Shown: positions 1-64,000 of the stretch, one piece after another | How positions within the stretch are numbered: the first letter of the stretch is position 1 | Layout of the letters: the number at the start of each line of letters is the position of its first letter | Virus record (IMG/VR): IMGVR_UViG_3300030061_003724 | Coordinates: 1 to 64,000 of that record | Length of the DNA stretch: 64,000 bases | Reading direction: 5' to 3' (one strand) | From: a virus | The notes under the pieces: generated by a model | What the model was told of the DNA's origin: nothing | Seen by the model: only the letters and a program-made list of their open reading frames with translations | The model's database searches: none | Position numbers and translations under genes: made by a program

Positions 1-43
1 CTATGTACTCATTAAGTAAATCTGATAGATTATATTTGCTCAT
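1..43 (-). CDS. Partial CDS, N-terminus only (runs off window)
   Basis: A minus-strand ATG at 43..41 opens a frame reading MSKYNLSDLLNEYI to the window edge with no stop. It begins 4 nt after the stop of the preceding gene (48..344), the tight spacing usual here. Only 14 codons are visible, so no function can be given. Confidence 0.5.
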   Translation of the reverse strand, partial: MSKYNLSDLLNEYI

Positions 44-47
44 GTTT

Positions 48-344
48 TTATTTTTTCTTACGACCTTGTCTTTTTTTACCTTTAACAGCTGAACCAACGT
101 CTCCCATTTGGTTACCTAATTCTTTAGCTGCATCAACAACGTCTTTTAATTCTTTTTTTACGTTTTTGGCTCTTCGTTTTACTTCTTTAACTCCATCTTT
201 AACATCTTCTACTGCATCTTCGATTTCGTCAGGAATAAAATCACCATCTCTATCGTTAATTTTTCCTTTCTTGTAGAAACCGAAATAATAAATTGCCGCT
301 CCTACTGCTACTAATACTACTATAAGACCTATAATTTTTAACAT
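48..344 (-). CDS. Small membrane-anchored, lysine-rich protein
   Basis: 98 aa, not recognised. Residues 1-23 form one hydrophobic membrane segment or uncleaved signal anchor. An acidic DRDGDFIPDEIED stretch at about 32-44 resembles a thrombospondin type 3-like calcium-binding loop. The rest is a charged helical region (EDVKDGVKEVKRR and following) with a very basic C-terminus ending GRKKK. Inferred topology is one membrane span with a charged coiled-coil-like tail. An ATATTTATAAT motif lies 32 nt upstream of the ATG, so it may be expressed late. Function unknown. Confidence 0.7.
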   Translation of the reverse strand: MLKIIGLIVVLVAVGAAIYYFGFYKKGKINDRDGDFIPDEIEDAVEDVKDGVKEVKRRAKNVKKELKDVVDAAKELGNQMGDVGSAVKGKKRQGRKKK

Positions 345-376
345 AATTAATTGTATTGATTAAACTTTTTTTGTTT

Positions 377-387
377 ATTATAAATAT
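377..387 (-). promoter_or_regulatory. ATATTTATAAT motif, candidate late promoter element
   Basis: The transcribed strand reads ATATTTATAATAAAC upstream of the gene starting at 344, in the 50-nt gap between two genes. The same core recurs upstream of tail and envelope genes (58214, 60582, 62215, 38900, 40882). A promoter role is inferred from position and recurrence only. Confidence 0.35.
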
Positions 388-394
388 ATAAAGG

Positions 395-769
395 TTAAGT
401 TAAGTTATATTTTTGTTTCCATTTATCAATGAATGGCTTACCAACTCCTACTTCTAATATTTCAGCTATTTCTGGTACGCCAGGTAATTTTTTAGCTGTT
501 AAAACATAATCAATATTTTTTCTAAATACTTTCATTTTTGTTTTAGCATTAGAACGATTTGATGTTTTAAATACCATTACAACAGGTGATTTACCATACA
601 TTCTTTGTTCAATTTTTGGCTTAGGATATTTAGTTGTATCATGACTTACTGTTTTCCAACACCCATTTGGGTTTTTCTTAACATCATAATAATAACTCAT
701 ATCACCAGTTTCTAAAACCCATTTAGTAGGTTTAACTGTATTTTCACTTGGCCTACCTCTATTTTCCAT
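395..769 (-). CDS. Hypothetical protein, 124 aa
   Basis: Soluble, basic protein with no signal peptide or membrane segment. It starts MENRGRPSENTVKPTKWVLE and is rich in K, Y and P, with a predicted mixed fold. The C-terminal 40 residues (KKLPGVPEIAEILEVGVGK and following) look like a small helix-turn-helix-type region, but I cannot assign a family. Its start overlaps the stop of the next upstream gene (759..914) by 11 nt, which suggests translational coupling. Function unknown. Confidence 0.65.
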   Translation of the reverse strand: MENRGRPSENTVKPTKWVLETGDMSYYYDVKKNPNGCWKTVSHDTTKYPKPKIEQRMYGKSPVVMVFKTSNRSNAKTKMKVFRKNIDYVLTAKKLPGVPEIAEILEVGVGKPFIDKWKQKYNLT

Positions 770-914
770 AATTTGCTTTATAAACTCTATTGTGTGGTAC
801 TTGCATTAGTTTACCATACATTTTTATTAAATAATTACCTCGTTCTGTTTTACCAAAACATTTTTTACGCATATGATCATCAATAATGATCCAATCACCT
901 TTTTTAATATCCAT
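759..914 (-). CDS. Small hypothetical protein, 51 aa (SH3/KOW-like)
   Basis: I use the internal ATG at 914 (MDIKKGDWIIIDDHMRKKCF) because the frame upstream overlaps the neighbouring gene and reads as unrelated sequence. The pattern GDWIII, then a basic turn, then YLIKMYGKLMQVPHNRVYK suggests a small beta-barrel of KOW/SH3 type. That is a weak inference from the hydrophobic spacing. The 3' end overlaps the next gene by 11 nt and the 5' end overlaps the stop of 904..1056. Confidence 0.55.
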   Translation of the reverse strand: MDIKKGDWIIIDDHMRKKCFGKTERGNYLIKMYGKLMQVPHNRVYKANYGK

Positions 915-1056
915 AACTATCTTTAAGTTGAGACATTCTAGCTGGAATAACAATATTAAAATTACATTGTGTACAGCACCTACCTTTTGATACTACTGGT
1001 TCTGGGTTATGCCCAAACATATCAGTTACTGGTGCTCCACAAATACAGCAATCCAT
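904..1056 (-). CDS. Small cysteine-rich zinc-binding protein
   Basis: 50 aa starting MDCCICGAPVTDMFGHNPEPV. The pattern CCIC, a HNPEPV turn, GRCCTQCN and a VIPARM segment gives two cysteine pairs likely to bind one zinc. Small CxxC...CCxxCN proteins with a similar NP-P turn are common unknowns in T4-like marine phages. The ATG at 1056 follows 5 nt after the preceding stop. An in-frame ATG at 1080 adds MSHSHSKY and cannot be excluded. No enzymatic motif is seen. Function unknown. Confidence 0.6.
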   Translation of the reverse strand: MDCCICGAPVTDMFGHNPEPVVSKGRCCTQCNFNIVIPARMSQLKDSYGY

Positions 1057-1060
1057 ATAT

Positions 1061-1297
1061 TTAGAATGGGAGTGGCTCATCTTTATCTTTTTTAATTGGT
1101 TTTGAAATGTCATCCAGTTTTCTATTACCCATAGTACCAAATGGTTGCTCAACAATATCTGTTACTTCAGAATCTTGAACATTCATTATAGCATTAATTG
1201 AATCATTAACTGCATGTGATTTTTTTCTAGCCATATAATCATTTTCTGCATAAACATATGCTTCAAATGTAACTACGTATCTATTATCTTTTGCCAT
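1061..1297 (-). CDS. Hypothetical protein, 78 aa
   Basis: Short soluble protein beginning MAKDNRYVVTFEAYVYAEND. It has an N-terminal beta-strand pair, a helix (MARKKSHAVNDSINAIMN), a strand (VTDIVEQPFG) and a charged tail ending DEPLPF. The layout resembles small beta-alpha-beta phage proteins of unknown role. The acidic DEPLPF end is reminiscent of protein-interaction tails such as that of SSB, but too short to read much into. It overlaps the SWIM-domain gene upstream by 14 nt. Confidence 0.6.
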   Translation of the reverse strand: MAKDNRYVVTFEAYVYAENDYMARKKSHAVNDSINAIMNVQDSEVTDIVEQPFGTMGNRKLDDISKPIKKDKDEPLPF

Positions 1298-1736
1298 TTT
1301 CTATTTCGCTTTTAAGTTTAATAATATGTTTACACATTCTATCCTTTGCTCTCCATGTACCTGGACAATTACAAGTATAATTACCTGAATCAGGATAGAA
1401 TCTCGTTTTATAAATAACATCACCTTTTGAACTAGGTGTTTCTACTACTATAGTTTCTGATTTTTTCTTTGGTTTAGGTTTAATCCATTCAATATCATTT
1501 ATAGTAGTACCTTTAACTACTTCCTTCCATAATGGCATTAAATATGTTTTACCATTCAATTCTAATATAGTAGGAGGCATAACAGGATGCTCATACTCAT
1601 ATTTGTATCTTCTTACTGCTACAAATGAACCAAAACCATTTGGGTTAAAACTAAATGCTTCACCATCTGGTCTATGAAATATCCTACTTCTAGGATTTCC
1701 GTATTTATTTAAATTTGTGAAATGCCAAAGTGCCAT
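1284..1736 (-). CDS. SWIM-type zinc-finger protein
   Basis: 150 aa. The C-terminal part contains CNCPGTWRAKDRMCKHI with C122, C124, C135 and H137, which fits the SWIM consensus CxC-xn-CxH. SWIM fingers bind DNA or protein and occur in SWI2/SNF2 ATPases, MuDR transposases and many phage proteins. The first 90 residues (about 1-60 rich in aromatic residues and strands, then a basic PKPKKKSE linker) match no family I know. A DNA- or protein-binding accessory role is inferred. The gene starts 2 nt after the stop of the 40-codon gene upstream. Confidence 0.65.
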   Translation of the reverse strand: MALWHFTNLNKYGNPRSRIFHRPDGEAFSFNPNGFGSFVAVRRYKYEYEHPVMPPTILELNGKTYLMPLWKEVVKGTTINDIEWIKPKPKKKSETIVVETPSSKGDVIYKTRFYPDSGNYTCNCPGTWRAKDRMCKHIIKLKSEIENGKR

Positions 1737-1737
1737 A

Positions 1738-1860
1738 TTATCTTGCGTTTAAAACTTCGTTATCCCAATCGAAGCTAGGCTCACAATATTGTTTATATTC
1801 TTCTGGTGTAACCCATTTTTCTATTTCATTACACCAAACCATACCATCTATTACTTTCAT
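1738..1860 (-). CDS. Small hypothetical protein, 40 aa
   Basis: ATG at 1860, TAA at 1740..1738. The product starts MKVIDGMVWCNEIEKWVTPE and ends DWDNEVLNAR; it is acidic and Trp-rich. It fills the gap between promoter 1884..1914 and the SWIM gene exactly and ends 2 nt before the next ATG, which supports it as real. It is the first gene after that promoter. No function can be inferred. Confidence 0.6.
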   Translation of the reverse strand: MKVIDGMVWCNEIEKWVTPEEYKQYCEPSFDWDNEVLNAR

Positions 1861-1883
1861 AACCTTTATTTTTATTTACTCTG

Positions 1884-1914
1884 TAAATATACGTCCTTTC
1901 CCTCAGGTATCCAA
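1884..1914 (-). promoter_or_regulatory. Bacteroidota-type promoter, TTG-N20-TATATTTA
   Basis: On the minus strand TTG (1914..1912), 20 nt, then TATATTTA (1891..1884), followed after 23 nt by the ATG at 1860. This matches the known Bacteroidota -33/-7 architecture (TTG-N19-TAnnTTTG) except for the last base. Nearly identical units occur at 6657 and 35687, each embedded in ACGTATATTTAC and followed by AGTAAATAAAAATAA or a close variant. It overlaps the 3' end of the preceding gene. Confidence 0.7.
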
Positions 1915-2043
1915 ATTTTTATGCGGGTGTTTTTCTTTTCTTGTGTATTTTTTTCTATTTTTATACACATTAGGTCTTGTAGCAGCCATACGTTCTTGTA
2001 AGGTAACTTCTATAGTCTGTAATTTAGGCTTCGAATCTTTCAT
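1903..2043 (-). CDS. Small basic hypothetical protein, 46 aa
   Basis: ATG at 2043, TGA at 1905..1903. The sequence begins MKDSKPKLQTIEVTLQERMA and has a strongly basic tail containing NRKKYTRKEKHPHKN. Short proteins ending in an NRKK-(Y)-RKxKHK-type motif are common in phages of this kind; the role is unknown, possibly nucleic-acid binding. It overlaps the stop of the preceding gene and its 3' end carries the -33 region of promoter 1884..1914. Confidence 0.6.
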   Translation of the reverse strand: MKDSKPKLQTIEVTLQERMAATRPNVYKNRKKYTRKEKHPHKNLDT

Positions 2044-2170
2044 CGTCTTTTTTAGGTTGAAGATCAATTGATAGAGCATCACAGAATTCTTTTAATTTAC
2101 CTGCTTCATGTACTATCATAAAGTCTTCATCACTCATATTATTAAATAATTGTTTTGTACTAATTGTCAT
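2024..2170 (-). CDS. Small hypothetical protein, 48 aa
   Basis: Acidic, helical protein starting MTISTKQLFNNMSDEDFMIV and ending KKDDERFEA. I chose the ATG at 2170, giving an 11-nt overlap with the PhyH gene, typical of this genome. An ATG at 2188 would add MRNLRD and a start at 2206 six more residues. No family recognised. Conceivably a regulatory or inhibitor peptide, without evidence. Confidence 0.5.
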   Translation of the reverse strand: MTISTKQLFNNMSDEDFMIVHEAGKLKEFCDALSIDLQPKKDDERFEA

Positions 2171-2831
2171 ATCCCTTAAATTTCTCATTATAATATCCTT
2201 TATCAAAGTTACCTATCGCTTTACTTGAATAAACACAAGCATATAATGCTCTTACTCTATCTGATTTGTTTTCATTTGAAGCATGTAGTGTATTACCCTC
2301 GATTATAATTATATCACCTGCTTCAGCTGGTAATGAATCATAATCACCTGTAAGTGTATTTTTACACATTAAAGGGCCTGTTTCTTCAGGCATATTAGTT
2401 AATATACAACAGCAATTTATGGTTTTGAATTTACCATCTAATGCCCCTTGAACATCAGGTCCAAATTGATTATCAAAATGAGGATCAAAGTGAAATTGTT
2501 CTCCAGGCATTTTAACTACAACTTGATCATTAAATAAATAAGGTTCAGATTCTAAATACAATCTAGATAAAACATACATCATATCAGCTGTGTAGTATTT
2601 CCATAAATTAGGATCTAATGTACTAGCTAATTCTAACCCTTTCCAAAATGTACCTGAGCCATTATGTCTAGGTTCTCCTTCTTTATCTTGATATTTTAAT
2701 TTTAAATCAATAGATCTTTTACGTAAATCATCTAAAACAAATTTAGGTATCATGTTTTGTAAATGAATATAACCATATTGTTTAAAATTATTTAAATGAT
2801 CTTCTTGTAATGTATGAGGCCAAACGTGCAT
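2160..2831 (-). CDS. Phytanoyl-CoA dioxygenase-like (PhyH) Fe(II)/2-oxoglutarate oxygenase
   Basis: 223 aa, about the usual PhyH size. The metal triad is visible: FHFDPHFDNQ at about 113-121 (H114-x-D116 or H118-x-D120) and GNTLHASNENKSDRVRALY with H183 distal and R192 as the likely 2-oxoglutarate anchor. The family hydroxylates small molecules, lipids or side chains using Fe(II), O2 and 2-oxoglutarate; the substrate cannot be told here. There is no signal peptide. It is one of four oxygenase-like proteins in the window. It sits just after the lytic transglycosylase gene with 1 nt between. Confidence 0.8.
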   Translation of the reverse strand: MHVWPHTLQEDHLNNFKQYGYIHLQNMIPKFVLDDLRKRSIDLKLKYQDKEGEPRHNGSGTFWKGLELASTLDPNLWKYYTADMMYVLSRLYLESEPYLFNDQVVVKMPGEQFHFDPHFDNQFGPDVQGALDGKFKTINCCCILTNMPEETGPLMCKNTLTGDYDSLPAEAGDIIIIEGNTLHASNENKSDRVRALYACVYSSKAIGNFDKGYYNEKFKGYDN

Positions 2832-2832
2832 A

Positions 2833-3423
2833 TTATAAATTTAATTGATAACCACTAAACTGATTCATATAAGACGTCATAGTAGTACCATAACCATCTT
2901 TAAATTCGTATCCTTTTCTAAAGAATTTACGAACATTTCCTTGTCCTGCCAAATGAGCTGCTGCTAAAATACCTGATTCAGTAATTAATACTCCATGTAC
3001 TACTTCACCATCATATTTTTCAATAAAACGTTTTAATTTTTTCTTATTATGTTTTAATAACTCATGCATTGCATGTTCTTGTAATTCAGGATTATTTAAG
3101 AATTCTTCTTTAGTTGTTTTAATTCCTAACCCTTTAAGAGTTGATTTACCAAATTGGTATTTACCCATGTAACCATAGCTATTAACAATATCATATCTAC
3201 CACTTGATTCTCTATGTCCAATAGCATCTAAAAATTGTTGATGTGATGTTGGTTTAATCTCAAATTCAGGTGTCTCTAAATGATCAATATCTAGAGGCAT
3301 CATAGTTTTAATTGGTAATGTAATAACATGGCTTATAGGCATTATTGATCTTTTGTATTCCTTAAAAGCAGATAAAAATAATACTGCTAAACAGCATACA
3401 AATAAGTTTCGTAATGTATTCAT
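2833..3423 (-). CDS. Lytic transglycosylase-like muramidase with signal sequence
   Basis: 196 aa. A hydrophobic N-terminus (about 5-20, LFVCCLAVLFLSAF) acts as signal or anchor. The catalytic core reads LDAIGHRESSGRYDIVNSYG then MGKYQFG, with E72 in the ESSG motif as the presumed catalytic glutamate of the SLT/lysozyme-like superfamily, and a GILAAAHLAGQGNV helix typical of these folds. Predicted role: cleave the glycan strands of peptidoglycan during lysis or entry. A second cell-wall candidate lies at 36898..37371. Confidence 0.75.
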   Translation of the reverse strand: MNTLRNLFVCCLAVLFLSAFKEYKRSIMPISHVITLPIKTMMPLDIDHLETPEFEIKPTSHQQFLDAIGHRESSGRYDIVNSYGYMGKYQFGKSTLKGLGIKTTKEEFLNNPELQEHAMHELLKHNKKKLKRFIEKYDGEVVHGVLITESGILAAAHLAGQGNVRKFFRKGYEFKDGYGTTMTSYMNQFSGYQLNL

Positions 3424-3424
3424 A

Positions 3425-3595
3425 TTAAAAGTTTTTTAGAAAATCACCCTTTATCTGTTTAGATTTTAATTGTTGGGCTTTTTCATCATTTTTAAGCATT
3501 TTATCAGTTAATTTTTCTACGTGTTTACTTTTTTGTTTATCGTAATCACGAGTTATCTTATGATGTTTCTTGTTTAATGATTTTATTTTTCTCAT
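3425..3595 (-). CDS. Small lysine-rich coiled-coil protein, 56 aa
   Basis: ATG at 3595 overlaps the stop of the HNH gene by 4 nt; TAA at 3427..3425. It begins MRKIKSLNKKHHKITRDYDK and is almost wholly charged and helical with many lysines. It ends 1 nt before the start of the lytic transglycosylase gene. The exact fit between neighbours supports it as real. Function unknown; nucleic-acid binding is possible from charge alone. Confidence 0.6.
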   Translation of the reverse strand: MRKIKSLNKKHHKITRDYDKQKSKHVEKLTDKMLKNDEKAQQLKSKQIKGDFLKNF

Positions 3596-4209
3596 ATTCT
3601 GGAAATATATTGGTTTACGTCATCCTCATCATCGTCTAATCCTAATTCTTTCAAACGTTGTAAATGATAATCATCTACTTCCCATTCTATTTTTTCTGTA
3701 GTTTTATATTGTTCTTGTTTTGATTCAATTTGTTTAACGTCTTGTTTATTAAATACGTCTCCAACTTGTAAAAAATAATGATTATAACACAGTAGCTCTA
3801 TATTGTCTAAACTGTAGTTGTTACTGTTATTGTCTTTAAAATGCAGTAATAACGGCGATTTATAGTCAAGTACTCGCCTTTCTTTAAAACCACACACAGT
3901 ACACTCGTCTAATAAATATCCCTGTTCTATAAGAGCATACTTAAGTTTTGCAGGATCAAATGAAGAAGCAGCTATTCTACCTTCAATTATTTCCATCATG
4001 TGAGGCATCTTTTTAGGACCATTTAAAAATTTAGGGATGCCTTTACCAGCTTGGTTCTTATGTTGCTCAAATAAGTTATACATTTTAGCGTATTTCTTAT
4101 AATGCTGGTATGAAACATGAAGGTACCTTGCCGCAGCCATATTAGATAATGTTTTGGCTTGAGCTGCAACTATTTGTTCCTTACTTAAGAATTTCTTCTT
4201 ATTTGCCAT
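3592..4209 (-). CDS. HNH-like endonuclease with N-terminal helix-turn-helix
   Basis: 205 aa. Residues about 10-45 (QIVAAQAKTLSNMAAARYL, then VSYQHYKKYAKMY) look like a helix-turn-helix. The central part carries a zinc-HNH pattern: C103-x2-C106, LLLHFKDNNSNN with H123, the NIELLCYNHY segment with C141 and H144. This matches the treble-clef His-Me nuclease fold, although the third HNH histidine/asparagine is not obvious, so activity is uncertain. The acidic C-terminus (LGLDDDEDDV) is unusual. Such genes are often homing or packaging-associated nucleases; here it is embedded in a run of conserved-looking small genes. Confidence 0.65.
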   Translation of the reverse strand: MANKKKFLSKEQIVAAQAKTLSNMAAARYLHVSYQHYKKYAKMYNLFEQHKNQAGKGIPKFLNGPKKMPHMMEIIEGRIAASSFDPAKLKYALIEQGYLLDECTVCGFKERRVLDYKSPLLLHFKDNNSNNYSLDNIELLCYNHYFLQVGDVFNKQDVKQIESKQEQYKTTEKIEWEVDDYHLQRLKELGLDDDEDDVNQYISRI

Positions 4210-4528
4210 TCTCGTCTTTAATTGTAAGAGGCCCTATTAAATTTCTCTCCTCTTTATCCATATTTAGCATTTCTGCCTTATTTGTTTTAGGGAGATCCTT
4301 TAACGCTTTTTCATTACGCTGATATGCTTCAAATTGTTTATCATCCATAATGACAGTTTCAATCCAAGTGTGATCACCTTCACCCATCATAACAGGGATC
4401 CCGTGTTTTTTACCTTGACCCTTACCATTTTCAGAGCAAGTAACACAAAAATCATAACCATACTGAGTTAACCTTAATTCAGGCATTGGTTCACCACATG
4501 ATGAACAGGGTATCATTTTGTATTTCAT
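4199..4528 (-). CDS. DksA/TraR-like C4 zinc-finger protein
   Basis: 109 aa from the ATG at 4528 (MKYKMIPCSSCGEPM). The upstream frame to 4555 seems non-coding because it runs into a putative regulatory site. The motif CSSCGEPMPELRL...YGYDFCVTCSE is a CxxC-x17-CxxC zinc ribbon as in TraR/DksA proteins, where it helps bind RNA polymerase. The rest (MDDKQFEAYQRN and following) is helical. A transcription-modulating role is possible but the coiled-coil DksA arm is absent. It overlaps the HNH gene by 11 nt. Confidence 0.6.
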   Translation of the reverse strand: MKYKMIPCSSCGEPMPELRLTQYGYDFCVTCSENGKGQGKKHGIPVMMGEGDHTWIETVIMDDKQFEAYQRNEKALKDLPKTNKAEMLNMDKEERNLIGPLTIKDENGK

Positions 4529-4553
4529 AGTTGATTTTTTAATAGTCTGTAGC

Positions 4554-4561
4554 ATAAATAT
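4554..4561 (-). promoter_or_regulatory. ATATTTAT motif upstream of zinc-finger gene
   Basis: The transcribed strand reads CATATTTATGCTACAGAC 25 nt upstream of the ATG at 4528. The core matches the motif upstream of tail and envelope genes. A single weak example on its own; function inferred only. Confidence 0.25.
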
Positions 4562-4566
4562 GTAAT

Positions 4567-5139
4567 TTAGTTTAAAATTTGATATTTTTTTAATAATTTT
4601 GTATTATTAGACATTTTTTTGGATCTAAGTTTATATGTTCCATCATCTAATAAGTTACGTTTTGTTTTAATAAATGTTTTATCTTCATCATAATCTGCAT
4701 ACCATCTGAATGATAGTGTTCTACCTTCACCATAAAAATCTCCTTCACTAAAAAACACATCATGTGGAATACAAAACCTATGAAAATTTACTTTATCAAA
4801 AATAATAAATTCATCAGTTTTACCTCTCTTATCCTCAAGCCCACCTATTTTCATATAACAAGTACGATGTTTTTGAGTTGATTTAGTGGTAACTTTTGTA
4901 GAGGTGGTTTTAATTTCACCTTTTTTACCATTTCTTTTAACATCATGGCCATGTGTATTTTGATTTGTTGATTCATTTACACCATCACCTTCATTCTGCT
5001 CAATAATTTTTTCAATCCATCTACCTGCAACATCACCCATATTATATAGTGATAAAGCATTATCTCGATTTGATAGCCAAGCTAAAAATGCTTCTGGGCC
5101 TATTAGTTCTTTTATTTTAGGGTTTATTTTTATTTTCAT
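4567..5139 (-). CDS. PD-(D/E)XK-type nuclease-like protein
   Basis: 190 aa from the ATG at 5139 (MKIKINPKIKELIGPEAF), giving a 1-nt gap to the ligase. The centre reads AGRWIEKIIEQNEG, then GHDVKRNGKKGEIKTTSTK: an upstream glutamate, an Asp, and E-x-K spaced as in restriction-endonuclease-like PD-(D/E)XK active sites. This is a motif-level call. The family cuts DNA in restriction, repair or packaging. Its place directly downstream of ligase suggests DNA metabolism. No methyltransferase partner is visible beside it. Confidence 0.5.
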   Translation of the reverse strand: MKIKINPKIKELIGPEAFLAWLSNRDNALSLYNMGDVAGRWIEKIIEQNEGDGVNESTNQNTHGHDVKRNGKKGEIKTTSTKVTTKSTQKHRTCYMKIGGLEDKRGKTDEFIIFDKVNFHRFCIPHDVFFSEGDFYGEGRTLSFRWYADYDEDKTFIKTKRNLLDDGTYKLRSKKMSNNTKLLKKYQILN

Positions 5140-5140
5140 A

Positions 5141-6412
5141 TTATAATTCTCTTTTTTCTCCATGTACAATTTTTACTGTAGGAAATCTTAAACTAATCCC
5201 ACCTTTATCGTTTTTAGTTTCTTCGAAATACTGAACTGTAATTGTTTTACCTACAATTGAACCATCCATATACTGTAAACGTTGATCTTGAGTCCAACCA
5301 CTACCAACCTTTACTTTATGTCCTTTATGTTCAATCCATACTTGTGATAACATTTGAACTGTTTCTGATCTACCATCAACTACTATTTCGTGATCATCAA
5401 TATCAAAATCAATCACTTCATATTCAGCATCATAGAATTTTTTTACTTTAAGTAAGTTTTTAGTACGCTTACCTTCATAACTAACATCTTTACGTAACAT
5501 AAATCCTTCCCATTTATTATCAGTTGCTATTTGACCCCATTTATCAAAGTGTCTACCATCTGTAATAATAAATTGATCTGTATAACGTAAAATATCGCCT
5601 TTAATGAATCTACCTGTTAGAAACCCTCTTAATGCTCTTAATCTTTCACTTAATATAGGACCACCTTCTTGATTATCGAAATTAGGTTTATGAATCATAT
5701 CGAATATCATATAAGCAGGATTTTCAATTTGGTGATCTTTACGTCTTAATTGTTTCATTACACCTTGAAAATCTTCATTTCCATTTTCATCAATTAAACA
5801 AATCTCACCATCAAATACAGTATTAATAATACCTGTTGCTTCAATAGCTTCTTTTACTTTATTTAATGTAGTTAATTCTTTACCCATTCTAGAATAAAGC
5901 GTACATTCACCTTCGTAGTTAACGACAGCTAAACATCTAACACCATCTAATTTTCTTGAAGCATACCAATTATCATTTTGCCAATCACATTTACCATCAT
6001 ATTCTTTAGCTAATGCAACTGAAAATGTTGGTATTAAATTAGGAACTGCTTTATTAATTACTTTATCTCCAGCTCTAATTTTTAGATCTTTATCAATGAT
6101 ATTATATACTAATTCAACTTCACTATCACTTAAACCTTCAGTAAAAGCGTTTATATGAGCAATAGCTGTATGACCTGTTACAGTACGCTTACTTAAAGCA
6201 TCTAATAAATAAAACAAATCGAAATATCCAGTATTTGAAATATCTGGGTTTTTCTTAATTGTTTTACTTGTAACGTAATATTGTTTAAAAGGATTGTATG
6301 TATATTCTAAAACTTTATGAATATACCTACTTGATTCTTTAATAATTTGGACTTTATCCGTGCTACTACTTGTAGCACGCATTTTGTCAATAAACTCTTG
6401 TAGTTCTTGCAT
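5141..6412 (-). CDS. ATP-dependent DNA ligase (T4 gp30-like)
   Basis: 423 aa, close to T4 gp30 (487). An N-terminal helical domain (about 1-120) precedes the nucleotidyltransferase domain with the adenylation motif YASRKLDGVRC, K154 being the nucleophile. Further ligase motifs follow: TVFDGEICLID, MIFDMI, WEGFMLRK and the basic NLLKVKKF motif V, then an OB-fold region. It seals 3'-OH/5'-phosphate nicks during phage replication and recombination. It ends 1 nt before the nuclease-like gene. Confidence 0.93.
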   Translation of the reverse strand: MQELQEFIDKMRATSSSTDKVQIIKESSRYIHKVLEYTYNPFKQYYVTSKTIKKNPDISNTGYFDLFYLLDALSKRTVTGHTAIAHINAFTEGLSDSEVELVYNIIDKDLKIRAGDKVINKAVPNLIPTFSVALAKEYDGKCDWQNDNWYASRKLDGVRCLAVVNYEGECTLYSRMGKELTTLNKVKEAIEATGIINTVFDGEICLIDENGNEDFQGVMKQLRRKDHQIENPAYMIFDMIHKPNFDNQEGGPILSERLRALRGFLTGRFIKGDILRYTDQFIITDGRHFDKWGQIATDNKWEGFMLRKDVSYEGKRTKNLLKVKKFYDAEYEVIDFDIDDHEIVVDGRSETVQMLSQVWIEHKGHKVKVGSGWTQDQRLQYMDGSIVGKTITVQYFEETKNDKGGISLRFPTVKIVHGEKREL

Positions 6413-6433
6413 AACCTTAATTTAATTTAATTT

Positions 6434-6631
6434 TTATCTCCCGTTTGCTCTCATTGCAAATTGGCGACCACGTTTATTTCTATTGCCAGTTTTTATATTA
6501 GTAAAATCTTCAATAGTAATTTCTTTTAATGTTTTTATTTGATTTGGATAAAATTTTAGTGCTTGTAATGGTGTATCAAATAATTTACTACCATTATAGC
6601 CATTTTTAAGTATTGCTTGAAATTTTCGCAT
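6434..6631 (-). CDS. Small basic hypothetical protein, 65 aa
   Basis: Starts MRKFQAILKNGYNGSKLF and ends in a basic NRNKRGRQFAMRANGR tail. The spacing of hydrophobics suggests one beta-alpha unit. It is the first gene after promoter 6657..6686 and precedes the ligase by 21 nt, so it probably leads the ligase transcript. Function unknown. Confidence 0.6.
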   Translation of the reverse strand: MRKFQAILKNGYNGSKLFDTPLQALKFYPNQIKTLKEITIEDFTNIKTGNRNKRGRQFAMRANGR

Positions 6632-6656
6632 ATGTAATTTATTTTTATTTACTTTG

Positions 6657-6686
6657 TAAATATACGTAAAATCTCTGCAAAATCAA
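6657..6686 (-). promoter_or_regulatory. Bacteroidota-type promoter, TTG-N19-TATATTTA
   Basis: Minus strand TTG (6686..6684), 19 nt, TATATTTA (6664..6657), then 25 nt to the ATG at 6631. The spacer is the classic 19 nt of the Bacteroidota consensus. It sits in the 74-nt gap after the sugar-dehydrogenase gene and would drive 6434..6631 and the ligase. Confidence 0.72.
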
Positions 6687-6705
6687 AATTTTTTCGCGGG
6701 AGTCT

Positions 6706-7557
6706 TTAGATAACTGCTCGACCTTTCATGTCTTCCCAGTCTTTGTTTTTTCTAACGGAATCATTTTTAGCATCAGTTGCTAATAACATTTCAGGAAAAA
6801 TGTTTAAATCTTCAGCTACTGTTACTAATGCTTTAACATCTTTAGGGAAACAATGCCCACCATAACCAAAATCACCATCAGGACCTGGTACTGCCCAATG
6901 TGATTTACCTAAACGCTCATCATAACAAGCGTATTCAATTATTTTATCATAATCAATATCTAATCCTTCACATATTTCATACATTTCATTTGCAAATGAT
7001 ACTTTCATAGCTAAAAATGAATTAGTAACATACTTAACCATTTCAGCATATGTTGAATCAGTTTTAATAATAGATGCTTTAGGAAATACTTTAGCAAATA
7101 GTGGTTTTAATTTAGTAGTTGTTTCTCTAGGACCACCTAAAATAATTCTAGTTTGGTTTTCGTAATCTTTAACAGCATTAGCTTCAGTTAAAAATTCAGG
7201 GTTAAATATAATATTTAATTTATTAAATTGGTCATTCCATTTTTGAGTTGTACCTGGAGGTATAGTTGATTTAATAATAACTGTTTTGTCTATAACATTA
7301 GATTCAGTTGATTCGAATTTACATTTTTCATTCATATCTCTTAATTCAGCTTCTACTATACCAAGATGACAACTACCATCATTATTCATTGGTGTAGGTA
7401 AACAAACAAATATAATATTACATTTATAAAATATTTCATCATAAGTAGAATTACATAATCGTGCTTGTAAATCGTAAGTTAAAACATTATAATAATTTTT
7501 AAATTTTTGGTAAACAGCATTACCAACAAAACCTTGTCCTATAATCCCTAAATTCAT
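6706..7557 (-). CDS. UDP-glucose/GDP-mannose dehydrogenase-like, short form
   Basis: 283 aa. The N-terminal Rossmann site is GQGFVG (7-12). The middle holds STIPPGTTQKW, FNPEFLTEANA and the catalytic thiol motif GYGGHCFPKD with C236. These features define NAD-dependent nucleotide-sugar 6-dehydrogenases, which oxidise UDP-glucose or related sugars to uronates. The usual length is 390-450 aa; the C-terminal UDP-binding domain is missing, so it either works as a compact form or has altered specificity. It overlaps the next gene by 4 nt and closes the glycan cluster. Confidence 0.8.
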   Translation of the reverse strand: MNLGIIGQGFVGNAVYQKFKNYYNVLTYDLQARLCNSTYDEIFYKCNIIFVCLPTPMNNDGSCHLGIVEAELRDMNEKCKFESTESNVIDKTVIIKSTIPPGTTQKWNDQFNKLNIIFNPEFLTEANAVKDYENQTRIILGGPRETTTKLKPLFAKVFPKASIIKTDSTYAEMVKYVTNSFLAMKVSFANEMYEICEGLDIDYDKIIEYACYDERLGKSHWAVPGPDGDFGYGGHCFPKDVKALVTVAEDLNIFPEMLLATDAKNDSVRKNKDWEDMKGRAVI

Positions 7558-8081
7558 AAACCTAATTCATTTAATTTGTTGTCTCTAATTGTATGTCCTA
7601 TACTTAATAATATTCTATCTTTATTACCTTTTACTTCTGTTACTCTATGATAGTATTTCGATGCTAAACAAATCCAGACTTGATTTTGCTTTACAGTAAT
7701 TTCATCTTCTTCAATTACAGGTTTACCACCACTAGTTGGTTTTTGGAGCATTAAATTGAATCTAATCATACTTGATTTTGGGGATGGTTTTGGATCCTTA
7801 TGATTTTTTACTTTACATCCTTTTTTACTTAAACAAATCCAATAACCATCATCTTTATTAATTGGTAGTGATTTAATATTTAGTTTTTTTGAAATATAAT
7901 CATCTACTTCTTTTATCCATTGTTTTACTGGAAGTTCTGTCCAATCTAAATGTCTAAAACCAATAAGATCACCTTCATGGTCAGCTGGTATTGATGTTAA
8001 GTTTATATTATCAATATTTTCCTTAGTCCAATTTAAAATAGGATCCGTAAGTTTTTTTGGTATAATTATATTAGTTATCAT
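7554..8081 (-). CDS. Aspartyl/asparaginyl-hydroxylase-like oxygenase
   Basis: 175 aa. The pattern KNHKDPKPSPKSSMIRFNLM, then a GKPV turn and WICLASKYYHRVTEVKG followed by RILLSIGHT fits a double-stranded beta-helix Fe(II)/2-oxoglutarate oxygenase: H-x-D, distal H and an Arg on the last strands. Related domains appear in hydroxylases that modify side chains or small molecules. Because it lies among glycan genes, a sugar or lipid substrate is possible, but no substrate can be read. It overlaps neighbours by 4 and 11 nt. Confidence 0.6.
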   Translation of the reverse strand: MITNIIIPKKLTDPILNWTKENIDNINLTSIPADHEGDLIGFRHLDWTELPVKQWIKEVDDYISKKLNIKSLPINKDDGYWICLSKKGCKVKNHKDPKPSPKSSMIRFNLMLQKPTSGGKPVIEEDEITVKQNQVWICLASKYYHRVTEVKGNKDRILLSIGHTIRDNKLNELGL

Positions 8082-9078
8082 TTTTCCAAAAGCTATAAAT
8101 TCCTTTATCTAATTCGTAACTAGGCCATACAAATCTATCTCTCATAGGTTGTTGTTTAGCCCATTCCCACATTTCAGTTAAACCTGCTTTTAATGATGTT
8201 TTATGTTCAAAACCTAATATATCAATTGATTTTTGATATGTTGGAATTGAATGTTTAACTTCATGTCTAGCTTCTTGAAATATAGTTTCACCATCACCTA
8301 TTACTGTTTGTAATATTTGATTAGCATGTAATATAGAATGTTCAGCTATACCTCCTAAGTTAATAATTTGTTTACTAGCTTCATCTCTTACAGCTGCATT
8401 CCAAAGTGGTTCTAGTGAATCATCTATATAACTAAATGCTCTTGTTTGTTTTCCATCTCCAAATATAGTCATTGGTTGACCATTTAAATGTTGGAACATC
8501 CAAATACCAAGTACATTTCTATATTTGTCCCAGATATTTTGTTTAATACCATAAACGTTATGAGGTCTTATTATACACCAATCTAAATTGTGTTGTTCAC
8601 CTGCAATTTGAATATCCATTTCACAAGCATATTTTGCAACTCCATAAGGATCAATTGGTGCTTGTTGTTGATTTTCATCAAAAACACCTCCATAACCATG
8701 ACCATACACAGCTAATGTAGACGTAAAAATCAATCTTTTAACGTCATGTTTTATACATTCATTAACTATACGGGCTGTTGCTTTTAAGTTATTATCATAG
8801 TTGTATCCACGTATAAAAGGCGATAATCCTTCAGCAGCATAAGCAGCAAAATGAAATACATATTTAATATTATGTACTTCAAATATATTTTCAATAGGAT
8901 GATTAACTAAATCCATTTGCCAGAATTTAACATCTGGATGTACGTTTTCTTTAAAACCACCACTTAGATCATCAACACCAACTACTTGGTATTCATCACC
9001 TTTGTTTTCAATTATCCAATCAGCTAATCTACTACCTAATAGACCTGCTACACCTGTTATTAATATACTTTTTTTCAT
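8071..9078 (-). CDS. NAD-dependent nucleotide-sugar epimerase/dehydratase (extended SDR)
   Basis: 335 aa, normal for the family. NAD site TGVAGLLGS (about 8-16), catalytic S120/T121 and Y145-x3-K149 (FTSTLAVYG and DPYGVAKYA), plus IIRPHNVYG and GGGIAEHS-type substrate-binding features. It resembles UDP-glucose 4-epimerase/dehydratase enzymes that interconvert activated sugars. With the dehydrogenase at 6706 it would feed the glycosyltransferases at 9075-14926. Start overlaps 4 nt with the next gene. Confidence 0.88.
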   Translation of the reverse strand: MKKSILITGVAGLLGSRLADWIIENKGDEYQVVGVDDLSGGFKENVHPDVKFWQMDLVNHPIENIFEVHNIKYVFHFAAYAAEGLSPFIRGYNYDNNLKATARIVNECIKHDVKRLIFTSTLAVYGHGYGGVFDENQQQAPIDPYGVAKYACEMDIQIAGEQHNLDWCIIRPHNVYGIKQNIWDKYRNVLGIWMFQHLNGQPMTIFGDGKQTRAFSYIDDSLEPLWNAAVRDEASKQIINLGGIAEHSILHANQILQTVIGDGETIFQEARHEVKHSIPTYQKSIDILGFEHKTSLKAGLTEMWEWAKQQPMRDRFVWPSYELDKGIYSFWKNDN

Positions 9079-9764
9079 ATTTTAGACCAATCTGTTAATG
9101 GGCTTAACCAAGCCGTTTCACCGTGTGTTGCATACCCTGGTATAGGGGTAATTAACAACTTATTATTATTTCTTAGTTCAGTAAACATATAAAAATCATC
9201 TGGATGTGCTCCTGATGTATGTTTTCTGATTATTTCTTCATTTTCTTTTAATGTTTTTACTTTAGAAGCAAATGTCATAGTTGTACTATTTGTTACTTTC
9301 CAATGTACGGAATTTGTTTTATATACCCTAGTATCTTCAGCACCACCTTGACAGTATGGATTACCTCCTTTAGATGGATCTATATACTTATCTGGATGAT
9401 CATACAACGAAACAAATGAAGCTCCTAATTCAAATCCTTCTTTTAAAATTACATCTGAACCTGGTCTATGTAAGTAATCATTTTCAAGAAAATATACTAT
9501 TTCATCATCATCTAATTTTAATGCTCCATCTAAAGCTATATTAAATGTACCAGCTCCATGTCCTACATTCACATAAAATATTGAACTCCTAGGAACATAT
9601 TTTTGAATCATATCATTGGTTTCACTAGAAACATTATCAGCAATTATATCCCAATATGCATTTGGAAATTTATCAATAGCATTGGCTAAACAAGCTTCAT
9701 TATTAATATAATCAGGCTTTACTTTATTATAACCACTGTCTGATATTCTATATATGATTCTCAT
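9075..9764 (-). CDS. Glycosyltransferase-like protein (GT-A fold)
   Basis: 229 aa, N-terminus MRIIYRISDSGYNKVKPDYI. The stretch DDDEIVYFLENDYLHRPGSD resembles the strand and acidic metal-binding motif of GT-A enzymes (in place of DxD), and HTSGAHPDDFYMFTEL resembles their acceptor-side motif. No family-level name is safe. It overlaps the methyltransferase gene by 17 nt. Likely part of the surface-glycan or virion-glycan module. Confidence 0.55.
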   Translation of the reverse strand: MRIIYRISDSGYNKVKPDYINNEACLANAIDKFPNAYWDIIADNVSSETNDMIQKYVPRSSIFYVNVGHGAGTFNIALDGALKLDDDEIVYFLENDYLHRPGSDVILKEGFELGASFVSLYDHPDKYIDPSKGGNPYCQGGAEDTRVYKTNSVHWKVTNSTTMTFASKVKTLKENEEIIRKHTSGAHPDDFYMFTELRNNNKLLITPIPGYATHGETAWLSPLTDWSKI

Positions 9765-10320
9765 GATAAGGATTATGTAATAAAGCTAAACCACATTCTG
9801 TGGTAAATGCTTCTACTAATTTAAAATTGATTTTTTGTGCTGCTGATTGTACTTCTTCTCTATGACGTGAATGAAACCAGTTATTTACTACTATATATTT
9901 TGGATCCAAACTTTTAGCTGTGTCCATTTCTAAATCAATTAAAAATGGGTTGCCATCTACAAATATTAGATCACTTTGATATTCTTCTTTATTTAAACGA
10001 TGAAGATCAACTTTATGTAAGTTAAAAGAACCACCCTGCATTATAGCAAGTATTTTATTTGAATTTTCATTTGTTATATCATTAGTAGTAATATCAACAC
10101 TAATAATATTTGATGTTGGTGAAGCAGCAGCCCACATAGCTGCACTACTACCATTTTTAAATCCGAATTCTAATATACTTTCTGGTTTGGTTTTTCTAAT
10201 TATTTTCTTAATTGTAAGATAATCTTGTACTCTTAATTCGCCTATACCGCTACATTCTTTTAATGTACTATAAAACTTTTCAAATTGTGGTTTAGTTAAT
10301 TGTTTTATTTTCTTACTCAT
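9748..10320 (-). CDS. Class I SAM-dependent methyltransferase-like
   Basis: 190 aa. ESILEFGFKNGSSAAMWAAA is motif I (E/DxGxxxG) of class I methyltransferases, followed by NIISVDITT (acidic end of strand 2) and YQSDLIFVDGNP (motif around strand 4). This resembles the Methyltransf_24 or cephalosporin-hydroxylase-like group often found in glycan clusters, where it methylates a sugar or lipid. No DNA-methyltransferase catalytic motif is seen. It overlaps the GT2 gene by 8 nt. Confidence 0.65.
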   Translation of the reverse strand: MSKKIKQLTKPQFEKFYSTLKECSGIGELRVQDYLTIKKIIRKTKPESILEFGFKNGSSAAMWAAASPTSNIISVDITTNDITNENSNKILAIMQGGSFNLHKVDLHRLNKEEYQSDLIFVDGNPFLIDLEMDTAKSLDPKYIVVNNWFHSRHREEVQSAAQKINFKLVEAFTTECGLALLHNPYHENHI

Positions 10321-11110
10321 ATTTTATTCCCTTTATAATCTCACCATTTTTAGGATTGTGAGATAAGTTATTAAATAGTTGAGGGGCAATTCCCCATTTA
10401 TACATAAATAACTGAGCTGCAGGTCCTTCAGTCGCTCTAAACTTTTCACCTTCGTTCCCATTCTTTGTAGCTGTACTACCAAAATGGTATAGGTGCGCTT
10501 CATGTGTTCTAACAAAGCCGATACCGTTTAAATCCAGTTTTAAGAAGAAATCCCAGTCACATATAAAAGGAGATTGATACATTACGTCAAATCCTCCTAC
10601 AATCATATATTCTTTCTTATACATTGCAAAGGGGAATATGCCTCCATCAACCGTTAACTTATTATTTTTTATTGTTTTTTCATATTCAATAAATTTTGAG
10701 TATTCAAAATCTTTAGGGTTACGTCCAAAATCATATTCAGGAAAATCAAACATACTAGGGCCTGTAGGTTCTATTTGATTTAATGTTAATACTGATTTTT
10801 CTTTAACATTGTTTAATATAACATCATCAAAATCAGAACAAAAAACATTATCATCATTAACAATGAAAATAATTTCATTACTAGCATTCATTACAGCTAA
10901 ATTAAGTGCTTGCTGCATACCTTGATTTGCACCTAAATCTAATATTTTAATATGTTCCCTATGTTTATCTAAAACATGTTTACTTTCTTCAATAAATCCA
11001 TCTACAGCAACAATAATTTCATTTTTATGATTTTGTTGATCAATAGCTGATTGTAAACAAATATCTAAATAATCTGGATTTCTATAAGTTGGAATAATTA
11101 TACTAATCAT
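10313..11110 (-). CDS. Family 2 glycosyltransferase
   Basis: 265 aa. Starts MISIIIPTYRNPDYLDICLQ, the standard GT2 opening, with a LDLGANQGMQQALNLAV motif, the metal-binding VNDDNVF (DxD-like) and FICDWDFFLKL as the acceptor/catalytic base region. GT2 enzymes transfer sugars from nucleotide donors. It belongs to the run of glycosyltransferases and overlaps both neighbours. Confidence 0.88.
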   Translation of the reverse strand: MISIIIPTYRNPDYLDICLQSAIDQQNHKNEIIVAVDGFIEESKHVLDKHREHIKILDLGANQGMQQALNLAVMNASNEIIFIVNDDNVFCSDFDDVILNNVKEKSVLTLNQIEPTGPSMFDFPEYDFGRNPKDFEYSKFIEYEKTIKNNKLTVDGGIFPFAMYKKEYMIVGGFDVMYQSPFICDWDFFLKLDLNGIGFVRTHEAHLYHFGSTATKNGNEGEKFRATEGPAAQLFMYKWGIAPQLFNNLSHNPKNGEIIKGIKYE

Positions 11111-11730
11111 AATGTACTATAATAATCATTTTGTTTTTCTTGTCTTTTTATATCTTTAGGATGATATAAGCAATATTCTTCTTTAGCTGGTAATGTTGAA
11201 TAATGATTAAATCCTTCTAATACTTCATGTACTTTATTTTTCCAATTAATATCAGGTACATTTTTCCAAATACGCCATTGATAATCAGGGAAATTAACAT
11301 GACCTTTTTCATCAACTCTCCAACCCCATTTTACTATATGATCTTGAGTTAGACCTTCTACTGTATTAATTCTAGGTACTAATACAACTTCAATTTTTTC
11401 ATTTGATTCTAGTATTGCAGGTAATTGATTTATCAAATTTTCATTTGGTATTTCATCTGCATCAATTTGAAATATATAATCACCTGAACACATTTCTGTT
11501 AATTGGTTTTTCCAATCAGCAAAATGATGTTTAAATGTAGCTGCTTTATATACTACATTTTTTTCACCTTTAAGTTCAATAATACGATTCCATACTTCAG
11601 CTGTACCATTTCCTTTATCAAATAAAATTACAATTTCATCCTCTTTTCTTCTAAACTTTAAAAGAGTATTTAATAATTTAGTAACTTCATCTAATTCGTT
11701 ACAAACAGTAATTGCATAACTTATTTTCAT
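11107..11730 (-). CDS. Family 2 glycosyltransferase (WaaE/KdtX-like)
   Basis: 207 aa from the ATG at 11730 (MKISYAITVCNELDEVTKLL); the frame extends upstream but would overlap the neighbour by 56 nt. The donor site is FQIDADEIPNENL, with PRINTVEGL and YQWRIWKNVPDINWKNKVHE after it, as in LPS core glucosyltransferases of the WaaE type. The predicted role is sugar transfer on a surface glycan. It starts 1 nt after the preceding stop. Confidence 0.8.
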   Translation of the reverse strand: MKISYAITVCNELDEVTKLLNTLLKFRRKEDEIVILFDKGNGTAEVWNRIIELKGEKNVVYKAATFKHHFADWKNQLTEMCSGDYIFQIDADEIPNENLINQLPAILESNEKIEVVLVPRINTVEGLTQDHIVKWGWRVDEKGHVNFPDYQWRIWKNVPDINWKNKVHEVLEGFNHYSTLPAKEEYCLYHPKDIKRQEKQNDYYSTL

Positions 11731-11731
11731 A

Positions 11732-12181
11732 TTATTCAGGTAATACTCCAATATACGACAAAGCATCCATATAATCACGTTCTTCAAATAACTTCATTGT
11801 CTGCATATCAGGTTTATATTCTAATTTTTTACCATCTTTAGTTTTTTCTGGTTTGTCTAATTTTTGAGCTTTAACTGCTGCCCATTTCCAATCTTCAACA
11901 CTAGTGCCATAAGCAAATACCATACCTTGTTCAGGTAAATTGATATGATTTGGCAGCCAAATTAATTCTGTGTCTAAATCAATCCAAGCTAAATCTTTAT
12001 ATAATTCAGGTAGAGTAATCAATTGTTCTTTATAAAATTCACTATCTCCTTTCATCAATGAATTAGTCCAAAAACCACATGACATACTAAAGTAATTAGT
12101 AACTTCAGGTGTAACTTCTACTCTATAACATAAATCACCTCCTGATTTTGGGCAATTAATTATTTCATCAAATTGTTGCAT
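11732..12181 (-). CDS. Hypothetical protein of the glycan cluster, 149 aa
   Basis: Starts MQQFDEIINCPKSGGDLCYR. It has two N-terminal cysteines (C10, C18) and an alpha/beta layout with several tryptophans (LAWIDLDTELIW, VEDWKWAAVKAQ). No membrane segment. I do not recognise the family. Its position between two glycosyltransferases, 1 nt from each, suggests it belongs to that transcript, but no function can be stated. Confidence 0.6.
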   Translation of the reverse strand: MQQFDEIINCPKSGGDLCYRVEVTPEVTNYFSMSCGFWTNSLMKGDSEFYKEQLITLPELYKDLAWIDLDTELIWLPNHINLPEQGMVFAYGTSVEDWKWAAVKAQKLDKPEKTKDGKKLEYKPDMQTMKLFEERDYMDALSYIGVLPE

Positions 12182-12182
12182 A

Positions 12183-13469
12183 TTATTGTAATTTAGGTAA
12201 ATTGCCTTCTGGCATTTTTAATTCTACTTGTTTAGGGAAATCAGGTACATTCTTATCTAAAATATCACCTACTAATTCCTTCATTTTAGTCCAACTAAAA
12301 TTAGTTTTAATAAAATGTCCTTGTTTTTTTCCTTTAACAGCATACTGTTTATATTTAGTATACACATCTTTAAATGCTTTTTTAATTTGTGAAGGATCAA
12401 CTTGAAACCATTGTGTTTCTTTTAATAACCATTGATTAGCAGCTGATTCATGAACTGGTTCTAATGCTCCACCTAATACAACTGTTTCACCTGGTTTTTG
12501 GAAATCCATATGTCCTGACCATCCAGATACTATTAATGGTTTTTTAGATAAACAGAACTCTAATAATGGTCTACCAAATCCTTCTCCCTTAGTAATACTA
12601 ACCATAGCTTTTACTTTAGGGTGGTTATATAACTCATTCATTTCTTGGTCACTTAAAGAACCATTAATAATATAAACATTAGGAAATTTTGTTCCTGATG
12701 GATACATTTTTTTAATTTGTAAAATTCTGTCAAGTATCTGTTCTCTACTAATGTAACTATTTCTACCAACTGATGCCTTTAATATTAAACCTGGTGTTGT
12801 TGATTTAACATTTTTGAATGTATCAAAGAAATATTTAATCATTGCCCCAACATTTTTTCTATCATGTCCTAAAGCACCATTCATCCAATGTCCTACAAAT
12901 AGATAATTAAATGATTCTTTAACACCACTTAAATCAAAAGTAACATCTTTAGCAGGAATATGCTTGTAAACATCTTCAGCAAATCCTTCAAATACTACTT
13001 CAATTGGTTTTTCTAATTTAACTACACCTTCAACTACATTAGTTTGTTTATTACGTTTTTCAAACTTAATATCTTCAAATACTTTTTTACTATGATTAGA
13101 TGAAACAAAATTTAAATCCATTCTATTTAAACCTTCAACCCATCTAGAATCACAACCTGTACTTTCAATACCAGCTGTACAGCCAATATTAAATTTACCT
13201 ATAGGTGCGAATTCACTTGGAATAGTAATTTGCATCCAAATATCTGGTTTTTGTCCTTGTTGTATACCTGGTATTCTAAGTTTGTGTAAGAATTCCCATT
13301 CCTTATTTTCAGCACAAAAATCTAAAGGCGTATTTCCCCATTTTTGTGATAACAATTTAACGTCATATTTATCTAATTCGATAATTGCTTTAACAATATC
13401 TCTTGCTCTAGCTCCATATCCACTGTAAGTATCATATGGGCAACTTATTACAAAACTTGGTTTATTCAT
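12183..13469 (-). CDS. Glycosyltransferase, GT4-like (GT-B fold)
   Basis: 428 aa. N-terminal SFVISCPYDTYSGYGARARD is a typical GT-B acceptor domain start. The C-terminal donor domain includes NYLFVGHW, NVYIINGSLSDQEMNELYN and MVSITKGEGFGRPLLEFCLS, the E-x7-E-like region of GT4 enzymes (GEGFGRPLLE). It would transfer a hexose from an activated donor retaining the anomeric configuration. It shares one base with the next gene's stop/start junction. Confidence 0.85.
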   Translation of the reverse strand: MNKPSFVISCPYDTYSGYGARARDIVKAIIELDKYDVKLLSQKWGNTPLDFCAENKEWEFLHKLRIPGIQQGQKPDIWMQITIPSEFAPIGKFNIGCTAGIESTGCDSRWVEGLNRMDLNFVSSNHSKKVFEDIKFEKRNKQTNVVEGVVKLEKPIEVVFEGFAEDVYKHIPAKDVTFDLSGVKESFNYLFVGHWMNGALGHDRKNVGAMIKYFFDTFKNVKSTTPGLILKASVGRNSYISREQILDRILQIKKMYPSGTKFPNVYIINGSLSDQEMNELYNHPKVKAMVSITKGEGFGRPLLEFCLSKKPLIVSGWSGHMDFQKPGETVVLGGALEPVHESAANQWLLKETQWFQVDPSQIKKAFKDVYTKYKQYAVKGKKQGHFIKTNFSWTKMKELVGDILDKNVPDFPKQVELKMPEGNLPKLQ

Positions 13470-14926
13470 TAATAAATAATTTTATGATTTAAAAATTTTC
13501 CTTTATATTCTGTAGCATTAATTATTTCATATTGCTCTCTTGGTTCCCAAACATCCCAAAGTTCAGTAAATGCTTCCATTACTCTTTGAGCTTGGTATTT
13601 AGCTGTAAATCCAGCTTCTTCAGATAGACACCATTCTCTACCTTTTAGTCCTTTAGCTTTTCTTTCTTCACGAGATAAAGCATAAACATTACTAATCTGT
13701 TCAGCAGCATCTTCCCATTTACATCTATCATCAAAAATATAAGGTGTTGCAGGTGATCCTTGGATTGATCTACTAGTTGGATAAACTGGGAATACCCACT
13801 CACCATGTTCTTTATAAGTGCCTCTATGATTAGAAGGAACTTCTGGATTAGGAGTAAACCATTTACCGTTTTCATCTACAAATCTCATTTGATCTTGCAT
13901 TCCACCTGTCACATTAGCTATAAATGGAGTTCCAGCTAACATTGCTTCTGTAATTGTTAACCCCCAACCTTCATTAGATGTAAGTAATATTTGAGCATCA
14001 GCTATATTATACAAATAATTTAATTCTGTTCTTTGTAATTTTTTAGTTGAAAATACAATTGCTTCAGGATACTTTTCACCAAATAGTAATTCTGCTACTT
14101 TTAATAAATCTGTTCCAGCATTAGAAGTTATTTCTGTATGTAATACAAATCTACATTTTTGTGCTTTTTCATCAGGTAAGCTATCTAAATGATGTCTGAA
14201 TGCTAACATAGCATCTGGAATTTGTTTACGTCTAATATTTCTAGAATTAAAGAATAAAACAAAATCTACTTCTTGGTTTTTAAATAAACTCTTTCTAAAT
14301 GCTTGCATTCCTTTATCATTATCAGGAACTGGGTGATATGAATCATCACCTTCATGGTGTAAACCATGTGGAACATATTTGAATACCCTTTTACTATTAT
14401 CACAATCAGCTAAAACTAATTTATTAATGTTAACTGTTTGTTTCGAAATACCCATTAATAGATCACATGATTCATAAAATGCTTGATTATATCTCGGTGC
14501 TGGGTAATCATCCCAGATATTAAGATATGCAATTGGGCATATTTTTCTAATGTGATCTTCCATGTTAAATACATGCATGAAGTATCTTGGATCTGTAATT
14601 AATAATAAAGCATCTGGTTTTTCAAGTGCTAATACTTGTAATATTTGATCTTCATTACCATATCCATCTACACAATAAAGTGTAGCAGATGGGTCTTCAA
14701 CACCTGTTCTTTTTTTAAGGTCTTCTGATAAATCAAATCGTTTTCCATTTTCAGGATGTTTTAGCGCTCCAGCTATATTTACCCAATTAAAATGGTGACA
14801 AGTATGTGTAACTATTTCTTTAGCTACAGTTGCAATACCAGAGTGTACTCTAATATCATCACAAATAACAACGATTTTCTTCCTTTTATCTTTAGGAAGG
14901 TATTCAAAACTTTTATTCATGTTCAT
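13469..14926 (-). CDS. Glycosyltransferase, GT4-like (GT-B fold)
   Basis: 485 aa. N-terminal KIVVICDDIRVHSGIATVAKE and a C-terminal donor site ILLTSNEGWGLTITEAMLAG (E-G-x-G-x-x-x-x-E) with nearby PFIANVTGGMQ identify a GT4-type transferase. Length is above the 350-420 usual for GT4, with the extra part in the 370-430 region. Together with the gene at 12183 it gives two GT-B and three GT-A transferases in one operon. Confidence 0.87.
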   Translation of the reverse strand: MNMNKSFEYLPKDKRKKIVVICDDIRVHSGIATVAKEIVTHTCHHFNWVNIAGALKHPENGKRFDLSEDLKKRTGVEDPSATLYCVDGYGNEDQILQVLALEKPDALLLITDPRYFMHVFNMEDHIRKICPIAYLNIWDDYPAPRYNQAFYESCDLLMGISKQTVNINKLVLADCDNSKRVFKYVPHGLHHEGDDSYHPVPDNDKGMQAFRKSLFKNQEVDFVLFFNSRNIRRKQIPDAMLAFRHHLDSLPDEKAQKCRFVLHTEITSNAGTDLLKVAELLFGEKYPEAIVFSTKKLQRTELNYLYNIADAQILLTSNEGWGLTITEAMLAGTPFIANVTGGMQDQMRFVDENGKWFTPNPEVPSNHRGTYKEHGEWVFPVYPTSRSIQGSPATPYIFDDRCKWEDAAEQISNVYALSREERKAKGLKGREWCLSEEAGFTAKYQAQRVMEAFTELWDVWEPREQYEIINATEYKGKFLNHKIIY

Positions 14927-14931
14927 TTTGT

Positions 14932-15120
14932 TTATAGTTCAATATTCGTTTGATTAGTAATTTGTTTTCTAAAATCTTCATCAGTAAGATATAAATAAAG
15001 ACTACGATCTGCAAGTTTTTGGAATGAGAATTTTCTTCTAACACATTCTACTTTGAAATCATTAAATAAATCACTTTGAACTTTGACACTTGTAAGTGTC
15101 ATCTTTTTTGGATTTGCCAT
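14932..15120 (-). CDS. Ribbon-helix-helix-like small protein
   Basis: 62 aa. KMTLTSVKVQSDLFNDFKVE followed by CVRRKFSFQKLADRSLYLYL has the strand-helix-helix pattern of Arc/MetJ-type DNA-binding proteins, in which the N-terminal strand enters the major groove. A regulator of phage or host transcription is plausible. It precedes the glycosyltransferase run by 5 nt, so it could autoregulate that operon; this is inference. Confidence 0.55.
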   Translation of the reverse strand: MANPKKMTLTSVKVQSDLFNDFKVECVRRKFSFQKLADRSLYLYLTDEDFRKQITNQTNIEL

Positions 15121-15175
15121 AATTCTTATTTTAATAACATTATATTTGTCTATACATATTGTAAGATATATTAAT

Positions 15176-16174
15176 CTACATAAAGTCTAACCCTGCTCCA
15201 CATAATTCTTTATCTTCTTTAAAAGGACAGAATGTACAAGTCCATTTTGAAGGAGTTTTAGGATAAATGGTTTCTTTTATTTCACCACTAGAGTTAAAAC
15301 ATTCATTTATAAAACTACTAATTGCAGTTTTTGCTCTATTTAACTTTATTTTTCCACTTGGAGGAGTAAAAGTTTGAACTCTATATGCTTGATGAGGTGA
15401 CATTATATTATCATCATCCCAACTTAACACTTTTCTTTTTACAATAAAAAATTCAATATCAATATTTTCTAAAGGTATATTATATTGTTCTGAAAAGAAC
15501 TGTTTATATAATAATAATTGAAATTGTTTATCTTCATCTTTTTTATTAAAGTCATTCCAACCTTTAGTACTGGTTTTAATGTCAATAATTTTAAAGGTAT
15601 TTGAGTTTTCATTGTACATAACAACATCTAAATACCCTGTATATAGTACGTTGTTTAACATTTTATTCGGTGCTATTATAACTGGTATTTCACAACCAAC
15701 TAAATGCCATCCTTTTCTACTAAAATACCTACTACGTTTTTTCTTGAACCAATTTAAGATGCCCATACCATCTTCAAAAAATTCCCTCATTTCTTCAGCA
15801 GATGAAAAATGTTGATCATTATTTTTCTTATATTGAGATTGATATTCGTCTAAAAACTTTTGTTTAAAAAAGTCCTCCATATCAATTTCTCTATCTGCGG
15901 CTGCGAATGACTTTTCATAAGCTACATCTAAATAATGTTGTAAACACTCATGAATTGCAGTACCAAATACAGTATGAATACTAGACGTAAATCGTTTGAT
16001 TTTATCTTTGTATTGAAGTTTCCATCTATGAGGACATCCTCTAAAAATAGACATTTGCGAATAAGATATATTTTTCTGAAACGCAAAATTAACTTCCGAA
16101 GGTGGATTATTTCTAATCTCCTTAACTATATTAGGTATTTTCCTTGGCAAAATTTTATTTTTTCCATTTATCAC
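15176..16174 (-). CDS. RecB/Cas4-type PD-(D/E)XK nuclease with Fe-S cluster signature
   Basis: 332 aa. SIFRGCPHRWKLQY (C47), FGTAIHECL (H75), TGYLDVV (D183), FKIIDIKTS (D198-x-K200) and the C-terminal CTFCPFKEDKELC (C313, C316, C325) match the PDDEXK_1/RecB-Cas4 nuclease domain in which four cysteines hold a 4Fe-4S cluster. It is probably a DNA exonuclease in recombination or genome processing. A cas1/cas2 partner is absent, so Cas4 as such is unlikely. It overlaps the next gene by 20 nt. Confidence 0.85.
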   Translation of the reverse strand: MINGKNKILPRKIPNIVKEIRNNPPSEVNFAFQKNISYSQMSIFRGCPHRWKLQYKDKIKRFTSSIHTVFGTAIHECLQHYLDVAYEKSFAAADREIDMEDFFKQKFLDEYQSQYKKNNDQHFSSAEEMREFFEDGMGILNWFKKKRSRYFSRKGWHLVGCEIPVIIAPNKMLNNVLYTGYLDVVMYNENSNTFKIIDIKTSTKGWNDFNKKDEDKQFQLLLYKQFFSEQYNIPLENIDIEFFIVKRKVLSWDDDNIMSPHQAYRVQTFTPPSGKIKLNRAKTAISSFINECFNSSGEIKETIYPKTPSKWTCTFCPFKEDKELCGAGLDFM

Positions 16175-16619
16175 GTCCTACTAACAAGCCAATAATTCCA
16201 TAATTAGCTATGTCAATAAACGTATCTTCCATTCCTTCTCCCTTAACATAATTTTTACCATTAAGGAGTAAATTTTTTAATCTACTAATTTTATCAGTTA
16301 ATCTAATTGCTAGCCCTGTTAATGAAAACTTTTTATCATCTGCATTATTAACAATATCACCTCCTAAAGCAATATTATTTAAACCATAATCCATATGCTT
16401 ACGAGCAAACATTTCATACATTTCTTTTTGTATTTGTTTAAATTCGTTTGCTAATTCAGGGTATTCATCTTCGAATACAGCTATTGTTTGATTTACTTCA
16501 TCATCAATAAATTCTTCAATTTTTTTCTTTGGATATTTTGAATCCATTATTTCTCTATCGCTCATGTTTTTCTTTTGGTCTGGAAACATATCGTACCATG
16601 CTTTTACTGAATCACCCAT
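16155..16619 (-). CDS. DUF1599 / nucleotide modification associated domain 1 protein
   Basis: 154 aa. The C-terminal half reads FARKHMDYGLNNIALGGDIV, then AIRLTDKISRLKNLLLNGKN and EDTFIDIANYGIIGLLVGRD. This K-x-x-x-YG / RL-x-DKI-x-RL / DT-x-D-x-ANY pattern fits the DUF1599 (Nmad1) family, which comparative work linked to modified nucleotide metabolism in phages. The exact reaction is not known to me. It may act with the 7-deazaguanine genes further along. Confidence 0.65.
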   Translation of the reverse strand: MGDSVKAWYDMFPDQKKNMSDREIMDSKYPKKKIEEFIDDEVNQTIAVFEDEYPELANEFKQIQKEMYEMFARKHMDYGLNNIALGGDIVNNADDKKFSLTGLAIRLTDKISRLKNLLLNGKNYVKGEGMEDTFIDIANYGIIGLLVGRDKWKK

Positions 16620-16839
16620 TTACTTGTTCTGAAGTGTTAAAATATTTTTCTAGTGTTTCTAATTTATCATCTGCGTCAACTAACATTGAAAGGGCCTCTT
16701 CAGCATTTTTATAAAAATCTTCAGTTGAATGGTCTCCAATTCCAACAGCATTATTACCTAATAATTCTAGTGATAATAACGCTTTATCTTTTTCTGCTTG
16801 AGCAGATGATTTAAGCATTTTGTATAATTCTTTTGTCAT
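16612..16839 (-). CDS. Hypothetical helical protein, 75 aa
   Basis: Starts MTKELYKMLKSSAQAEKDKA, acidic and almost entirely helical, with no membrane segment. It overlaps both neighbours (8 nt with DUF1599 gene, 4 nt with the clamp-loader subunit gene). No family recognised and no function inferred. Confidence 0.6.
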   Translation of the reverse strand: MTKELYKMLKSSAQAEKDKALLSLELLGNNAVGIGDHSTEDFYKNAEEALSMLVDADDKLETLEKYFNTSEQVNG

Positions 16840-17249
16840 TTTAATAGGGGTTTAATTTCTTTTTTTTCTAATCCAATACTGGTCAATATAAGTACAATTT
16901 CTATGTCATCCAAAAAATCTAAATATTCTTTTACTTCAGTTTTAGAACATTCCCAATAATTACTTAAAATATCTAATAATTGGGTGTTATGTTTTTTAAA
17001 GTTAGATTTAATATACTTATTCCACCTTGTATTCTTAGGAACATATTCTTTATATATGTTATAAATTTGTTTTTTGTCTTGAGGAGGCATTTTTTGGGCC
17101 TCATTTACTAATTCTAAATAGTCTGGATTCATAGACATAAACCTATGAATCATATAGCTGTTCCAGAGTTCCCAGTCTTTATCAGAAAAGGAATCTGGAT
17201 CAGATTTGATTGAATTTATTTGTTTAAGCCAATCAAATATATTTTTCAT
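16836..17249 (-). CDS. Clamp loader small subunit, T4 gp62-like
   Basis: 137 aa. The pattern FDWLKQINSIK, WNSYMIHRFMSMNPDYLELVNE, an IYNIYKEYVPKNTRWNKYIK block and a helical YWECSKTEVKEYLDFLDD end matches gp62-like subunits. Those are small, poorly conserved and recognised mainly by the NSYMINR-like motif and by lying next to gene 44. Here the gp44-like gene is 252 nt away, separated by a small gene. With gp44 it would load the clamp at 22572. Confidence 0.75.
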   Translation of the reverse strand: MKNIFDWLKQINSIKSDPDSFSDKDWELWNSYMIHRFMSMNPDYLELVNEAQKMPPQDKKQIYNIYKEYVPKNTRWNKYIKSNFKKHNTQLLDILSNYWECSKTEVKEYLDFLDDIEIVLILTSIGLEKKEIKPLLK

Positions 17250-17501
17250 TTAGCAAAGTTCATCTTTTAATTCCTCTCTCAATTCAACAGGAATACCTTC
17301 ACCTAAAATCTTATTATTTGTAGGATCATAAAATACAGGAATAGGCATAATAGCGTCATTATCTGTACCTGCTACAAACTTAGATATTTTTCTTAGGATA
17401 ACTCCTGATTGGAAAATACTATTACCTTCAGAATTTTTAATCCCTTCAGTAGTTTTTAAATCAACATTTAGTTGAGGTTGTTGTGGGTTTTGATTACTCA
17501 T
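17250..17501 (-). CDS. Hypothetical protein, 83 aa
   Basis: Begins MSNQNPQQPQLNVDLKTTEG with a Pro/Gln-rich flexible N-terminus. It then has beta-rich SIFQSGVILRKISKFVAG, an IPVFYDPTNNKILGEGIPVE section and an acidic end with a terminal Cys. Shares 1 nt with the clamp-loader gene upstream. Similar small proteins near clamp loaders occur in marine T4-like phages, but the function is unknown. Confidence 0.6.
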   Translation of the reverse strand: MSNQNPQQPQLNVDLKTTEGIKNSEGNSIFQSGVILRKISKFVAGTDNDAIMPIPVFYDPTNNKILGEGIPVELREELKDELC

Positions 17502-18412
17502 TACTTATTATTTATTAAATTATTAATTAAACTCATTATATTTATCTCTTTATCAATTCTAAAATTAGCTTTATATTGATGCTCATTAATTAGAATAGCC
17601 ACTGTACCTGCTTTACCAGGAAGATACTCGTCAGCTTTATCATATAAAAACCTAAATACTTCTTCAAAATCATCTACATTTGAATCAGCAATGATTTGTC
17701 TAATAGTATTAAATTTAGGTTTATCTTTTTTCAACTCAGTTAGAATAGCAGACAAATAACTGGTACTGACAAGTAGAGAATCATCGAGTATTAACTTGTT
17801 CTCAATATTACTTGCCTGTATAGTATTAAGCATTTTCCTTAGATCAGGATAATATTTATTGACTATTTTACCAATGGCAGTTGGTTCATAACTTATGCTC
17901 TCACTATCACAAATACCAGCTAAATGTACAGCTACTTGTTTTCTTGTTGGTGGTACTACTTTAAATGTTGTACACCTTGATTGTAAAGGGTCTATTACAC
18001 GCTCAATATAATTACACGTTAAAATAAATCTAGTTGTTCTGGAAAACGTTTCGATTATATTTCGAAGTGATGCTTGTGCTTGAATTGTAAGAAAATCTGC
18101 TTCATCTAAAATTACTACTTTAATAGGTTTAAATGATGCAACACTAGCAAACCCTGATACCTTATCCCTAATAGTTTCTATACCACGTTCATCAGAGGCA
18201 TTAATATAAAGAGCATCACAATCTAAATTTTTAGTTATTAATTTAGCTAATGTTGTTTTACCTGTACCTGCAGGTCCATAAAACAAATAATTTTGGATAT
18301 CATTTTGCTCTAGTTGTTTTGCAATAGAGTCTTTTAAACTCTTATTACCAACATAATCCTCTAATTTTATTGGTCTATATTTTTCGTTAAGTAAACTATT
18401 AGTATTCTCCAT
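17501..18412 (-). CDS. Clamp loader large subunit, T4 gp44-like AAA+ ATPase
   Basis: 303 aa, close to T4 gp44 (319). Walker A GPAGTGKT (46-53), Walker B ILDEAD with DEAD at 103-106, and the SRC arginine-finger motif (145-147) are intact. As a homotetramer with gp62 it opens the sliding clamp and places it on primer junctions using ATP. Start overlaps the previous gene by 14 nt. Confidence 0.94.
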   Translation of the reverse strand: MENTNSLLNEKYRPIKLEDYVGNKSLKDSIAKQLEQNDIQNYLFYGPAGTGKTTLAKLITKNLDCDALYINASDERGIETIRDKVSGFASVASFKPIKVVILDEADFLTIQAQASLRNIIETFSRTTRFILTCNYIERVIDPLQSRCTTFKVVPPTRKQVAVHLAGICDSESISYEPTAIGKIVNKYYPDLRKMLNTIQASNIENKLILDDSLLVSTSYLSAILTELKKDKPKFNTIRQIIADSNVDDFEEVFRFLYDKADEYLPGKAGTVAILINEHQYKANFRIDKEINIMSLINNLINNK

Positions 18413-18665
18413 ATATTGAATAACGTTGTGGTTTTGGGTCTTCTATTACTTCTTCTTTAGTTGAAATAGCATATAATTCACTTTTTAGGGGTGCTAATCT
18501 ATATTCACCTTTAAATCCAGTTTTAACCATATAAGCTTCTAACGTATCAGTTAAAGTTTTATGTACTCGACCTTCTGGCTCATCAGCTACTAACCTCCAT
18601 TTATCACCAGGAGGAACTCTCCTGGCGATTAAAATGTTGTCTTCTTTTATTAATGTTTTGCTCAT
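18399..18665 (-). CDS. Hypothetical protein, 88 aa
   Basis: Starts MSKTLIKEDNILIARRVPPG. A compact alpha/beta protein with a WRLVADEPEGRVHKTLTDTL stretch and a basic-acidic C-terminus ending YSIYGEY. It is the first gene after promoter 18670..18700 and leads the clamp-loader genes. No family recognised. Confidence 0.6.
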   Translation of the reverse strand: MSKTLIKEDNILIARRVPPGDKWRLVADEPEGRVHKTLTDTLEAYMVKTGFKGEYRLAPLKSELYAISTKEEVIEDPKPQRYSIYGEY

Positions 18666-18669
18666 ATCT

Positions 18670-20696
<2,027 letters not shown>

Positions 20697-20710
<14 letters not shown>

Positions 20711-21008
20711 TAATGTAATTTTTAATATTTGTTTCAATTGTTTTATAATGCTCTAAAAAATCACTTAGTGATTTATAAGATTCTTTTGTGTGTAACTGAT
20801 CTTTAGTTACCCTTTCTAATGCAGATCCGAAACTAGCATGGAAAGTAAGTGCTTTAGTATAAGTTTTACTTTTGCCTGTAGATCTGAAATGATTTGCGTC
20901 AGATTCAACTTTAATGTTGACCGTATAACAGTTCTCATCATTAGTAATGAAATAAGGTTCCAAATTTGGATCCTCAATCATTGTAATAGACTTTGGTTTT
21001 CTTGCCAT
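20697..21008 (-). CDS. Hypothetical protein, 103 aa
   Basis: Starts MARKPKSITMIEDPNLEPYF. The N-terminal half is beta-rich (CYTVNIKVESDANHFRSTG), followed by a helical half (GSALERVTKDQLHTKESYKS and beyond). No signal or membrane region. It is the first gene of the chaperonin transcript. Family not recognised. Confidence 0.6.
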
Positions 21009-21044
21009 ATAACTTTTATTAGGTTTTTTAAATTAAATGTGACA

Positions 21045-21075
21045 TCAATATACGTAAAAAACATTGCTAGGACAC
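21045..21075 (-). promoter_or_regulatory. Candidate promoter, GTG-N20-TATATTGA
   Basis: The -7-like TATATTGA (21052..21045) has the ACGTATATT context of the other promoters and lies in the gap before the gene starting at 21008, but the -33 position reads GTG rather than TTG. It is placed to drive 20697..21008, groES and groEL. Weaker than the three perfect copies. Confidence 0.45.
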
Positions 21076-21093
21076 GTTTTTTTGATAAAACTA

Positions 21094-21516
21094 TTATTTA
21101 ATTTTAATTGATTTTGGTTTAGCTTCTTCAGCTAACGGTATAAAAATTTCTAATAGACCATTTGTTAAAGATGCATCAATTAAACCTAAATCAAATTTAG
21201 GAGCAATTTTATATCTTAAATCAAATGATTTTTTAGATAAACCATTATGAATCATTCCTTTATGAAATTCTTCTTTTTCTGGTTTGGTATAACTGATTTT
21301 TAAAATATCCCCTTCAATATCTAAGACTACGTCTTTTTTAGTAAGACCAGTACAAGCTACTTCAAAATGAAGTCCTGCATCGTCAAAGAAAATATTAAGT
21401 GGGTGTGGTTGTTTTGTATCTGAAGCTGGTTGAAATGTGCTGTCAGATTTAAAGTGATTCCTAAAAAGGATGTCGAAAGGACTTATATGCCTTTCAAAGA
21501 TTTCTAATGTACTCAT
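21094..21516 (-). CDS. Small heat-shock protein, Hsp20/alpha-crystallin family
   Basis: 140 aa. An alpha-crystallin domain covers about 42-135: FFDDAGLHFEVACTGLTKKD, VVLDIEGDILKIS, KKSFDLRYKIAP and ASLTNGLLEIFIPLAEE, which contains the G-x-L motif. The tail PKSIKIK supplies the I-x-I/V oligomerisation motif. It is an ATP-independent holdase; Hsp20 genes are known in marine T4-like phages. It lies next to the GroES/GroEL genes, which suggests a chaperone module. Confidence 0.93.
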   Translation of the reverse strand: MSTLEIFERHISPFDILFRNHFKSDSTFQPASDTKQPHPLNIFFDDAGLHFEVACTGLTKKDVVLDIEGDILKISYTKPEKEEFHKGMIHNGLSKKSFDLRYKIAPKFDLGLIDASLTNGLLEIFIPLAEEAKPKSIKIK

Positions 21517-21621
21517 ATCATTTTTATTTTGTGAGGCCGAAGCTCTCGGTTAATTTAAAAACACAACTTGTGCCCTAGCTACATGTTTTGTTTATTATAC
21601 ATATATGATAATAAGGAAAAG
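21517..21621. other. Intergenic region with short hairpin upstream of hsp20
   Basis: 105 nt with no coding frame. It contains a perfect 4-bp stem with 5-nt loop, CCGA-AGCTC-TCGG (21537..21549), 20 nt before the hsp20 ATG, and an AT-rich TATAATAAACAAAACATG stretch on the transcribed strand near 21580-21600. The hairpin could influence translation of hsp20 or end upstream transcripts; neither is shown. Confidence 0.35.
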
Positions 21622-21939
21622 TTACTTCTCCAAACTATCTTGAAATTTTTCTTCATCTTCTTTACTCATAAAAGCTGCCCATTTTCCTTTAGGGCATGAA
21701 GCTGATAATGATCTTATTTTTAATGATAAAATACAACCACAATCAGAACAACAAGGTTGAGAACCTGGTACTGCGCAATAATGACCTACATGATCAATAT
21801 ATTGACAACTATCACATATTCTCCATCTTTGAGCAGCTACTTCTTCAACATCTTGCTTAGTGAATACTTTATTTTTTATACCCTCTAAAATTTGAGGCAT
21901 ATTACCAAAAGCACCAATAAGTTTGTTAAATCGGCTCAT
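21622..21939 (-). CDS. Cysteine-rich zinc-binding protein, 105 aa
   Basis: An N-terminal helical half (FNKLIGAFGNMPQILEGIKN) is followed by WRICDSCQYIDHVGHYC and QPCCSDCGCILSLKIRSLSA with a final CPKGKW. About eight cysteines and two histidines could hold two zinc ions. Similar proteins are common in T4-like marine phages, often annotated as conserved hypothetical. No enzymatic site is seen. It shares one base with the next gene upstream. Confidence 0.6.
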   Translation of the reverse strand: MSRFNKLIGAFGNMPQILEGIKNKVFTKQDVEEVAAQRWRICDSCQYIDHVGHYCAVPGSQPCCSDCGCILSLKIRSLSASCPKGKWAAFMSKEDEEKFQDSLEK

Positions 21940-22562
21940 TACTCTGCGTCAAAAAAGAATATATGAAATAATCTCGATGAATTAATATCCCATCCAAAGT
22001 AATCAGTTGCTGAATGGATTAATTTAGCATCCCATATTACTAATCTGTTAAATACATTTCCTACAGTATCAACTAATTCATATGGTGTTCTATCTACAAA
22101 TGTTTTACCATTAAATGCTTCATGAATATTTTCTTCACCACCTCTTAATCCTGTTTCTTTATGTTTAAAGAAAGAAGTACCTGTTGCTACAGGAGCATCT
22201 GGAGTCATGTAAATACAAGCAGCCCAAGTTTGTTCATCACAATGATAAACTAAAGGTGTACCTGCTTTGTTTGATTGGAACCTACCATTCATTGTATGTC
22301 CTTCCCATTCAGTAATTTTCATACCTAAAATGGATTCAAATTTTTCTTTAGTACCATCAAAGAAGTATTGCTTTCTAGTTCTATAACCTAAATAACCTTC
22401 ATCATCATGATACCATTGATCTAATGCAAAATCTCTTACTGCATAGGGATCATCATAAAAATTTTCACACACAAATATTTTTTTATCTGGTGATGAAACT
22501 TTAAATTGATCTGAATTAATGTGTCCGTATTCTGAATTTGGATCTGAGTCGTATATGTTCAT
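21939..22562 (-). CDS. Fe(II)/2-oxoglutarate oxygenase-like protein (DUF6445-like)
   Basis: 207 aa. KKIFVCENFYDDPYAVRDFA is the usual start of this group. VYHCDEQTWAACIYMTPDAP provides H-x-D, and WDAKLIHSATDYFGWDINSS followed by RLFHIFFFD provides the distal His and the Arg. The predicted fold is a double-stranded beta-helix oxygenase. The substrate is unknown. It lies 9 nt after the sliding-clamp gene. Confidence 0.65.
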   Translation of the reverse strand: MNIYDSDPNSEYGHINSDQFKVSSPDKKIFVCENFYDDPYAVRDFALDQWYHDDEGYLGYRTRKQYFFDGTKEKFESILGMKITEWEGHTMNGRFQSNKAGTPLVYHCDEQTWAACIYMTPDAPVATGTSFFKHKETGLRGGEENIHEAFNGKTFVDRTPYELVDTVGNVFNRLVIWDAKLIHSATDYFGWDINSSRLFHIFFFDAE

Positions 22563-22571
22563 AATTTTAAT

Positions 22572-23294
22572 TTATTCGTTTCTTGCTATATAATAATAAC
22601 TATTGATTTCTTCTGATTGAAACGTTAGTTTCATCATTCCTTTAACTGATACTTGTAATGTTGCTCCTTCCATATCTTTATTAGCACTTAATACGTCTTT
22701 AAAGATATTTGAATTAAACGGCAACTCAATATCATTTTTTAATATTGTACCTTGAGCTTGATAAGTAATTTTATTGGAAAATCCAGTGTTATCACCAAAT
22801 ATGAATTCACATATATTATTACCATCAAAATCAGATGTTGTTGTAATTAACATGTTATCTACATCAGCTAATGCACTTTTTGCTTTAATTAAATGATCTA
22901 CATCTTCAGCTGTTAATTCTAATTCTATTTCAAATTGTTCTGGATCTTCATACCATGTTGCTTTAGGTAAAATTAATGGATCAGCTAATGAATATGTTAA
23001 ATCAAAATTAGAATCAGCTATATGCATTTTAGTAAATATAGACTTCATTTTTTCTAATTTTAATAGTAAATCACCGTTCATGATATTAACTAATTTATTT
23101 AATTTATTAGTATCAAATACACCTAATTCACCATCTTCTAATTGGAAATTATTTAATTCAACTTTACATACTCTGCCTTTTTCACCAGCATAGATAGTAA
23201 GAGCATTATCTTTAATTCTCCATTTAACCTGATTATTTAATCCATTTAAATAATACTTTGATATAACACTTTGCAAAACATTTTTACTTATCAT
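22572..23294 (-). CDS. Sliding clamp, T4 gp45-like
   Basis: 240 aa, against 228 for T4 gp45. It opens ISKNVLQSVISKYYLNGLNN and shows the repeated beta-alpha-beta pattern of clamps, with DTNKLNKLVNIMNGDLLLKL and FNSNIFKDVLSANKDMEGAT typical of T4-like clamps. The trimer encircles DNA and tethers the polymerase; T4 gp45 also activates late transcription. The neighbouring polymerase genes and the clamp-loader genes agree. Confidence 0.85.
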   Translation of the reverse strand: MISKNVLQSVISKYYLNGLNNQVKWRIKDNALTIYAGEKGRVCKVELNNFQLEDGELGVFDTNKLNKLVNIMNGDLLLKLEKMKSIFTKMHIADSNFDLTYSLADPLILPKATWYEDPEQFEIELELTAEDVDHLIKAKSALADVDNMLITTTSDFDGNNICEFIFGDNTGFSNKITYQAQGTILKNDIELPFNSNIFKDVLSANKDMEGATLQVSVKGMMKLTFQSEEINSYYYIARNE

Positions 23295-24181
23295 AACTCA
23301 ATATTTTTTTCTTTAATTAATTGACTTGGGCTAACACCATTTTCACATCTACTGCAAATATCATATGTAGTTAGAGGTGGTGGCATTAAATCATCATAAT
23401 CTTCTTCTAATATATTTCCCAATATTTTTTCTAAACTATAATCCTGACAACATACGGAAAGATCTCCGTTAGGCAAACAAACTTGATGATAAACGTGTTC
23501 TATACAACCACAAGTACTAGGTCCTTTTTGTGGTGCATGATGAACTCTATCCATTACTTTTTCTAATGCTGGTTTCATAGTTGCTTCACCTACTAAATTT
23601 CCTGCTCTATTCCAAAATGGAGGAACATGAACATCAGACCATAAATCACTACAAAATTCGTGAACTGGCCCCATAGACATAATATAAAAAGCTTGAATGT
23701 GTCCCTCAAGTTCTTTTAATCTTTCATATACTTTTCTTAATCTTGGAGTAAGTGGATGTTCTGCTATTCGTTCTGCATCTGGTAAATGTAAAGTAAAACC
23801 ACCATTAGGTCCTAAAGCCCAAGGCATATCTTTTAATCTTTCTACATCATCTAAAGTCATACCTACTCCAGTTGTAAATGCTGATAAAGGGTGCCCTTTA
23901 TAATGAGCATATTCTACCATTTTAGTACATTCTCTATTTAACCAAGGTTCAGTAAAACCAGACATTGTAATTCTTACTTCTTGAGGAATTTTATCACATA
24001 TAGTAACAAAATTTTCTAATGATAATGTTTTAGGTTTACCTTTATGGGCATGATATATTTTTTCTAATGTTCTTTGAGGACAATAAGCACAATTAATAAC
24101 ACACCCCTTAGGTGAAATAGAGGTAGTAAACTCCATTGTTGGCCATTTTGATGTTCTCCAATAATCTTTTTTCATGCTCAT
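23291..24181 (-). CDS. Radical SAM/SPASM-domain protein
   Basis: 296 aa from the ATG at 24181. The canonical 4Fe-4S motif C-VIN-C-AY-C (CX3CX2C) follows the SISPKG strand. Residues TMSGFTEPW and TTGVGMTLDD mark the SAM barrel. A C-terminal cysteine-rich part (CGCIEHVYHQVCLPNGDLSVCCQDY and CSRC, quoted in pieces here) resembles a SPASM domain that binds auxiliary clusters. Related enzymes modify peptides or sugars. It sits between the clamp and the polymerase C-terminal fragment; no precursor peptide was found nearby. Confidence 0.8.
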   Translation of the reverse strand: MSMKKDYWRTSKWPTMEFTTSISPKGCVINCAYCPQRTLEKIYHAHKGKPKTLSLENFVTICDKIPQEVRITMSGFTEPWLNRECTKMVEYAHYKGHPLSAFTTGVGMTLDDVERLKDMPWALGPNGGFTLHLPDAERIAEHPLTPRLRKVYERLKELEGHIQAFYIMSMGPVHEFCSDLWSDVHVPPFWNRAGNLVGEATMKPALEKVMDRVHHAPQKGPSTCGCIEHVYHQVCLPNGDLSVCCQDYSLEKILGNILEEDYDDLMPPPLTTYDICSRCENGVSPSQLIKEKNIEL

Positions 24182-24182
24182 A

Positions 24183-25115
24183 TTATATCTCAAAAGATGC
24201 TAATGCATCAATATGTGGATTTAAATCTAAACTCCACTCTAAATCATTAAAAAATCCTTCTAATTTATTTAATAAAATTGAATCAAATACTTTTTGTCTA
24301 TCAGCATAAGTATTTAAAAATTCTAATATTTTATTAGGCATATCATAATCAAAAAATGCTAATGCTTCTATTTTATAAGGATTATCTTTTAAATAAATCC
24401 ATTTAACTTTGTCTGCCATTGTTATTTGATTATGTTTTTTATCTAATTGCCACAATTTTAATAAATCATTATAACGAATAGCTGCCCTAACAGGTGCAGG
24501 AGCACCTTTAAGTATTTCAGTAAACATTTCTCCAGCTCTAGATCTACCTTGATATTTATCTAATTTTTTAACTGATGTAGGATTACCTAACTTAGCTAAT
24601 GGTATAGAACCATCTAATATTTGTTTTTTAAACACTTTAATTTGTTTTAAAACATTAACTTTAGTTTCACCCTTTAATACTTGTTCTAAAATACTGTTAA
24701 AGAAATCCCCTAATATAGGTGGAAAATTAGCTTTCATGAACTCTAAACCTTTAATATCTAAAGATTCTTTTTCAATACCTTCCTGTTTAGTAATCCACTG
24801 TGCATATCTTCTAGTAGCCCTAAAATAAGCAGCTCTGATTACACATTCAGTCTTCATTTCTAATCTATGCTCATTAACATTAAAAGCTTCACGAGCTAAT
24901 CTATCATAATCTTCTGTTATAATATCTTGGTATGCTAGAGCAACTTGTTCTAATTTATCATCTTTTTCTTTATCAGGAAATTCTTCAAAATTAGGATATA
25001 AATGCTTTAATATAGGTTCTGCATTAAAATAATTAGAATCTGTGTCAACATAAGCACAGTAATTCTCATCATCTTTATCACATATCCACCAAGGAGTATC
25101 TTCTATATGTTTCAT
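24183..25115 (-). CDS. B-family DNA polymerase, C-terminal fragment (gp43B)
   Basis: 310 aa. Begins MKHIEDTPWWICDKDDENYC and reaches polymerase motif C, AYVDTDSNYF with D24 and D26, within 30 residues. KTECVIRAAYFRATRRYAQW matches the conserved KKRYA-type block, and the rest is thumb. The end FNDLEWSLDL resembles the T4 gp43 C-terminus. It is the missing second half of the protein encoded at 25751..27448. Both halves must associate to make an active enzyme. Two unrelated genes lie between the halves. Confidence 0.9.
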   Translation of the reverse strand: MKHIEDTPWWICDKDDENYCAYVDTDSNYFNAEPILKHLYPNFEEFPDKEKDDKLEQVALAYQDIITEDYDRLAREAFNVNEHRLEMKTECVIRAAYFRATRRYAQWITKQEGIEKESLDIKGLEFMKANFPPILGDFFNSILEQVLKGETKVNVLKQIKVFKKQILDGSIPLAKLGNPTSVKKLDKYQGRSRAGEMFTEILKGAPAPVRAAIRYNDLLKLWQLDKKHNQITMADKVKWIYLKDNPYKIEALAFFDYDMPNKILEFLNTYADRQKVFDSILLNKLEGFFNDLEWSLDLNPHIDALASFEI

Positions 25116-25480
25116 TTATACTCTTTTATATCTTTAAAATTAGATCCAGTAATAATATTAATATCATTTTTTAACTGGTTTCTAACTTCATTATACTCAA
25201 ATATTAATCTAGATGAAGTAATAAAATCTTTATCTTTAATTTTTTTATTCCTTACTCTATTTTCTAGATCCCACAATATACGATTTACTTTTGATAACTC
25301 CAAAAACAATACCTTAACTTCTTTACCATTTTTTGTAAATAAATCTACAACACCAGGATTTAAAGTTTGAAATTCTTTTTCAACATTAGCTAGATTTTCA
25401 GGATTTTCCATATTCAATTTTTTAATCTCTAAAATTGAAATTCTATCTAATAATTCGCCATTTGAAATCTCTATTTTCAT
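25112..25480 (-). CDS. DUF6165-like protein inserted in split polymerase locus
   Basis: 122 aa, fully helical. MKIEISNGELLDRISILEIK and the later LSKVNRILWDLENRVRNKKI and FEYNEVRNQLKNDINIITGS strongly resemble DUF6165 proteins, which occur near lipopolysaccharide genes in bacteria. Their function is unknown. Here the gene lies between the two parts of the DNA polymerase, overlapping the C-terminal part by 4 nt. A regulatory or accessory role is possible but unproven. Confidence 0.65.
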   Translation of the reverse strand: MKIEISNGELLDRISILEIKKLNMENPENLANVEKEFQTLNPGVVDLFTKNGKEVKVLFLELSKVNRILWDLENRVRNKKIKDKDFITSSRLIFEYNEVRNQLKNDINIITGSNFKDIKEYK

Positions 25481-25481
25481 T

Positions 25482-25754
25482 TTAAAATGTTTTATCTCCT
25501 CCTGGTAATTTAGGTACTGTTACTGGTCTATTTCCTGTTGAATCAATATCATTTTTTGGTTCAACGATTATTCTATAAGGGGTATTATTAATTTTAAAAC
25601 TTCCTCCTTGTTTAAGCATTTTTCTAAAAAATCTCTCTTGTGATTCTGTCCACCCTTCACTAATTACAATCAATTCTTCTTTTGATAATTTTTCATTTGT
25701 TTTACCTATATAAACTTCTACGTTACCTCTTATTGATTGTTTTTTTAGTGTCAT
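25482..25754 (-). CDS. Hypothetical protein in split polymerase locus, 90 aa
   Basis: Starts MTLKKQSIRGNVEVYIGKTN, alpha/beta, with FFRKMLKQGGSFKINNTPYR followed by a flexible end TVPKLPGGDKTF. No endonuclease motif (GIY-YIG, HNH or LAGLIDADG) is visible, so it is not an obvious homing gene. It overlaps the polymerase N-terminal fragment by 4 nt. Function unknown. Confidence 0.6.
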   Translation of the reverse strand: MTLKKQSIRGNVEVYIGKTNEKLSKEELIVISEGWTESQERFFRKMLKQGGSFKINNTPYRIIVEPKNDIDSTGNRPVTVPKLPGGDKTF

Positions 25755-27448
25755 ATTTTTAATTTTAATTCGCCTCTAATTACTTTATTCATATGTCTAT
25801 TAGCACATAAAGCACTTTCTTGTATAATTCTTTGTCCTGATAGTGTAATAGCTTCTGATAAGATTACATTACCATATCTGAAACTACCTAATGCTGTTGC
25901 TCCATATAAACTATTAAGCAAAATTTTCATTGTATATTGCATTAAATAGTTATATTCACCTTTTTCTGTGTCTCCAGCTTTATAAGCTGATTTCATACGT
26001 CCCTTATAAATAACACGTTCTTCAAACCATTTTTTAAGAATTGTAGATAATACTGATTCTCTATCTGTCTCAAAAAATACCCCATTAGCTGATATTGCTA
26101 AGTTGTTTTCTTCAATCATTTGAATTAGTTTTTTTACAGGTACATATGCTTGTCTACGATGTTTATTTTCTACTAATAATTCTTCTTCAGGGTCACGTTC
26201 TTTTAAATCGTTAAGTGCCAATCTATTATTACGGTCATCTGCATCTATGATACGTCCCTTGAGTGTTTCTTTACCTATGTTTATACTCATTATAATTGAT
26301 GGATACAGCGATGTTAAATCTTCATCAAACATATACTTGTATAATCCTGCTTTAGGGCAAAATAAATAACCACCAGCATAATTCTTTTTATGAATTGGAT
26401 TTTCATCTCTTCTAGGTGGAATAATTCCTTGAGATAATAGATAAGCTGAAATGGCACCATCTTGTGATACCGTATTAGCATAAACTTCACTATAATTATG
26501 TTTTCCTTTATGAGATAAGTTTTTAGTTAAAGCAATATACTGTAACTTTTCATCTAATAATTTTAATATTTCAACATCACGGAAGTTATACTGAATAAAT
26601 TTCTGAATATCAGTTTCAAATAATTGATCTAGGTTTCCTTCATAATCAACTTTACCTACTTTAGCATATTTTTCTCCAATAGCATCTAATTTCCAGCTTG
26701 GTTCATCTTTCCAACTATACTTTTTATGTAAACGCATATAATCTAAAGATTCAACTCCAATAATTTCTACAAATTGATTACGCTTAAACCAATATTGATT
26801 ACCTTTTCTACAATTTACTTTACCAATTGGGGATAAATGTCTAGCAAAATCTTCACCTATTGTATTACACATTCTATAGTACAAATAAGGAATATCAAAG
26901 AAATCACTATTATAACCTATTAAAATATCTGGGTCTATGTCTCTAATAAACTCAATAAATTTACCTAGTAATTCATTTTCAGTTCTACAAGGTATAATTT
27001 CTTTATTTTTAGCTTTAGTATGTTTTAATTGATTCTTTTTATCAAGAATTAAAATATGCCAAGTATCAGGTGTTTTATCCCACCAAGCAATTGAAGTAAT
27101 AGGCATAGGAGCACTTTCAATATAATCTTCAGTTAATGCACCTCCTATTTCACACTCAATATCAAAAAATACTTCTCTATGACCAGTAGAAGGTGTATCA
27201 TCAGTACCATATCTTTCAATTAAATATTTTTGATATGGCTTCATATCATGGAAATGAATGTTTGAAGTATTTTTATCCCATTTATAAGTTTTAGTTAGTT
27301 TTTCACCATTAATGCCTTTAAGGTTACCATTTGAATCTTCAACATAAGCTGGGTTCCACCATTCTATTTCGTCATAGCCTGCTTCGTCCCAAAGATGTAT
27401 TTTGAATTTATTTTTACCTAAATTTGTTGCGTAGCATTTTTTATACAT
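25751..27448 (-). CDS. B-family DNA polymerase, N-terminal fragment (gp43A)
   Basis: 565 aa. Proofreading motifs are intact: Exo I FFDIECE (D96, E98), Exo II GYNSDFFDIPYL (N180, D185) and Exo III YNFRD (Y287, D291). Polymerase motif A DEDLTSLYPSII (D377) and motif B KILLNSLYG (K508, N512, Y515, G516) follow. The chain then stops shortly after GQRIIQESALCANR, before motif C, which is in the gene at 24183..25115. Together 875 residues, close to T4 gp43 (898). Aeromonas T4-like phages also have split gp43, but here two non-homing genes separate the pieces. Confidence 0.93.
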   Translation of the reverse strand: MYKKCYATNLGKNKFKIHLWDEAGYDEIEWWNPAYVEDSNGNLKGINGEKLTKTYKWDKNTSNIHFHDMKPYQKYLIERYGTDDTPSTGHREVFFDIECEIGGALTEDYIESAPMPITSIAWWDKTPDTWHILILDKKNQLKHTKAKNKEIIPCRTENELLGKFIEFIRDIDPDILIGYNSDFFDIPYLYYRMCNTIGEDFARHLSPIGKVNCRKGNQYWFKRNQFVEIIGVESLDYMRLHKKYSWKDEPSWKLDAIGEKYAKVGKVDYEGNLDQLFETDIQKFIQYNFRDVEILKLLDEKLQYIALTKNLSHKGKHNYSEVYANTVSQDGAISAYLLSQGIIPPRRDENPIHKKNYAGGYLFCPKAGLYKYMFDEDLTSLYPSIIMSINIGKETLKGRIIDADDRNNRLALNDLKERDPEEELLVENKHRRQAYVPVKKLIQMIEENNLAISANGVFFETDRESVLSTILKKWFEERVIYKGRMKSAYKAGDTEKGEYNYLMQYTMKILLNSLYGATALGSFRYGNVILSEAITLSGQRIIQESALCANRHMNKVIRGELKLKI

Positions 27449-27593
27449 GCAATTTTGATAATATGGTTTTTATTTCTTCTACTTTATATTTACATTCTTG
27501 TCCCTCACACAAGTCTTGACAACATCTATCTGTATTCAGGTAAATGAAATCTAATAATTCTTCTACTTTATCTAAATCTCCTTCTTCTAACAT
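27441..27593 (-). CDS. Small cysteine-containing protein, 50 aa
   Basis: ATG at 27593, TAA at 27443..27441. It begins MLEEGDLDKVEELLDFIYLN and contains RCCQDLCEGQEC, four closely spaced cysteines. It shares one base with the MazG-like gene's stop and overlaps the polymerase start by 8 nt, so it is likely real and coupled to polymerase translation. Possibly metal binding. Function unknown. Confidence 0.55.
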   Translation of the reverse strand: MLEEGDLDKVEELLDFIYLNTDRCCQDLCEGQECKYKVEEIKTILSKLHV

Positions 27594-28159
27594 TAAATCC
27601 CTAAATGTTGTTGTGGTCTAGTTTTTTGTATTTCATCTACTGTAAAGAATTGATGTAAATCAGGTCTAAAATAATTAATTGATTTCATTACTTTACGATC
27701 TCTGCTTCTATAGACAATCCATCTTCCTGGTGCAACTTCTTCATAATGGCAGGCCTCACCTTGTTCCTTACTTCTCTGGCTGACGGTCTGTATGGCTTCT
27801 TCTTCAGTTTTACAAGCTTTCGACATATTGCTTGCTTGTACCTCTTGATAAGCGGGCCATATCTTATCCTTAAGACCGTGTAACATAACACCGTTCCCAA
27901 GGGAAACATAAGTAATGTCGCACAAAGCGTCCAAAATTTCCACAATGTCGCCCCGTTCGCAAGCTTCTCTATACTCTTCAAGTTCTTCGAGGACAAAATC
28001 GTAGACGAATTGCCATTCCTTTTGATCTGGAATTGTAACTTCATAATTATTAGGTTTATTAAATGTTTCGTTAAATGTTTCCACTTCATTAACAAACGGA
28101 ACATTACCGTTTTCCTTCGAATTGTAGACGTCAAAGTCTAATTTTAGTTGTTTACTCAT
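27593..28159 (-). CDS. MazG-like nucleotide pyrophosphohydrolase
   Basis: 188 aa from the ATG at 28159 (MSKQLKLDFDVYNSKENGNV). FVLEELEEYREACERGDIVE followed by ILDALCDITYVSLG is the E-x2-E...E-x2-D metal-binding motif of the all-alpha NTP pyrophosphatase superfamily (MazG, HisE, dUTPase-like). The C-terminal part with APGRWIVYRSRDRKVMKSIN is extra. The family hydrolyses NTPs or dNTPs to NMP and PPi; in a phage it may adjust nucleotide pools or (p)ppGpp. It lies next to a phosphoribosyltransferase. Confidence 0.75.
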   Translation of the reverse strand: MSKQLKLDFDVYNSKENGNVPFVNEVETFNETFNKPNNYEVTIPDQKEWQFVYDFVLEELEEYREACERGDIVEILDALCDITYVSLGNGVMLHGLKDKIWPAYQEVQASNMSKACKTEEEAIQTVSQRSKEQGEACHYEEVAPGRWIVYRSRDRKVMKSINYFRPDLHQFFTVDEIQKTRPQQHLGI

Positions 28160-28545
28160 TTTAGATAATCTTGTATTGTTATTGAATCTTCTCTTTCCCA
28201 TGGATATACTATCCATTGATCACTTACTTCCTTAGCATAAAAATTATGTTGAAATTTAGAAGTAGGTTTATGATGTAAAGTAGCCCAGTATACACCTGGT
28301 GCTTTACTCAATGTCTCTCCTGTATCATTAATATCATCTACTACTAAAGTATTTTTACCTGGGTGTAATACAAAAGGTAAATCAATTTCATGTGAAATTA
28401 ATACTGCTGGGATTAAACCTCCTCTCGGTAATCCCATTACTGAATCTATATTTGGATAATCTGTTAGAATTTTTTTACATAATATGTTTACACATTCATG
28501 TATTTCAGACCATTCAAGGTATACTTTAGATATTGTGTCCGCCAT
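28156..28545 (-). CDS. Phosphoribosyltransferase (purine-type, Gpt-like)
   Basis: 129 aa. VMGLPRGGLIPAVLISHEI and the PRPP-binding motif TLVVDDINDTGETL (D-D-x-x-x-T-G-x-T/S) are diagnostic of type I phosphoribosyltransferases. The C-terminal KEVSDQWIVYPWEREDSI is typical of xanthine-guanine phosphoribosyltransferase-like proteins. It would join a purine base, or a base analogue, to PRPP. Its position in front of folE and the que genes hints at a 7-deazapurine or guanine salvage role; that is inference. Confidence 0.82.
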   Translation of the reverse strand: MADTISKVYLEWSEIHECVNILCKKILTDYPNIDSVMGLPRGGLIPAVLISHEIDLPFVLHPGKNTLVVDDINDTGETLSKAPGVYWATLHHKPTSKFQHNFYAKEVSDQWIVYPWEREDSITIQDYLK

Positions 28546-29218
28546 TATTTATTTTTAAACTATCAAAGAATTCTTTTCTAGCTAGGTTATCATTTTCTCT
28601 AAATACTCCTGTTGCTTTAGTTGTAACCATAGCAGCACCTTGATGTTTAACACCTCTACAACTTACACAATTATGTGTTCCTACTACTGTAACAATTACA
28701 CCTTTATTATTTTCACAAATTTTATTTACAGCATTATGGATTGCTGATGTTAGTTGTTCTTGAATTGCTCCTCTTCTTCCAAACAATTCTACTATTCTAT
28801 TTAACTTAGATAATCCAATTACTCTACCATTATCTCCAACAACATATCCAATATGAACTACACCTCCAATTGTTTGATGGTGATGTGAACACATTGAAGT
28901 TAACGGTATATTTCGTTCTATAACAATGCCATCATAACCATCTGATGGGAATGATGTGATTGGAGACATCTGTGTGTATCTACCAGCCCACAAATCATTT
29001 ACATATGCTTTAGCTACTCTCATAGGAGTATCAGCTGAGTTGGGATCATTCTGCCAATCACATTTTAATGCCTCTAAAAATCGGGCATATGCTTTAGCAG
29101 CTTTGTTTATCATTTTTTGTTTTTCTTTATCGTTTAGAGGAAATCCAGGTGCAACTCCATTTGCGAATCCTTCTTGTACTACCTCTAAGTCGTTGTGATT
29201 TTTTCTACGATTGCTCAT
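28526..29218 (-). CDS. folE: GTP cyclohydrolase I
   Basis: 230 aa. Zinc and catalytic residues are visible: SMCSHHHQTIGG (C110, H112, H113) and VGTHNCVSCRG (C184, C187), plus IGLSKLNRIVELFGRR. It converts GTP to dihydroneopterin triphosphate, the first step toward 7-deazaguanine and folate. With QueD, QueE and QueC nearby, the former use is likely. It overlaps the phosphoribosyltransferase gene by 20 nt. Confidence 0.93.
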   Translation of the reverse strand: MSNRRKNHNDLEVVQEGFANGVAPGFPLNDKEKQKMINKAAKAYARFLEALKCDWQNDPNSADTPMRVAKAYVNDLWAGRYTQMSPITSFPSDGYDGIVIERNIPLTSMCSHHHQTIGGVVHIGYVVGDNGRVIGLSKLNRIVELFGRRGAIQEQLTSAIHNAVNKICENNKGVIVTVVGTHNCVSCRGVKHQGAAMVTTKATGVFRENDNLARKEFFDSLKINNGGHNI

Positions 29219-29342
29219 TTATATAACTTTCTAATTTATCTATTAATACTAGTACTTCATCTGGTTCCATTGTAATGGCACAACAAACGTGTACATTTTC
29301 CTTTATGTCTTCTAATATACGAAGGGCTTCTTGCTTATCCAC
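29205..29342 (-). CDS. Small helical protein with GTG start, 45 aa
   Basis: GTG at 29342..29340 shares its G with the TAG stop of queE; TAG stop at 29207..29205 overlaps folE by 14 nt. The product VDKQEALRILEDIKENVHVC continues into an acidic helix ending LIDKLESYINEQS. It exactly fills the gap between queE and folE, so it is likely a real coupled gene. Two cysteines (C20, C21). Function unknown. Confidence 0.5.
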   Translation of the reverse strand: MDKQEALRILEDIKENVHVCCAITMEPDEVLVLIDKLESYINEQS

Positions 29343-30127
29343 TATACTTCTCGTTTATCTTCAAAAGCAATAATATGTGGTCTCCAAGTCATTCTATAAC
29401 CATTATCTCTAACCCAATCAAATAATACTGGGTAGGACTTAAATAGTGCTTCTCTAGAATCACCTGCAGGCATAAACCATACTTTTTCAGGTTTAACTTC
29501 TAACTGAGCTATACAATCCATAATTTCAGCTAGTGCTCCTTTATCCTTACCATCCCAAACTGGTTTGATATGAAAATCCGAATGGTACGCTATTGATTGT
29601 TTTATAGCTGCATAATTAAGTCTTAATTTATTATGTTGTTTTACCATTTTTTCGTCTGTAACTTTTCCTTGAGGAGTAAGAGTACCAACAACGGGGACGC
29701 TATTACTAAACTTAGGAGAAATTGACAGAAGATTAATAGGATAATCAGTAGGAAGGAAATGTGATCCTTCAGTTTCCATAGTAATGAATATATTGTTTTC
29801 ATGTGCAAAGTGGGTTAACTCGTTAACCAAAGCAGCATGCATTGAAGGAGAACCTCCAGTCAACATCATTTCCTTTATATGAGGATTTTTCTCATACATG
29901 GCAATGATATCTTTAAAATTAAAGTGACCTTTTTCTGGATGGATACTAGTGTACCAAGAATCACACCATCCACCTTCACCGAAATAACATCTGTGGGTGC
30001 ATCCTGTTGTTCTAATTACTACTGTTGGGTATCCTGCTCTTGATCCTTCTGATTGTACTGCAGTGTAGATTTCTACAATTGGGAGGTTTTTATCGTAATC
30101 CTCAATACGTTTCAGTTGCTTGTGCAT
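29342..30127 (-). CDS. queE: 7-carboxy-7-deazaguanine synthase, QueE-like
   Basis: 261 aa radical SAM enzyme. PIVEIYTAVQSEGSRAGYPT is the QueE opening (E-x-F-x-S-x-Q-G-E-G in QueE), followed by TTGCTHRCYFGEGGWCDSWY with C43, C47 and C55. This is CX3CX7C rather than CX3CX2C. MMLTGGSPSMH and the C-terminal WFMPAGDSREA agree. It turns carboxy-tetrahydropterin from QueD into CDG, the precursor of preQ0. It forms part of the que cluster. Confidence 0.88.
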   Translation of the reverse strand: MHKQLKRIEDYDKNLPIVEIYTAVQSEGSRAGYPTVVIRTTGCTHRCYFGEGGWCDSWYTSIHPEKGHFNFKDIIAMYEKNPHIKEMMLTGGSPSMHAALVNELTHFAHENNIFITMETEGSHFLPTDYPINLLSISPKFSNSVPVVGTLTPQGKVTDEKMVKQHNKLRLNYAAIKQSIAYHSDFHIKPVWDGKDKGALAEIMDCIAQLEVKPEKVWFMPAGDSREALFKSYPVLFDWVRDNGYRMTWRPHIIAFEDKREV

Positions 30128-30170
30128 ATTGTTAATTTTTTATAGTGGTTTTTCATTCACTGTTGTAACT

Positions 30171-30635
30171 TTATTCGCTGTAATAAGCAGCATTTTTTCC
30201 ATGTTCTGCAAACTTAACTTTGACAACTCTTACTCTATTGTCTGTTTCAGTTTTAACAAAATCATTTAATTTGTGATAAATATATTCAGCAAATTTCTCT
30301 GCGCCAGTAGCTGGGATAACCCTTACTTGAGCTACTCCTGCTGTATCCATTTGTTTAAATGCTTCTAATTCTGGGTCATCTTCTGCCACAACTAAAGTGT
30401 GGTCAAACATATAATCCATCCATGCTTTAGGAGACATACCATCAATTTGAGTTTTAGCTCTTTTCATTCCACCAAAATCCCAAACCCAATTTCTATGATC
30501 TAAATCTCCTTCAAAGTATACTTTAAAAGAAACTCCATAACCATGAACAAATCTACAGTGTGTTGTTGTTGCTTTCCATTGACGAAACACTGTACTAAAA
30601 CCGTCAAATACTTTACTTGATTGAAACTTACCCAT
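30171..30635 (-). CDS. queD: 6-carboxy-tetrahydropterin synthase, QueD-like
   Basis: 154 aa. STVFRQWKATTTHCRFVHGY contains the cysteine and histidines of the PTPS/QueD site in the phage-type arrangement, and VWDFGGMKRAK, FDHTLVVAEDDPE and ATGAEKFAEYIYHKL follow the family order (D-F...DH...E-x2). It makes carboxy-tetrahydropterin from dihydroneopterin triphosphate. The gap to queE is 43 nt. It overlaps the thioredoxin gene by 8 nt. Confidence 0.87.
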   Translation of the reverse strand: MGKFQSSKVFDGFSTVFRQWKATTTHCRFVHGYGVSFKVYFEGDLDHRNWVWDFGGMKRAKTQIDGMSPKAWMDYMFDHTLVVAEDDPELEAFKQMDTAGVAQVRVIPATGAEKFAEYIYHKLNDFVKTETDNRVRVVKVKFAEHGKNAAYYSE

Positions 30636-30876
30636 TATACCAATTTAATATGTCTTCCCTTGACCTGTTACCTACTACTCTAGCTAATTCATTATTGTTT
30701 TGATCTACTTTAATTAAAGTTGGGACTGATCTAACTGAGTAATGACTTGCTTTTTCCATATCCTCATCAATATTTACTTTATGAATTGGAATATCTAAAC
30801 TTAATTTGTCCATTACTGGTCCTAATGCTCTACAAGGACCACACCATGGAGCTGTAAAATAAATTATTTTATTCAT
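30628..30876 (-). CDS. Thioredoxin
   Basis: 82 aa, shorter than bacterial thioredoxin (about 105), starting MNKIIYFTAPWCGPCRALGP with the WCGPC active site at 11-15 and cis-Pro in SVRSVPTLIKV. It is a cytoplasmic dithiol reductant, presumably for the phage ribonucleotide reductase or for reductive steps in phage enzymes. T4 encodes a glutaredoxin-type thioredoxin (NrdC) for this purpose. Confidence 0.9.
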   Translation of the reverse strand: MNKIIYFTAPWCGPCRALGPVMDKLSLDIPIHKVNIDEDMEKASHYSVRSVPTLIKVDQNNNELARVVGNRSREDILNWYNG

Positions 30877-30894
30877 ATTTAATTTTTATTATAA

Positions 30895-31140
30895 TTATAC
30901 TAATTCTTCTACTATACCTATAACCTCAGATAATATAAGAACTCCTACTGCTAACTCCAAGCTATATAACAAAAGTCCATAACCTGCTAATCTAACTCCT
31001 GATTTAACGAAACTAACTATTTGGTGTTTCTTTTGATCAGGCATGTGTTCTAAATTTTTTCTATCTTTAATTATCCCATCCATATCTTTTATTTCTATCA
31101 TTTCTTTTTTTGTCATTGGTGCTCTATATATCATATCCAT
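30895..31140 (-). CDS. Small membrane protein, 81 aa
   Basis: Starts MDMIYRAPMTKKEMIEIKDM. A basic-acidic N-terminal half is followed by one long hydrophobic stretch (about 52-79, LAGYGLLLYSLELAVGVLIL). Predicted single-span or hairpin membrane protein with cytoplasmic N-terminus. No family recognised. It precedes by overlap (10 nt) the CorA-like gene. Confidence 0.6.
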   Translation of the reverse strand: MDMIYRAPMTKKEMIEIKDMDGIIKDRKNLEHMPDQKKHQIVSFVKSGVRLAGYGLLLYSLELAVGVLILSEVIGIVEELV

Positions 31141-31514
31141 TTATTTTTTTTAAAGTAAGTCCACATCCCTACTACTGTACCTACAGTTAAAACTGCAAAT
31201 ATCCAAAATCCATGATCGTCTGATATTAAAGGAACATCATCAAAATTCATTCCCCAAAGTCCAGTATAAAAAGATAATGGTAAAAATATTGTAGACCATA
31301 TTGTTAATAAATTTAACCTACGATTCATAAGATCATTATGTCTTTTTTCAATCATAGATTCTAACACTTCAAATATTTCTATTAAATCTAAGTGTTCGCC
31401 TTTTAATAATTCTCTTTTTAAATTATAAAAATCGTTTGTGTCGTAGCTTTTATTTTCAAATATTACAATTTCGTAATATTGTAAAGCTTTTTTTAATTGT
31501 TCTTTTCTTGCCAT
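31131..31514 (-). CDS. CorA-like magnesium-transporter membrane domain
   Basis: 127 aa from the ATG at 31514 (MARKEQLKKALQYYEIVIFE). The C-terminal part is the CorA pore region: a long helix (LESMIEKRHNDLMNRRLNLL), TM1 with FLPLSFYTGLWGMNF containing the GMN signature, and TM2. The large N-terminal cytoplasmic domain of CorA (about 200 residues) is absent, so this is a minimal pore domain. It might form a channel or interfere with host CorA; neither is proven. Confidence 0.75.
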   Translation of the reverse strand: MARKEQLKKALQYYEIVIFENKSYDTNDFYNLKRELLKGEHLDLIEIFEVLESMIEKRHNDLMNRRLNLLTIWSTIFLPLSFYTGLWGMNFDDVPLISDDHGFWIFAVLTVGTVVGMWTYFKKNKWI

Positions 31515-31696
31515 AAGTCTAATGTCCAAAGTAATGATTCAATAAAATATAAAACTCCAACTAACATCATTCCATAATGTGTCCATTCACCACTATGACC
31601 ATAAGTAAAGTCTTGGTAAATAGAAGGAATAGCAGAGCCCATAATTGAAACACTAAATAATAGTTTTACATATTTATTTTCTAAAAATTTTCTCAT
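31493..31696 (-). CDS. Small two-span membrane protein, 67 aa
   Basis: Starts at the ATG at 31696 (MRKFLENKYVKLLFSVSIMG) in an ATGA overlap with the oxygenase stop. Two hydrophobic segments (about 9-24 and 43-60) flank a YQDFTYGHSGEW loop. An ATG at 31705 would add MLQ. Small holin-like topology, but no evidence of lysis function. It overlaps the CorA-like gene. Confidence 0.6.
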   Translation of the reverse strand: MRKFLENKYVKLLFSVSIMGSAIPSIYQDFTYGHSGEWTHYGMMLVGVLYFIESLLWTLDLWQEKNN

Positions 31697-32370
31697 TTGC
31701 AGCATTCTTTTGTTGATCTAATTTCTGGTACTGGATTTAATATTTTAACATTATAATTAATTACTAACCTATAATCGTTAACTGTAGGAGGACATCCTGC
31801 ATGTAAATAATCTTGTTTAAACATTATAATAGTACCTTTTTTAGGAGTAATTGATTTTCTAATTTCTAATTCTTTTCCTAAAGTCAGATAATTAATACCT
31901 TTATTTTTAAATATAATTGTATCACCATCCGAGTCATCAATATAATAAAGAAGAGTCCAACCTCCAAGCCCTTCAAAATCACAGTGCGGAATAAAACAAG
32001 TATCTTTATTCTCAGGAAGATCTTTATAATTGAAATTTGATTTAATTTTCATTAATTCATATTCCATATTAAAGTTTTTAGCTAAACTATTTAAAGGTGA
32101 AAGTATTAAGTCACTCCATACTTCTTTTTTATAATTCCAAACTCCTTCTTCATAGAAAACACTTTGAAATATACCAGGTCTTAATTGTACTTTTTTTCCT
32201 GGTATCTTAATAGAATCAATATCAATAGGATTTTTAATCATATTAGCTTGTGGTTTTCTTGTAGCCGCAAACTCATACTTTACTTTTCCTAAATGATCAT
32301 TTAAGATATTTTCCTGTATCTCTGGAGATACTATATTGGGAAATACATAAACTAAATCGTTTAAAACCAT
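31693..32370 (-). CDS. Fe(II)/2-oxoglutarate oxygenase-like protein
   Basis: 225 aa. The metal triad is visible: CFIPHCDFEGLGGWTLLYYI (H-x-D), KGTIIMFKQDYLHAGCPP (distal His) and DYRLVINYNV (Arg on the last strand). The GDTIIFKNKG segment is typical for prolyl-4-hydroxylase-like double-stranded beta-helix proteins. The C-terminus ends STKECCK. Substrate unknown. Next to the tRNA genes. Confidence 0.75.
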   Translation of the reverse strand: MVLNDLVYVFPNIVSPEIQENILNDHLGKVKYEFAATRKPQANMIKNPIDIDSIKIPGKKVQLRPGIFQSVFYEEGVWNYKKEVWSDLILSPLNSLAKNFNMEYELMKIKSNFNYKDLPENKDTCFIPHCDFEGLGGWTLLYYIDDSDGDTIIFKNKGINYLTLGKELEIRKSITPKKGTIIMFKQDYLHAGCPPTVNDYRLVINYNVKILNPVPEIRSTKECCK

Positions 32371-32386
32371 ACTCTATTTTAATTTG

Positions 32387-32528
32387 TTGCCCAGGCAGGA
32401 CTCGAACCTGCGACCTCTTTGACCTCTTTGCTTTTCACGATCGATTGTATTACAAGTTTCCCTTCACGTTAAAGTTCAACTTCGCGCCGAGTTAAGCCAA
32501 AGCGAGCTACCTACTGCTCTACTGGGTA
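32387..32528 (-). tRNA. tRNA-like gene with about 60-nt insertion in the anticodon loop
   Basis: 142 nt on the minus strand. It has acceptor strands TACCCAG and CTGGGCA (one A-C mismatch), a D arm GAGC-AGTAGGTA-GCTC, an anticodon stem CTTTG/CAAAG and a perfect T arm GCAGG-TTCGAGT-CCTGC. The anticodon loop is 67 nt instead of 7. The variable region holds a 9-nt tandem repeat AAAGAGGTC. No CCA is encoded. No group I intron core can fit in 60 nt, so the insert is unexplained. It may be a pseudogene or an RNA with another role. The anticodon is not assigned. Confidence 0.55.
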
Positions 32529-32536
32529 TATTTTTG

Positions 32537-32609
32537 TTGTCCCGCCAGGTTTCGAACCTGGACTCTTCTGAACCAAAATCAGACGTGTTACCAGTTACAC
32601 CACAGGACA
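32537..32609 (-). tRNA. tRNA-Gln (anticodon TTG)
   Basis: 73 nt on the minus strand. Acceptor TGTCCTG/CGGGACA, D arm, anticodon stem TCTGA/TCAGA with loop TT-TTG-GT, T arm CCAGG-TTCGAAA-CCTGG, discriminator A, no encoded CCA. All arms pair. It reads CAA and CAG (by wobble) codons. Confidence 0.93.
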
Positions 32610-32614
32610 TTTAG

Positions 32615-32688
32615 TGGAGGATATCGGAGTCGAACCGATGACCTCTTGAATGCAAATCAAGTGCTCTAGCCAGCTGAGCTAATCCCCC
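32615..32688 (-). tRNA. tRNA-Ala (anticodon TGC)
   Basis: 74 nt on the minus strand. Acceptor GGGGGAT/ATCCTCC with one G-U, D arm GCTC-AGCTGGCTA-GAGC, anticodon stem CTTGA/TCAAG with loop TT-TGC-AT, T arm ATCGG-TTCGACT-CCGAT, discriminator A, no encoded CCA. GGGGGATTAGCTCAGC is the usual tRNA-Ala start. It lies 6 nt from queC. Confidence 0.94.
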
Positions 32689-32694
32689 TACCTT

Positions 32695-33489
32695 TTAAGC
32701 TGCGTATTCAGCAAGCAATTTCTCTACGTGAGATTTTGCTACTTCGTAATCAACTTCTCCAGTTTCATCCTCATACTGTACAGGATCTTTTCTCCCCAGA
32801 GCAATAAAAGCCTCAATCCTCTCAACACTAGAAGCAGACTTATAATCACTATTTCCTGAAGGATATGGTTTATAAGAAGTATTTGTTCTCTTATAAACTT
32901 CATCAAATTCAATACCCAACGTATCAACCAAACTCTCTCCATCCTTTAAAATTCCTAATTTATCTGTGTCAATATAAGGTATAAAAAATCCTACTTTATC
33001 AGCATCCCAATTACCAATTTTGAAAGCTTCATAATCAGCATCTCTAAATTCTTGTCTACAATCAGGATAGATAGCATGATCACCAGCATGGATACCTAAA
33101 GCAATATCACATTCATCTCCTGTTTTTTTAGATACAGATAATGCTACTGCTTGAGTTAATGAAGAGAAAATTTTATTTCTATTAGGTACAACTGTTGCTA
33201 CCATATTTTCTTCTTCATAATGACCTTCTGGTACATCTTCTCCACCTTCTACAAGGTTAGAATCTAGTAGGTTTACTAAACCATCTAATTTAATTACTTG
33301 ATAAGTAACATTCTGACCATTAGCATTTAAATAATCTACTAATGATTGTGCTCTTTCAAGTTCCACTCTATGCTTCTGACCGTAATCAAAAGATAAAGCT
33401 GTTACATTGTCATACTCAGATAAACATCTAAGTAGTAAAGTTGAGGAGTCCATCCCTCCAGATAAGGACACTACGACATTTTTTGCCAT
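32695..33489 (-). CDS. queC: QueC-like PP-loop enzyme lacking the zinc cysteines
   Basis: 264 aa. The PP-loop SGGMDSS (10-16), LSFDYGQKH and the VVPNRNKIF and GDHAIYPDCRQEF motifs identify 7-cyano-7-deazaguanine synthase. QueC normally ends with SCY...CGxCxxCxER, four zinc cysteines. Here that part reads TSYKPYPSGNSDYKSASSVER (about residues 204-224, shown in pieces), so all four positions are Ser, Asp or other non-Cys residues. The activity (CDG to preQ0 via the amide) may be changed or metal independent. It overlaps the next gene by 19 nt. Confidence 0.85.
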   Translation of the reverse strand: MAKNVVVSLSGGMDSSTLLLRCLSEYDNVTALSFDYGQKHRVELERAQSLVDYLNANGQNVTYQVIKLDGLVNLLDSNLVEGGEDVPEGHYEEENMVATVVPNRNKIFSSLTQAVALSVSKKTGDECDIALGIHAGDHAIYPDCRQEFRDADYEAFKIGNWDADKVGFFIPYIDTDKLGILKDGESLVDTLGIEFDEVYKRTNTSYKPYPSGNSDYKSASSVERIEAFIALGRKDPVQYEDETGEVDYEVAKSHVEKLLAEYAA

Positions 33490-33695
33490 GATTTAAAATA
33501 ATTAATTAAATTTTGCCAGGTATTATTAAGCGTATAGGCAAACGCTGACTTTAAATGTTTGAATTTACATTTAAGATAAGATATAGTATAATGATAAATA
33601 GCTACTAATCCAAACCCTCCTGTAAGAAGAGTCCAAATGTTTGGATGCCAGTGCTCTCCACAAAATCCTAATGCATGTTTTATTATTTCTGCCAT
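33471..33695 (-). CDS. Small membrane protein, 74 aa
   Basis: Starts MAEIIKHALGFCGEHWHPNI and has one hydrophobic segment (about 20-38, NIWTLLTGGFGLVAIYHY) followed by a basic amphipathic tail. The GFCGEHWHPN motif is similar to that of small membrane proteins common in T4-like phages of unknown role. It overlaps queC and lies 1 nt from the gene upstream. Confidence 0.6.
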   Translation of the reverse strand: MAEIIKHALGFCGEHWHPNIWTLLTGGFGLVAIYHYTISYLKCKFKHLKSAFAYTLNNTWQNLINYFKSWQKMS

Positions 33696-33696
33696 A

Positions 33697-33894
33697 TTAT
33701 TCGTTTTCTTTAAATTCTACGTCACCGTAATCATCAATCGGTTTATCTCTTACCAGGTCCCAATCTGCATCATCTATAATTTCTTGTTGAAGGTCTTCAT
33801 CACCTGTTTTCCACTTTGCTAATTCTTCTTCTGTTAAGATATATTCTTCCCATCTGAAGTTGCAATAATTTACTGTTCTTGTTAATTTAGCCAT
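33697..33894 (-). CDS. Hypothetical acidic protein, 65 aa
   Basis: Starts MAKLTRTVNYCNFRWEEYIL. Strongly acidic after residue 20, helical, ending VEFKENE. Such RWEEY...DW-rich small proteins occur widely in T4-like marine phages. Function unknown. Overlaps the DpdA-like gene by 8 nt. Confidence 0.6.
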   Translation of the reverse strand: MAKLTRTVNYCNFRWEEYILTEEELAKWKTGDEDLQQEIIDDADWDLVRDKPIDDYGDVEFKENE

Positions 33895-34699
33895 AATGTT
33901 CTATTTTTGGTATTCCGTTAATTTCTCTAAATAATGTTGTATTATGTATTATTAATTGGTAATCAATATCTGTGAATTTCATATCAAAATGATCATTCAT
34001 ATTTGCTTTAGGTTTTTCAGTTAAGCCTCTTTCAGTATACATTGTTCCTTCTAAAGCAGCCATTACTGGATTTGATGTATCAATTGAGTCAATAAATTTA
34101 AACCCTTTATACCATCCAAATTCCTGAGGTACAGCACATCCTAATAAATGAATTTTATCATAATCACCTAATCCTTCTTCTACAACTAGATCACTGATAA
34201 ACTTTAATCTACCTAATGCTTTACCTAAATCTTTATTAGCATGAGGGAAATGATCATTATACCAAGTAGCACCATAAGATATAGCTATTTTTTCATAACC
34301 TAATTCTTTTAATGCTCTATAACTTTTCCAAGCATCAACATAATCTTTTCCTTGTACTACAGCTACTCTAGTACAATCTTCAGGCATTCTAATTCCTTTC
34401 CAATACTTAGCATATACTTGAGTTTGAGTATAATCCATCCATTCATCTGGAACTATAAATTCATTAGGACATAATTCATGTAACCAGTACATTAATCTTT
34501 TCCAATCATATGCTTCTCCTAATTCATGGAGCGAGTTATCCATAACAATATATCTTCCTGCTTTTTTAGCGTCAAAAAAATATTGTTTGTATTCTTCATC
34601 CTGATCTAATAAATGAGGTAGACAATAGTCATAGTCATTGAATTCAGGGGATGCTGTTAGTAAACAGCGAGGTACTTCGTGACTTACTTTCATAACCAT
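33887..34699 (-). CDS. dpdA: DpdA-like DNA 7-deazaguanine transglycosylase (TGT superfamily)
   Basis: 270 aa. The series RYIVMDNSLHELGEAY, NEFIVPDEWMD, VAVVQGKD, KIAISYGATW, KIHLLGCAVP and FIDSIDTSNPV follows the TIM-barrel strands of tRNA-guanine transglycosylase relatives, with an Asp on the last strand as likely nucleophile. TGT's C-terminal zinc site is absent, as in phage DpdA proteins, which insert preQ0-type bases into DNA. The start may be at 34693 (MKVSHEV). The queC, queD, queE and folE genes nearby support the call. Confidence 0.7.
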   Translation of the reverse strand: MVMKVSHEVPRCLLTASPEFNDYDYCLPHLLDQDEEYKQYFFDAKKAGRYIVMDNSLHELGEAYDWKRLMYWLHELCPNEFIVPDEWMDYTQTQVYAKYWKGIRMPEDCTRVAVVQGKDYVDAWKSYRALKELGYEKIAISYGATWYNDHFPHANKDLGKALGRLKFISDLVVEEGLGDYDKIHLLGCAVPQEFGWYKGFKFIDSIDTSNPVMAALEGTMYTERGLTEKPKANMNDHFDMKFTDIDYQLIIHNTTLFREINGIPKIEHYG

Positions 34700-34734
34700 A
34701 TTATATGAACCTTTATTTGTTTTTCCAAATTATC

Positions 34735-34872
34735 TTAAATAGTTCTGAATCTTCTTCTACCGTTCCAAGTCATTCTTTTTCCTTGGCCCATGTATTTTTT
34801 AAGATCAGTTCTATCGTTAAACTCATTTCTTATTGCGTTTAACTGTGTGTTACCGTTATCTTGTTTTACCAT
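34735..34872 (-). CDS. Small basic hypothetical protein, 45 aa
   Basis: ATG at 34872, TAA at 34737..34735. Starts MVKQDNGNTQLNAIRNEFND and ends in a basic MTWNGRRRFRTI. Its ATG overlaps the stop of the gene upstream by 7 nt. It fills the 166-nt gap before dpdA. Role unknown; possible nucleic-acid binding. Confidence 0.55.
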   Translation of the reverse strand: MVKQDNGNTQLNAIRNEFNDRTDLKKYMGQGKRMTWNGRRRFRTI

Positions 34873-35366
34873 TGTTTTGCCGGTCGCCCTCTGCGACTTT
34901 TTATATAAATTTTGTTATACTTCTCTTCGATTTGGTAATATAAATCCAATATCGTACCCATACATATATCGATCTCCTGATATATTTCATCTTTCGTTAT
35001 ACGAAAGTTTTTAGTGAATGCTATTATAAGATCATTTAATTTTCCATTCTCATCTTTTTCATGGTCTTCCCATAACCTTTTTCTCCTTGCACTTAGTAAT
35101 TTAGATTTTTCTAAATACTTTTGCAAATCTGGTTTGCATTCTTCATAAATATCATTCAACATATGTTCGCACAATTGTGCTTGTAAAGAATAAGGACCTT
35201 GATCATAATCCCCATTCATAATCTTATCCCTAAAATCAGATTTATTTGGTAATGGTTTGTTTTTTGCTTCATACCATCTCCACCATCTAAACTGATTATA
35301 ATTCAATTTCTGAAATTCAGTTAAACGCTTCTCAATAAATTTTCTACTATGAGGTACTTTAAACAT
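34866..35366 (-). CDS. Hypothetical helical protein, 166 aa
   Basis: I use the ATG at 35366 (MFKVPHSRKFIEKRLTEFQK); a GTG at 35375 is also possible. The protein is mostly helical and basic, with FRWWRWYEAKNK, YEECKPDLQKYLEKS and a basic C-terminus SRRGRPAKQW that resembles an AT-hook (GRP). Family not recognised. The GRP tail suggests DNA contact. Overlaps the next small gene's start by 7 nt. Confidence 0.55.
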   Translation of the reverse strand: MFKVPHSRKFIEKRLTEFQKLNYNQFRWWRWYEAKNKPLPNKSDFRDKIMNGDYDQGPYSLQAQLCEHMLNDIYEECKPDLQKYLEKSKLLSARRKRLWEDHEKDENGKLNDLIIAFTKNFRITKDEIYQEIDICMGTILDLYYQIEEKYNKIYIKSRRGRPAKQW

Positions 35367-35367
35367 A

Positions 35368-35490
35368 TTATCCACAAGGGCAAAAAACCCATAAACTAAA
35401 ATATAACATATAAAATACTAAAGCGATAAACAGAAATCCAGTAATTGCATCGATTTCTTGTTTGAATTTGTTTCTAAACTTTTTAAACAT
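35368..35490 (-). CDS. Small membrane protein, 40 aa
   Basis: ATG at 35490, TAA at 35370..35368. Starts MFKKFRNKFKQEIDAITGFL and continues into a single hydrophobic span (FIALVFYMLYFSLWVF) ending CPCG. A basic amphipathic N-terminus plus one span is a plausible short phage membrane peptide. Its end overlaps or abuts the next gene. Function unknown. Confidence 0.55.
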   Translation of the reverse strand: MFKKFRNKFKQEIDAITGFLFIALVFYMLYFSLWVFCPCG

Positions 35491-35495
35491 AACTT

Positions 35496-35663
35496 TTATT
35501 TATTATTTTTTTCCCAATGTTCTCTAAACATATTCATCAAAGGACCCATATCACCAGGTTCACCTTCAGCCCAAATATCACATTTAGACATAGCTTCACC
35601 TATGTTCATTTCTTCTCCTTTTGATTTTTTGTCTAATAAGAATTTTAATATTGGATTTGACAT
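35496..35663 (-). CDS. Small acidic protein, 55 aa
   Basis: ATG at 35663, TAA at 35498..35496. Starts MSNPILKFLLDKKSKGEEMN; contains SKCDIWAEGEPGDMGPLMNM and ends REHWEKNNK. It is the first gene after promoter 35687..35717. No homology can be named. Confidence 0.55.
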   Translation of the reverse strand: MSNPILKFLLDKKSKGEEMNIGEAMSKCDIWAEGEPGDMGPLMNMFREHWEKNNK

Positions 35664-35686
35664 AACTTTTATTTTTATTTACCTTG

Positions 35687-35717
35687 TAAATATACGACCC
35701 TTATTCCGGTTCTCCAA
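35687..35717 (-). promoter_or_regulatory. Bacteroidota-type promoter, TTG-N20-TATATTTA
   Basis: Minus strand TTG (35717..35715), 20 nt, TATATTTA (35694..35687), 23 nt before the ATG at 35663. Followed by the same AAGGTAAATAAAAATAA-type downstream sequence as the promoters at 1884 and 6657. It would start the transcript that covers the small genes, dpdA and queC. Confidence 0.72.
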
Positions 35718-35724
35718 ATTTTTT

Positions 35725-36885
35725 CTAATAAGTTTTTGTAGTATCGTCTTCTCCGTCTATTTCTTTTAATGCCTTTTCTATTCTTTCATCTACATTATCA
35801 ATATTACCATTCCAACCACCTTTATCTGTAAGTAGTTCTTTTAATATTTCTTTTTTCTTTTCAAGTTTATCATAATGTTCTCCATCATTTCCATTTTGAC
35901 CTATAATATCCATTCTTTTTTCATCTTCTTCTGTATAAGAAGGTGGGAATCCTCTTGCTTCAGGAGGTAATTCATTTTCTTCTTCAGGAATATCATGTAA
36001 AAGAGTTTCTTCTGCTTCACTTAAAGGTTTAACTTCAACATCTTCTCCATATAAATTTTCTCTATATTTTCTTTTAGGGTAAGCTTTATCAAAGGCAAAG
36101 TTAGCTGCTACTACTAAAGAAATAGCTAAAGGATCAAACACAAAAATTATAATAAGTAGCAGTATATTTATGATTTTATCCATTGGAGTACCGGTCAAAC
36201 CCGATAAATACTGCAGTGGTCCTAATTCAGCAGATACTTCGTTGTTGCTTTGAAGTTCCAATATTTTTAACTGGTATTTTTGAAGCGAGTCTGCCGCAAC
36301 TTCTCGTTTAGCATAGACATTTTTTCTATTTTCTTCTTCAACTTCAATACGTTTTTGTGATAATCTTAATTCTGTAGTTGAAATAGTTTGTCTAAAACCA
36401 GTAGCTGAGGCAGTGTCTCTTACTTGGATACTCGAAGCTTTTGAATTAGATAAAACGGATATATTCTCCGATATTCTTTTAAGCTCAGTATCAAATCTTG
36501 CCACATCTTCTTCATAAAATACTTTTTTGTTTTCTAAAAATTTAATTTCATTTTCAGCTATACTTAATTTACTGTATGTGTCTTGATAAGCAGCACTTAA
36601 AAAGCCATAGATACCCATACTAGTAATTAATACTAATATTACAGTAGCTACAGTAAGATAAGTTCTTAGCGTTTTATTAATTGAATCCCAATATTGGTAT
36701 AATAGAGAGGCAGTTACTAATTTAGCAAATTCTAAAGAACCAGCCATTATAATAACTTGAAATTGTGCCCCTGCAAATAACTTACTTAAACCATAAACCG
36801 AATAGAATGCCGCTGACGCACTTACTGACAAGGCAGAAAATGCGATAAGAAACGGAAACATTCCTTTTTTTACATTTTTCAACAT
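35725..36885 (-). CDS. Multi-span membrane protein with long periplasmic or cytoplasmic coiled coil
   Basis: 386 aa. Three hydrophobic segments near the N-terminus (about 11-30, 40-60, 76-95) are followed by a charged coiled coil of roughly 130 residues (SIAENEIKFLENKKVFYEED to LQKYQLKILELQ), a fourth span (about 236-262, IINILLLIIIFVFDPLAISL) and a very acidic C-terminal tail. The layout suits a scaffold at the host inner membrane. Not recognised. It lies 12 nt after the DUF5675 gene, in the envelope/lysis block. Confidence 0.6.
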   Translation of the reverse strand: MLKNVKKGMFPFLIAFSALSVSASAAFYSVYGLSKLFAGAQFQVIIMAGSLEFAKLVTASLLYQYWDSINKTLRTYLTVATVILVLITSMGIYGFLSAAYQDTYSKLSIAENEIKFLENKKVFYEEDVARFDTELKRISENISVLSNSKASSIQVRDTASATGFRQTISTTELRLSQKRIEVEEENRKNVYAKREVAADSLQKYQLKILELQSNNEVSAELGPLQYLSGLTGTPMDKIINILLLIIIFVFDPLAISLVVAANFAFDKAYPKRKYRENLYGEDVEVKPLSEAEETLLHDIPEEENELPPEARGFPPSYTEEDEKRMDIIGQNGNDGEHYDKLEKKKEILKELLTDKGGWNGNIDNVDERIEKALKEIDGEDDTTKTY

Positions 36886-36897
36886 ACTGTTTAGTTT

Positions 36898-37371
36898 TTA
36901 AACTGTGTCGTAATCAATGTACGAAATTTCTACCTCATCTCCACGCTCTAATGCTTCTGCTATTGGAGGGTAGATTCTTTTATATGCATCATTTGAGGCA
37001 CCTATAAATCCAGATTTTGATTTAGTAATGTTTTGTTGTTGGGTATCTCCTACTAGTAAGCATCCCATAGTATGTTCATCGGTATTACCTGTATGAATTA
37101 AAATATATTCAAATCCAGGTACGTCTCTTACCCATAGCATTCCTTTGTGAAAAGAACCATATTTTTTAGCATATCTACCATGATATCCTCCTACTTTTCT
37201 TAAAGTAATTTTATATGTTCCTTCTGGGATTCTAGTTTCACCCATTATTTTTTCTTCTCTATATTCATCTTCTAAAGTATAACACAAAAACTTTCTATCT
37301 GTTGTTACATCAAATAAAAGTCCATTTGTGCTATCTTTTTGAGAGCTTATTCTTAATACTTCTAGTTTCAT
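36898..37371 (-). CDS. DUF5675 family protein, possible cell-wall enzyme
   Basis: 157 aa. Contains LDVTT-like and CYTLEDEYREEK, ETRIPEGTYKITLR, GMLWVRDVPGFEYILIHTGN and DEHTMGCLLVG. The H-T-G-N...GC-x2-VG pattern is the core of DUF5675, which resembles the YkuD L,D-transpeptidase H...GC arrangement. A role in peptidoglycan is therefore suggested, as the gene lies among lysis and envelope genes. No catalysis is proven. It ends 2 nt from the next gene. Confidence 0.6.
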   Translation of the reverse strand: MKLEVLRISSQKDSTNGLLFDVTTDRKFLCYTLEDEYREEKIMGETRIPEGTYKITLRKVGGYHGRYAKKYGSFHKGMLWVRDVPGFEYILIHTGNTDEHTMGCLLVGDTQQQNITKSKSGFIGASNDAYKRIYPPIAEALERGDEVEISYIDYDTV

Positions 37372-37373
37372 AA

Positions 37374-37970
37374 TTAATCTAATAAATAGCCATAAGGCGT
37401 TGCGTCAATATCTAATCCTATTTCCCAGTTTTCTAATGTTAAATCTACTGTCATATTTCTTTGAATATAAGGGTTATAAAACTCACCCTCTGCAGTCAAA
37501 CAAATTAATCCATTATGTACATCCATTACTTGAACATTATTCCAAACAACATATTCTTGATCACCTGGAATTTCTACTCCAGCATATTTACTATCTGGGT
37601 TTTCCCAAGTATAAGTTCCGATATCTAATAAAGCGCCATTGTCATCTCCATCAGAATCTAAAACATATAAAGCAAAGTGTTGTCTGTCTAATCTTGGTTC
37701 TCCATCATCTACTTGTAAATAGAGAATGAATATTTTTTTAATTACATTATCAACATATTTTACACCCCCAAATGATTTAATTTGAGCGTATCTTTCATAT
37801 GGGTCAAATGATTCACCATCTAAAGCGATTTCAATAACTGGAGTTAGATCTTCATCTTTTTCACAGCTAGTAAAAGAAAATAATACAAATAATAACATTA
37901 TAGGTGCCCATGGTCTTATCCAATATTCATAAAATAATTTTTTCATTTTTTTACTTTTTAGCATTTTCAA
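37374..37970 (-). CDS. Lipoprotein, unknown function
   Basis: 198 aa with a lipoprotein signal peptide: basic start, hydrophobic WAPIMLLFVLFSFTSC and lipobox cysteine C36 followed by EKDEDL, which favours outer-membrane sorting in Bacteroidota. A start at 37946 (MKKLFYEYW) would give the more usual signal length. The mature part is beta-rich and acidic with no family I know. It may be displayed on the host surface, for instance to block superinfection; this is inference. Confidence 0.65.
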   Translation of the reverse strand: MKMLKSKKMKKLFYEYWIRPWAPIMLLFVLFSFTSCEKDEDLTPVIEIALDGESFDPYERYAQIKSFGGVKYVDNVIKKIFILYLQVDDGEPRLDRQHFALYVLDSDGDDNGALLDIGTYTWENPDSKYAGVEIPGDQEYVVWNNVQVMDVHNGLICLTAEGEFYNPYIQRNMTVDLTLENWEIGLDIDATPYGYLLD

Positions 37971-38274
37971 TTTCTAATTCTTTAACAACTTCTTTAAGTT
38001 CTTCTACATCTTTTTGTAGATACATAATTCTTAAATCTTGTTTTGCGTCATCAGGTAACGCTCCCATTTCTCCTCTGGGCCACTTAATTCTAAATTCTTC
38101 ATTAAGTGCAACGGCGTCTTGCATTCTAATTACATCTAATTGTAATTGAGCAATTTCAGCTTGTAAGGTAAACCATACGCCTGCTATTGAAACAATTCCT
38201 ACAACCATTCCGATAATAGCTTTAATATCTAAAGCAACTTTTGATTTGTCCGATAATTCTAATTGTTCTTCCAT
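37951..38274 (-). CDS. Membrane-anchored coiled-coil protein, paralogue of 39339..39620
   Basis: 107 aa. KSKVALDIKAIIGMVVGIVS then IAGVWFTLQAEIAQLQLDVI gives one span (about 15-37), followed by an acidic linker and a coiled coil (MYLQKDVEELKEVVKELEIE). The region KVALDIKAIIG-to-WFTLQAEIA aligns with KVTLDLKTIGM-to-WFTLKADIA at 39339..39620, so the two genes are paralogues. A spanin-like or holin-accessory function is possible. Overlaps the lipoprotein gene by 20 nt. Confidence 0.6.
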   Translation of the reverse strand: MEEQLELSDKSKVALDIKAIIGMVVGIVSIAGVWFTLQAEIAQLQLDVIRMQDAVALNEEFRIKWPRGEMGALPDDAKQDLRIMYLQKDVEELKEVVKELEIENAKK

Positions 38275-38284
38275 TGTTAATAAA

Positions 38285-38322
38285 ATAAATATTCCCGCAC
38301 CGTGCGGTACGGGAATAAATAT
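38285..38322 (-). terminator. Hairpin flanked by two ATATTTAT motifs
   Basis: TTCCCG-(C)-ACC-GTGC-GGT-(A)-CGGGAA (38292..38315) forms a stem with a single mismatch and a 4-nt loop, in the gap after the gene ending at 38334. On both sides lies ATATTTAT (38285..38292 and 38315..38322). It could be a terminator for the upstream transcript, with the following ATTTATTTTATT as a weak U-rich tail, combined with a late promoter for the gene at 38274. This is inferred from structure. Confidence 0.5.
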
Positions 38323-38333
38323 TAAACACCTCC

Positions 38334-38564
38334 TTATTTTTTAATAATGTGGTACAAAACAAAGGCACCTACTAAACCTAGTAGTCCCTCTGCGTTCAAT
38401 CCTCCTAATATAGCCATAATATTATCAACTACTGATATTTCTGGCCAAAAAGGAATACCTGCTCCTGAGAATAGTACCTCTAGTACCACACCTAAAGCAA
38501 TTAAAGACACACCTATGTGAGTCAGTTTATCAGCCCAAGAGCCGATCTTGTTTAGAATTTCCAT
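38334..38564 (-). CDS. Small two-span membrane protein, holin-like
   Basis: 76 aa. Starts MEILNKIGSWADKLTHIGVS. Two hydrophobic stretches (about 16-32 and 56-73), a loop with IPFWPEISVVDN and a short basic tail ending HIIKK give a class II holin-like topology. It is adjacent to a second small two-span protein and near cell-wall enzymes, so a lysis role is reasonable but not established. Confidence 0.55.
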   Translation of the reverse strand: MEILNKIGSWADKLTHIGVSLIALGVVLEVLFSGAGIPFWPEISVVDNIMAILGGLNAEGLLGLVGAFVLYHIIKK

Positions 38565-38603
38565 AAAATTGGGGTTTTAGTTAAACAATACGATAACTAG
38601 CAA

Positions 38604-38843
38604 CTAGTTTTCTTCGTTGTTCTTCTTTCCGAAGATCTTTCCTACTTCAGCTATTCCGAATGAGCCGAGAGTAATGATTACAAATGAATTATAAATGTAA
38701 TCTTGTATTACGAGTTCTTTCCCGTAAATACCTGTAACGATATCTAATACAGCGAATATTACCATCACTGCAAAGGATAAAAATCCTACTACTGATTTTT
38801 CGTTAATGTCGTTGTCGTCTTTAAACAAATTTTTAAATGCCAT
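38604..38843 (-). CDS. Small two-span membrane protein, holin candidate
   Basis: 79 aa. Starts MAFKNLFKDDNDINEKSVVG. Two spans (about 18-38 and 49-67: VGFLSFAVMVIFAVLDIVTG and NSFVIITLGSFGIAEVGKIF) and a charged tail KKNNEEN. Similar two-span proteins are annotated as putative holins in marine phages. An ATATTTAT motif (38900..38911) lies 56 nt upstream. Confidence 0.6.
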   Translation of the reverse strand: MAFKNLFKDDNDINEKSVVGFLSFAVMVIFAVLDIVTGIYGKELVIQDYIYNSFVIITLGSFGIAEVGKIFGKKNNEEN

Positions 38844-38899
38844 AATAATTCTATTTAAATTAGTTAATAAAACTATTGAATGGAACCTTTTTGGTTGTG

Positions 38900-38911
38900 A
38901 TTATAAATATT
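38900..38911 (-). promoter_or_regulatory. AATATTTATAAT motif
   Basis: The transcribed strand reads AATATTTATAATCACAACC in the gap before the holin candidate starting at 38843. Identical in its core to the elements at 58214 and 62215. Candidate late promoter element. Confidence 0.35.
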
Positions 38912-39335
38912 AGAATTTATCAGAGCTTTGTGCCTCTTTAATAGCTTCTTCAACATCTGATTTATCTGCTGGGAATTCTAGATCTAATCCAGCTTTGAAT
39001 TTTGTTTCAATTATGCCATCAAATATAATAAACATTGTTGGGGCCATTCTAACTCTGTATTTTTTAGTTGCTACAGGAGCATTAGCAATATTTACTCTAT
39101 AATAGTCTATATTTGGGTCATCTGCTAATTCTTTCCAATGAGGGTAACAATTAGCTTCATTAAATTTAGCCCAATATTCAACTACTACAACTTTACTATC
39201 ATCATCTCCAAATGCAGATTTTCCATTTATTACGTCTTCGTAATTTGAATCATCTAACCAATATTTTTCAGGTACGTCCTGTTGTCCAAATAAAATTGAG
39301 GGTATTGCTATTAGTAAAAAAAGAAGGTTTTTCAT
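38910..39335 (-). CDS. Secreted thioredoxin-fold protein without CxxC
   Basis: 141 aa. A Sec signal peptide (MKNLLFLLIAIPSILFGQQD) precedes a thioredoxin-like domain: SKVVVVEYWAKFNEANCYPH, IDYYRVNIANAP and the cis-Pro strand YRVRMAPTMFIIFDG. The active-site WCGPC is replaced by WAKFNEANC, leaving one cysteine, so redox activity is doubtful. Exported to the periplasm, it may act as a binding protein or chaperone. It is next to the outer-membrane barrel and two membrane proteins. Confidence 0.7.
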   Translation of the reverse strand: MKNLLFLLIAIPSILFGQQDVPEKYWLDDSNYEDVINGKSAFGDDDSKVVVVEYWAKFNEANCYPHWKELADDPNIDYYRVNIANAPVATKKYRVRMAPTMFIIFDGIIETKFKAGLDLEFPADKSDVEEAIKEAQSSDKF

Positions 39336-39338
39336 AGG

Positions 39339-39620
39339 TTATTTTTTCTGTAACTCGTAAAGACGTTCATCTATCTTCTCCAATTCCTCTAAAATTTTAT
39401 CTACGTCTTCTTGAGTATCCATTATTGTTTGTCGAACCAATTCATCTTTCAAATCATATTCAACTCTATCAATTACTGGTTCTGGAAGTTCTTTTGCTAG
39501 AGCTATATCTGCTTTTAATGTAAACCACATTAGTGCTAATGAAACTGCTCCTGCTAGTAACATTCCAATCGTTTTTAAGTCTAAAGTAACCTTAGTATCT
39601 TCGCCTATTTGTTTTGCCAT
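39339..39620 (-). CDS. Membrane-anchored coiled-coil protein, paralogue of 37951..38274
   Basis: 93 aa. One span (about 15-36, LKTIGMLLAGAVSLALMWFT), then a short acidic linker and a C-terminal coiled coil (TQEDVDKILEELEKIDERLY). Shares the KVTLDLKTIGM...WFTLKADIA part with the gene at 37951. It lies 1 nt from the outer-membrane barrel gene. It might join inner and outer membrane components; that is inference. Confidence 0.6.
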   Translation of the reverse strand: MAKQIGEDTKVTLDLKTIGMLLAGAVSLALMWFTLKADIALAKELPEPVIDRVEYDLKDELVRQTIMDTQEDVDKILEELEKIDERLYELQKK

Positions 39621-39621
39621 T

Positions 39622-40857
39622 TTATCTAAATGTATAATTTAATCCAAATGAAGTTATAAACATTTTAGAATCCCACATTCTTGTATATTCTGTATCTGCA
39701 AAGATTCCTAATGATTTTGTTATTTTCCATCCAAAATTAGCTCCTGCTTGATAATCCCACCATTGATCACCTTCTGCTGCATCAGCTAATCCATATTGAT
39801 CCCAACTATCTCTAAATAAGTAAGATAATGGAACTCTACCATAATCATCTTTATCACCTCTTACATACTTGTGATAAGGTAAATATGCGGTTCCGTATAA
39901 GTGTAACCAGAAATTTGATTTATAATGGTAAAAATCAAATCCTACTACTGGACTTACTAATCCAAATTGAGATGTGTTACCTAAAATTTCTGCGTTATAT
40001 TGTGAAATTAATCTTTTGTAAGGTCCATCTCTAAATTCTAAATCTGAAGATGCGATTCTATTTCCGTTTGGATCCCACCAAAAATAACCACCAATATTTT
40101 GTTGTTGTCCTGTTACAGGATTTTCAATTGTTGTAGTATAATAAGCATCTTGATAACCATATTCATAAGCTAATTCATACCAATAATTTTGTTGTGAACC
40201 ATCATCATTTAAAGCACTAACCCAAATTTCATAAGGATTAACACCATAAACTCTTTCGTGTGTTCTATAAGCAGCACCAGCTGAAAGGGCAAATTTCTTT
40301 CCAATTGGTAATCTAGCTCTTACATCAGCAGAATTGTAATTGAAATCATAGGCGCCTTGAAATCGTGACTCTAATTTTACAATGTGGTATTTTCCAGTAT
40401 GTCTTAAGAAGTATCTTTGATTTTCCCACTCTTCACCTCTACGTCTCTCTTTTTCCCAATGGAATAGATATTCCCAACCTTGTACTGCAGAGGTAGGAGC
40501 TAATAAAGCGTTTTGTCTTTCTAAATTTTGATCTCCAGTCCAAAAGTTACCTGGTTTTCTTTCGTAATCAAATCTACCTAATTTACGAATACCAAATCCG
40601 ATTCTGTAATCTGAAGGGAAATACTCAGTTACATCTACTACTTCTGGTACATCATAAATTCCAGCACCATCTGGAGTTCTAATTAAATATTTTTTGTCTG
40701 ATGATTCGTATGCTGATCTATAATCACCAGCACCGTATACTGTAGCATATTTAAAGAAATCATTGTAAAATTCTTTGAATATGTTTTTCTTTTCCTTTTC
40801 TTGAGCCGTAGCAGGAATTGCTAGGAATAATGCAACAATTAATAAGAATATTCTCAT
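39622..40857 (-). CDS. Predicted outer-membrane beta-barrel protein
   Basis: 411 aa. A signal peptide (MRIFLLIVALFLAIPATAQE) is followed by repeated alternating aromatic strands (LRHTGKYHIVKLESRFQGAY, KFALSAGAAYRTHERVYG, SNFWLHLYGTAYLPYHKYVR) and a final strand ending with Phe-Arg (MFITSFGLNYTFR), as in many outer-membrane barrels whose last residue region is aromatic. Rich in Tyr and Trp. Function is unknown: it may alter host surface or receptor properties. Found beside other exported proteins. Confidence 0.7.
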   Translation of the reverse strand: MRIFLLIVALFLAIPATAQEKEKKNIFKEFYNDFFKYATVYGAGDYRSAYESSDKKYLIRTPDGAGIYDVPEVVDVTEYFPSDYRIGFGIRKLGRFDYERKPGNFWTGDQNLERQNALLAPTSAVQGWEYLFHWEKERRRGEEWENQRYFLRHTGKYHIVKLESRFQGAYDFNYNSADVRARLPIGKKFALSAGAAYRTHERVYGVNPYEIWVSALNDDGSQQNYWYELAYEYGYQDAYYTTTIENPVTGQQQNIGGYFWWDPNGNRIASSDLEFRDGPYKRLISQYNAEILGNTSQFGLVSPVVGFDFYHYKSNFWLHLYGTAYLPYHKYVRGDKDDYGRVPLSYLFRDSWDQYGLADAAEGDQWWDYQAGANFGWKITKSLGIFADTEYTRMWDSKMFITSFGLNYTFR

Positions 40858-40881
40858 ATTAATATCTGTTTATGTTTGTCG

Positions 40882-40889
40882 ATAAATAT
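40882..40889 (-). promoter_or_regulatory. ATATTTAT motif upstream of outer-membrane gene
   Basis: The transcribed strand reads CATATTTATCGACAAAC, 24 nt upstream of the ATG at 40857, in the 54-nt gap after nrdA. Matches the recurrent core; no TATAAT extension here. Candidate late element. Confidence 0.3.
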
Positions 40890-40911
40890 GAACAAATATC
40901 CTTAGATGCGT

Positions 40912-42624
40912 CTATCCATCACAGGAAACGCAATCAGCCATACGAGATCCTAAATCTCCTTTAATTACTGAATCAGTTCGTAAATAATAGAATGTTTTGA
41001 CACCTAACTTCCAACCTTCCATATGCACTTGATTGATCCATTTTGGTGAATCATTAGGGTCAAATGATAAATTTAATGATTGAGTTTGGTCAATATATTT
41101 TTGTCTTTCAGCTGCTTGTTTTACTAATTCTAATTGGTTTGTTTCTGAGAAAGTTAAAAATACTTCTTTTTCATCTGCCGTTAAAATATTATCTGGTAGA
41201 TTTAATACTGATCCACCTTCTTGTAACATTTGATCCCACCATTTATTTTTATTTTCTCCTTTAGATTCAAGTAACGCTTCTAATACTTTATTCTTTCTAA
41301 TAAAAGTACCTTTAGCACCGTTAAAAGTATAAACATTAGCAGGTAAAGGTTCAATACCAGCAGAAATACCACCACAAATTACAGAATTTGATACTGTAGG
41401 GGCTACAGCAAGCAGGTGAGTATTTCTCATACCAGTACCTTTACACCATAATGGTTCACCATATTCTTGAGCTAATTCCATAGAAGCAGATTCAGCTTCC
41501 ATTCTAATTTTATTAAAAATATTTCTTGTATGAACTGTAGATGCTACTGATGCAAAGGGTAAATTTTTCTGTTGTAAAAATGTATGCCAACCCATTACAC
41601 CTAAACCTAATGCTCTACCTTTTCTAGCATGGTTATGTGTTCTTTTTAATGAATCTTTACCATTTGATTTATCAATAAATTCTTGCATTACACCATCTAA
41701 AAACCAAATTGCAGTTTGAATACAATCTGTGTCTTTATATTCTTCCCATTTAGCTAGATTTAAAGATGATAAACAACAAATAAAAGAATGTTCTTCATCT
41801 GTAAATAATGTAATTTCAGAACAAATATTAGTCATAGAAACATCTAAATTGTGCATTCTATAAGCTATAGGATTATTTTTATTTACATTATCCTTAAACA
41901 TAATATAAGGTTCTCCTGTTTCCATTCTTGCTTTAAGAACTTTAGCCCATCTATTCATTGCTTCAGGATCCCTAGCTTCTAGTTTTCTCATAAATGAATC
42001 ACCTACAACAACACACTGATGTAAGTTAAGACATTGTCTATTAGGATCTCCTTTTGGTCTTCTTATTTCTAAAAATTCATCTATATCTTGATGTTCAATA
42101 TCTAAATTAACAGAAGCAGCACCTCTTCTAACATTACCTTGATTTGTTGCAATAATAGCAGAATCATATATTTTACACCATGGTACTACTCCTTCTGATT
42201 TTCCATTGCCAGAAATTTGTGTTCCACGTGGTCTAATACGAGATACACTAATACCTACCCCTCCACCAGAAGCGGTGAGTTTCATTAGTTCTGCGTTAGT
42301 TAAACCAATTCCACGTATTGAATCAGGTGTATCTATCCCAAAACAACTTATTGGTAAACCTCTATCAGTTCCCATATTAGAAATAACTGGTGAAGCTAAT
42401 CCAATCCAACCATTCCAAATATATTTAAAGAATTTATTCGCTAATTCAGGTTTTTTAAGTCTATCTGCTGATGCATTAGCTACCCTTTTATAAGCTTGTT
42501 TTACTGTTTCACCTGGGAGTAAATATCCTTTAGATATTGTTGCTAAAGAAATTTCATCCATCCACTCAGGATATTCTTTTCCTGGTGTCCAATCACTATA
42601 ATCTGCTATTAAATTATTATCCAT
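40912..42624 (-). CDS. nrdA: Ribonucleoside-diphosphate reductase alpha subunit, class I, no ATP-cone
   Basis: 570 aa, shorter than the 750-residue norm. It begins at the barrel domain with no N-terminal ATP-cone (allosteric activity site). Visible: GLPISCFG (first redox Cys), the NICSEI catalytic motif, ICCLSSLNLA (second redox Cys), APTVSNSVI and the C-terminal CVSCDG swinging cysteines. It reduces ribonucleotides to deoxyribonucleotides with NrdB (43941..44927). Without the ATP-cone, dATP feedback inhibition is expected to be lost. Confidence 0.94.
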   Translation of the reverse strand: MDNNLIADYSDWTPGKEYPEWMDEISLATISKGYLLPGETVKQAYKRVANASADRLKKPELANKFFKYIWNGWIGLASPVISNMGTDRGLPISCFGIDTPDSIRGIGLTNAELMKLTASGGGVGISVSRIRPRGTQISGNGKSEGVVPWCKIYDSAIIATNQGNVRRGAASVNLDIEHQDIDEFLEIRRPKGDPNRQCLNLHQCVVVGDSFMRKLEARDPEAMNRWAKVLKARMETGEPYIMFKDNVNKNNPIAYRMHNLDVSMTNICSEITLFTDEEHSFICCLSSLNLAKWEEYKDTDCIQTAIWFLDGVMQEFIDKSNGKDSLKRTHNHARKGRALGLGVMGWHTFLQQKNLPFASVASTVHTRNIFNKIRMEAESASMELAQEYGEPLWCKGTGMRNTHLLAVAPTVSNSVICGGISAGIEPLPANVYTFNGAKGTFIRKNKVLEALLESKGENKNKWWDQMLQEGGSVLNLPDNILTADEKEVFLTFSETNQLELVKQAAERQKYIDQTQSLNLSFDPNDSPKWINQVHMEGWKLGVKTFYYLRTDSVIKGDLGSRMADCVSCDG

Positions 42625-42631
42625 TTATTTA

Positions 42632-43915
42632 TTAATTACATACTCTTTTACCACCTACTGTTGTAGTTGTACAAGGAGTTGATTTAATTGTTACTGTGTT
42701 TACTAGTGGGTTTCCACTTTGTTTTGCTGGGTTAGTAGCCCATTCTGTTGTATATTTCCAACTATTATCGTCAGAATATATTGTTCCATCCATAGGTGCA
42801 CCTGATTGATTCCAATATACACAATGCATTTGTCCATTAAAATAATTATAAGTCATTCTAAATTGACCATTTGTAGGAACTGGTTTTATTCCTGTTGGAG
42901 GGTTTAATCCTGGGATAATAATAAAATCCGAACCTGAATTTGCATGGGAATTAGATTCAACATCTGCTTTACCTCCATTTGCTGGAATAACCCAAGTTTG
43001 ATCTTTTCTATCAACACCCCAAGTTGCTTTAACTGTCATGTCTTGGTCTGTATCGTTAATAAATGTTACTCTTACTGTAACAGGATCTGATTCTAATTTT
43101 TCTACTACACTTTCTGCTGTTACTCTTACATTTGAGATAGTATATTCTGATCCACCTTTACATAAATCAGACCAACTATTACAATTAGGGTCACTATAAT
43201 TATATAAATTATCAGGATTAGGTGAAAATCCTTGCCATAATGAAGCAACAACTTTATATCCTTTTTCCATGTTTTCTTTTAAACCATCTAAGCTAGTTAA
43301 TCCACTTCCTGGACCTGCTTCATTATTTTTAAAATCATATACTACTACACTATTATCTCCTTGAACATAAGTAGTTGTCATATTAGTATAATCATCATTA
43401 AATTCAGTTACAATATCAAATGGTAATGAAGGATCTATTTTACTTGCATCTACAATACCAGTACCAGTTGTTCCAGTAAAACAAGAAGTATCTCCTCCTA
43501 AAAATGCCCATTGATAGTTTTGAGTTTTATTTATGTGTATTGTTGCCTGAGTAGCTACATTTCCATTAGTTTCTAAAAAATCTATTTCATCACAACAGTT
43601 TGTACAACCATCACCAGAATCACAATATTCTGTTTCATTCATAACTAAATAAAAAGTTGCATTAACAAACTTTTGACCTGCTAATTTTGAAATATCTACT
43701 GTTGCTGAGATTTTAGAAATATTTTTATATCCTTGAGCAGAACGAACTCTACCCGGATTAAAAAATACCTTATCCTCTCCAATTACAGGAGCACCTTGAT
43801 CACATTTTTGATTGAAGTCAAGATTAAAAGTAGGGGTAAATTCTTGTACTGAAACTTCCGAATTATTACATCCTATAAAAATAAGAGATAATAAAATAAT
43901 TAAATAATTTTTCAT
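42632..43915 (-). CDS. Lipoprotein with GH7-like (clan GH-B) glycosidase signature
   Basis: 427 aa. A signal peptide with lipobox LIFIGC (C16) is followed by a mature domain containing CTNCCDEIDFLETNGNVATQ: E110-x-D112-x-x-E115, the nucleophile/assistant/acid-base arrangement of clan GH-B, with the CC-x-E-x-D-x-x-E-x-N context of GH7. LDGLKENMEKGYKVVASLWQ resembles the GMVLVMSLW strand of GH7. Many cysteines suggest disulfides. The last 120 residues form a separate beta domain. It would act on beta-1,4-type glucans or similar; substrate unknown. It is flanked by nrdB and nrdA. Confidence 0.65.
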   Translation of the reverse strand: MKNYLIILLSLIFIGCNNSEVSVQEFTPTFNLDFNQKCDQGAPVIGEDKVFFNPGRVRSAQGYKNISKISATVDISKLAGQKFVNATFYLVMNETEYCDSGDGCTNCCDEIDFLETNGNVATQATIHINKTQNYQWAFLGGDTSCFTGTTGTGIVDASKIDPSLPFDIVTEFNDDYTNMTTTYVQGDNSVVVYDFKNNEAGPGSGLTSLDGLKENMEKGYKVVASLWQGFSPNPDNLYNYSDPNCNSWSDLCKGGSEYTISNVRVTAESVVEKLESDPVTVRVTFINDTDQDMTVKATWGVDRKDQTWVIPANGGKADVESNSHANSGSDFIIIPGLNPPTGIKPVPTNGQFRMTYNYFNGQMHCVYWNQSGAPMDGTIYSDDNSWKYTTEWATNPAKQSGNPLVNTVTIKSTPCTTTTVGGKRVCN

Positions 43916-43940
43916 TTTTGTTTTTGTTTTTTATTAATAA

Positions 43941-44927
43941 TTAAAATAATGATGCGGCATCCCAATTTTGAACACCTTTTGAGTAATTAGTTACTCTATT
44001 TGCAAAGAAATCTGTATGTTGTTTTCCACCTGATAGATTATCAAACCAACTCATTCTTTGTACTGCTTCTTTATCTATTCCATTTACAATTGATCCATAT
44101 CCTAGATCACTCATTTTTGTATTTACTCTATGTTTAATAAATGATATTAAATCATATTTTGGGCATCCATTTAAGTCACCCATCTCATAAACTTTATCAA
44201 TAAAATCTAATTCTAATTTTAAAGATAATCTAGCTGCTTCTTCAATATCAGCTTTTAATTTAGGTGTATCTAGTTCAGGATGTTCTTTAAGTAAAGTTCT
44301 AAATAACCAACACCCAGCATCTGAATGTAGTGATTCGTCTCTAATACTCCACTCAACTATTTGTCCTACTCCTTTTAGTTTATTATCTAGTTTAAATGAT
44401 AATAAAACAGCAAAAGAAGAAAATAAATTAACTCCTTCTGTAAATGCAGAAAAGATTGCTAATGATTTAGCTCTTTCATGCCAATTAGGAGTTCCATCAT
44501 GAGCATCTCTTACATTCATTAATGTTTCAATTTTAGCCATTGTGGTTTCATCCTCTAAAAATTCTGCAAAATCATCTAAACCTAATTCTTCGTTTAGTAA
44601 AGAATAAGCTTCCGCATGAATAGTTTCGAAAGCTCCAAATGTTACTGCCATTTTAATTACTTCAGGTTTTCTAAACCACTTTGTAACTAATGATGACCAA
44701 TAATCATTTACTACAGTCTCTGTTTGAGCAAAACCTTTTAGAATAGAACCTATAATATTTTTTTCTGTGTCAGATAAGTTTTGCTTCCAATCGTTTACAT
44801 CTGACATCATTGGTACTTCAGTATGAAGCCAATGCGCTTGTTGTTGTTTCATCCAGTAATCATGTGCTTCTGGATACTCAAACGGTTTATAAACGATACG
44901 TTCCTGCAATAAAGATGTTTTTGCCAT
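43941..44927 (-). CDS. nrdB: Ribonucleoside-diphosphate reductase beta subunit, class I
   Basis: 328 aa. Diiron ligands are visible as FGAFETIHAEAYSLL (Glu, His and the radical Tyr in ETIHAEAY), AFTEGVNLF and EWSIRDESLHSDAG. The C-terminus ends SKGVQNWDAASLF, the NrdA-binding tail. It supplies the tyrosyl radical for NrdA. Separated from nrdA by the GH7-like lipoprotein gene, which is unusual as nrdA and nrdB are normally adjacent. Confidence 0.93.
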   Translation of the reverse strand: MAKTSLLQERIVYKPFEYPEAHDYWMKQQQAHWLHTEVPMMSDVNDWKQNLSDTEKNIIGSILKGFAQTETVVNDYWSSLVTKWFRKPEVIKMAVTFGAFETIHAEAYSLLNEELGLDDFAEFLEDETTMAKIETLMNVRDAHDGTPNWHERAKSLAIFSAFTEGVNLFSSFAVLLSFKLDNKLKGVGQIVEWSIRDESLHSDAGCWLFRTLLKEHPELDTPKLKADIEEAARLSLKLELDFIDKVYEMGDLNGCPKYDLISFIKHRVNTKMSDLGYGSIVNGIDKEAVQRMSWFDNLSGGKQHTDFFANRVTNYSKGVQNWDAASLF

Positions 44928-44946
44928 ATTAAATTGTTTTAGTAAA

Positions 44947-46332
44947 TTATTTTTTTAGTTCAAAAAAACCAGGGTCATAAGCTTTTTTTAACTTTGCTCT
45001 ATCGAACTTATCTACATCAGTATCAAACTTGTTTGTTTTTGGGGCTGTTGTAAGATGTTCATCTTCGGTTAAGTCAGTATTATAGTGATGGACTTCAAAA
45101 TGGCCTGTAGACGTATCTGCTTTTACAGCAAATGTAAGACCATCTATACCATATCTATTTTTCATAATATGAAATCTACCTGTGTTATTAACTTTGTCCT
45201 CTTTTTTCCTTGATAAAGACATTGCGAAATCAGAGATCATCAACTTGTCATAGGAACCAGCTGCTTTATCTCCTTCAATTATCTCATCGTTTGCACCAGC
45301 CCTGTTAACCTGAGAAACTGACCAAATAGGAATGTCAAGTTCTCGAGCAAGACCTTTTGTGCTTGTATAAATATCATCAATTTCGTCCTTACGCTCCCTA
45401 TTTTTACGTTTTGATGAAAGTAAGTCAACATAATCAATAATAATTAAATCTGCTTTAACTCCCATCCCTTCAACTTTCTTAAGATGTGATTCAATTGTTG
45501 ACATAGTTGCACGTCCTGTAGGGTATTCTTTAATTATTAACCTACCTGGTAATTGAGGGATAACCTCTTCTGCTTTTTCTCTAAGTGGATTAGTTTGATT
45601 AACTGGTATATTAGTAAAGAAGGCGTCATATCGCTTTCCTACATAAGCTTCACCTAATTCTAAAGTATAATGAATAACATTATAACCTAATCTAACAGCA
45701 TAACCTCCTAATGCTACCAGAGACCACGACTTACCACCTCCTGGGCTACCAAATATGAGGCCAAAATCTCCATTTCCCAATCCGCCTTGTAAAATATCAT
45801 TAATTTTATTCCATGGCGTTGGTATAACTGTTCTTGAATTTTCTCTATATCGTTCTTCAATGTCTTTAACATATTCATGTCCTACGTTTTTATCCTGTCC
45901 TGCTTTTAATGCACCTTCAACTAAAAATCTAATGCCTTCAAAATCACCTGCTTTTAGTAGATCAACAGAACTCATTAGAGCCTTTTTTAACTGTTGGTTT
46001 CTACAAAAATTAGTAAATTCTTCTTGAACATATTTTAGATCATCATCTGAAGCTACATATGCTAATTTTAGTTGCTCCTTAATTGATAATTGCAGAACAT
46101 CATTATCAACTTTTTGTAATTCAACCTTTAAAATATCTAATGTTGGTGTAGTATGATATTTATCGTAATAATTTAATATTTGTTTTATACACCATTTGTG
46201 TGCACTATTTTCAAAAAATTCTTCACTGATAATATCATGTATATTAACTAAAAAATCCTTATGAGTTAATAACGATGATAACGCTTTAATCTGGAAATCG
46301 TGTCCGTATTGATTTAATGTTTGTAGTGTCAA
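44947..46332 (-). CDS. Replicative DNA helicase, T4 gp41-like (DnaB family)
   Basis: 461 aa, near T4 gp41 (475). The N-terminal helical domain precedes the RecA-like core with Walker A GSPGGGKS (195-202), Walker B LIIIDYVDLLS, and downstream SVSQVNRAGANDE and DFAMSLSRK motifs. As a hexamer it unwinds duplex DNA 5'-3' on the lagging strand. The partner primase is not in this window. Overlaps the 5' nuclease gene by 4 nt. Confidence 0.93.
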   Translation of the reverse strand: MTLQTLNQYGHDFQIKALSSLLTHKDFLVNIHDIISEEFFENSAHKWCIKQILNYYDKYHTTPTLDILKVELQKVDNDVLQLSIKEQLKLAYVASDDDLKYVQEEFTNFCRNQQLKKALMSSVDLLKAGDFEGIRFLVEGALKAGQDKNVGHEYVKDIEERYRENSRTVIPTPWNKINDILQGGLGNGDFGLIFGSPGGGKSWSLVALGGYAVRLGYNVIHYTLELGEAYVGKRYDAFFTNIPVNQTNPLREKAEEVIPQLPGRLIIKEYPTGRATMSTIESHLKKVEGMGVKADLIIIDYVDLLSSKRKNRERKDEIDDIYTSTKGLARELDIPIWSVSQVNRAGANDEIIEGDKAAGSYDKLMISDFAMSLSRKKEDKVNNTGRFHIMKNRYGIDGLTFAVKADTSTGHFEVHHYNTDLTEDEHLTTAPKTNKFDTDVDKFDRAKLKKAYDPGFFELKK

Positions 46333-47369
46333 TTTTTATAACCTTTAAAATGTAAAAATATATCTTTTAACCATGTATCTAAATTCCTAATCATACCTCC
46401 TAATTTGTCTTCATTATAAAATTGAATAAACATTTCAGAGTTTAATTCAGGTGTTTCTTCTGCTATTAGATCATCAAGATAATCCTTTTCCCTTTCATTA
46501 ATCATAGGAGTACTTAGATCCATAATTTTATAATTAGTTTCTAATCTACTTTGATCCTGAACTATTCGTGAATATACAACATGGTCTTTAAATTTCCTAG
46601 TAGAAATATCAAAAATATCATTTAATGTAAGAGACTCAGTTTGTAATTCAGGGAATTTTTTAAATATACCTTTTACACCTAATCCTTTAACTCCTGGAAT
46701 TTTATCTGAATTATCTCCTAGTAATGTTTTGTATAGAATAAAGTTTTCAGTTAGTACACCAAATTTTTCTTTTACTACCTTAGGAGTATAGTATTCTTTC
46801 TCCATTGGTCTGTATAATATAATTTTATCAGTTACTAATTGTACAAAATCTTTATCGCTTGAAACAATAAAACACGTTGAATTATGTTTTTCTACTAATT
46901 TTTCAGCTAATACTGCGATAATATCATCTGCCTCTACTTTATCAATAACTGTAGTTTTAACTGGTAGTAATTTTAGGTATTGAATTATTCTAACTATTTG
47001 ATCTACTTTTGAATCATGTTCTTCTTCTAAATTATCAAATGCATCCCAATTAGTAATACGTCTAATATCTCTATCTTGTTTGTACTCGGAGTGCAAGTTC
47101 TTACGACTAGCGGTAGAACCTGCACCATCGAATACTACATAAACAGAAGTAGGGTTAGTTTGTCTGATCATTGCTCCTAAAGAACGAAAGAACCCACCTA
47201 ACCCTCCAATGTGGATTCCATCAGGATTTACCATATTCATCATTGCAAAGTTTCTAAAAAATAGATTTAAACCATCTATTAATAGTACTTTATCATGTCT
47301 ATTTTCTACAGTTTCCTCCCCTTGCTCTTGGACTTCGTCCAACAACTTAAATAGTTCTTTATGCTTCAT
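46329..47369 (-). CDS. 5'-3' exonuclease / RNase H, T4 Rnh-like (FEN family)
   Basis: 346 aa. DKVLLIDGLNLFFRNF gives the first metal-binding Asp, VYVVFDGAGS the second, and VEADDIIAVLAEKL with CFIVSSDKDFVQLV the D-D/S-x-D-x-D cluster. LGDNSDKIPGVKGLGVKGIF is the helix-hairpin-helix DNA-binding motif. It removes RNA primers from Okazaki fragments. Length is slightly above T4 Rnh (305). Confidence 0.93.
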   Translation of the reverse strand: MKHKELFKLLDEVQEQGEETVENRHDKVLLIDGLNLFFRNFAMMNMVNPDGIHIGGLGGFFRSLGAMIRQTNPTSVYVVFDGAGSTASRKNLHSEYKQDRDIRRITNWDAFDNLEEEHDSKVDQIVRIIQYLKLLPVKTTVIDKVEADDIIAVLAEKLVEKHNSTCFIVSSDKDFVQLVTDKIILYRPMEKEYYTPKVVKEKFGVLTENFILYKTLLGDNSDKIPGVKGLGVKGIFKKFPELQTESLTLNDIFDISTRKFKDHVVYSRIVQDQSRLETNYKIMDLSTPMINEREKDYLDDLIAEETPELNSEMFIQFYNEDKLGGMIRNLDTWLKDIFLHFKGYKN

Positions 47370-47372
47370 AAT

Positions 47373-48443
47373 TTATTCTGGTTCTTTTTCGAAATGTGAA
47401 ATGTTCTCAACATAATTTTCTTCAATGATATCAAAATCACCTCCACCAAGCACTTTAGCCCAATCAGATGAATTATCTGATTTATATTGTTTTAGTTCTT
47501 TATCGTTATCATTAATGAAACCATGTGGAGTCATAACAATTTTTCCCCTCGTAGTAACACCATTAATATGATTCTTGTCAATTTGAATGTTTACTCTTTT
47601 AGCAAATTCAACTTGCTTACCATCTTTAATTGCTTTAATTTTAGATGTACCAGCATTTGAAATATTACCAAATGTAACTACAAATGTAGAATCAAACCAC
47701 ATAGCAAATCCACCTTTATTCATTAATTTAGGTTGACCCATAGGTGATTCTGCTTTTGCTGTCCACACTTTATTAATACAAACTAATGTATTAGTAAATG
47801 GTGATGACTCTTTTCTTGACAATGTAATTCTTTGGTTTACATTATTTCCAAATTGAGTTGACATTGCACCTGCATTCCATTCATTATTATTTTTATTTGA
47901 TTTAATAGACATTTCACAAGGTACTGATCCAATACTATCCCATAAGAATAATAAATCATAAGGTAAATTACCTTTCTTTTGTTCATCTAATAAATCTAAA
48001 ATAAATCCAGCTACGTCTTCAATTGAGTGAATAGTTTCTCTATCAACATAAAGAAAATTACCATCATAATCTACAACTTCACCGTTTTCATCTCTTTCAA
48101 TATTAATGTCTAATCCCATTTGGATTGCATGTTCCCAATTCCATTTCATCTCAGTAATAATGAATACAGGCAGTATTCTACGCTTTTGCGCAGATACTGC
48201 TGCTTCAATTAATGCTGTTGTCTTACCTGTATCGGAGTGTCCTCTTAGTAACACAATGTGTCCCATAGGAATACCAGGAATAGAAGTAACATCTTGGAAT
48301 GCTTTTGATAAAGGTAACCATTCTTGGTCCTTAAATTTAACATTCTTGTCTAGTCCTTTCTTATTCTTAAAACTTGATAAATCAAATTTAGATTGGATTT
48401 CTTTAGAGACTGCCGCCGATAATGATTTCTTTTGTCTCGCCAT
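47373..48443 (-). CDS. UvsX-like RecA recombinase
   Basis: 356 aa. Walker A GHSDTGKTT (68-76), a Walker B LLFLWDSIGS and RITLSRKESSPFTNTLVCIN, as in T4 UvsX. It pairs homologous DNA and drives recombination-dependent replication. Located 2 nt from the SSB gene and 3 nt from the 5' nuclease gene. The C-terminus is acidic. Confidence 0.93.
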   Translation of the reverse strand: MARQKKSLSAAVSKEIQSKFDLSSFKNKKGLDKNVKFKDQEWLPLSKAFQDVTSIPGIPMGHIVLLRGHSDTGKTTALIEAAVSAQKRRILPVFIITEMKWNWEHAIQMGLDINIERDENGEVVDYDGNFLYVDRETIHSIEDVAGFILDLLDEQKKGNLPYDLLFLWDSIGSVPCEMSIKSNKNNNEWNAGAMSTQFGNNVNQRITLSRKESSPFTNTLVCINKVWTAKAESPMGQPKLMNKGGFAMWFDSTFVVTFGNISNAGTSKIKAIKDGKQVEFAKRVNIQIDKNHINGVTTRGKIVMTPHGFINDNDKELKQYKSDNSSDWAKVLGGGDFDIIEENYVENISHFEKEPE

Positions 48444-48445
48444 AC

Positions 48446-49282
48446 TTAGAAGGGTAAATCATCAGTTTTTTTATCATCACCATCAAATAATGAATCAAAC
48501 TCATCTGTCTTATTTTGTTTAGCTTTAGTTGTATCTAAAGAAAAACTACTAGCTGGTTTGTCATCAAAATCACTTGCAGGCTCAGAAATAATGTCACCTT
48601 CTTGTTCGCTATCTTCTGGTTCTAACCATTTTTCTAACGCTGATTTCATTTCATCAAATGTGAATTGTTTGAACTCCTTTGTAGGGTCTGGTTGGTCTTT
48701 TAACCATTTTTCTACTAGAGCAGCATCATCACTAAGTGGTGTTTGTTTTAGTCTAACTCTAACTGACGATTTATTATACTGAGTACCTGTAGCTTCTGGT
48801 CCTACTGTTTCGATAGTAAGATCTCTACCGTTTACTACATCAGTATAATCTCCAATTTCCTCATCTACTGCTAATGAAAGTAATTCTTCATAAATTAACT
48901 TTCCAAATTGCCATAGTCTAACACCTTTATCCTCCTCTCCTCGAACGATAACTGGAGCAAATACTCTAGTTTTAGCATCTAACTTTTTGGCAAGTAGATA
49001 ATTTTCTTTGCTATATTCTTCTCTAAGTTTTTTAGCAAATAAAGCAATCGGGTCCTTCTCTCCCCATGTTTCAGGTGAAAGCATAACCTTATTAGTAATA
49101 CCATAATAGAATTTTAATTCCGTGAATGGGTTATTAGAATTAATAGCACTAGGCACAATTCTAATTTGTTGTTTACCTACTGTAGGTCTCCAAAATGTAA
49201 GACTATAATCTCTCTTTTGTCCACCAGCAGGTGTTTTTTGTTGGAGCGTGTCCAACTTCTGTTTAAGCATTGATAAATCCAT
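48446..49282 (-). CDS. Single-stranded DNA-binding protein, T4 gp32-like
   Basis: 278 aa (T4 gp32 301). N-terminal MDLSMLKQKLDTLQQKTPAG with basic residues for cooperative binding, a core with SLTFWRPTVGKQQIRIVPSA and VFAPVIVRGEEDKGVRLWQF, and an acidic C-terminal tail ending DDLPF that recruits partners. The zinc ligands of T4 gp32 are not seen in the core. It organises lagging-strand ssDNA. Preceded by a good promoter at 49311. Confidence 0.9.
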   Translation of the reverse strand: MDLSMLKQKLDTLQQKTPAGGQKRDYSLTFWRPTVGKQQIRIVPSAINSNNPFTELKFYYGITNKVMLSPETWGEKDPIALFAKKLREEYSKENYLLAKKLDAKTRVFAPVIVRGEEDKGVRLWQFGKLIYEELLSLAVDEEIGDYTDVVNGRDLTIETVGPEATGTQYNKSSVRVRLKQTPLSDDAALVEKWLKDQPDPTKEFKQFTFDEMKSALEKWLEPEDSEQEGDIISEPASDFDDKPASSFSLDTTKAKQNKTDEFDSLFDGDDKKTDDLPF

Positions 49283-49310
49283 AATTTTTATAACTTTTTA
49301 AAATGTAACT

Positions 49311-49341
49311 ACAATATACGAAGCAGAATTTGGGGGGCCAA
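49311..49341 (-). promoter_or_regulatory. Promoter, TTG-N20-TATATTGT
   Basis: Minus strand TTG (49341..49339), 20 nt, TATATTGT (49318..49311), then 28 nt to the ATG of the SSB gene at 49282. Matches TAnnTT(T/G) well and drives the SSB-UvsX-Rnh-helicase block, a typical strongly expressed early/middle unit. Confidence 0.68.
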
Positions 49342-49342
49342 A

Positions 49343-49810
49343 CTATACTTCAATTATTTTATAAATTTTTGTATTCAATTGATTCAACTCATTATGTTGT
49401 GTTAAAAGAATACAGTTTTTGTATTGCTGCCAATTTACTTGATATTTGGTATCAACAACACCACCATTAAGTTTTTTAATTAACTCATTTAAAGCATTAA
49501 TAGTGTATAAGGTATTAGATTCCTTCTTTCTATGGACTAGAATAGTATTTTCTGGGATTGTATGAACGTTACCTTGGTCAACGTTATAAGTGATAACATA
49601 TTCATCTTTATCAACTATTTCTAAAACAAAAAGTTTGTTATAAATAATCGTATACTTTGACGTAATTTCGTCTAGTAAAGAATCTAAATTATCAATATCC
49701 GTAAATGTACAAAATAACTTGTTATTCAAATCACCAATATTATTTAATGATGTTATTACATCATAGTTCACATTATACGTATTCGGAGGTCTATCTAAAG
49801 TCGTAATCAT
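49343..49810 (-). CDS. Hypothetical protein, 155 aa, partner gene of polymerase-like protein
   Basis: Starts MITTLDRPPNTYNVNYDVIT. Beta-rich (YTIIYNKLFVLEIVDKDEYV, VHTIPENTILVHRKKESN) and Asn-rich, ending NQLNTKIYKIIEV. No active-site motif seen. It overlaps the A-family-like polymerase gene by 20 nt, so both are probably translated together. Family unknown. Confidence 0.6.
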   Translation of the reverse strand: MITTLDRPPNTYNVNYDVITSLNNIGDLNNKLFCTFTDIDNLDSLLDEITSKYTIIYNKLFVLEIVDKDEYVITYNVDQGNVHTIPENTILVHRKKESNTLYTINALNELIKKLNGGVVDTKYQVNWQQYKNCILLTQHNELNQLNTKIYKIIEV

Positions 49811-51059
49811 TTCCTTGTTTAGTTTTTATATTTAACTTATATTTTTTGAATATTTCTTTTATGTCATTTAAAACTTGTGTCTCCTCCTCATCTAAATCAA
49901 ACAAAAACGAATCATAAGTATATAATACCAATTTTGTTTTTTTACCTCTTAACACTCGTAATATATCCCATAGTATACGAACGTTCATTGACGTTTCCAA
50001 GTTTTGTAACAAATAATTAAAAAGCTTTTGCGGATTCATATTATCCAATTTTTCCTTTTCATACTCATATCCCGAAACCGGACATTTTATTTTACCCTCG
50101 CTTTGAAATTTATTCCAGAGATCTTTTACGTATATATCTATTTTCTTAAAGAACTCAATATGTTTATAATTGTCGAATACTCCTCCGTATAGTTGCTTAA
50201 ATGTCAACTCTTTTGATTTCGCATAATCTACTCCATAGAGTTGTTGTAAATGAGAGTGAATATCCACAGAGGGAAAATTATAATCGACGAGACGACAAGA
50301 CAAGCTAGGATGATAAGCGCTAATGTCAATTTCGTACAAGCAATTATTATTTGGTATAAAAGATTTTCTACATCCATTTTCTTTATTAAGTGCTGCATAG
50401 TTTACTCCTTTAAATTTATTACTTGGTCTAGTTGTGGTTGTTTTTAAGTTGAACTGAGTGTAGACTCTTCCACTATCAACGGGATGGAAATATCCTTCGA
50501 ATGTAGGTATGTGTACTCGTATTCCACTTCGCTCGATAGCGTTGAATACCACGGATACTCTATGGTTAAAGAATTCATCATAATCTGTTTTTGTTTTAGT
50601 TATATTATCTTTTAAATCATTGAAAATTTGCTCGCACATTTCATAGTGTTTAACAACTGGAATGAATGTATTTATATCTTTATCATCCTTATGTTGATAA
50701 TACATTACCTCATGTGCTTTGGTTAATGGTCGTATATACGTAGTAGGAGGCACATTTATGTCGTAAAGAGCTTTGCTTGGATAATAATGTAACATCTCTT
50801 TTTTATCGCGACAAAATAAAATATCAAAATTATCTATTAATTGGTCTATACGCGTTTTTAACACACTCAAAGTTTCACTATGTGAAACACATAACATATA
50901 GCCTTTACTTGCATTTATTGGTCTAATATACACCAAACTCACAAGATTTTCTACGGGATGAACATTGTAACTATAAGGAATTACCTCAATGAAAGCTTGT
51001 TTATAACCGCTATTTAATAAAATATCTAATTGATCGTCTTCTTCTACTAACCAATACAT
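49791..51059 (-). CDS. Divergent A-family DNA polymerase-like protein
   Basis: 422 aa. TTTTRPSNKFKGVNYAALNK (about 207-226) resembles the T-G-R-x-S-S...N-x-Q-N motif. LYEIDISAYHPSLSCRLVDY (D245) matches palm motif A (DYSQIELR). KELTFKQLYGG (K283, Y291, G292) matches motif B (K-x6-7-YG). LYTYDSFLFDL (D383) matches motif C (HDE), with YD in place of HD. The N-terminal 170 residues show no clear exonuclease motifs. It may be a second polymerase beside the split B-family one, or a repair or primer-linked enzyme. Role inferred. Confidence 0.6.
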   Translation of the reverse strand: MYWLVEEDDQLDILLNSGYKQAFIEVIPYSYNVHPVENLVSLVYIRPINASKGYMLCVSHSETLSVLKTRIDQLIDNFDILFCRDKKEMLHYYPSKALYDINVPPTTYIRPLTKAHEVMYYQHKDDKDINTFIPVVKHYEMCEQIFNDLKDNITKTKTDYDEFFNHRVSVVFNAIERSGIRVHIPTFEGYFHPVDSGRVYTQFNLKTTTTRPSNKFKGVNYAALNKENGCRKSFIPNNNCLYEIDISAYHPSLSCRLVDYNFPSVDIHSHLQQLYGVDYAKSKELTFKQLYGGVFDNYKHIEFFKKIDIYVKDLWNKFQSEGKIKCPVSGYEYEKEKLDNMNPQKLFNYLLQNLETSMNVRILWDILRVLRGKKTKLVLYTYDSFLFDLDEEETQVLNDIKEIFKKYKLNIKTKQGNDYDFR

Positions 51060-51078
51060 TTATAACCTTTTTTATAAT

Positions 51079-51109
51079 TAAATATACGACCAGAATTAGT
51101 AACCTCCAC
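51079..51109 (-). promoter_or_regulatory. Candidate promoter, GTG-N20-TATATTTA
   Basis: The -7-like TATATTTA (51086..51079) has perfect ACGAAT-free CGTATATTTAATT context, 19 nt before the ATG at 51059, but the -33 position reads GTG. It overlaps the 3' end of the structural gene 51096. Likely drives the polymerase-like gene. Confidence 0.45.
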
Positions 51110-51944
51110 TCCTTCTTGAAGGAATATTTGCTCTTATTGAAGAGCCTACGTCTTCATCTTCTAGTAAGTCTAAATAATCATGAGGACTATTTATATGATT
51201 TTTCCCAATCATTGGTCCTTTTGATGGATGAACATGATAAAATCCTCTATAGGGTTTTCTTGTTCTTCTATTTACAAATTCACTTCCATCAGTGAATAAT
51301 CCTTCACCTTCATTAAAATTATAATATTTTGCAAATTTTTCTCTAAATGAAGCATAAAACCCATAAAGACTATATTCTTGCTCAATTAATCTAACTGTGT
51401 TTCTATTTACTTTAAATACGTCAACAAAGGCTCCAGTTAATTCCCAATTAATTCTAATTGGTGAATAAAGTTCCCATTGTACACTACTATCTTGTTCTGT
51501 AAATAAATTAAAAGTGTCTTTACTTACTTCTATATATTTTGATTCGTTATTTTTCTTTAAAAAGAATCTTTGAAATTCACCAACTTCATATTGTTTTTCT
51601 GTAGGGAAAGTTACGCTTGGAATTGGTGGTAATGAAGCTTTATATCTAAATGGTTGTTTTAAAGCATTTTGATATTGATAATAATACTCGTTATAAGATG
51701 TTGGGTATATTTCTTGTGATCCCGATAATGGGACTGAATTAGGAGTATTTGCTTCTGTATCAGTTACACCTGGTTGGTATTGTTCTAATTTAGTTGAATT
51801 AGGGTCACTTGGGGTTTTACCAGTATAAACTTCACCTGTTGATGTTTTATAATAAGGACCAACATAGTCTGATCCATTCAGTGTAAATTCGTTTCCACTA
51901 GAATATTGATTAGTTACTACTTGTGATTTTGGTAAATAGTTCAT
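51096..51944 (-). CDS. Virion structural protein, unknown (baseplate/tail region)
   Basis: 282 aa. Tyr/Asn/Pro-rich start MNYLPKSQVVTNQYSSGNEF. The C-terminal GFYHVHPSKGPMIGKNHINS followed by PHDYLDLLE is a motif I associate with conserved unnamed structural proteins in large marine phages; its role is unknown. The 2-nt spacing to the big hub gene supports a tail location. Confidence 0.55.
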   Translation of the reverse strand: MNYLPKSQVVTNQYSSGNEFTLNGSDYVGPYYKTSTGEVYTGKTPSDPNSTKLEQYQPGVTDTEANTPNSVPLSGSQEIYPTSYNEYYYQYQNALKQPFRYKASLPPIPSVTFPTEKQYEVGEFQRFFLKKNNESKYIEVSKDTFNLFTEQDSSVQWELYSPIRINWELTGAFVDVFKVNRNTVRLIEQEYSLYGFYASFREKFAKYYNFNEGEGLFTDGSEFVNRRTRKPYRGFYHVHPSKGPMIGKNHINSPHDYLDLLEDEDVGSSIRANIPSRRSGGY

Positions 51945-51945
51945 T

Positions 51946-54900
51946 TTATGCTATATCTTCTATTTTCTTTAATTCTTTATTCCATTGTTGTGTTTGATCT
52001 TTAATCCAAATATCAAAATGTCCACCTGTTGTTGTTGCAACTCGCTGCGCTACATCGTATTCATTACGGACTTCTATACTATATTTGTTTCTAAATTTTT
52101 TAACACTATTATCAAATGGGTAAATATTATTATAAAATTCATTTTCAGCCCACTCTATAATATCGAAATAATTTGCTATTGGTTCATAAAAATTATCACT
52201 TAAACTTTTTAAACAAAATTCTATCCATTTTATATCGTTAGCGGTTGTTGGTTTATCTATTCTTGTAACAGTAAAATCTAATTTCCATCCTTTAGTATGT
52301 TTTGAATTTGGGGAAATTCCTTGATGATAGGAATCATTACCTGCTGTTACTCTAAATCTATAATTATCTCCACCAGCACGACCTTCAGTCATGTCTTCTA
52401 ATTCTGCAAATAATGCTGTTCCTACATCTGCAGTTAATCTTGTTATATCTCCTCCATTACCTAATTCTCCTACATCCCTAACATAAATTGCATCATCTAT
52501 ATTATATGTATCTGCTCCTTTAAATTGAAGAATATCTTCATTGCTAAAAAAATCAAGTGCTCCTGCCGAAAGAGAATCTCTTACAAAACGTGTTGCATTT
52601 GGTGTTTTTCCATCCCATACCGCATTAGTTATTCTTTCATCTACTTTAAATCCATCCTCAACCATTTGAAGATTTAATATACCATCATAACTACCAGTAG
52701 GTTCAATTGCGGGTACTGAAACTGTCCCCATTTCTGTACTCCAGCTGTTATCACTTATAGTATGTCCTAATGATGATATTAAAAAAGATAATGCTTTTGG
52801 ATATGCAGGAGGTAAATATTGTTGATCTATATTAATTCCATTGTAAATTTTAATACCAGAAATACCATCACATGTAATTTGTAAATCAAGAGGAATAAAA
52901 CCAATAGTATTTGATGGTTGACCAGTATGGATAAATACTTGTTGGTGGAAATCATTAACAAAACCAGACCAAAGACTTTTACCATTACTAATTTGGGTAT
53001 CTACCATATTTACATAATATGATTTTTCTGGTGGGAGACTTAATTCAACACCTCTTTGTATGTATGTTCCTCCAAAAGCTTGAACTAAATAAAATAAATA
53101 ATTACCCTCTGCTTCTTCATAAGCTTCATCTGTTGTTAGGTAGTTATCTGATAGTCTTATTCTTTCTGTTAATATATGATCATTAGCTGCTTCTAAATAT
53201 TCATCCCAACTTACTTTATTTACATCTTTATTTATTACAGGACTATTTAGTATATTTCTTCTACCATTAAATGTAGCTCCTGCTGCTGAGTATGAATATT
53301 CTGTTGGTTTTGTAAATTTAAGAGTATTATTATCGGTTGGATCTGCAAACAGTTCACTTGCTTCCTCAACTATTGATGCATTATTAAAAGCATTATATAA
53401 GGTTTCTACTTGTTCTTTAGTCAGAAGTTTGTATGCTTTTATTTTTAGTAAATCACTTGCATCTCCATATGTAAATGAAGGATCCATATATTCTAAAGAA
53501 TATCTATCTTTTAACCCATTATTCCAACTAGAGAAAGCAGTAGCATCATAATTTTTAATGTTACTATTACCTGCAGCTGCTCCAATAGTAATCATAGAAG
53601 CTAAATCCGGTGTAATTTGAGTTTCAAATGAAAAGTCTGTTACAAAATTACCTTTTGTTTTACCATCATTTCTATTAAAACCATACAAGTTAAAATCTAC
53701 TGGGTCTTCAGGTTGGATTACTAAATCTTTAAATTTAGGAATCCTATTAATCCCAGGTATTACATTTTGTTCTGTAATAGTTATATAGACATCATCTTTT
53801 AATGTTACTGTTATATTATTTTGTCCACCTAAAGCTACATTTACTCCATCAAATACCCCTTGTAAAAATTTAAATACATTTAGATTACCTTTTTTATCCG
53901 AGCTTTTCTTTAATTCTTTAGATATATGCTCATAATTTAAATAGATATTTAAAATATTACCCCACATTACTGTACCACCATCTAATTCTTCTTTATTAAT
54001 AAAAGGTTTTAATCTATTAGTTAGAAAAAGAGGTTTAACAATATATTGACTTTTTTCTCGTTTTTCTTCTGGTGTTGAAATGAATATATCATAATTAAAA
54101 TCAGGATTAACTAAACATACTCTAGGATCCATAGACATTTGTAATGGATAAGCAGCACATATCATCATGTCATCATTAATGTCTACTTTTAAAATTTTAT
54201 CAGGTTTTGCCCCACGCATTTTTAGATTAGGAATAATAATACCTTCTACATAAGTTAAAAACTGTTTAATAGTCATATAATACTGATACTTCGAATTATT
54301 TGAATACACAAATGATTTTTCACTTCTATCATAATATTTTTGAACCTCTCCATAATTAATAGCTAGATTGTAATAATCACTTGGTTTTTCATTTTCCCAT
54401 AATGATTTATTTAAAAAATCAGTGTATAATCTTTGAGCAAATTGGTTAGAACCCGCTTCAGATATCATAGTAGAACCTCCATCAGAAGTAATATCTTCTA
54501 AATTTATGTTAAATGATTTCGCATCTTGTCTTTTTTCTGCATCATAGAAAGCGTTATCTTCAATAATGTTATTTTCTCCATATGCTGCTTTAATATCTTT
54601 TTTGATTGCAGTTGAAGTAAGAACAGATGCTACTGTTTTTGTTTTTAATGATTCAATTACATCTCCAACAGATATTAATTGTAAAGTAATATTATAAGTT
54701 CCATTAGGAGCAAAGTCCCAAGAAAAGTTAGATACTTTTCCAAAAAAGCCATCATAATTTCCTTGATATTTTTTTCTCATACTATTGATGTCTTGCATCA
54801 TTGAAAGTTGAGTTTTTGGAGAATCACTAAACCAATCTGTTTCTATTATAGTAGGACCCATTTGTTGATAAGATCCATCATTAGCTTTATACTTATCCCA

Positions 54901-55527
54901 CCCCCATTCTAACATCATAGTAAAACCTAATCTTAAATAAAGCAATTCTATTAATTCAAACTGAAATTTATTATTTGCAATTATTTCAATCTCAGCACCT
55001 CTAAGTGAACCTCTATTTTTAGTATCAATTTTTGCAGATATTAAACCTGGAGCTGGTACCATACCAAACTCATTTCCTCCTAACCCATAAGAGGAATTAT
55101 TCCATATTGATTTACCTGGGTTTATTCCTGATCTTTGTCTAAAAGAATCACCTCTTAGTGATGATAATGTATTAAACAAAACTGCATCACTTGCTAGTTG
55201 TACTCCTGTAAATCCTCCTGTGTTAGTTAATCCTATATCTATTAATCTTTGTTCCCCAGCAGAATCAAAAATTGCATTTTGACCTTGTATACTTCGTCTA
55301 TTAGCAGTAAGAGCTTTTTTCTTATTAGCATCATCATCTTTGGTAACTCTATTTCCACCAATTGTAACACTAGAAGCTAACTTTAACCAAGCATTTCTAT
55401 TATTAATTAATTGTTGATCTTGAGGTTTTAAAGTAGCAGAATTAAACCCCTTACCTAATAAGTCTTGTCTTACTTGGATTTGACCTTTAACGTACTTTTG
55501 AAATTTTTCCCCTACTATGTTTGACAT
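51946..55527 (-). CDS. Large baseplate/hub-like protein with C-terminal M15-type peptidase domain
   Basis: 1193 aa. N-terminal two thirds is structural and Tyr/Asn/Lys-rich. Near the C-terminus YRFRVTAGNDSYHQGIS then NSKHTKGWKLDFTV (H1077-x6-D1084) and TGGHFDIWI (H1170) matches the zinc triad of D-Ala-D-Ala carboxypeptidase/M15 peptidases (S-x-H-x2-G-x2-x-D...H-x-H). It could cut peptidoglycan peptides during tail penetration, as T4 gp5 lysozyme cuts glycan. Length and position next to baseplate genes suit a hub. The triad is motif-based. Confidence 0.6.
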   Translation of the reverse strand: MSNIVGEKFQKYVKGQIQVRQDLLGKGFNSATLKPQDQQLINNRNAWLKLASSVTIGGNRVTKDDDANKKKALTANRRSIQGQNAIFDSAGEQRLIDIGLTNTGGFTGVQLASDAVLFNTLSSLRGDSFRQRSGINPGKSIWNNSSYGLGGNEFGMVPAPGLISAKIDTKNRGSLRGAEIEIIANNKFQFELIELLYLRLGFTMMLEWGWDKYKANDGSYQQMGPTIIETDWFSDSPKTQLSMMQDINSMRKKYQGNYDGFFGKVSNFSWDFAPNGTYNITLQLISVGDVIESLKTKTVASVLTSTAIKKDIKAAYGENNIIEDNAFYDAEKRQDAKSFNINLEDITSDGGSTMISEAGSNQFAQRLYTDFLNKSLWENEKPSDYYNLAINYGEVQKYYDRSEKSFVYSNNSKYQYYMTIKQFLTYVEGIIIPNLKMRGAKPDKILKVDINDDMMICAAYPLQMSMDPRVCLVNPDFNYDIFISTPEEKREKSQYIVKPLFLTNRLKPFINKEELDGGTVMWGNILNIYLNYEHISKELKKSSDKKGNLNVFKFLQGVFDGVNVALGGQNNITVTLKDDVYITITEQNVIPGINRIPKFKDLVIQPEDPVDFNLYGFNRNDGKTKGNFVTDFSFETQITPDLASMITIGAAAGNSNIKNYDATAFSSWNNGLKDRYSLEYMDPSFTYGDASDLLKIKAYKLLTKEQVETLYNAFNNASIVEEASELFADPTDNNTLKFTKPTEYSYSAAGATFNGRRNILNSPVINKDVNKVSWDEYLEAANDHILTERIRLSDNYLTTDEAYEEAEGNYLFYLVQAFGGTYIQRGVELSLPPEKSYYVNMVDTQISNGKSLWSGFVNDFHQQVFIHTGQPSNTIGFIPLDLQITCDGISGIKIYNGINIDQQYLPPAYPKALSFLISSLGHTISDNSWSTEMGTVSVPAIEPTGSYDGILNLQMVEDGFKVDERITNAVWDGKTPNATRFVRDSLSAGALDFFSNEDILQFKGADTYNIDDAIYVRDVGELGNGGDITRLTADVGTALFAELEDMTEGRAGGDNYRFRVTAGNDSYHQGISPNSKHTKGWKLDFTVTRIDKPTTANDIKWIEFCLKSLSDNFYEPIANYFDIIEWAENEFYNNIYPFDNSVKKFRNKYSIEVRNEYDVAQRVATTTGGHFDIWIKDQTQQWNKELKKIEDIA

Positions 55528-55529
55528 AA

Positions 55530-55847
55530 CTATCCATTGTTTAATTTTTCAAATGCTACCTGAATTGCTCCTATATTTTGAGGAATTCTAATTTGTACTC
55601 CTAAAGGTGGAAAATAAGAATTTTGTGATAATGATTCATTTGCAATAGAAATAACCCACCATAAAGATGAATCACCATAATATTGTAAAGCTAATTGATC
55701 ATATCTATCTTCTTCTTCAGCGTAAACGTAAATATCATCATTAGTTAATGGTACCTCAGGATACTTTGTTCCTTGATAATGTCTAGGGCCTGATGTTGCG
55801 TTAGGCTTTCTGTCTCTTATTATATTAATTGATGAATATCTTCCCAT
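55530..55847 (-). CDS. Baseplate protein, LysM/gp53-like
   Basis: 105 aa. Residues 40-100 read DDIYVYAEEEDRYDQLALQY then YGDSSLWWVISIANESL and PLGVQIRIPQNIG. The YG-x-W-W-x-I-x-x-A-N...P-L-G pattern is shared by LysM-like and T4 gp53-like baseplate wedge proteins. It is probably a tail or baseplate component that binds neighbouring tail proteins. It shares one base with the next gene. Confidence 0.55.
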   Translation of the reverse strand: MGRYSSINIIRDRKPNATSGPRHYQGTKYPEVPLTNDDIYVYAEEEDRYDQLALQYYGDSSLWWVISIANESLSQNSYFPPLGVQIRIPQNIGAIQVAFEKLNNG

Positions 55848-57970
55848 TATTTTTGAATGTAATTTATATTATCACCTTGACCATCATAATTGTTACCAGT
55901 TGCTGCTGCTAAACTTATATAATGTTGTTTACCAAATCTAGTTAATTTACCTTTGCTATTAAATACATTATCCTGTACTCTTGGTACAAAGTTATGAATT
56001 GGTATAAAGTCAAATCCTGTTACATTAACAATCATAGGTAATTCTTTTACACTTGGGTCAGTTTTAATAGCTGTATTTGGGCTAGTAGGATTTATAACAG
56101 AAATATTATTTGAGTCTGGTATTGCTATTTCCCATGGGGATTCATCAGGTATTTCTAATGATATACCTTTCATTATACCTACTTGTTCTTGAAACCAACC
56201 ACCTAATGTTAAAGATATTAAATTACCTTGCATATACCCTTGATTTGAATAATCAGGAGCACAAACTGAAGCTAGATAATTTAATTTTTGGTGCATTGGT
56301 ATTAATTCTTGTTTTGATTGAGCTGCTACTGTCCAATTTACGGAAACTGTTCTATCAAATCCACTATATCTATAAAAGTTTTCAGCACGACCCATAAACT
56401 TTTGAGCTTCCCAATCTGATGTGTATGAATCTCTTATACCATTTACTAATGCTCTAAAATGTACATATGTTTTTTGTCCTGATCCATCGTTTGCAAATAC
56501 ACCAATTCTAAATTTTACTAAATCATTTTTATCATTATCTGCTGTTACTTGGCTTGATTTATATAATGGGAAAGCATTAATTTTATCTACTGCATTTTTA
56601 TATGAGCTATTACTTTTAGCGCTACTACCAGCAATTTCTTGATCTAAACCTAATTTACCTATAGTAAAACTTTGTAAATTACCTCTTCTACCAGGATCAC
56701 CTAAATTTACTCTTGATTCAATTCTATTTTCGCTTGGTATTGTATTACCATTATTATCAGTAGATTTTAAATCTAAACCTTTAGGTTGTTGTTTTGATCC
56801 ATTAGGGGCAACTATTTGATAATAAGGTGTTGGTAAAATATTTGTAATAGATGTGGGTTGAGTTTCAGATAATTGTTTCTGATCCATTACTTCAACATCT
56901 AAACCAGCTGTTCCTGATTTAAATGCGATACCTGTTTTATTAGATTTAAATGTAACTATACCATCTTCACTAATTGAAAGTGAATAAACATTGTTATTTA
57001 ATACACTTATTAATTCTTCATTTTCTCTAAATAAATCTTCAACTATATCAGATACTCCAAGTGAAGAACCATAAATTAAAGAAGCACCAAGGCTTCGAGT
57101 ATAATCTTTTCCTGGTCTACTAGGACCACTATCAGTTTGATTTACTAAATTGTAAATGTATTTAGGTTTCTTATAGAAAATTTGTTTACTATCGTCACCT
57201 TCTAAAAGACCAAATGTTGTAGGTGTATATTGTAGTTGATTTTTATTAATATTATTGATACCTGTTCTTTGATCAGATACCATATCAATATTAGTTCTAC
57301 CTACTCCTAAAGTTGCACCTGGTCCTCCACTATAACTGTATAATGTTTGACCTTGTGTTTCAGTTGTTATTACTTTATCAACTAAACCAAGTAATCTACT
57401 TTTATTACCTCCATCTCCATCAGTAGCTATAGTATTTAAATAAGTAGGTAATCCTAAAGGTGAATTTCCATCAGGAGATCCCTGTGTTGTTCTTTTTAAA
57501 GGATTAAGTCCTTGTTTATTTAAGTGAATACCTAAAGCATTTCCTGCTGATTGTCCTAAAGTGCTTAGGGGAGTATAGACACCTTGATTTGTAGCAAAAT
57601 TATTAGAAATAAAGCCAGCTAAACCAGTTAATACATTATTATCTTGTTCAGTATTATATTCTTCATATCCTACAGAAGAATTAACATTTGTTAATGATAA
57701 TACATTTTGTTTAATTGTAAATAATGCTCCTCGTGTTTGACCAAATAATCTTAGTAATCTAGATCCGTCATTAAGAATATTTCTAGGGACAAGATAACCT
57801 CCACGCAGTAAAAAATCCGGCCCGCCTGTTTTTGATGCATCTTCTACATCATCAATTGGGAAGATTTGGGGTGGTCTCTCTTTCCATCCACCGCCTGGAG
57901 TATCACCAGGTACACTGGAATAGTGTTTAGAGACAAATTGGCTATCTCTATATAAATCCCTTAATGGCAT
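55847..57970 (-). CDS. Virion structural protein, 707 aa
   Basis: Starts MPLRDLYRDSQFVSKHYSSV. Long, Asn/Gly/Ser-rich with multiple short beta-strand stretches; a C-terminal domain includes VKFRIGVFANDGSGQKTYVH, an FYRYSGFDRTVSVNWTVAA strand pair and LTLGGWFQEQVGIMKGISLE. No recognisable enzyme motif. By position between tape-measure and hub genes it is a tail or baseplate protein. No family assigned. Confidence 0.55.
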   Translation of the reverse strand: MPLRDLYRDSQFVSKHYSSVPGDTPGGGWKERPPQIFPIDDVEDASKTGGPDFLLRGGYLVPRNILNDGSRLLRLFGQTRGALFTIKQNVLSLTNVNSSVGYEEYNTEQDNNVLTGLAGFISNNFATNQGVYTPLSTLGQSAGNALGIHLNKQGLNPLKRTTQGSPDGNSPLGLPTYLNTIATDGDGGNKSRLLGLVDKVITTETQGQTLYSYSGGPGATLGVGRTNIDMVSDQRTGINNINKNQLQYTPTTFGLLEGDDSKQIFYKKPKYIYNLVNQTDSGPSRPGKDYTRSLGASLIYGSSLGVSDIVEDLFRENEELISVLNNNVYSLSISEDGIVTFKSNKTGIAFKSGTAGLDVEVMDQKQLSETQPTSITNILPTPYYQIVAPNGSKQQPKGLDLKSTDNNGNTIPSENRIESRVNLGDPGRRGNLQSFTIGKLGLDQEIAGSSAKSNSSYKNAVDKINAFPLYKSSQVTADNDKNDLVKFRIGVFANDGSGQKTYVHFRALVNGIRDSYTSDWEAQKFMGRAENFYRYSGFDRTVSVNWTVAAQSKQELIPMHQKLNYLASVCAPDYSNQGYMQGNLISLTLGGWFQEQVGIMKGISLEIPDESPWEIAIPDSNNISVINPTSPNTAIKTDPSVKELPMIVNVTGFDFIPIHNFVPRVQDNVFNSKGKLTRFGKQHYISLAAATGNNYDGQGDNINYIQK

Positions 57971-57972
57971 AA

Positions 57973-58200
57973 TTATCTAGGTAAATTATCTAAATACTTT
58001 ACTGGGGGTTGTTGTGGATCCATAGTTGATGGTTGTGGTAACACACCATTTCTAGGTCTTACAGCATCAGCATCTGGATCATTATTTACAGAATAATCTT
58101 TATGCAATGTTGATCGCTTAAAATCAGGAATGTTTGGTGTTTGACCATCTAAACCACTTAATTGAGATCCTTGTTGTGTTAATTTGTTTAATAGACTCAT
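57973..58200 (-). CDS. Small hypothetical structural-region protein, 75 aa
   Basis: Starts MSLLNKLTQQGSQLSGLDGQ. Low complexity, Pro/Asp/Gln-rich, probably disordered, ending PPVKYLDNLPR. ATATTTATAAT motif 13 nt upstream. It may be a minor tail protein. No function assigned. Confidence 0.55.
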   Translation of the reverse strand: MSLLNKLTQQGSQLSGLDGQTPNIPDFKRSTLHKDYSVNNDPDADAVRPRNGVLPQPSTMDPQQPPVKYLDNLPR

Positions 58201-58213
58201 GATTAATTGTTTT

Positions 58214-58224
58214 ATTATAAATAT
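58214..58224 (-). promoter_or_regulatory. AATATTTATAATAAAA motif, candidate late promoter element
   Basis: The transcribed strand reads AATATTTATAATAAAACAATTAATC then ATG at 58200. It lies in the gap after the tape-measure gene. Best-preserved copy of the recurrent motif, together with 62215. Confidence 0.4.
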
Positions 58225-58228
58225 TAAA

Positions 58229-60565
58229 TTATTGTATCTCGTATAATCCTACAGGGGACATTTGAGGTTTCTTCTTATTTTGTGTAACTAGCTCACGTAA
58301 TAGTGAATTTGTTTCTTTATTATTATCTCCCATTGACATAGTTCCTGCAGGTGCTGATAGTATATCATCTCCTTTAGAAAATAAATCTGTACCTGCTACA
58401 ATAGTATCTTTATTATTTAATGCTATTGCTCCTTCAGGACCTATCAATGTTCTTTTTCCATACCCACTAGTTCCATCTCCTGCAGATAATAAATCATCTG
58501 CTTTACCCATTTCAGAATTAAAGTATGCCATACCTCCTGCTATAGCTGCTAAAGCTACAGCTACACCAATACCTAAAGTAAGTGTACCATTTAAGAATAA
58601 TGCAGCTATACCTGCTGCTGTTAATAAGGATACTACAGTTCCCATAACTGAACCAAATGAGTTAGCCCAATTTATTAAAGCTGTAAGTGGAGATAATATA
58701 AATGTTACAATATTAAGTATTCCTGTAAATAAACCTAATATTGGTTCTAATGCTGCAAATACATCAACTAGTATATCTTTTAATTTATCTACCGTTGCAT
58801 TAAATTCATCTGCAGCTGTTTGTTGTTCTAATTGGGTAGCTAATTCATCTTTACCCATTGCTCTTAATTCCTTAGCTGTTTTTCCTTGAATATCTTGTTG
58901 GAATAAAATATCAGCTAATTGATCAGCTTGCATACCCATTGCTGCTGCTAGGGCTTCTTGTTGAATAACATTCATAGCAGAGAATTCTTCGAAATCTCCT
59001 GCTTGTTCTTTTAATTCTTTTCCTAAAGTAGCTAAATCACCATTTAGAGCTGCTTGTCTTGCTTTTTCTAAATTAATATCTCTATTTAGTAACAATTCAG
59101 CTTGTAATTCATTAGCAATAGATGATTCAAAATCTAACATTGCTGCACCTGCACCTGCAACATCATCTAAGCTTCCTCCTAATAACTTAGCTTGAGTAAC
59201 AGCTTCTACCATTGCTTCAGTACTTGCTCCTAATTGAGCTCTCATAACACCCGTAATAGCTGCCGTTTCTTCTAATAATTTTCTTAGATCAAATTGAACA
59301 CCTTCTTGAACTTGCATTTCATGACTTACAGCTAGGGCGTTTTTAAATTGGTCCTCTAAATTTCCACCTGTTGAAGCAGATAACATAGCTAAACTACCTG
59401 CTGCTTCAGCTTCTAATCCTATTTGTTCTGTTAATTTTGTTGTTGTGGCTAATGTTTCAGCTGATAAACCTGATATAAATCCAAACTGTTCTGTTATAGC
59501 TTGGTAGGTTTTTAATATTTTTGATGTTGTAACATTTATATTATTTGATGCTAATGCTGCTTCACTTAACTCTGTTCTAAATAAAACAGCTTCTCTTTCA
59601 GTCATTAACAGAGTTTTCTGCATGTAAGTTGCCTGTACATTTGCTTCTTTTAAAGCTTCAAAGAACATCATAAATACAGCAACTGGACCTAGTGCGTCTT
59701 TTAGTCCTTTTGCTAACTCTTTAGCACCGGCCGCAAAAGCATTCATTTCTCCTTCGGGCAACATTCCTGTATCTACATCTGCTAAACTAAAACCTTCACC
59801 ACCTTTCTCGCCTTGTACACCTGAAAGTGCTTCCTCATCACTCAGCCCTTGGGCCTTGAGCTCATCAAACATAGCTAACCTTTTGTTATGGGCTATGTTT
59901 TGATCTATTAGTCTTTTCTTCTCCTTCTCATCTAAACCTTTAAACATTTTTTCATTCTGCTTAGCGGTTTCTATTGTTGCCGCAGCAGCATTTTCAAAAG
60001 GTTCTGATAATCCACTTAAACCTGGTATTGATTTTACTACTTTAGATATAGTACTAAACATACCTACTCCAAAAGTATCTTTAATTATCTCTTGTTCTTT
60101 TCTTATATCTCTTAAAGTTTCAAGAAATTCATCTGCTTTATTAATAGAATCCTGAGCTGCTGCTGCATCTTCAGTTAATAGCTCTCCTGTTGCTATGGCT
60201 GTTCTTAATCGTAATTTTTCTTGAGCTATTTTTTTCTTAGTAAGGTCTAATTCTTTTTCAGATATTAATTGATTAGAATTATAGGTAGTTGAAAGTTTGC
60301 TGGCTAAGCTAGATAAGCCTCTTATTGCAGATTTAGAGGAATTTAAAGCTACATTGGTTTTAGTTATTTCATCTAAATTACCTTGAAATATACCATAAAG
60401 ACCTTCTAAATTAGATTCTATATCACCTAATTCTTTTTCAAGTCCTTTTAAGTAAGCTCGTTCTTTTTCTATTTGTTTAGGATCAAATATAGAACGTTTT
60501 TTATCGAGTCGTTTTTCGAGTCGTCTTATATCTTGCTCTAACTCCTTTATTTCCTTTCTGTTCAT
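58229..60565 (-). CDS. Tail tape-measure protein candidate
   Basis: 778 aa. N-terminal coiled coil (MNRKEIKELEQDIRRLEKRL to about 110), a long helical Ala/Glu-rich middle with repeats such as TKLTEQIGLEAEAAGSLAML, and a hydrophobic region near 600-680 (LGLFTGILNIVTFILSPLTA, LLTAAGIAALFLNGTLTLGI) before a Gly/Ser-rich end. Such coiled coil plus membrane segments and length fit tape-measure proteins that set tail length and pass DNA. Placement between baseplate hub genes agrees. Not sequence-proven. Confidence 0.65.
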   Translation of the reverse strand: MNRKEIKELEQDIRRLEKRLDKKRSIFDPKQIEKERAYLKGLEKELGDIESNLEGLYGIFQGNLDEITKTNVALNSSKSAIRGLSSLASKLSTTYNSNQLISEKELDLTKKKIAQEKLRLRTAIATGELLTEDAAAAQDSINKADEFLETLRDIRKEQEIIKDTFGVGMFSTISKVVKSIPGLSGLSEPFENAAAATIETAKQNEKMFKGLDEKEKKRLIDQNIAHNKRLAMFDELKAQGLSDEEALSGVQGEKGGEGFSLADVDTGMLPEGEMNAFAAGAKELAKGLKDALGPVAVFMMFFEALKEANVQATYMQKTLLMTEREAVLFRTELSEAALASNNINVTTSKILKTYQAITEQFGFISGLSAETLATTTKLTEQIGLEAEAAGSLAMLSASTGGNLEDQFKNALAVSHEMQVQEGVQFDLRKLLEETAAITGVMRAQLGASTEAMVEAVTQAKLLGGSLDDVAGAGAAMLDFESSIANELQAELLLNRDINLEKARQAALNGDLATLGKELKEQAGDFEEFSAMNVIQQEALAAAMGMQADQLADILFQQDIQGKTAKELRAMGKDELATQLEQQTAADEFNATVDKLKDILVDVFAALEPILGLFTGILNIVTFILSPLTALINWANSFGSVMGTVVSLLTAAGIAALFLNGTLTLGIGVAVALAAIAGGMAYFNSEMGKADDLLSAGDGTSGYGKRTLIGPEGAIALNNKDTIVAGTDLFSKGDDILSAPAGTMSMGDNNKETNSLLRELVTQNKKKPQMSPVGLYEIQ

Positions 60566-60581
60566 ATAGGGTAATTATATG

Positions 60582-60591
60582 TTATAAATAT
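60582..60591 (-). promoter_or_regulatory. AATATTTATAAC motif
   Basis: The transcribed strand reads TAATATTTATAACATATAA 16 nt upstream of the tape-measure ATG (60565). One of the recurring late-region elements. Confidence 0.35.
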
Positions 60592-60593
60592 TA

Positions 60594-60857
60594 TTACTTA
60601 TAACCTGTTTTACCTTTATATGGTTTACTTGCTTCTGCAAAGGCAGGAACGTTAACTTTACCATCTTTGTTAACTAATGTTTGTTTTCCTTTACCCTTAC
60701 TAGCAGCATCATGCTGTTTCTTTTCTTCAGCGTAGTAATCTTGTATTTCTTTAAATGTAAATTTCCTTAACCATATAGGCATATTATAAATAGTATAATA
60801 ATCGTAGGCTCCTTTACTGTGGAATATGATTGAATGTAAGCTTTTAAAGAGGCTCAT
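60594..60857 (-). CDS. Baseplate hub assembly protein, T4 gp51-like
   Basis: 87 aa from the ATG at 60857 (MSLFKSLHSIIFHSKGAYDY). IYNMPIWLRKFTFKEIQDYY and the adjacent Lys-rich tail match small gp51-type proteins of T4-like marine phages. gp51 helps assemble the baseplate hub but is not itself always in the virion. Directly before the gp26-like gene. The call rests on the MPIWLRKF-type motif and context. Confidence 0.65.
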   Translation of the reverse strand: MSLFKSLHSIIFHSKGAYDYYTIYNMPIWLRKFTFKEIQDYYAEEKKQHDAASKGKGKQTLVNKDGKVNVPAFAEASKPYKGKTGYK

Positions 60858-60876
60858 TCTTACCTCCTGGGCGTTC

Positions 60877-61605
60877 TCAGATGTCAGGCCAAAAAAACCC
60901 GATTCCAATAGGAATTTTTACCTCCTCTCCTTCGTCAGAAGTGACATTTAAGTCAATATCTGGCTGGGTGTCTGCAACGTGCTCCCTGAACGCTCTTGAA
61001 TCAATTGCCAAGAATTGGTTATCAATATAACTTCTAACAGCTTTTCTTTCCGAGTCTCCATTTACAGACAGAATCATATATTTTAATCTTGTTGTTAAAT
61101 TAAATGATCCTTCTTTATTTAACTTTTTTAACCCGTCAATTTCTTTTTGGATCTGTCTTTCATCCTTACCATTTAAAATTTTATATGTAAGCACATCTCC
61201 TGATCTTTCTACTTTATAGGTAAATTCATTTTTACCTGCTTCTAATGATTTCTCATCAAATGGTTTATTTTCTACTTCAGTTAAATCCGCAGAATGTGTT
61301 TTTCCCATTAATCTAAATTCATATTTTTTACCATATCCTAAAATACGAGTAGCAACTAAAAGTGCATTTTTATCACCTACAATTAAATCATCTACATTAA
61401 TTTTTGAATCTACAATTACAGATGCTAATAATTTATCTAATACAGTTCCTTTTTGAATATAAGATTGATTAGAAAGAATATCTTCTTCTTTAGCAGTCAT
61501 GTATTTTATTTCTACTTTACCTGAAGATAATGGGTTTTCTTTTGAATATACCAACCCTTTAGATGGTAAGTCAATTTCTTCCGTTGGGAATTTAAATTCG
61601 CTCAT
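60877..61605 (-). CDS. Baseplate hub protein, T4 gp26-like
   Basis: 242 aa from the ATG at 61605 (MSEFKFPTEEIDLPSKGLVY). The pattern DLPSKGLVYSKENPLSSGKV, EIKYMTAKEEDILSNQSYIQ, KGTVLDKLLASVIV and VGDKNALLVATRILGYG is characteristic of the T4 baseplate gp26 family. The protein is part of the hub at the baseplate centre. Preceded by a terminator in the gap from the tail-tube gene. Confidence 0.82.
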   Translation of the reverse strand: MSEFKFPTEEIDLPSKGLVYSKENPLSSGKVEIKYMTAKEEDILSNQSYIQKGTVLDKLLASVIVDSKINVDDLIVGDKNALLVATRILGYGKKYEFRLMGKTHSADLTEVENKPFDEKSLEAGKNEFTYKVERSGDVLTYKILNGKDERQIQKEIDGLKKLNKEGSFNLTTRLKYMILSVNGDSERKAVRSYIDNQFLAIDSRAFREHVADTQPDIDLNVTSDEGEEVKIPIGIGFFWPDI

Positions 61606-61654
61606 ATAATCTTTATTTAGTTTATAACGTGTTTTATAGTTATACATATTAATA

Positions 61655-61682
61655 TAAAAAAAAAGCTTGGCAAAGCCAAGCT
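61655..61682 (-). terminator. Intrinsic terminator after tail-tube gene
   Basis: On the transcribed strand AGCTTGGC-TTT-GCCAAGCT (8-bp perfect stem, 3-nt loop) is followed by TTTTTTTT. It lies 26 nt past the stop of the tail-tube gene and before the gp26-like gene. A textbook rho-independent terminator that would end the sheath-tube transcript. Confidence 0.88.
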
Positions 61683-61708
61683 ATTTTCATAAAATATGTA
61701 TTTTTTTC

Positions 61709-62197
61709 TTAGAAGTTTAAGATACAATAATCTGGTTGTACTTCTAGAGAAATTTCTTGAGCAGCATTTTCAGTATCCCAATTGTAATCTCCAAAATCAG
61801 CTGATGTAATTAATGCTCCTTTAATGATCCATTCAGATACTATATCACCTACTGGTCCTAGTACGTCTAATGTTAGATCTTTTTTATAGAAATCACTATA
61901 TCCATCTCTACCTGTTACTGATTCGTGGTGTAATCTTACCCATTCCATTACTGCTTGTGCACCTGATGGAGTAATTGGGTCAAATAACGTCATTGAAATT
62001 GGAGCCCATGTAGATTTACCTTTAACAAATCTTTGAACGTTAATATGATTTAAAGCTACTGTACCTTGGTTTAATGTTACAGCTCCCATACCTTTAATTT
62101 GGTACGATGGAATCCCATCTACATAAAGAATAAATCTATTCTTTTGTTTTGGCTCAAATGCTGTAAAAAATATTTCGTTTGGGTCTAATACTGCCAT
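61709..62197 (-). CDS. Tail tube protein, T4 gp19-like
   Basis: 162 aa (T4 gp19 163). MAVLDPNEIFFTAFEPKQKN then RFILYVDGIPSYQIKGMGAV and MTLFDPITPSGAQAVMEWVR match the gp19 family, whose hexameric rings form the tail tube inside the sheath. Ends QPDYCILNF. Encoded directly after the sheath and followed by a terminator, which fits high expression. Confidence 0.92.
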   Translation of the reverse strand: MAVLDPNEIFFTAFEPKQKNRFILYVDGIPSYQIKGMGAVTLNQGTVALNHINVQRFVKGKSTWAPISMTLFDPITPSGAQAVMEWVRLHHESVTGRDGYSDFYKKDLTLDVLGPVGDIVSEWIIKGALITSADFGDYNWDTENAAQEISLEVQPDYCILNF

Positions 62198-62214
62198 TTT
62201 TATTGTCTTATTTT

Positions 62215-62225
62215 ATTATAAATAT
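62215..62225 (-). promoter_or_regulatory. AATATTTATAATAAAA motif upstream of tail-tube gene
   Basis: The transcribed strand reads GAATATTTATAATAAAATAAG, 17 nt upstream of the tail-tube ATG at 62197 and just after the sheath stop. Same core as 58214. Would allow separate late expression of the abundant tube protein. Confidence 0.4.
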
Positions 62226-62240
62226 TCTATTTTTTAGTTT

Positions 62241-64000
62241 TTATGATGGAAATGTTGCTCCAGTTGGAAGAACATTGAAATCCAAAATTATAAATTCAGC
62301 TGTTTTAGTTGGTTGTAAATAAATTTGACCTACTAACTCATTTCTATCAATAACATCTGGTGTGTTATTAGTAGCATCCATTACTACTTTAAACGCATAC
62401 AATCCTTGTCTTTGTTGTACTGATTCTAAGTATGGATTTACTTGTGATAAGAAATTATTTCTTGTGCTAATTGTATTTTGTTCAAATACTAAGTTATCTG
62501 ATACTTGTACAATAAAGCTCTTAAGTGAGATTAATAATCTTCTTACATTTACTCTATCTAAAGCGCTTGCTCTTTTCTGTAATGTTTTCTGACCAAATAC
62601 TACTGTTCCACTTCCTGGGAATGTTGCAATTGGGTTAACATTTGCTTCATATAATGTATCTCTATTACCTGAAGTTAATTTTCTTTCAGCTCTGATTACA
62701 TTTCCTAAAGCACCTCTAATTAAACCTGCTGGTGCAAACCATGGGTCAGATGATGCGTCTGTAAACGCATATACGCCTGGTATAAACACTGAAGCTGGGC
62801 TCCATACAGTTTGTGCTGTACTTGGATCAATCGATTGTAACCACGGCCAATACGCAGCTGCATAACTTGAATCAAATGCGCCTGCTTGTGTAGTTACTGT
62901 GTTGATTGTTGAATTATAAGGTACTAAATCAACTACTGCTATACAATCTGTTCTGCTTTGTGCCAAGCTAACCATTTGATTAACTGGTGAAGCGTGTAAA
63001 GAGTGAATTAAACCTGGAGCTGAGATTACATTAAATTGGTAATCATCAGTATTAGTTAATAGGTTTAATGATTGAGTATAATCATTTGGACCAACCCCTT
63101 GTATGTTAGTTGATGTAATATTTTCGTTAAATTTAGCATCATTGTTTTCATAGTTACTACCTTGTCCACCTTGGAACGAACCTGATGCTACAATTGGTAA
63201 GCTATTAAAGAATGAAGATTTAGCATTTCCATTATTGTCAAAATATTGTGGTGTAGGAGTTAATACACTTGAAACTCTTACATATGCACTTCTGTTAGGA
63301 TAGTTACCATTTGTTTTAACATAATAATCTGTACCATCTTGTTCTACTGTATAGTAAGTATCTCCAATTGCTCTAGCTACATAGTTAGGAGCTGTTGGAT
63401 CCATTGATAAGTTATTATAAGACTCTAATATTGCTTTTTGGTTATTAACGTCATTACCACGTCTAATGAATAAAGCAAATTGTCCTGATGCTGTATTTTG
63501 TGAAGGAATTTCCCATCTTAAGTTATCAGCTGTACCAAGTGGCAGAGCTCCGTTAGCTAAATCTCCTGTAGATGAGTAGTTATTCATAATACTACCTTCT
63601 GATAAAGTAGATAATGTAAATGCTACACCAGTAATTATATCAGCGGATGTTAATAGTACTTCTACGTTAGTTGTACCACCTATGGTAGATGAAGGAATTG
63701 ATAAGTATTCTCCAACTGCATATCCAGTTCCTGCTGTGAATTTTATACTAGTTACTGTTTGGTCTGAACCAACAACTACTACCGCTGCTGCACTATTACT
63801 TCCACCACCACCTGTGATATCACCTGCGTTTAATGTGTAAGATCCTACTATACCATCGGATGTGTTTGTTGATATTGAACCACTAACGTTAAATTGAGTA
63901 TTTAAAGTTCCTGCTGCAGTAGCTGCATTATGGATACTTGAAGAAGCTTCACTGAATGAGCCAGTTACTACTCTAGTTACTAATAGTGACTCGCCACCTT
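62241..64000 (-). CDS. Tail sheath protein, T4 gp18-like (5' end outside window)
   Basis: The frame is open to the window edge: 585 codons visible. The first visible residues read GGESLLVTRVVTGSFSEASS, the sheath motif (L-x-V-T-R-V), and the C-terminal 300 residues (RRLLISLKSFIVQVSDNLVF, NPYLESVQQRQGLYAFKVVM, GQIYLQPTKTAEFIILDFNV) match gp18. It forms the contractile sheath around the tube. An internal Met at 63587 is not the start. In-frame Gly/Ser-rich insert at about 63770-63900 is probably an exposed domain. Confidence 0.9.
   Translation of the reverse strand, partial: GGESLLVTRVVTGSFSEASSSIHNAATAAGTLNTQFNVSGSISTNTSDGIVGSYTLNAGDITGGGGSNSAAAVVVVGSDQTVTSIKFTAGTGYAVGEYLSIPSSTIGGTTNVEVLLTSADIITGVAFTLSTLSEGSIMNNYSSTGDLANGALPLGTADNLRWEIPSQNTASGQFALFIRRGNDVNNQKAILESYNNLSMDPTAPNYVARAIGDTYYTVEQDGTDYYVKTNGNYPNRSAYVRVSSVLTPTPQYFDNNGNAKSSFFNSLPIVASGSFQGGQGSNYENNDAKFNENITSTNIQGVGPNDYTQSLNLLTNTDDYQFNVISAPGLIHSLHASPVNQMVSLAQSRTDCIAVVDLVPYNSTINTVTTQAGAFDSSYAAAYWPWLQSIDPSTAQTVWSPASVFIPGVYAFTDASSDPWFAPAGLIRGALGNVIRAERKLTSGNRDTLYEANVNPIATFPGSGTVVFGQKTLQKRASALDRVNVRRLLISLKSFIVQVSDNLVFEQNTISTRNNFLSQVNPYLESVQQRQGLYAFKVVMDATNNTPDVIDRNELVGQIYLQPTKTAEFIILDFNVLPTGATFPS

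Follow-up and report, generated by a model that had tools for sequence, protein, structure and literature searches.

Known phage DNA modifications

PMC8306585, citing Crippen et al., reports that 100% of dG is replaced by dADG in the DNA of the Campylobacter phages CP220 and CPt10, and that the DNA of NCTC 12673 contains deoxyinosine (dI). Whether dADG enters the DNA before or after replication is called unknown in PMC8306585. The Campylobacter phages with dADG have been put in a group without DpdA, and a modified-dGTP route is mentioned as proposed for them (PMC6884629). The system described below adds one more example, with a small DpdA, to the phage 7-deazaguanine DNA-modification systems already known (Hutinet 2019).

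Source and genomic setting

The window, the whole stretch of 64,000 bases that was analysed, covers bases 1-64000 of a linear viral record of 81,318 bases, which is a fragment. The phage is T4-like, of the Flavobacterium phage immuto group and of marine Bacteroidota type; its large terminase is 60% identical to that of immuto over the full length. The minus strand carries nearly all genes.

Gene content and conservation of the cluster

A sequence-only reading of the window had placed folE, queE, queD, queC and a gene of the TGT superfamily in one cluster. We found all five intact on the minus strand (Table 1), and also the phosphoribosyltransferase (PRT) and MazG-like genes assigned to the cluster end, the latter reaching slightly beyond the start that had been given.

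Table 1. Features of the cluster, and the kinase gene located elsewhere in the record
Feature	Position	Strand	Evidence
Small TGT-superfamily transglycosylase, DpdA-like, 270 aa	33887..34699	-	AF2 fold, homologues, motifs
queC (CDG to ADG/preQ0 synthase)	32695..33489	-	PF06508 E 5.6e-37
tRNA-Gln(TTG) and tRNA-Ala(TGC), inside cluster	32536-32688		
Thioredoxin-like gene, CGPC, overlaps queD start	30628..30876	-	Conserved neighbour; cluster in 70 loci
queD (6-carboxytetrahydropterin synthase, HCxxxHGY type)	30171..30635	-	phrog_2389 E 1.9e-40; motif 62/62
queE (radical SAM CDG synthase)	29342..30127	-	phrog_2076 E 1.6e-51, TIGR03365 E 2.4e-15
folE (GTP cyclohydrolase I)	28526..29218	-	PF01227 E 2.2e-42; Zn motifs 45/47
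Guanine/xanthine-type PRT	28156..28545	-	xanthine-PRT model NF006613 E 7.6e-16, PF00156 E 5e-8
MazG/PRA-PH-like nucleotide pyrophosphohydrolase	27593..28216	-	PF01503 E 2.2e-9, phrog_671 E 8e-31
dNMP-kinase-like gene	79468..79998		phrog_2107 E 2e-27

In the direction of transcription the cluster begins with the TGT-like gene, two small ORFs, queC, tRNA-Ala, tRNA-Gln, a gene for a 2OG-Fe(II) oxygenase and three small ORFs. It continues with the thioredoxin-like gene, queD, queE, a 45-aa ORF, folE, the PRT gene, the MazG gene and a split family-B DNA polymerase. A scan of viral contigs for relatives gave 173, and 80 loci were kept. The gene set is present in about 80 related viral contigs and is thus conserved far beyond chance, and the order TGT-like, queC, thioredoxin, queD, queE, folE, PRT, MazG, polymerase is conserved within the clade. 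By motif count, the QueE cluster motif Cx3Cx7C is kept in 55 of 58 sequences, and the MazG motifs EExxE and ExxD are found in 39 of 42.

A conserved gene upstream of the cluster (34866-35375) was considered as a DNA-binding partner. It gave a confident helical model without a match in the PDB and is missing in immuto, so it does not belong to the core.

The small DpdA-like transglycosylase

Family libraries do not call the 270-aa protein a TGT: Pfam gave only DUF6610 (E 0.003), and the PHROG family, 19058, is of unknown function. Its membership of the TGT superfamily is carried by the predicted fold instead. An AlphaFold2 model, built from an alignment of 36 homologues, has a pLDDT of 93.9 and a pTM of 0.90. 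Foldseek with this model returned TGTs first and DpdA 7ui4 at rank 14, and VIA-align superposed it on 7ui4 with Z 17.2 (rmsd 3.2, 233 residues aligned), tied with TGTs at Z of about 17. The model confidently points to a DpdA/TGT fold, which is silent on the substrate.

The catalytic motifs are present in 85 of 85 homologues. In an alignment to DpdA1, D54 corresponds to the Asp of DSG, D85 to the Asp of LD, H184 to the His of HG and D207 to the Asp of SxDSS, and these four residues are invariant across the family alignment. We predict from the sequences that D54 and D207 are catalytic and that D85 takes part in base recognition; D54, D85 and D207 presumably occupy the TGT positions of general acid/base, recognition and nucleophile, respectively.

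The label dpdA-like, given from the sequence alone, holds for the fold. By sequence the protein belongs to a separate small family and not to the 9g (DpdA1) subfamily: hhalign gave a probability of 0.5% (E 0.12) and the family profile had no match in the 9g record, although the catalytic residues still align. The profile also had no match in the record of nt-1, the type phage of DpdA2, whose protein has 464 aa against 270. Protein charge was tried as a sign of DNA binding and proved uninformative, DpdA1 proteins being equally acidic.

The protein is 36-38% identical to those of immuto and CP220. Known bearers of the small DpdA are the immuto phages, the Campylobacter Firehammerviruses, the Bacillus phages BSP7/BSTP and Youna2, the Cellulophaga phages phiST, phi13:1 and phi19:2, Chryseobacterium phage MA9V-3, the Brevundimonas phages StAshley and MaInes, and CC_R7. 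The viral-contig scan with the Youna2 protein as query gave no relatives. Cui et al. reportedly named, in 2023, a subfamily DpdA3 with complete replacement, for which post-replicative insertion was inferred. The small-DpdA family, carried by immuto and CP220, is probably this DpdA3.

QueC and the identity of the base

The catalytic signature of QueC as defined in PMC13329287 consists of SGGxDS, YxQxHxxE, VPxRN and YPDC, and 68 of 73 clade members have all four. The segment of the zinc motif C(x)8CxxCxxC is without cysteine in 71 of 79 aligned QueC sequences, those of the window phage and immuto included; QueC of this clade has lost the zinc Cys4 motif and kept the catalytic signature. Since zinc is required for QueC function (PMC13329287), the clade QueC either works without zinc or has a different chemistry. 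Prediction of the base from the lost zinc site was attempted and abandoned: the site is intact in CP220, a dADG producer, and is also missing in two of the DpdA1 phages.

No queF gene was found in the 81,318-base record. Among the 31 phage records searched, QueF is clear only in immuto and Dp-1; other matches fall on FolE. The sequence-only reading had named preQ0-type bases for such gene sets in known phages; here the base need not be preQ0, in view of the missing queF, the zinc-less QueC and the dADG of CP220. Replacement of guanine in the phage DNA may be complete.

DNA as the probable target

The 7-deazaguanine DNA-modification pathway proposed from the sequence is borne out by the gene models, the conserved operon, the fold and the catalytic Asp residues. 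The last three, together with the lack of a canonical tgt and the homology to CP220/CPt10, favour DNA as the target, as had been suggested. Both CP220 and CPt10 carry the small DpdA; NCTC 12673 lacks it. The canonical tgt profile (PF01702) had no match in the 81,318-base linear fragment and none in 31 phage records, and it was positive in 14 of 14 control genomes. The only tRNA genes are those for Gln(TTG) and Ala(TGC), in agreement with the earlier remark that tgt and queuosine tRNA genes are missing, and an Rfam search of 24-38 kb gave these two tRNAs and nothing else. The pathway is very probably DNA-directed, with the base put into the phage's own DNA in place of guanine.

Phosphoribosyltransferase and probable guanine salvage

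The PRT slot is occupied by an XGPRT-type gene in 36 loci and by an HGPRT gene in 8 loci (TIGR01203 E 7e-36 to 6e-44), never by both; either type sits next to folE or else between it and queE. Neither is present in seven loci with queE and folE, several of which end nearby. XGPRT and HGPRT have in common the conversion of guanine and PRPP to GMP. In the DpdA1 phages VpKK5 and Stenotrophomonas ply2008005c, FolE carries a PRT domain of this type as an N-terminal fusion, and similar FolE-linked PRT matches occur in Pseudomonas, Vibrio, Xanthomonas and Sphingomonas phages. The phages matched by the window-type PRT are mostly 7-deazaguanine phages, with the PA5oct-like group as the main exception. 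The PRT probably recycles guanine freed by base exchange to GMP, which then yields GTP for FolE. Such salvage is compatible with exchange at the nucleotide or the DNA level, and would at either level explain why the gene is a recurrent neighbour.

Kinase and MazG genes around the small DpdA

Genes resembling dNMP kinases adjoin the small-DpdA gene in four lineages, and later also in CC_R7. In CP220 a phrog_2107 kinase gene lies directly downstream. In immuto MazG is upstream and a phrog_2107 kinase approximately 0.7 kb downstream; locus L121 has the same plan, and in both the kinase lies within about 1.3 kb. In Youna2 and BSP7 a phrog_761-type kinase gene immediately precedes the small-DpdA gene and overlaps it by 4 bases; phiST and MA9V-3 have an AAA_18 kinase directly upstream, and StAshley has a DNMK 6 kb downstream together with a PRT. 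CC_R7, which we inspected once the hypothesis was in place, has queC, the small DpdA, a thymidylate-kinase-like gene and a DNA polymerase in a row. The kinase gene of the window phage lies 45 kb from the cluster; in the window clade a kinase does not adjoin the cluster, and of 13 partial records only 5 yielded one. No kinase is nearby at the small-DpdA loci L122 and L123, both from MAG contigs.

Whole-record searches, with marginal matches discounted, found the listed kinase families in 7/7 named small-DpdA phages and in 0/9 DpdA1 phages (Fisher test, p 9e-5, for records that are related and kinase families that were picked from small-DpdA neighbourhoods). No candidate small kinase near dpdA emerged when the DpdA1 loci were scanned for P-loops, and a sliding clamp is found beside or near dpdA in 8 of the 9 DpdA1 controls. 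The kinase contrast is a strong hint in support of the nucleotide level, if a biased one from few lineages (about 6 against about 4).

The window-type MazG is limited to the immuto/window group, and phiST has a different MazG. That of the window is 72% identical to the neighbour of the TGT-like gene in immuto and is predicted to cut dGTP to dGMP. A MazG with this activity would be a handicap if G had to enter the DNA first, and an advantage if the route began with dGMP. MazZ is a tested precedent for a MazG-type supply of dGMP from dGTP (PMC8342488).

Alternative explanations

FolE, QueD, QueE and QueC are common to queuosine synthesis and two tRNA genes lie within the cluster, so that the cluster might boost queuosine in tRNA, with the TGT-like protein acting on tRNA. 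The lack of a canonical tgt and of queF in the 81,318-base record, the Gln and Ala tRNAs without GUN anticodons, and a CP220 homologue that accompanies fully modified DNA make this highly improbable. We give equally little credence to a route in which the PRT converts the 7-deazaguanine base to a ribonucleotide, a kinase and RNR carry it on to the dNTP, and the TGT-like protein plays only a secondary part. The phage does have genes for a PRT, a kinase and RNR, and phiST has an overlapping PRT/dNMP-kinase gene pair, but the slot swaps between XGPRT and HGPRT, whose shared substrate is guanine, and Youna2 and BSP7 have no PRT. The TGT-like gene, moreover, is kept at every locus, a weak argument since the loci were found via that gene.

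The serious competitor concerns the level of the exchange. The pathway would be the same, but the small DpdA would act post-replicatively and swap guanine in completed DNA, which is the accepted mode for DpdA1; the kinase and MazG would then serve only general nucleotide metabolism, and the PRT would recycle the freed guanine. This is a real contender to which we assign somewhat under an even chance. The TGT/DpdA fold speaks for it, every characterised relative acts on nucleic acids, and the DpdA enzymes of 9g and CAjan act on DNA (PMC6884629). A DNA polymerase often adjoins small-DpdA genes, and the window clade has no adjacent kinase. It leaves unexplained, however, three recurrent adjoining kinase families that are absent in DpdA1 phages, and a MazG that destroys dGTP would oppose a route in which dGTP must be incorporated first. 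Replacement in DpdA1 phages is, moreover, only partial (up to 27% of G in 9g, PMC6884629), against the 100% given for CP220 in PMC8306585. That the exchange takes place mainly on free nucleotides rather than on DNA appears to us evenly balanced. The bolder form of nucleotide-level exchange, with the small DpdA as the first TGT-superfamily enzyme that does not act on a polymer, in a closed loop with MazG, kinase and PRT and with complete replacement of G before replication, falls just short of an even chance. We know of no TGT enzyme that acts on free nucleotides.

Proposed mechanism

We propose that FolE, QueD, QueE and QueC convert GTP to a 7-deazaguanine base (ADG or preQ0), and that the small DpdA-like enzyme swaps guanine for this base via a covalent intermediate at Asp207. 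The PRT would return the released guanine to GMP, hence to GTP, the substrate of FolE. For the open step we commit ourselves to exchange mainly on free deoxynucleotides: MazG would cleave dGTP to dGMP, clearing normal dGTP and supplying substrate, the transglycosylase would make d(7-deaza)GMP, and the dNMP kinase together with host NDK would phosphorylate it further to the triphosphate, which the polymerase would use. The outcome would be complete or nearly complete replacement of guanine, and the purpose protection from host nucleases. The explanation as a whole, nucleotide-level exchange included, has in our view a one-in-two chance of being right.

The gene context makes the question of entry before or after replication testable. 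Exchange at the nucleotide level, if true, would be a novel enzyme activity and would open a route to DNA in which every G is substituted. PRT recycling and nucleotide-level exchange, both of which we infer, were not found in the literature examined and could be known elsewhere.

Comparison with known systems

The Z-cluster of cyanophage S-2L (PurZ, MazZ, DatZ) resembles the proposed pathway in that a MazG-type enzyme turns dGTP into dGMP, which feeds a modified-nucleotide route that precedes replication (PMC8342488). It has no homologous base-forming enzyme, and adenine is replaced, not guanine. The DpdA1 systems of 9g, CAjan and VpKK5 share folE, queD, queE, queC and a TGT-superfamily enzyme for DNA. 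DpdA1, however, mostly has 300-317 aa, gives no significant profile alignment to the small DpdA and mostly lies beside a sliding clamp, with no dNMP kinase found.

CP220 and CPt10 (Firehammervirus) have a small DpdA that is 36% identical, a PRT and a phrog_2107 kinase. Their QueC, in contrast, retains the zinc cysteines, an HD-domain protein is located upstream in place of MazG, and the genes are dispersed. Immuto differs in a family-A polymerase, in the kinase next to the small-DpdA gene, and in the addition of QueF and a formyltransferase beside that gene. It shares with the window phage queD, queE, folE, the PRT, MazG (72%), the small DpdA (36%), the zinc-less QueC and the phrog_2107 kinase.

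Genes in and around the modification cluster

Besides its deazaguanine genes, the modification cluster encodes a 2OG-Fe(II) oxygenase. The PHROG label of this protein, 'endonuclease V', is probably wrong. It may tailor the modified base, as may two proteins encoded elsewhere in the window, one a PhyH-type dioxygenase and the other a DUF6445 protein. Two tRNA genes, tRNA-Gln(TTG) and tRNA-Ala(TGC), also lie within the cluster, adjoining queC.

A gene for a basic 169-aa protein is found upstream of the TGT-like gene at 72 related loci. The AlphaFold2 model of the window protein is helical and confident, and a PDB search with this model gave no match.

The family-B DNA polymerase (24183-27448) is encoded by two genes, separated by two small ORFs. 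In relatives, the N part is approximately 569 aa at most loci and 909 aa at two, the latter probably representing the unsplit form.

Features discussed in this section
Feature	Position	Remark
PhyH-type dioxygenase	2160-2831	
DUF6445 protein	21939-22562	
Family-B DNA polymerase, second part	24183-25115	DTDS motif
Family-B DNA polymerase, N part	25751-27448	exonuclease and palm start
queE	29342-30127	
2OG-Fe(II) oxygenase	31693-32370	PHROG 274
tRNA-Gln(TTG), tRNA-Ala(TGC)	32536-32688	
Basic 169-aa protein	34866-35375	

Comparison with other phages

By eye, several homing-endonuclease-like ORFs interrupt the que cluster of L121, an immuto-like contig. In several DpdA1 phages FolE carries an N-terminal phosphoribosyltransferase domain (L105:5026-5928; L106:5111-6004, both loci with the fusion), which the record annotation of these proteins does not name. 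Among clade members, 55 of 58 QueE proteins have the cysteine spacing Cx3Cx7C, which the immuto QueE shares, whereas QueE of other phages has Cx3Cx2C.

Follow-up and report, generated by a model that had tools for sequence, protein, structure and literature searches.

A predicted family of non-decoding phage RNAs with an initiator-type tRNA body and exchangeable domains on the anticodon arm

What is a tRNA-like gene with a large insertion in its anticodon region for in a phage genome? In this study, we analyzed a 64,000-nt stretch of an uncultured virus (the window), in which an initial annotation had placed such a gene at 32387-32528. The coordinates proved exact, and the gene, a tRNA-like body of 142 nt (position 73 included), lies on the (-) strand. 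It starts 7 nt past a tRNA-Gln gene, a tRNA-Ala gene also precedes it, all three share the (-) strand, and a 2OG-Fe(II) oxygenase gene comes after. Standard tools hardly register the element. The Rfam tRNA model rejects it, scoring only the T arm, at 14.5 bits and below the gathering score, and ARAGORN calls it only with introns allowed, as 'tRNA-Leu(taa) i(37,67)'. The family described below is absent from Rfam 15. Thus, annotation overlooks the element or takes it at most for an intron-bearing leucine tRNA. Low-threshold Rfam searches for ribozymes, introns and riboswitches, run on the window and on members of the three structural classes A, B and C, returned only tRNA and sub-threshold noise (YrlA, the T arm of tmRNA, tRNA-Sec and antisense RNA). 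Shuffled sequence folds with as favorable an energy as the window element (z -0.21). A single copy alone therefore makes a weak case, and the proof has to come from the comparison of relatives. The parts of the element and its neighbors are as follows.

32387-32528 (-), whole element, 142 nt with position 73 counted: tRNA-like RNA whose anticodon arm is grafted; 34 distinct complete sequences and L150
32522-32528 (-), acceptor 5' strand TACCCAG, partner 32388-32394, A.C mismatch at 2:71; 1:72 or 2:71 unpaired in 33/34 members
32504-32519 (-), D arm GAGC-AGTAGGTA-GCTC, with A11:U24 like initiator tRNA
32496-32502 (-), extended anticodon stem, 5' strand CTTTGGC, 7 bp; changes on both sides in 5/7 pairs
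32492-32495 (-), TTAA bulge where the anticodon would lie; TTAA in 31/34, TAAA in 2, TTATAA in 1
32489-32491 (-), P2 helix, 5' strand CTC, partner GAG at 32424-32426; one pair shows C-G, U-A, A-U and G-C
32427-32488 (-), apical domain, class A-long
32454-32482 (-), extra apical hairpin of class A-long, AAGU/ACUU and CUU/AAG with an ACGU loop; not in class A-short
32430-32443 (-), apical motif CGATCGTGAAAAGC; CGATCG invariant in 30/30 class A members
32424-32426 (-), P2 helix, 3' strand GAG
32417-32423 (-), extended anticodon stem, 3' strand GTCAAAG
32412-32416 (-), variable region AGGTC, ordinary, 5 nt
32395-32411 (-), T arm GCAGG-TTCGAGT-CCTGC
32388-32394 (-), acceptor 3' strand CTGGGCA
32536-32609 (-), neighboring ordinary tRNA-Gln(TTG)
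32614-32688 (-), neighboring ordinary tRNA-Ala(TGC)

In order, the anticodon arm consists of a 7-bp stem, a 4-nt bulge on its 5' side, a further helix and an apical domain. The further helix measures 3 bp in class A and 7 bp in class B, and the class A arm also has a 3x3 internal loop. The large insertion reported initially is thus real. It had been described as an open loop of 67 nt on a 5-bp anticodon stem, but the stem extends over seven covarying pairs and leads into the UUAA bulge, the 3-bp helix and the apical domain. The supposed 9-nt tandem duplication in the variable region turned out to be a coincidence that is not conserved (relatives read, e.g., AAAAGGGGTAGAGAGGTC); its second copy is the 3' anticodon strand GTCAAAG, so that the variable region is an ordinary one. 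The inverted repeats AAGTT-G-AACTT and TTGTA-AT-ACAA do occur in the window but are not conserved as such, the conserved apical pairs being AAGU/ACUU and CUU/AAG instead. The one acceptor mismatch was located at 2:71. Across the family, acceptor pairing is robust from 3:70 to 7:66, and the D and T arms are normal. U8, A14, G15, G18G19, A21, C48 and TTCGAGT are invariant among the 34 elements, and the determinants of the tRNA elbow (U8-A14, G15-C48, and G18/G19 with the T-loop TTCGA) are present in 34/34. Some of the scans prescribed part of the D- and T-loop letters, whereas two apical-motif scans required neither loop.

The initial annotation had proposed a search for related loci, and this search uncovered a family: 34 distinct complete class A and B sequences and the divergent class C sequence L150, all from uncultured viral contigs. 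The entry point was the neighboring QueC gene, whose relatives were scanned in 2.9 million viral contigs and several of whose loci carry the element; pattern scans, on the apical motif and on the tRNA frame, then extended the set. Members recovered by the scans without a D- or T-loop requirement still sit in a tRNA body, and the remaining matches were unrelated sequence. The class B pattern matches only four sequences in the viral contigs. Searches of whole records never gave more than one element per record (a record of 176 kb, for instance, has one). Among 50,697 phage records, none yielded a match that covers the element, and the isolated phages immuto and phiST possess related Que genes without it. 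The genomes of 84,980 bacterial and archaeal species gave zero matches in two strict scans for the apical motif; these used the exact class A motif, so that divergent or class B and C bacterial copies would be missed. The class A covariance model R1 works, yet it gives ordinary tRNAs 22-66 bits, and R1 E-values are therefore no proof of membership. Judged from these sequences, the element is a conserved RNA family in many uncultured marine-type phages; the members come from metagenomic contigs, relatives among them are not independent, and class B comprises 4 sequences and class C 1.

Comparison of 21 class A relatives supports the structure. Standard pairs make up 95.8% of paired cells, compared with 79.1% after shuffling, and covariation scores 0.467, whereas shuffled alignments reach 0.175 and slid ones at most 0.17. 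The slid controls keep the relatedness of the sequences and score far lower; the shuffles leave it in as well. For the extended anticodon arm alone, 100% of cells are paired, with a covariation of 0.599 (0.279 shuffled). The absence of compensatory changes in homologues had been named beforehand as the sign of a pseudogene; 22 of the 35 pairs change on both sides. In these alignments, every stem co-varies, that is the acceptor, D, T and anticodon stems including the extended arm.

The apical domains fall into distinct classes. Class A-short (n = 12) has the form GC-AUAAUA-...-CGAUCGURAAAAGC, and class A-long (n = 18) has a further hairpin of about 30 nt in this domain. Class B (n = 4) is unrelated to class A in sequence, and class C, represented by L150, differs again from both. 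A search that left the six letters of CGAUCG free found no class A member with another hexamer. The class B element L139 and the class A element L135 are identical at 66/69 body positions and share a gene neighborhood. As read from such pairs, unrelated apical domains are exchanged between near-identical tRNA bodies. The strong constraint on CGAUCGURAAAAGC in class A suggests that the apical motif has a specific partner, or an activity that goes beyond a generic tRNA decoy. In the class B loop (L014, L137, L138 and L139), AUGCAU becomes GUGCAC in L137 and the palindrome is kept, as in kissing-loop dimerization sites. The palindromes CGAUCG in class A and AUGCAU/GUGCAC in class B may be taken as a lead toward kissing dimers.

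The tRNA body points to a particular ancestor. Related phages carry initiator-type tRNA-Met at the same QueC locus. Over the D arm, variable region and T arm, the initiator-type tRNA-Met of L004 and an element are identical at 41/41 nt, and the mean identity of the elements to initiator-type tRNA-Met is 0.89, against at most 0.73 to any other tRNA. The L004 tRNA-Met has a CAU anticodon, a GGG:CCC stem, A11:U24 and an unpaired 1:72, and in E. coli it best matches the 4-copy tRNA-Met, which shares these features (CGCGGGG...GGGCTCATAACCC). Four phage tRNA-Met(CAT) genes of the initiator type, each with unpaired 1:72 and A11:U24, were located.

L004, 5157-5230, phage tRNA-Met(CAT)
L007, 5267-5340, phage tRNA-Met(CAT)
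L009, 4979-5052, phage tRNA-Met(CAT)
L138, 653-726, phage tRNA-Met(CAT)

The GGG:CCC anticodon stem is seen in the genes of L004, L007 and L009. Three of the four genes occupy the position that the element holds in related phages; in L138 tRNA-Met and element lie 1 nt apart. Among 80 QueC loci, the element was present in 11, an initiator-type tRNA-Met in 3 and both in none. A11:U24 is present in 26/34 elements, the window copy included, and the other eight have C-G (5) or U-A (3). Position 1:72 is unpaired in 24/34 and 2:71 is mismatched instead in 9 more, among them the window copy; an acceptor top unpaired at one of these positions occurs in only 5/52 ordinary tRNAs from the same loci (Fisher p = 2e-17, relatedness uncorrected), and four of the five are tRNA-Met. 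In L150, the D arm is elongator-like and the acceptor top is paired. The body is thus by far closest to initiator-type tRNA-Met, from which we infer that the element was derived from initiator tRNA(fMet). The alignment of CUUAAC with CUCAUAAC suggests that the bulge may be the remnant of an anticodon loop that lost C34 and A35. The elements differ from initiator tRNA(fMet) in that they lack CAU, the 7-nt loop and the GGG:CCC stem (CTTTGGC/GTCAAAG in the window), bear a structured apical domain and may have their mismatch at 2:71. Elongator-type tRNAs, in contrast to 33/34 elements, have a fully paired acceptor.

As far as its sequence tells, the element cannot decode: CAU is found in 0/34 members, and since a long structure replaces the anticodon loop, codons cannot be read. 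A decoding tRNA has a 7-nt anticodon loop with U33, whereas the elements have the 7-bp stem and, in 31/34, the UUAA bulge. In initiator tRNA, the unpaired acceptor top keeps EF-Tu away, and MetRS requires CAU. With a weak acceptor top and without CAU, the RNA should thus stay uncharged. We give a probability of about 0.5 to the reading of the element as a non-decoding phage RNA that descends from initiator tRNA, works in trans and carries a swappable arm on a stable tRNA scaffold; the phage would probably use it as a tRNA-shaped decoy or scaffold. It would be co-expressed with the phage tRNAs, or else driven by a promoter of its own, and mature into a stable tRNA-shaped RNA. The weak acceptor top would exclude EF-Tu, the missing CAU would prevent charging by MetRS, and the natural tRNA scaffold would offer the apical arm and the bulge in trans to a partner. 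In the most specific version, the RNA would be a decoy titrating a host factor that acts on initiator tRNA, e.g., an anticodon-loop nuclease of the VapC kind. VapC cuts tRNA-fMet within the anticodon stem-loop (PMC5408214, PMC7180214), anticodon-loop mutations in phage tRNAs were proposed to evade such nucleases (PMC10264068), and competitive inhibition of an anticodon nuclease was suggested for a tRNA-like Y RNA domain (PMC7790460). An RNA decoy had already been among the suggestions of the initial annotation. It is tempting to speculate, and tentative, that the element is a counter-defense RNA, an initiator-tRNA decoy that binds a host nuclease or factor without offering a cleavable anticodon loop, and whose apical domains, possibly forming kissing-loop dimers, diversify in an arms race. 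Among the proteins scanned, no defense gene, Ro60/Rsr or splicing partner was found.

Other explanations have to be weighed against this trans-acting, initiator-derived decoy or scaffold. Possibly, though we think it unlikely, the element is a regulatory RNA that acts in trans as an antisense or protein-sequestering RNA, is unrelated to tRNA-targeting defense and uses the tRNA body for maturation and stability only. The invariant class A loop motif, the palindromes of classes A and B with their suggestion of loop-loop dimers and the putative own promoter in some phages all fit, and engineered tRNA scaffolds serve recombinant RNA expression in cells (e.g., PMC3753655). Such a role does not by itself explain why the acceptor top is weak in the manner of initiator tRNA while the other stems are fully paired, nor why unrelated apical modules replace each other. 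A Y-RNA-like function, in which the tRNA-like module docks on tRNA-binding enzymes and the long arm binds a ring protein of the Ro60/Rsr type, is improbable. YrlA (RF02553) follows a similar logic, being a tRNA mimic with tRNA-like D and T arms and a long structured arm where the anticodon arm would be, and it gives weak matches to the elements; however, these score only 18.6, 18.2 and 25.2 bits where the cut-off is 69, two of them run across adjacent tRNA genes, YrlA is circularly permuted and pairs with Rsr/Ro60 whereas the element topology is not permuted, and a TROVE/Ro60 domain was found in 0/36 window proteins scanned with Pfam. It is very unlikely that the element acts in cis as a leader of the downstream gene: a start codon on the same strand often follows 9-20 nt downstream of it, but the downstream genes are entirely different between phages, and ordinary tRNA genes are packed alike.

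Further proposals were considered as well. A functional tRNA from which a mini-intron is spliced by machinery of unknown kind, another suggestion of the initial annotation, would account for the place of the insert at the anticodon loop and for the intron modeled by ARAGORN. We consider it highly improbable. No CAU is kept and excision would not restore one; the flanks of the insert pair as the covarying 7-bp helix and not as a 7-nt loop; in the register used, the junction leaves C33 instead of U33 in nearly all members, with anticodons such as UUA; and 33/34 members lack a fully paired acceptor top. The unrelated inserts of 36-67 nt are, as had been stated at the outset, too small for a group I intron, which has a P3-P8 core and about 200 nt or more, and Rfam finds no intron. 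An archaeal-type tRNA intron has a bulge-helix-bulge of 3 nt, 4 bp and 3 nt, a geometry that differs from the 4-nt bulge, the helix of 3 bp (7 in class B) and the 3x3 loop of class A. A suppressor tRNA with a UUA anticodon after excision was rejected because of C33 and the UAAA and UUAUAA variants, and for a mobile intron no terminal repeats were noticed and the modules are unrelated in sequence. A twister ribozyme, which the stem-UAA-helix arrangement resembles, was rejected for lack of complementary pseudoknot strands and of an Rfam match. The acceptor mismatch, the missing anticodon and the rejection of the window copy by the Rfam tRNA model might also describe a decaying tRNA pseudogene, but this reading, likewise raised in the initial annotation, is refuted: the stems co-vary across the family, the class A motif is invariant and the tertiary bases are conserved.

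Non-decoding tRNA mimics are already known as a kind. A natural initiator-tRNA body with swappable structured domains on the anticodon arm was not found described in the open-licence literature searched. tmRNA likewise holds a tRNA-like acceptor and T arm inside a larger RNA, but it has a tag ORF and no canonical D stem, and the only match seen is one of 18 nt in the T arm. The nuclease-evading phage tRNAs (PMC10264068) are also phage-encoded, altered in the anticodon region and of a tRNA class targeted by host nucleases; unlike the element, they still decode. The stable RNAs RNAC and RNAD of phage T4 are small RNAs of a phage tRNA region as well, with unknown role (PMC3014915), and we do not claim homology. 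Engineered tRNA scaffolds, with a foreign RNA in the anticodon arm, have the same architecture, but they are man-made, whereas the element is natural and conserved. The family is a source of natural tRNA scaffolds. It also allows the notion of a contest over tRNA between phage and host to be tested concretely, in which a phage RNA may absorb a tRNA-directed attack of the host rather than replace lost tRNA.

The element occurs in several unrelated gene neighborhoods, nearly always on the strand of its neighbors. In five phages it stands alone, and a promoter-like TGTGG...TTCGTATATT precedes its 5' end by about 10 nt; a similar sequence recurs ahead of other genes of these phages. The unrelated neighborhoods and the putative own promoter support an independent RNA gene. 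In L082, L097, L119, L135 and L139, TTTGG-N(about 17)-TTCGTATATT is repeated upstream of several genes, reminiscent of the -33/-7 promoters of Bacteroidota. The host is probably a member of the Bacteroidota, to judge from this promoter style and from DNA similarity to phages of Flavobacterium and Cellulophaga. The window also encodes deazaguanine pathway proteins (GTP cyclohydrolase-like, QueE-like, QueD and QueC; 28526-30635 and 32695-33489), which suggests 7-deazaguanine DNA modification or nucleotide synthesis. Genes for a phage GroEL and for a small heat shock protein of the Hsp20 type lie at 18687-20348 and 21094-21516. The family B DNA polymerase gene (24183-27448) is split in two: 25751-27448 encodes the exonuclease and the N-terminal polymerase part, 24183-25115 weakly matches a divergent C-terminal part, and a DUF6165/DUF4254-like ORF (25112-25480) separates them.

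Follow-up and report, generated by a model that had tools for sequence, protein, structure and literature searches.

Locus and Gene Organization

The stretch of DNA analysed in this study (the window; positions 1 to 64,000 of IMG/VR record IMGVR_UViG_3300030061_003724) belongs to a virus contig of 81,318 bases that harbors a contractile-tail sheath gene, a phage GroEL gene (window 18687–20348), and a phage replication block. On the minus strand, we identified an intact open reading frame of 427 codons with an ATG start (42632–43915), the product of which is a predicted lipoprotein of 427 aa. An earlier note on this DNA, based on the letters alone, had placed this reading frame between nrdB and nrdA, which was borne out, as Pfam confirmed both neighbours. 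Since the gaps comprise 25 bp between the nrdB stop and the start of the gene and 7 bp between its stop and the start of nrdA, the arrangement of the three genes is that of a single operon (Table 1). The same gene occupies the slot between nrdB and nrdA in two further phage contigs, L001 and L002 (91% and 97% amino acid identity over the domain, respectively), so that a chance frame can be dismissed. Apart from that, an exported thioredoxin-like protein, which might serve disulphide formation, is encoded near the gene (38910–39335).

Table 1. Features of the locus and of the GH7-like protein (window coordinates).
Feature	Position	Strand	Basis
GH7-like lipoprotein gene	42632..43915	-	ORF; IMG/VR homologues; GH7 profile and fold matches
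nrdB, RNR small subunit	43941..44927	-	Pfam PF00268 1.5e-61
nrdA, RNR large subunit; without ATP-cone match	40912..42624	-	Pfam PF02867 1e-98, PF00317 3e-9
Replication block upstream: DnaB-type helicase, 5'-3' exonuclease, RecA/UvsX-like, ssDNA-binding protein	44947..49282	-	order matches Flavobacterium phage immuto
Signal peptide, residues 1-16, lipobox ending at C16	43868..43915	-	sequence MKNYLIILLSLIFIGC
GH7-like catalytic domain (predicted), residues 21-271	43103..43855	-	AlphaFold2; Foldseek
Catalytic strand (putative) C107-N117 with E110, D112, E115	43565..43597	-	aligned to CNELDIWEAN of GH7 8pof
H127, counterpart of conserved GH7 active-site histidine	43535..43537	-	aligned to H of 8pof
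Strand G219-W227 (GYKVVASLW)	43235..43261	-	alignment to GH7 GHVIVVSLW
Extra C-terminal domain, residues 272-427	42635..43102	-	absent from L001 and L002, the closest relatives

The lipobox cysteine C16 (in FIGC), the segment C107-C108-D-E110-I-D112-F-L-E115-T-N, and the strand G219-YKVVASLW-227 were all found as the earlier note had described them. The C-terminal domain is related to a separate lipoprotein gene that adjoins the GH7-like gene in contig L011 (4690–5202; tblastn 1e-7).

Sequence Relationships to GH7 and GH16

Searches against Pfam, PHROGs, and NCBIfam resulted in no significant match for the window protein. Throughout the analysis, matches to DUF3244, Ntox27, Tudor, and Kelch were weak, fell below the cut-off, and were dropped. 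A search of the PDB with the single sequence revealed one match, 8pof ("Putative glycosyl hydrolase family7", E=1.7e-5). Based on a family built from IMG/VR, an alignment of 39 diverse members (A5), most of them 36–48% identical to the window protein, was used for a profile as well as for AlphaFold2. Searching all PDB sequences with this profile (hmmsearch) gave 8pof with E=8.7e-13 over 177 profile columns, while six of the seven other matches were GH7 chains (E 0.03–0.27), the seventh was unrelated (0.86), and no GH16 chain appeared up to E=10. For the matched segment of 8pof, Pfam in turn assigns GH7 (PF00840, 1.3e-45), and some 40 GH7 chains from fungi, protists, and animals match it as well; the protein is RsSymEG1, counted among the "smaller GH7 endoglucanases" in its Foldseek title. 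In hhalign, the phage family reached a probability of 96.8% against GH7 (E 2.4e-10, 175 columns) compared to 57.5% against GH16 (E 1e-4, 69 columns around the catalytic strand), a comparison limited by alignments of only two sequences each for GH7 and GH16, and the small GH7 set aligned to the small GH16 set as a control gave 3.7%. Thus, the phage family is nearer to GH7, as the earlier note had proposed, yet also touches GH16.

Within A5, residues E110, D112, E115, and H127 are invariant, likewise Y97-C98-D99 (YCDAQ in GH7) and C108, and six cysteines show complete or nearly complete conservation. The spacing of the first glutamate, the aspartate at +2, and the second glutamate at +5 equals that of E212/D214/E217 of Cel7A, residues named in the PDB titles of Foldseek matches. 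Further features that align to GH7, located away from the catalytic strand, are N-A-x-x-Y, YCD, PF--V--F, Y-Q, and S-W. By alignment to GH7, E110, D112, and E115 would be expected to meet in one cleft. The tryptophan of the W-E-A-N motif of GH7 is replaced, the members read showing L/M/I/V-E-T-N, and PF00840 at its curated cut-off matched neither the window protein nor 16 members of a further alignment (A3) nor eight additional proteins; PF00722 gave no match in the Pfam scans either. Altogether, our analysis supports a divergent, GH7-like family, and since the PF00840 cut-off is not reached, W-E-A-N is absent, and the activity is a predicted one, we leave formal membership in GH7 undeclared.

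Predicted Structure

AlphaFold2 modelling of residues 21–271 with A5 resulted in a pLDDT of 94.1 and a pTM of 0.91; a model of the full protein obtained with six sequences (pLDDT 42) was unusable and was superseded by the 39-sequence run. The predicted model displays the GH-B fold with an ExDxE/ExDxxE strand and the Cel7-type beta-sandwich. In a Foldseek comparison with the PDB, the best 29 matches were all GH7 (best E 7e-11), followed from rank 30 by the GH16-type plant enzyme EG16 (VvEG16) mixed with further GH7 chains and then by other GH16 enzymes, so that the structure prediction also sided with the GH7 reading of the earlier note, with GH16 in second place. Normalized by query length, TM-scores were 0.50–0.57 for GH7 and 0.58 for VvEG16, i.e., GH7 scored no better than the GH16-type enzyme. 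Such moderate values would be fitting for a stripped-down core, and the predicted domain of 251 aa is devoid of the long active-site loops and the tunnel of GH7.

A divergent GH16-type beta-glucanase, whose GH7 likeness would amount to the catalytic strand shared throughout clan GH-B, is suggested by the top TM-score to plant EG16 (0.58 by query, 0.70 by target), by a domain size nearer to GH16, and by the weak hhalign link around the catalytic strand. We regard this alternative as decidedly unlikely, given that the PDB profile search revealed GH7 chains and no GH16, that the far stronger hhalign match to GH7 extends over 175 columns, and that the shared features beyond the catalytic strand align to GH7.

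With GH7 endoglucanases (RsSymEG1 being the nearest, besides fungal Cel7B and Cel7A), the phage family has in common the fold (predicted here), the ExDxxE strand with the following histidine, YCD, the core strand order, export, and many cysteines. It differs in the missing long loops, L-E-T-N instead of W-E-A-N, its lipoprotein nature, its being encoded by phages, and a similarity below PF00840 detection; moreover, its domain comprises about 250 aa, while 8pof has 321 aa and other GH7 chains about 370–450 aa. With GH16 (plant EG16, Bacteroides mixed-linkage glucanase), it shares clan GH-B, the jelly-roll, the ExDxxE beta-bulge motif, and a similar size, whereas only the region of the catalytic strand aligns, PDB matches to the profile are lacking up to E=10, and six conserved cysteines mark the phage family. 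As judged from these comparisons, the gene is best explained as encoding a minimal (~250 aa) member of a putative new phage family in clan GH-B that is closest to GH7 in sequence.

Distribution of the Family

Screening IMG/VR with the degenerate pattern C-x-E-I-D-x-x-E-T-N-G matched 89 stretches, 80 of which were listed, and all translated ones turned out to be family members. Thus, the family is present on at least 80 IMG/VR contigs, and 64 distinct sequences were left after removal of identical copies. The pattern C-x-E-x-D-x-W-E-A-N resulted in two chance matches in short frames of genome contigs and none in IMG/VR. No member was found among 50,697 phage records (INPHARED), where the window protein gave only noise at E=3 and the relative L113 nothing. 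Likewise, neither the degenerate pattern in 84,980 genomes nor a profile search of 396 sampled Bacteroidota genomes revealed a member, while the same profile recovered four known members with E below 1e-114 as a control. Since no member was found in the genomes searched, the gene does not present itself as a host-derived (auxiliary) metabolic gene.

Genomic Setting and Gene Movement

The survey proposed in the earlier note showed that many phages carry this gene in their RNR operons. While the order nrdB-GH7-nrdA is found in the window, L001, and L002, the GH7-like gene follows nrdA in L011, L028, L053, and L056, and a large second clade displays nrdA-GH7-nrdB-grx or nrdA-nrdB-GH7-grx. In a tree of 55 distinct phage sequences, 32 (about 60%) were RNR-linked and five were located in the region of thyA. 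On this tree, three to four changes of the RNR label were required, so that the linkage is not a single frozen arrangement; as the changes are so few, simple counts of RNR-linked members were not treated as independent events. Moreover, the two RNR-linked groups differ in the ATP cone of their RNR proteins, which are only 21–22% identical, while their GH7-like proteins share 39% identity, indicating that the enzyme was not simply inherited along with the operon.

Vacant sites were detected in Flavobacterium phage vB_FspM_immuto, in which nrdB and nrdA are 9 bp apart, and in Xanthomonas phage X1, with the order nrdA-nrdB-(zinc finger)-grx. At the nucleotide level, most of the GH7 domain is 93–99% identical to L001 and 97–100% to L002, compared to mostly 80–92% in the flanks, and this sharply bounded island (window 43103–43800) covers the GH7 domain only. 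Within the window's own group, dS is 0.03–0.11 in the GH7-like gene versus 0.53–0.66 in nrdB. Both the island and the low dS indicate a recent exchange of the gene between phages. Most pairs tested revealed purifying selection (dN/dS 0.07–0.19), while values of 0.5–0.65 in the window's own small group derive from few substitutions. In the second clade, a frame like a GIY-YIG homing endonuclease was recognized by eye inside a split nrdA (L089). Based on the vacant sites in relatives, the recent exchange, and the other inserts in RNR operons, we take the RNR operon to be mainly a niche in which the GH7-like gene can insert and be expressed. A functional tie to RNR itself was downgraded, as about 40% of the distinct members lie away from RNR and unrelated inserts occur in these operons; a direct role in nucleotide reduction is implausible for a protein predicted to be exported.

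Inspection of second-clade RNR operons by eye also revealed, along with split nrdA genes and the GIY-YIG-like frame, aldolase-like and methyltransferase-like ORFs (L089:16-2779, L122:4175-8544, L106:11855-12475, L071:2994-4429).

The closest cultured relative found by NrdA is phage immuto (Immutovirus) from the Baltic Sea (69%), which makes a host among the Flavobacteriia likely for the window virus. Both share the polymerase-ssb-recA-exo-helicase-nrdB-nrdA block, but immuto has no GH7-like gene between nrdB and nrdA.

Two divergent groups of phages have the gene in one operon with nrdA, nrdB, and glutaredoxin, and a third has it in the region of thyA, which would also suit an auxiliary metabolic enzyme that frees sugars from environmental beta-glucan (laminarin, cellulose) for dNTP synthesis during infection. 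The yield within one infection cycle is doubtful, though, unrelated cargo is likewise found in RNR operons, and we noticed no sugar transporter or sugar-processing gene beside the GH7-like gene, so that we assign this role a low probability. A known phage auxiliary glycoside hydrolase, the soil viral chitosanase (PMC9485262), is similarly a virus-encoded carbohydrate-active enzyme outside the virion genes; in contrast to it, the GH7-like protein belongs to another enzyme family, is predicted to be lipid-anchored, and lies in an RNR operon.

Putative Cys-Rich Partner

In several loci, the GH7-like gene adjoins a gene for a Cys-rich exported protein (Y-A-x-C-x-A-S...P-T-G...C-P). This was the case in the RNR-linked contigs L029, L068, and L083 as well as, without RNR in view, in L003, L013–L015, L021, L040, and L092 (e.g., L083:9275-9823, L092:9854-10453, L003:6721-7440, L013:8799-9407), while in L011 and L053 the partner is fused to the C terminus of the GH7-like protein. 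It revealed no credible match in Pfam, PHROGs, NCBIfam, or PDB and was not found in the 396 Bacteroidota genomes. It constitutes an undescribed exported family that recurs in otherwise unrelated phage loci. A linkage that survives changes of location, together with the fusions, suggests that the two proteins may work together. In L092, a tryptophan-halogenase-like gene (10525–11706; PF04820, 3.9e-29) directly adjoins the GH7-like gene.

Export and Location

A heuristic scan, which misses a few, identified a lipobox in 45 of the 64 distinct full-length relatives, and a lipobox or Sec signal is present in most members. In L016, L017, and L019, no signal peptide was recognizable, and L036 and L047 possess a different N-terminal domain in its place, so that the location varies and an envelope location is not universal. 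With regard to the outer-membrane display put forward in the earlier note, the lipobox at C16 upholds the predicted lipidation, while the part concerning surface export found no counterpart in the sequence: Bacteroidetes surface-export signals following the lipid cysteine are K-(D/E)2, Q-A-(D/E)2, or SDDFE-like (PMC5080379), and residues +2 to +6 of the window protein (NNSEV) do not fit them. A periplasm-facing enzyme is thus equally possible.

A lipobox without a surface signal would also be in keeping with a role in lysis, in which the lipoprotein would face the periplasm and assist the endolysin by cutting the glycan strands of peptidoglycan or some other periplasmic glycan. Just downstream of the gene in L006 and L065 lie two small genes for predicted membrane proteins, which look holin-like by eye and are unannotated, and a DUF5675 gene and small membrane proteins lie about 5–7 kb from the window gene. 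RNR-type loci, however, place the gene in a nucleotide/replication operon rather than a lysis cassette, a second-clade phage (L098) has its own cell wall hydrolase (PF07486), and no GH7 or GH16 enzyme is known to act on peptidoglycan; we therefore consider a role in lysis unlikely.

The absence of a signal peptide in some relatives and the unknown N-terminal domain of L036 and L047 might also hint at a non-catalytic, lectin-like glycan-binding or virion-associated protein that retains the GH-B fold. Lectins derived from enzymes usually lose their catalytic residues, whereas the catalytic acids and the histidine are invariant throughout this family. In addition, a lipobox, as present in most members, speaks against a virion protein, so that we hold this explanation to be very improbable.

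Proposed Function

Taking fold, residues, and signal together, we consider it probable (roughly 0.6) that the protein is a minimal retaining beta-glycanase of clan GH-B, which would be exported to the envelope of the infected cell and cut a glycan there. By analogy with its family, it would act as a retaining endo-beta-glycosidase with E110 as nucleophile, E115 as acid/base, and D112 for positioning. As to its substrate, the cellulase/laminarinase-like specificity put forward in the earlier note is a guess. As the protein lacks the long loops that form the tunnel of GH7 cellobiohydrolases, its cleft would be open, and up to three disulphides may be formed by the six conserved cysteines. Judging from the signal, the protein would leave the cytoplasm early or in mid-infection, receive a lipid at C16, and become attached to the outer membrane of the host. 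Least certain is its presumed task there, namely trimming a beta-linked glycan in the envelope of the infected cell or in the matrix around it, by which it might block superinfection or ease the release of progeny. The Cys-rich exported protein, often adjoining or fused, probably acts jointly with it. As a mobile accessory gene repeatedly settling in RNR operons, the GH7-like gene may gain a suitable expression time.

According to a GH7 study from 2018, no prokaryote was known to carry a GH7 gene (PMC5766984). With the minimal GH7-like family described here, which retains its catalytic residues and occurs on at least 80 phage contigs, GH7 would come to include bacterial viruses. The family would also provide the smallest GH7-type scaffold for study and offer a test of the origin of GH7 within clan GH-B. 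Moreover, an unrecognized step of infection is suggested, in which large tailed phages express a putative exported glycosidase from their RNR operon. More speculatively, and with considerable doubt on our part, GH7 might have a prokaryote-virus branch, short and poor in loops, standing between GH16 and eukaryotic GH7 and possibly close to the stock of eukaryotic GH7 cellulases; joined by the Cys-rich partner, these phage proteins would make up an exported two-protein system for glycan processing that has so far gone undescribed.

Downstream of nrdA, runs of genes for signal-peptide proteins were observed in L002 (10535–16123) and in MW353175.1 (10527–14444). Two signal-peptide proteins downstream of nrdA in phage immuto are annotated as a C-type lectin and a cohesin-domain protein.
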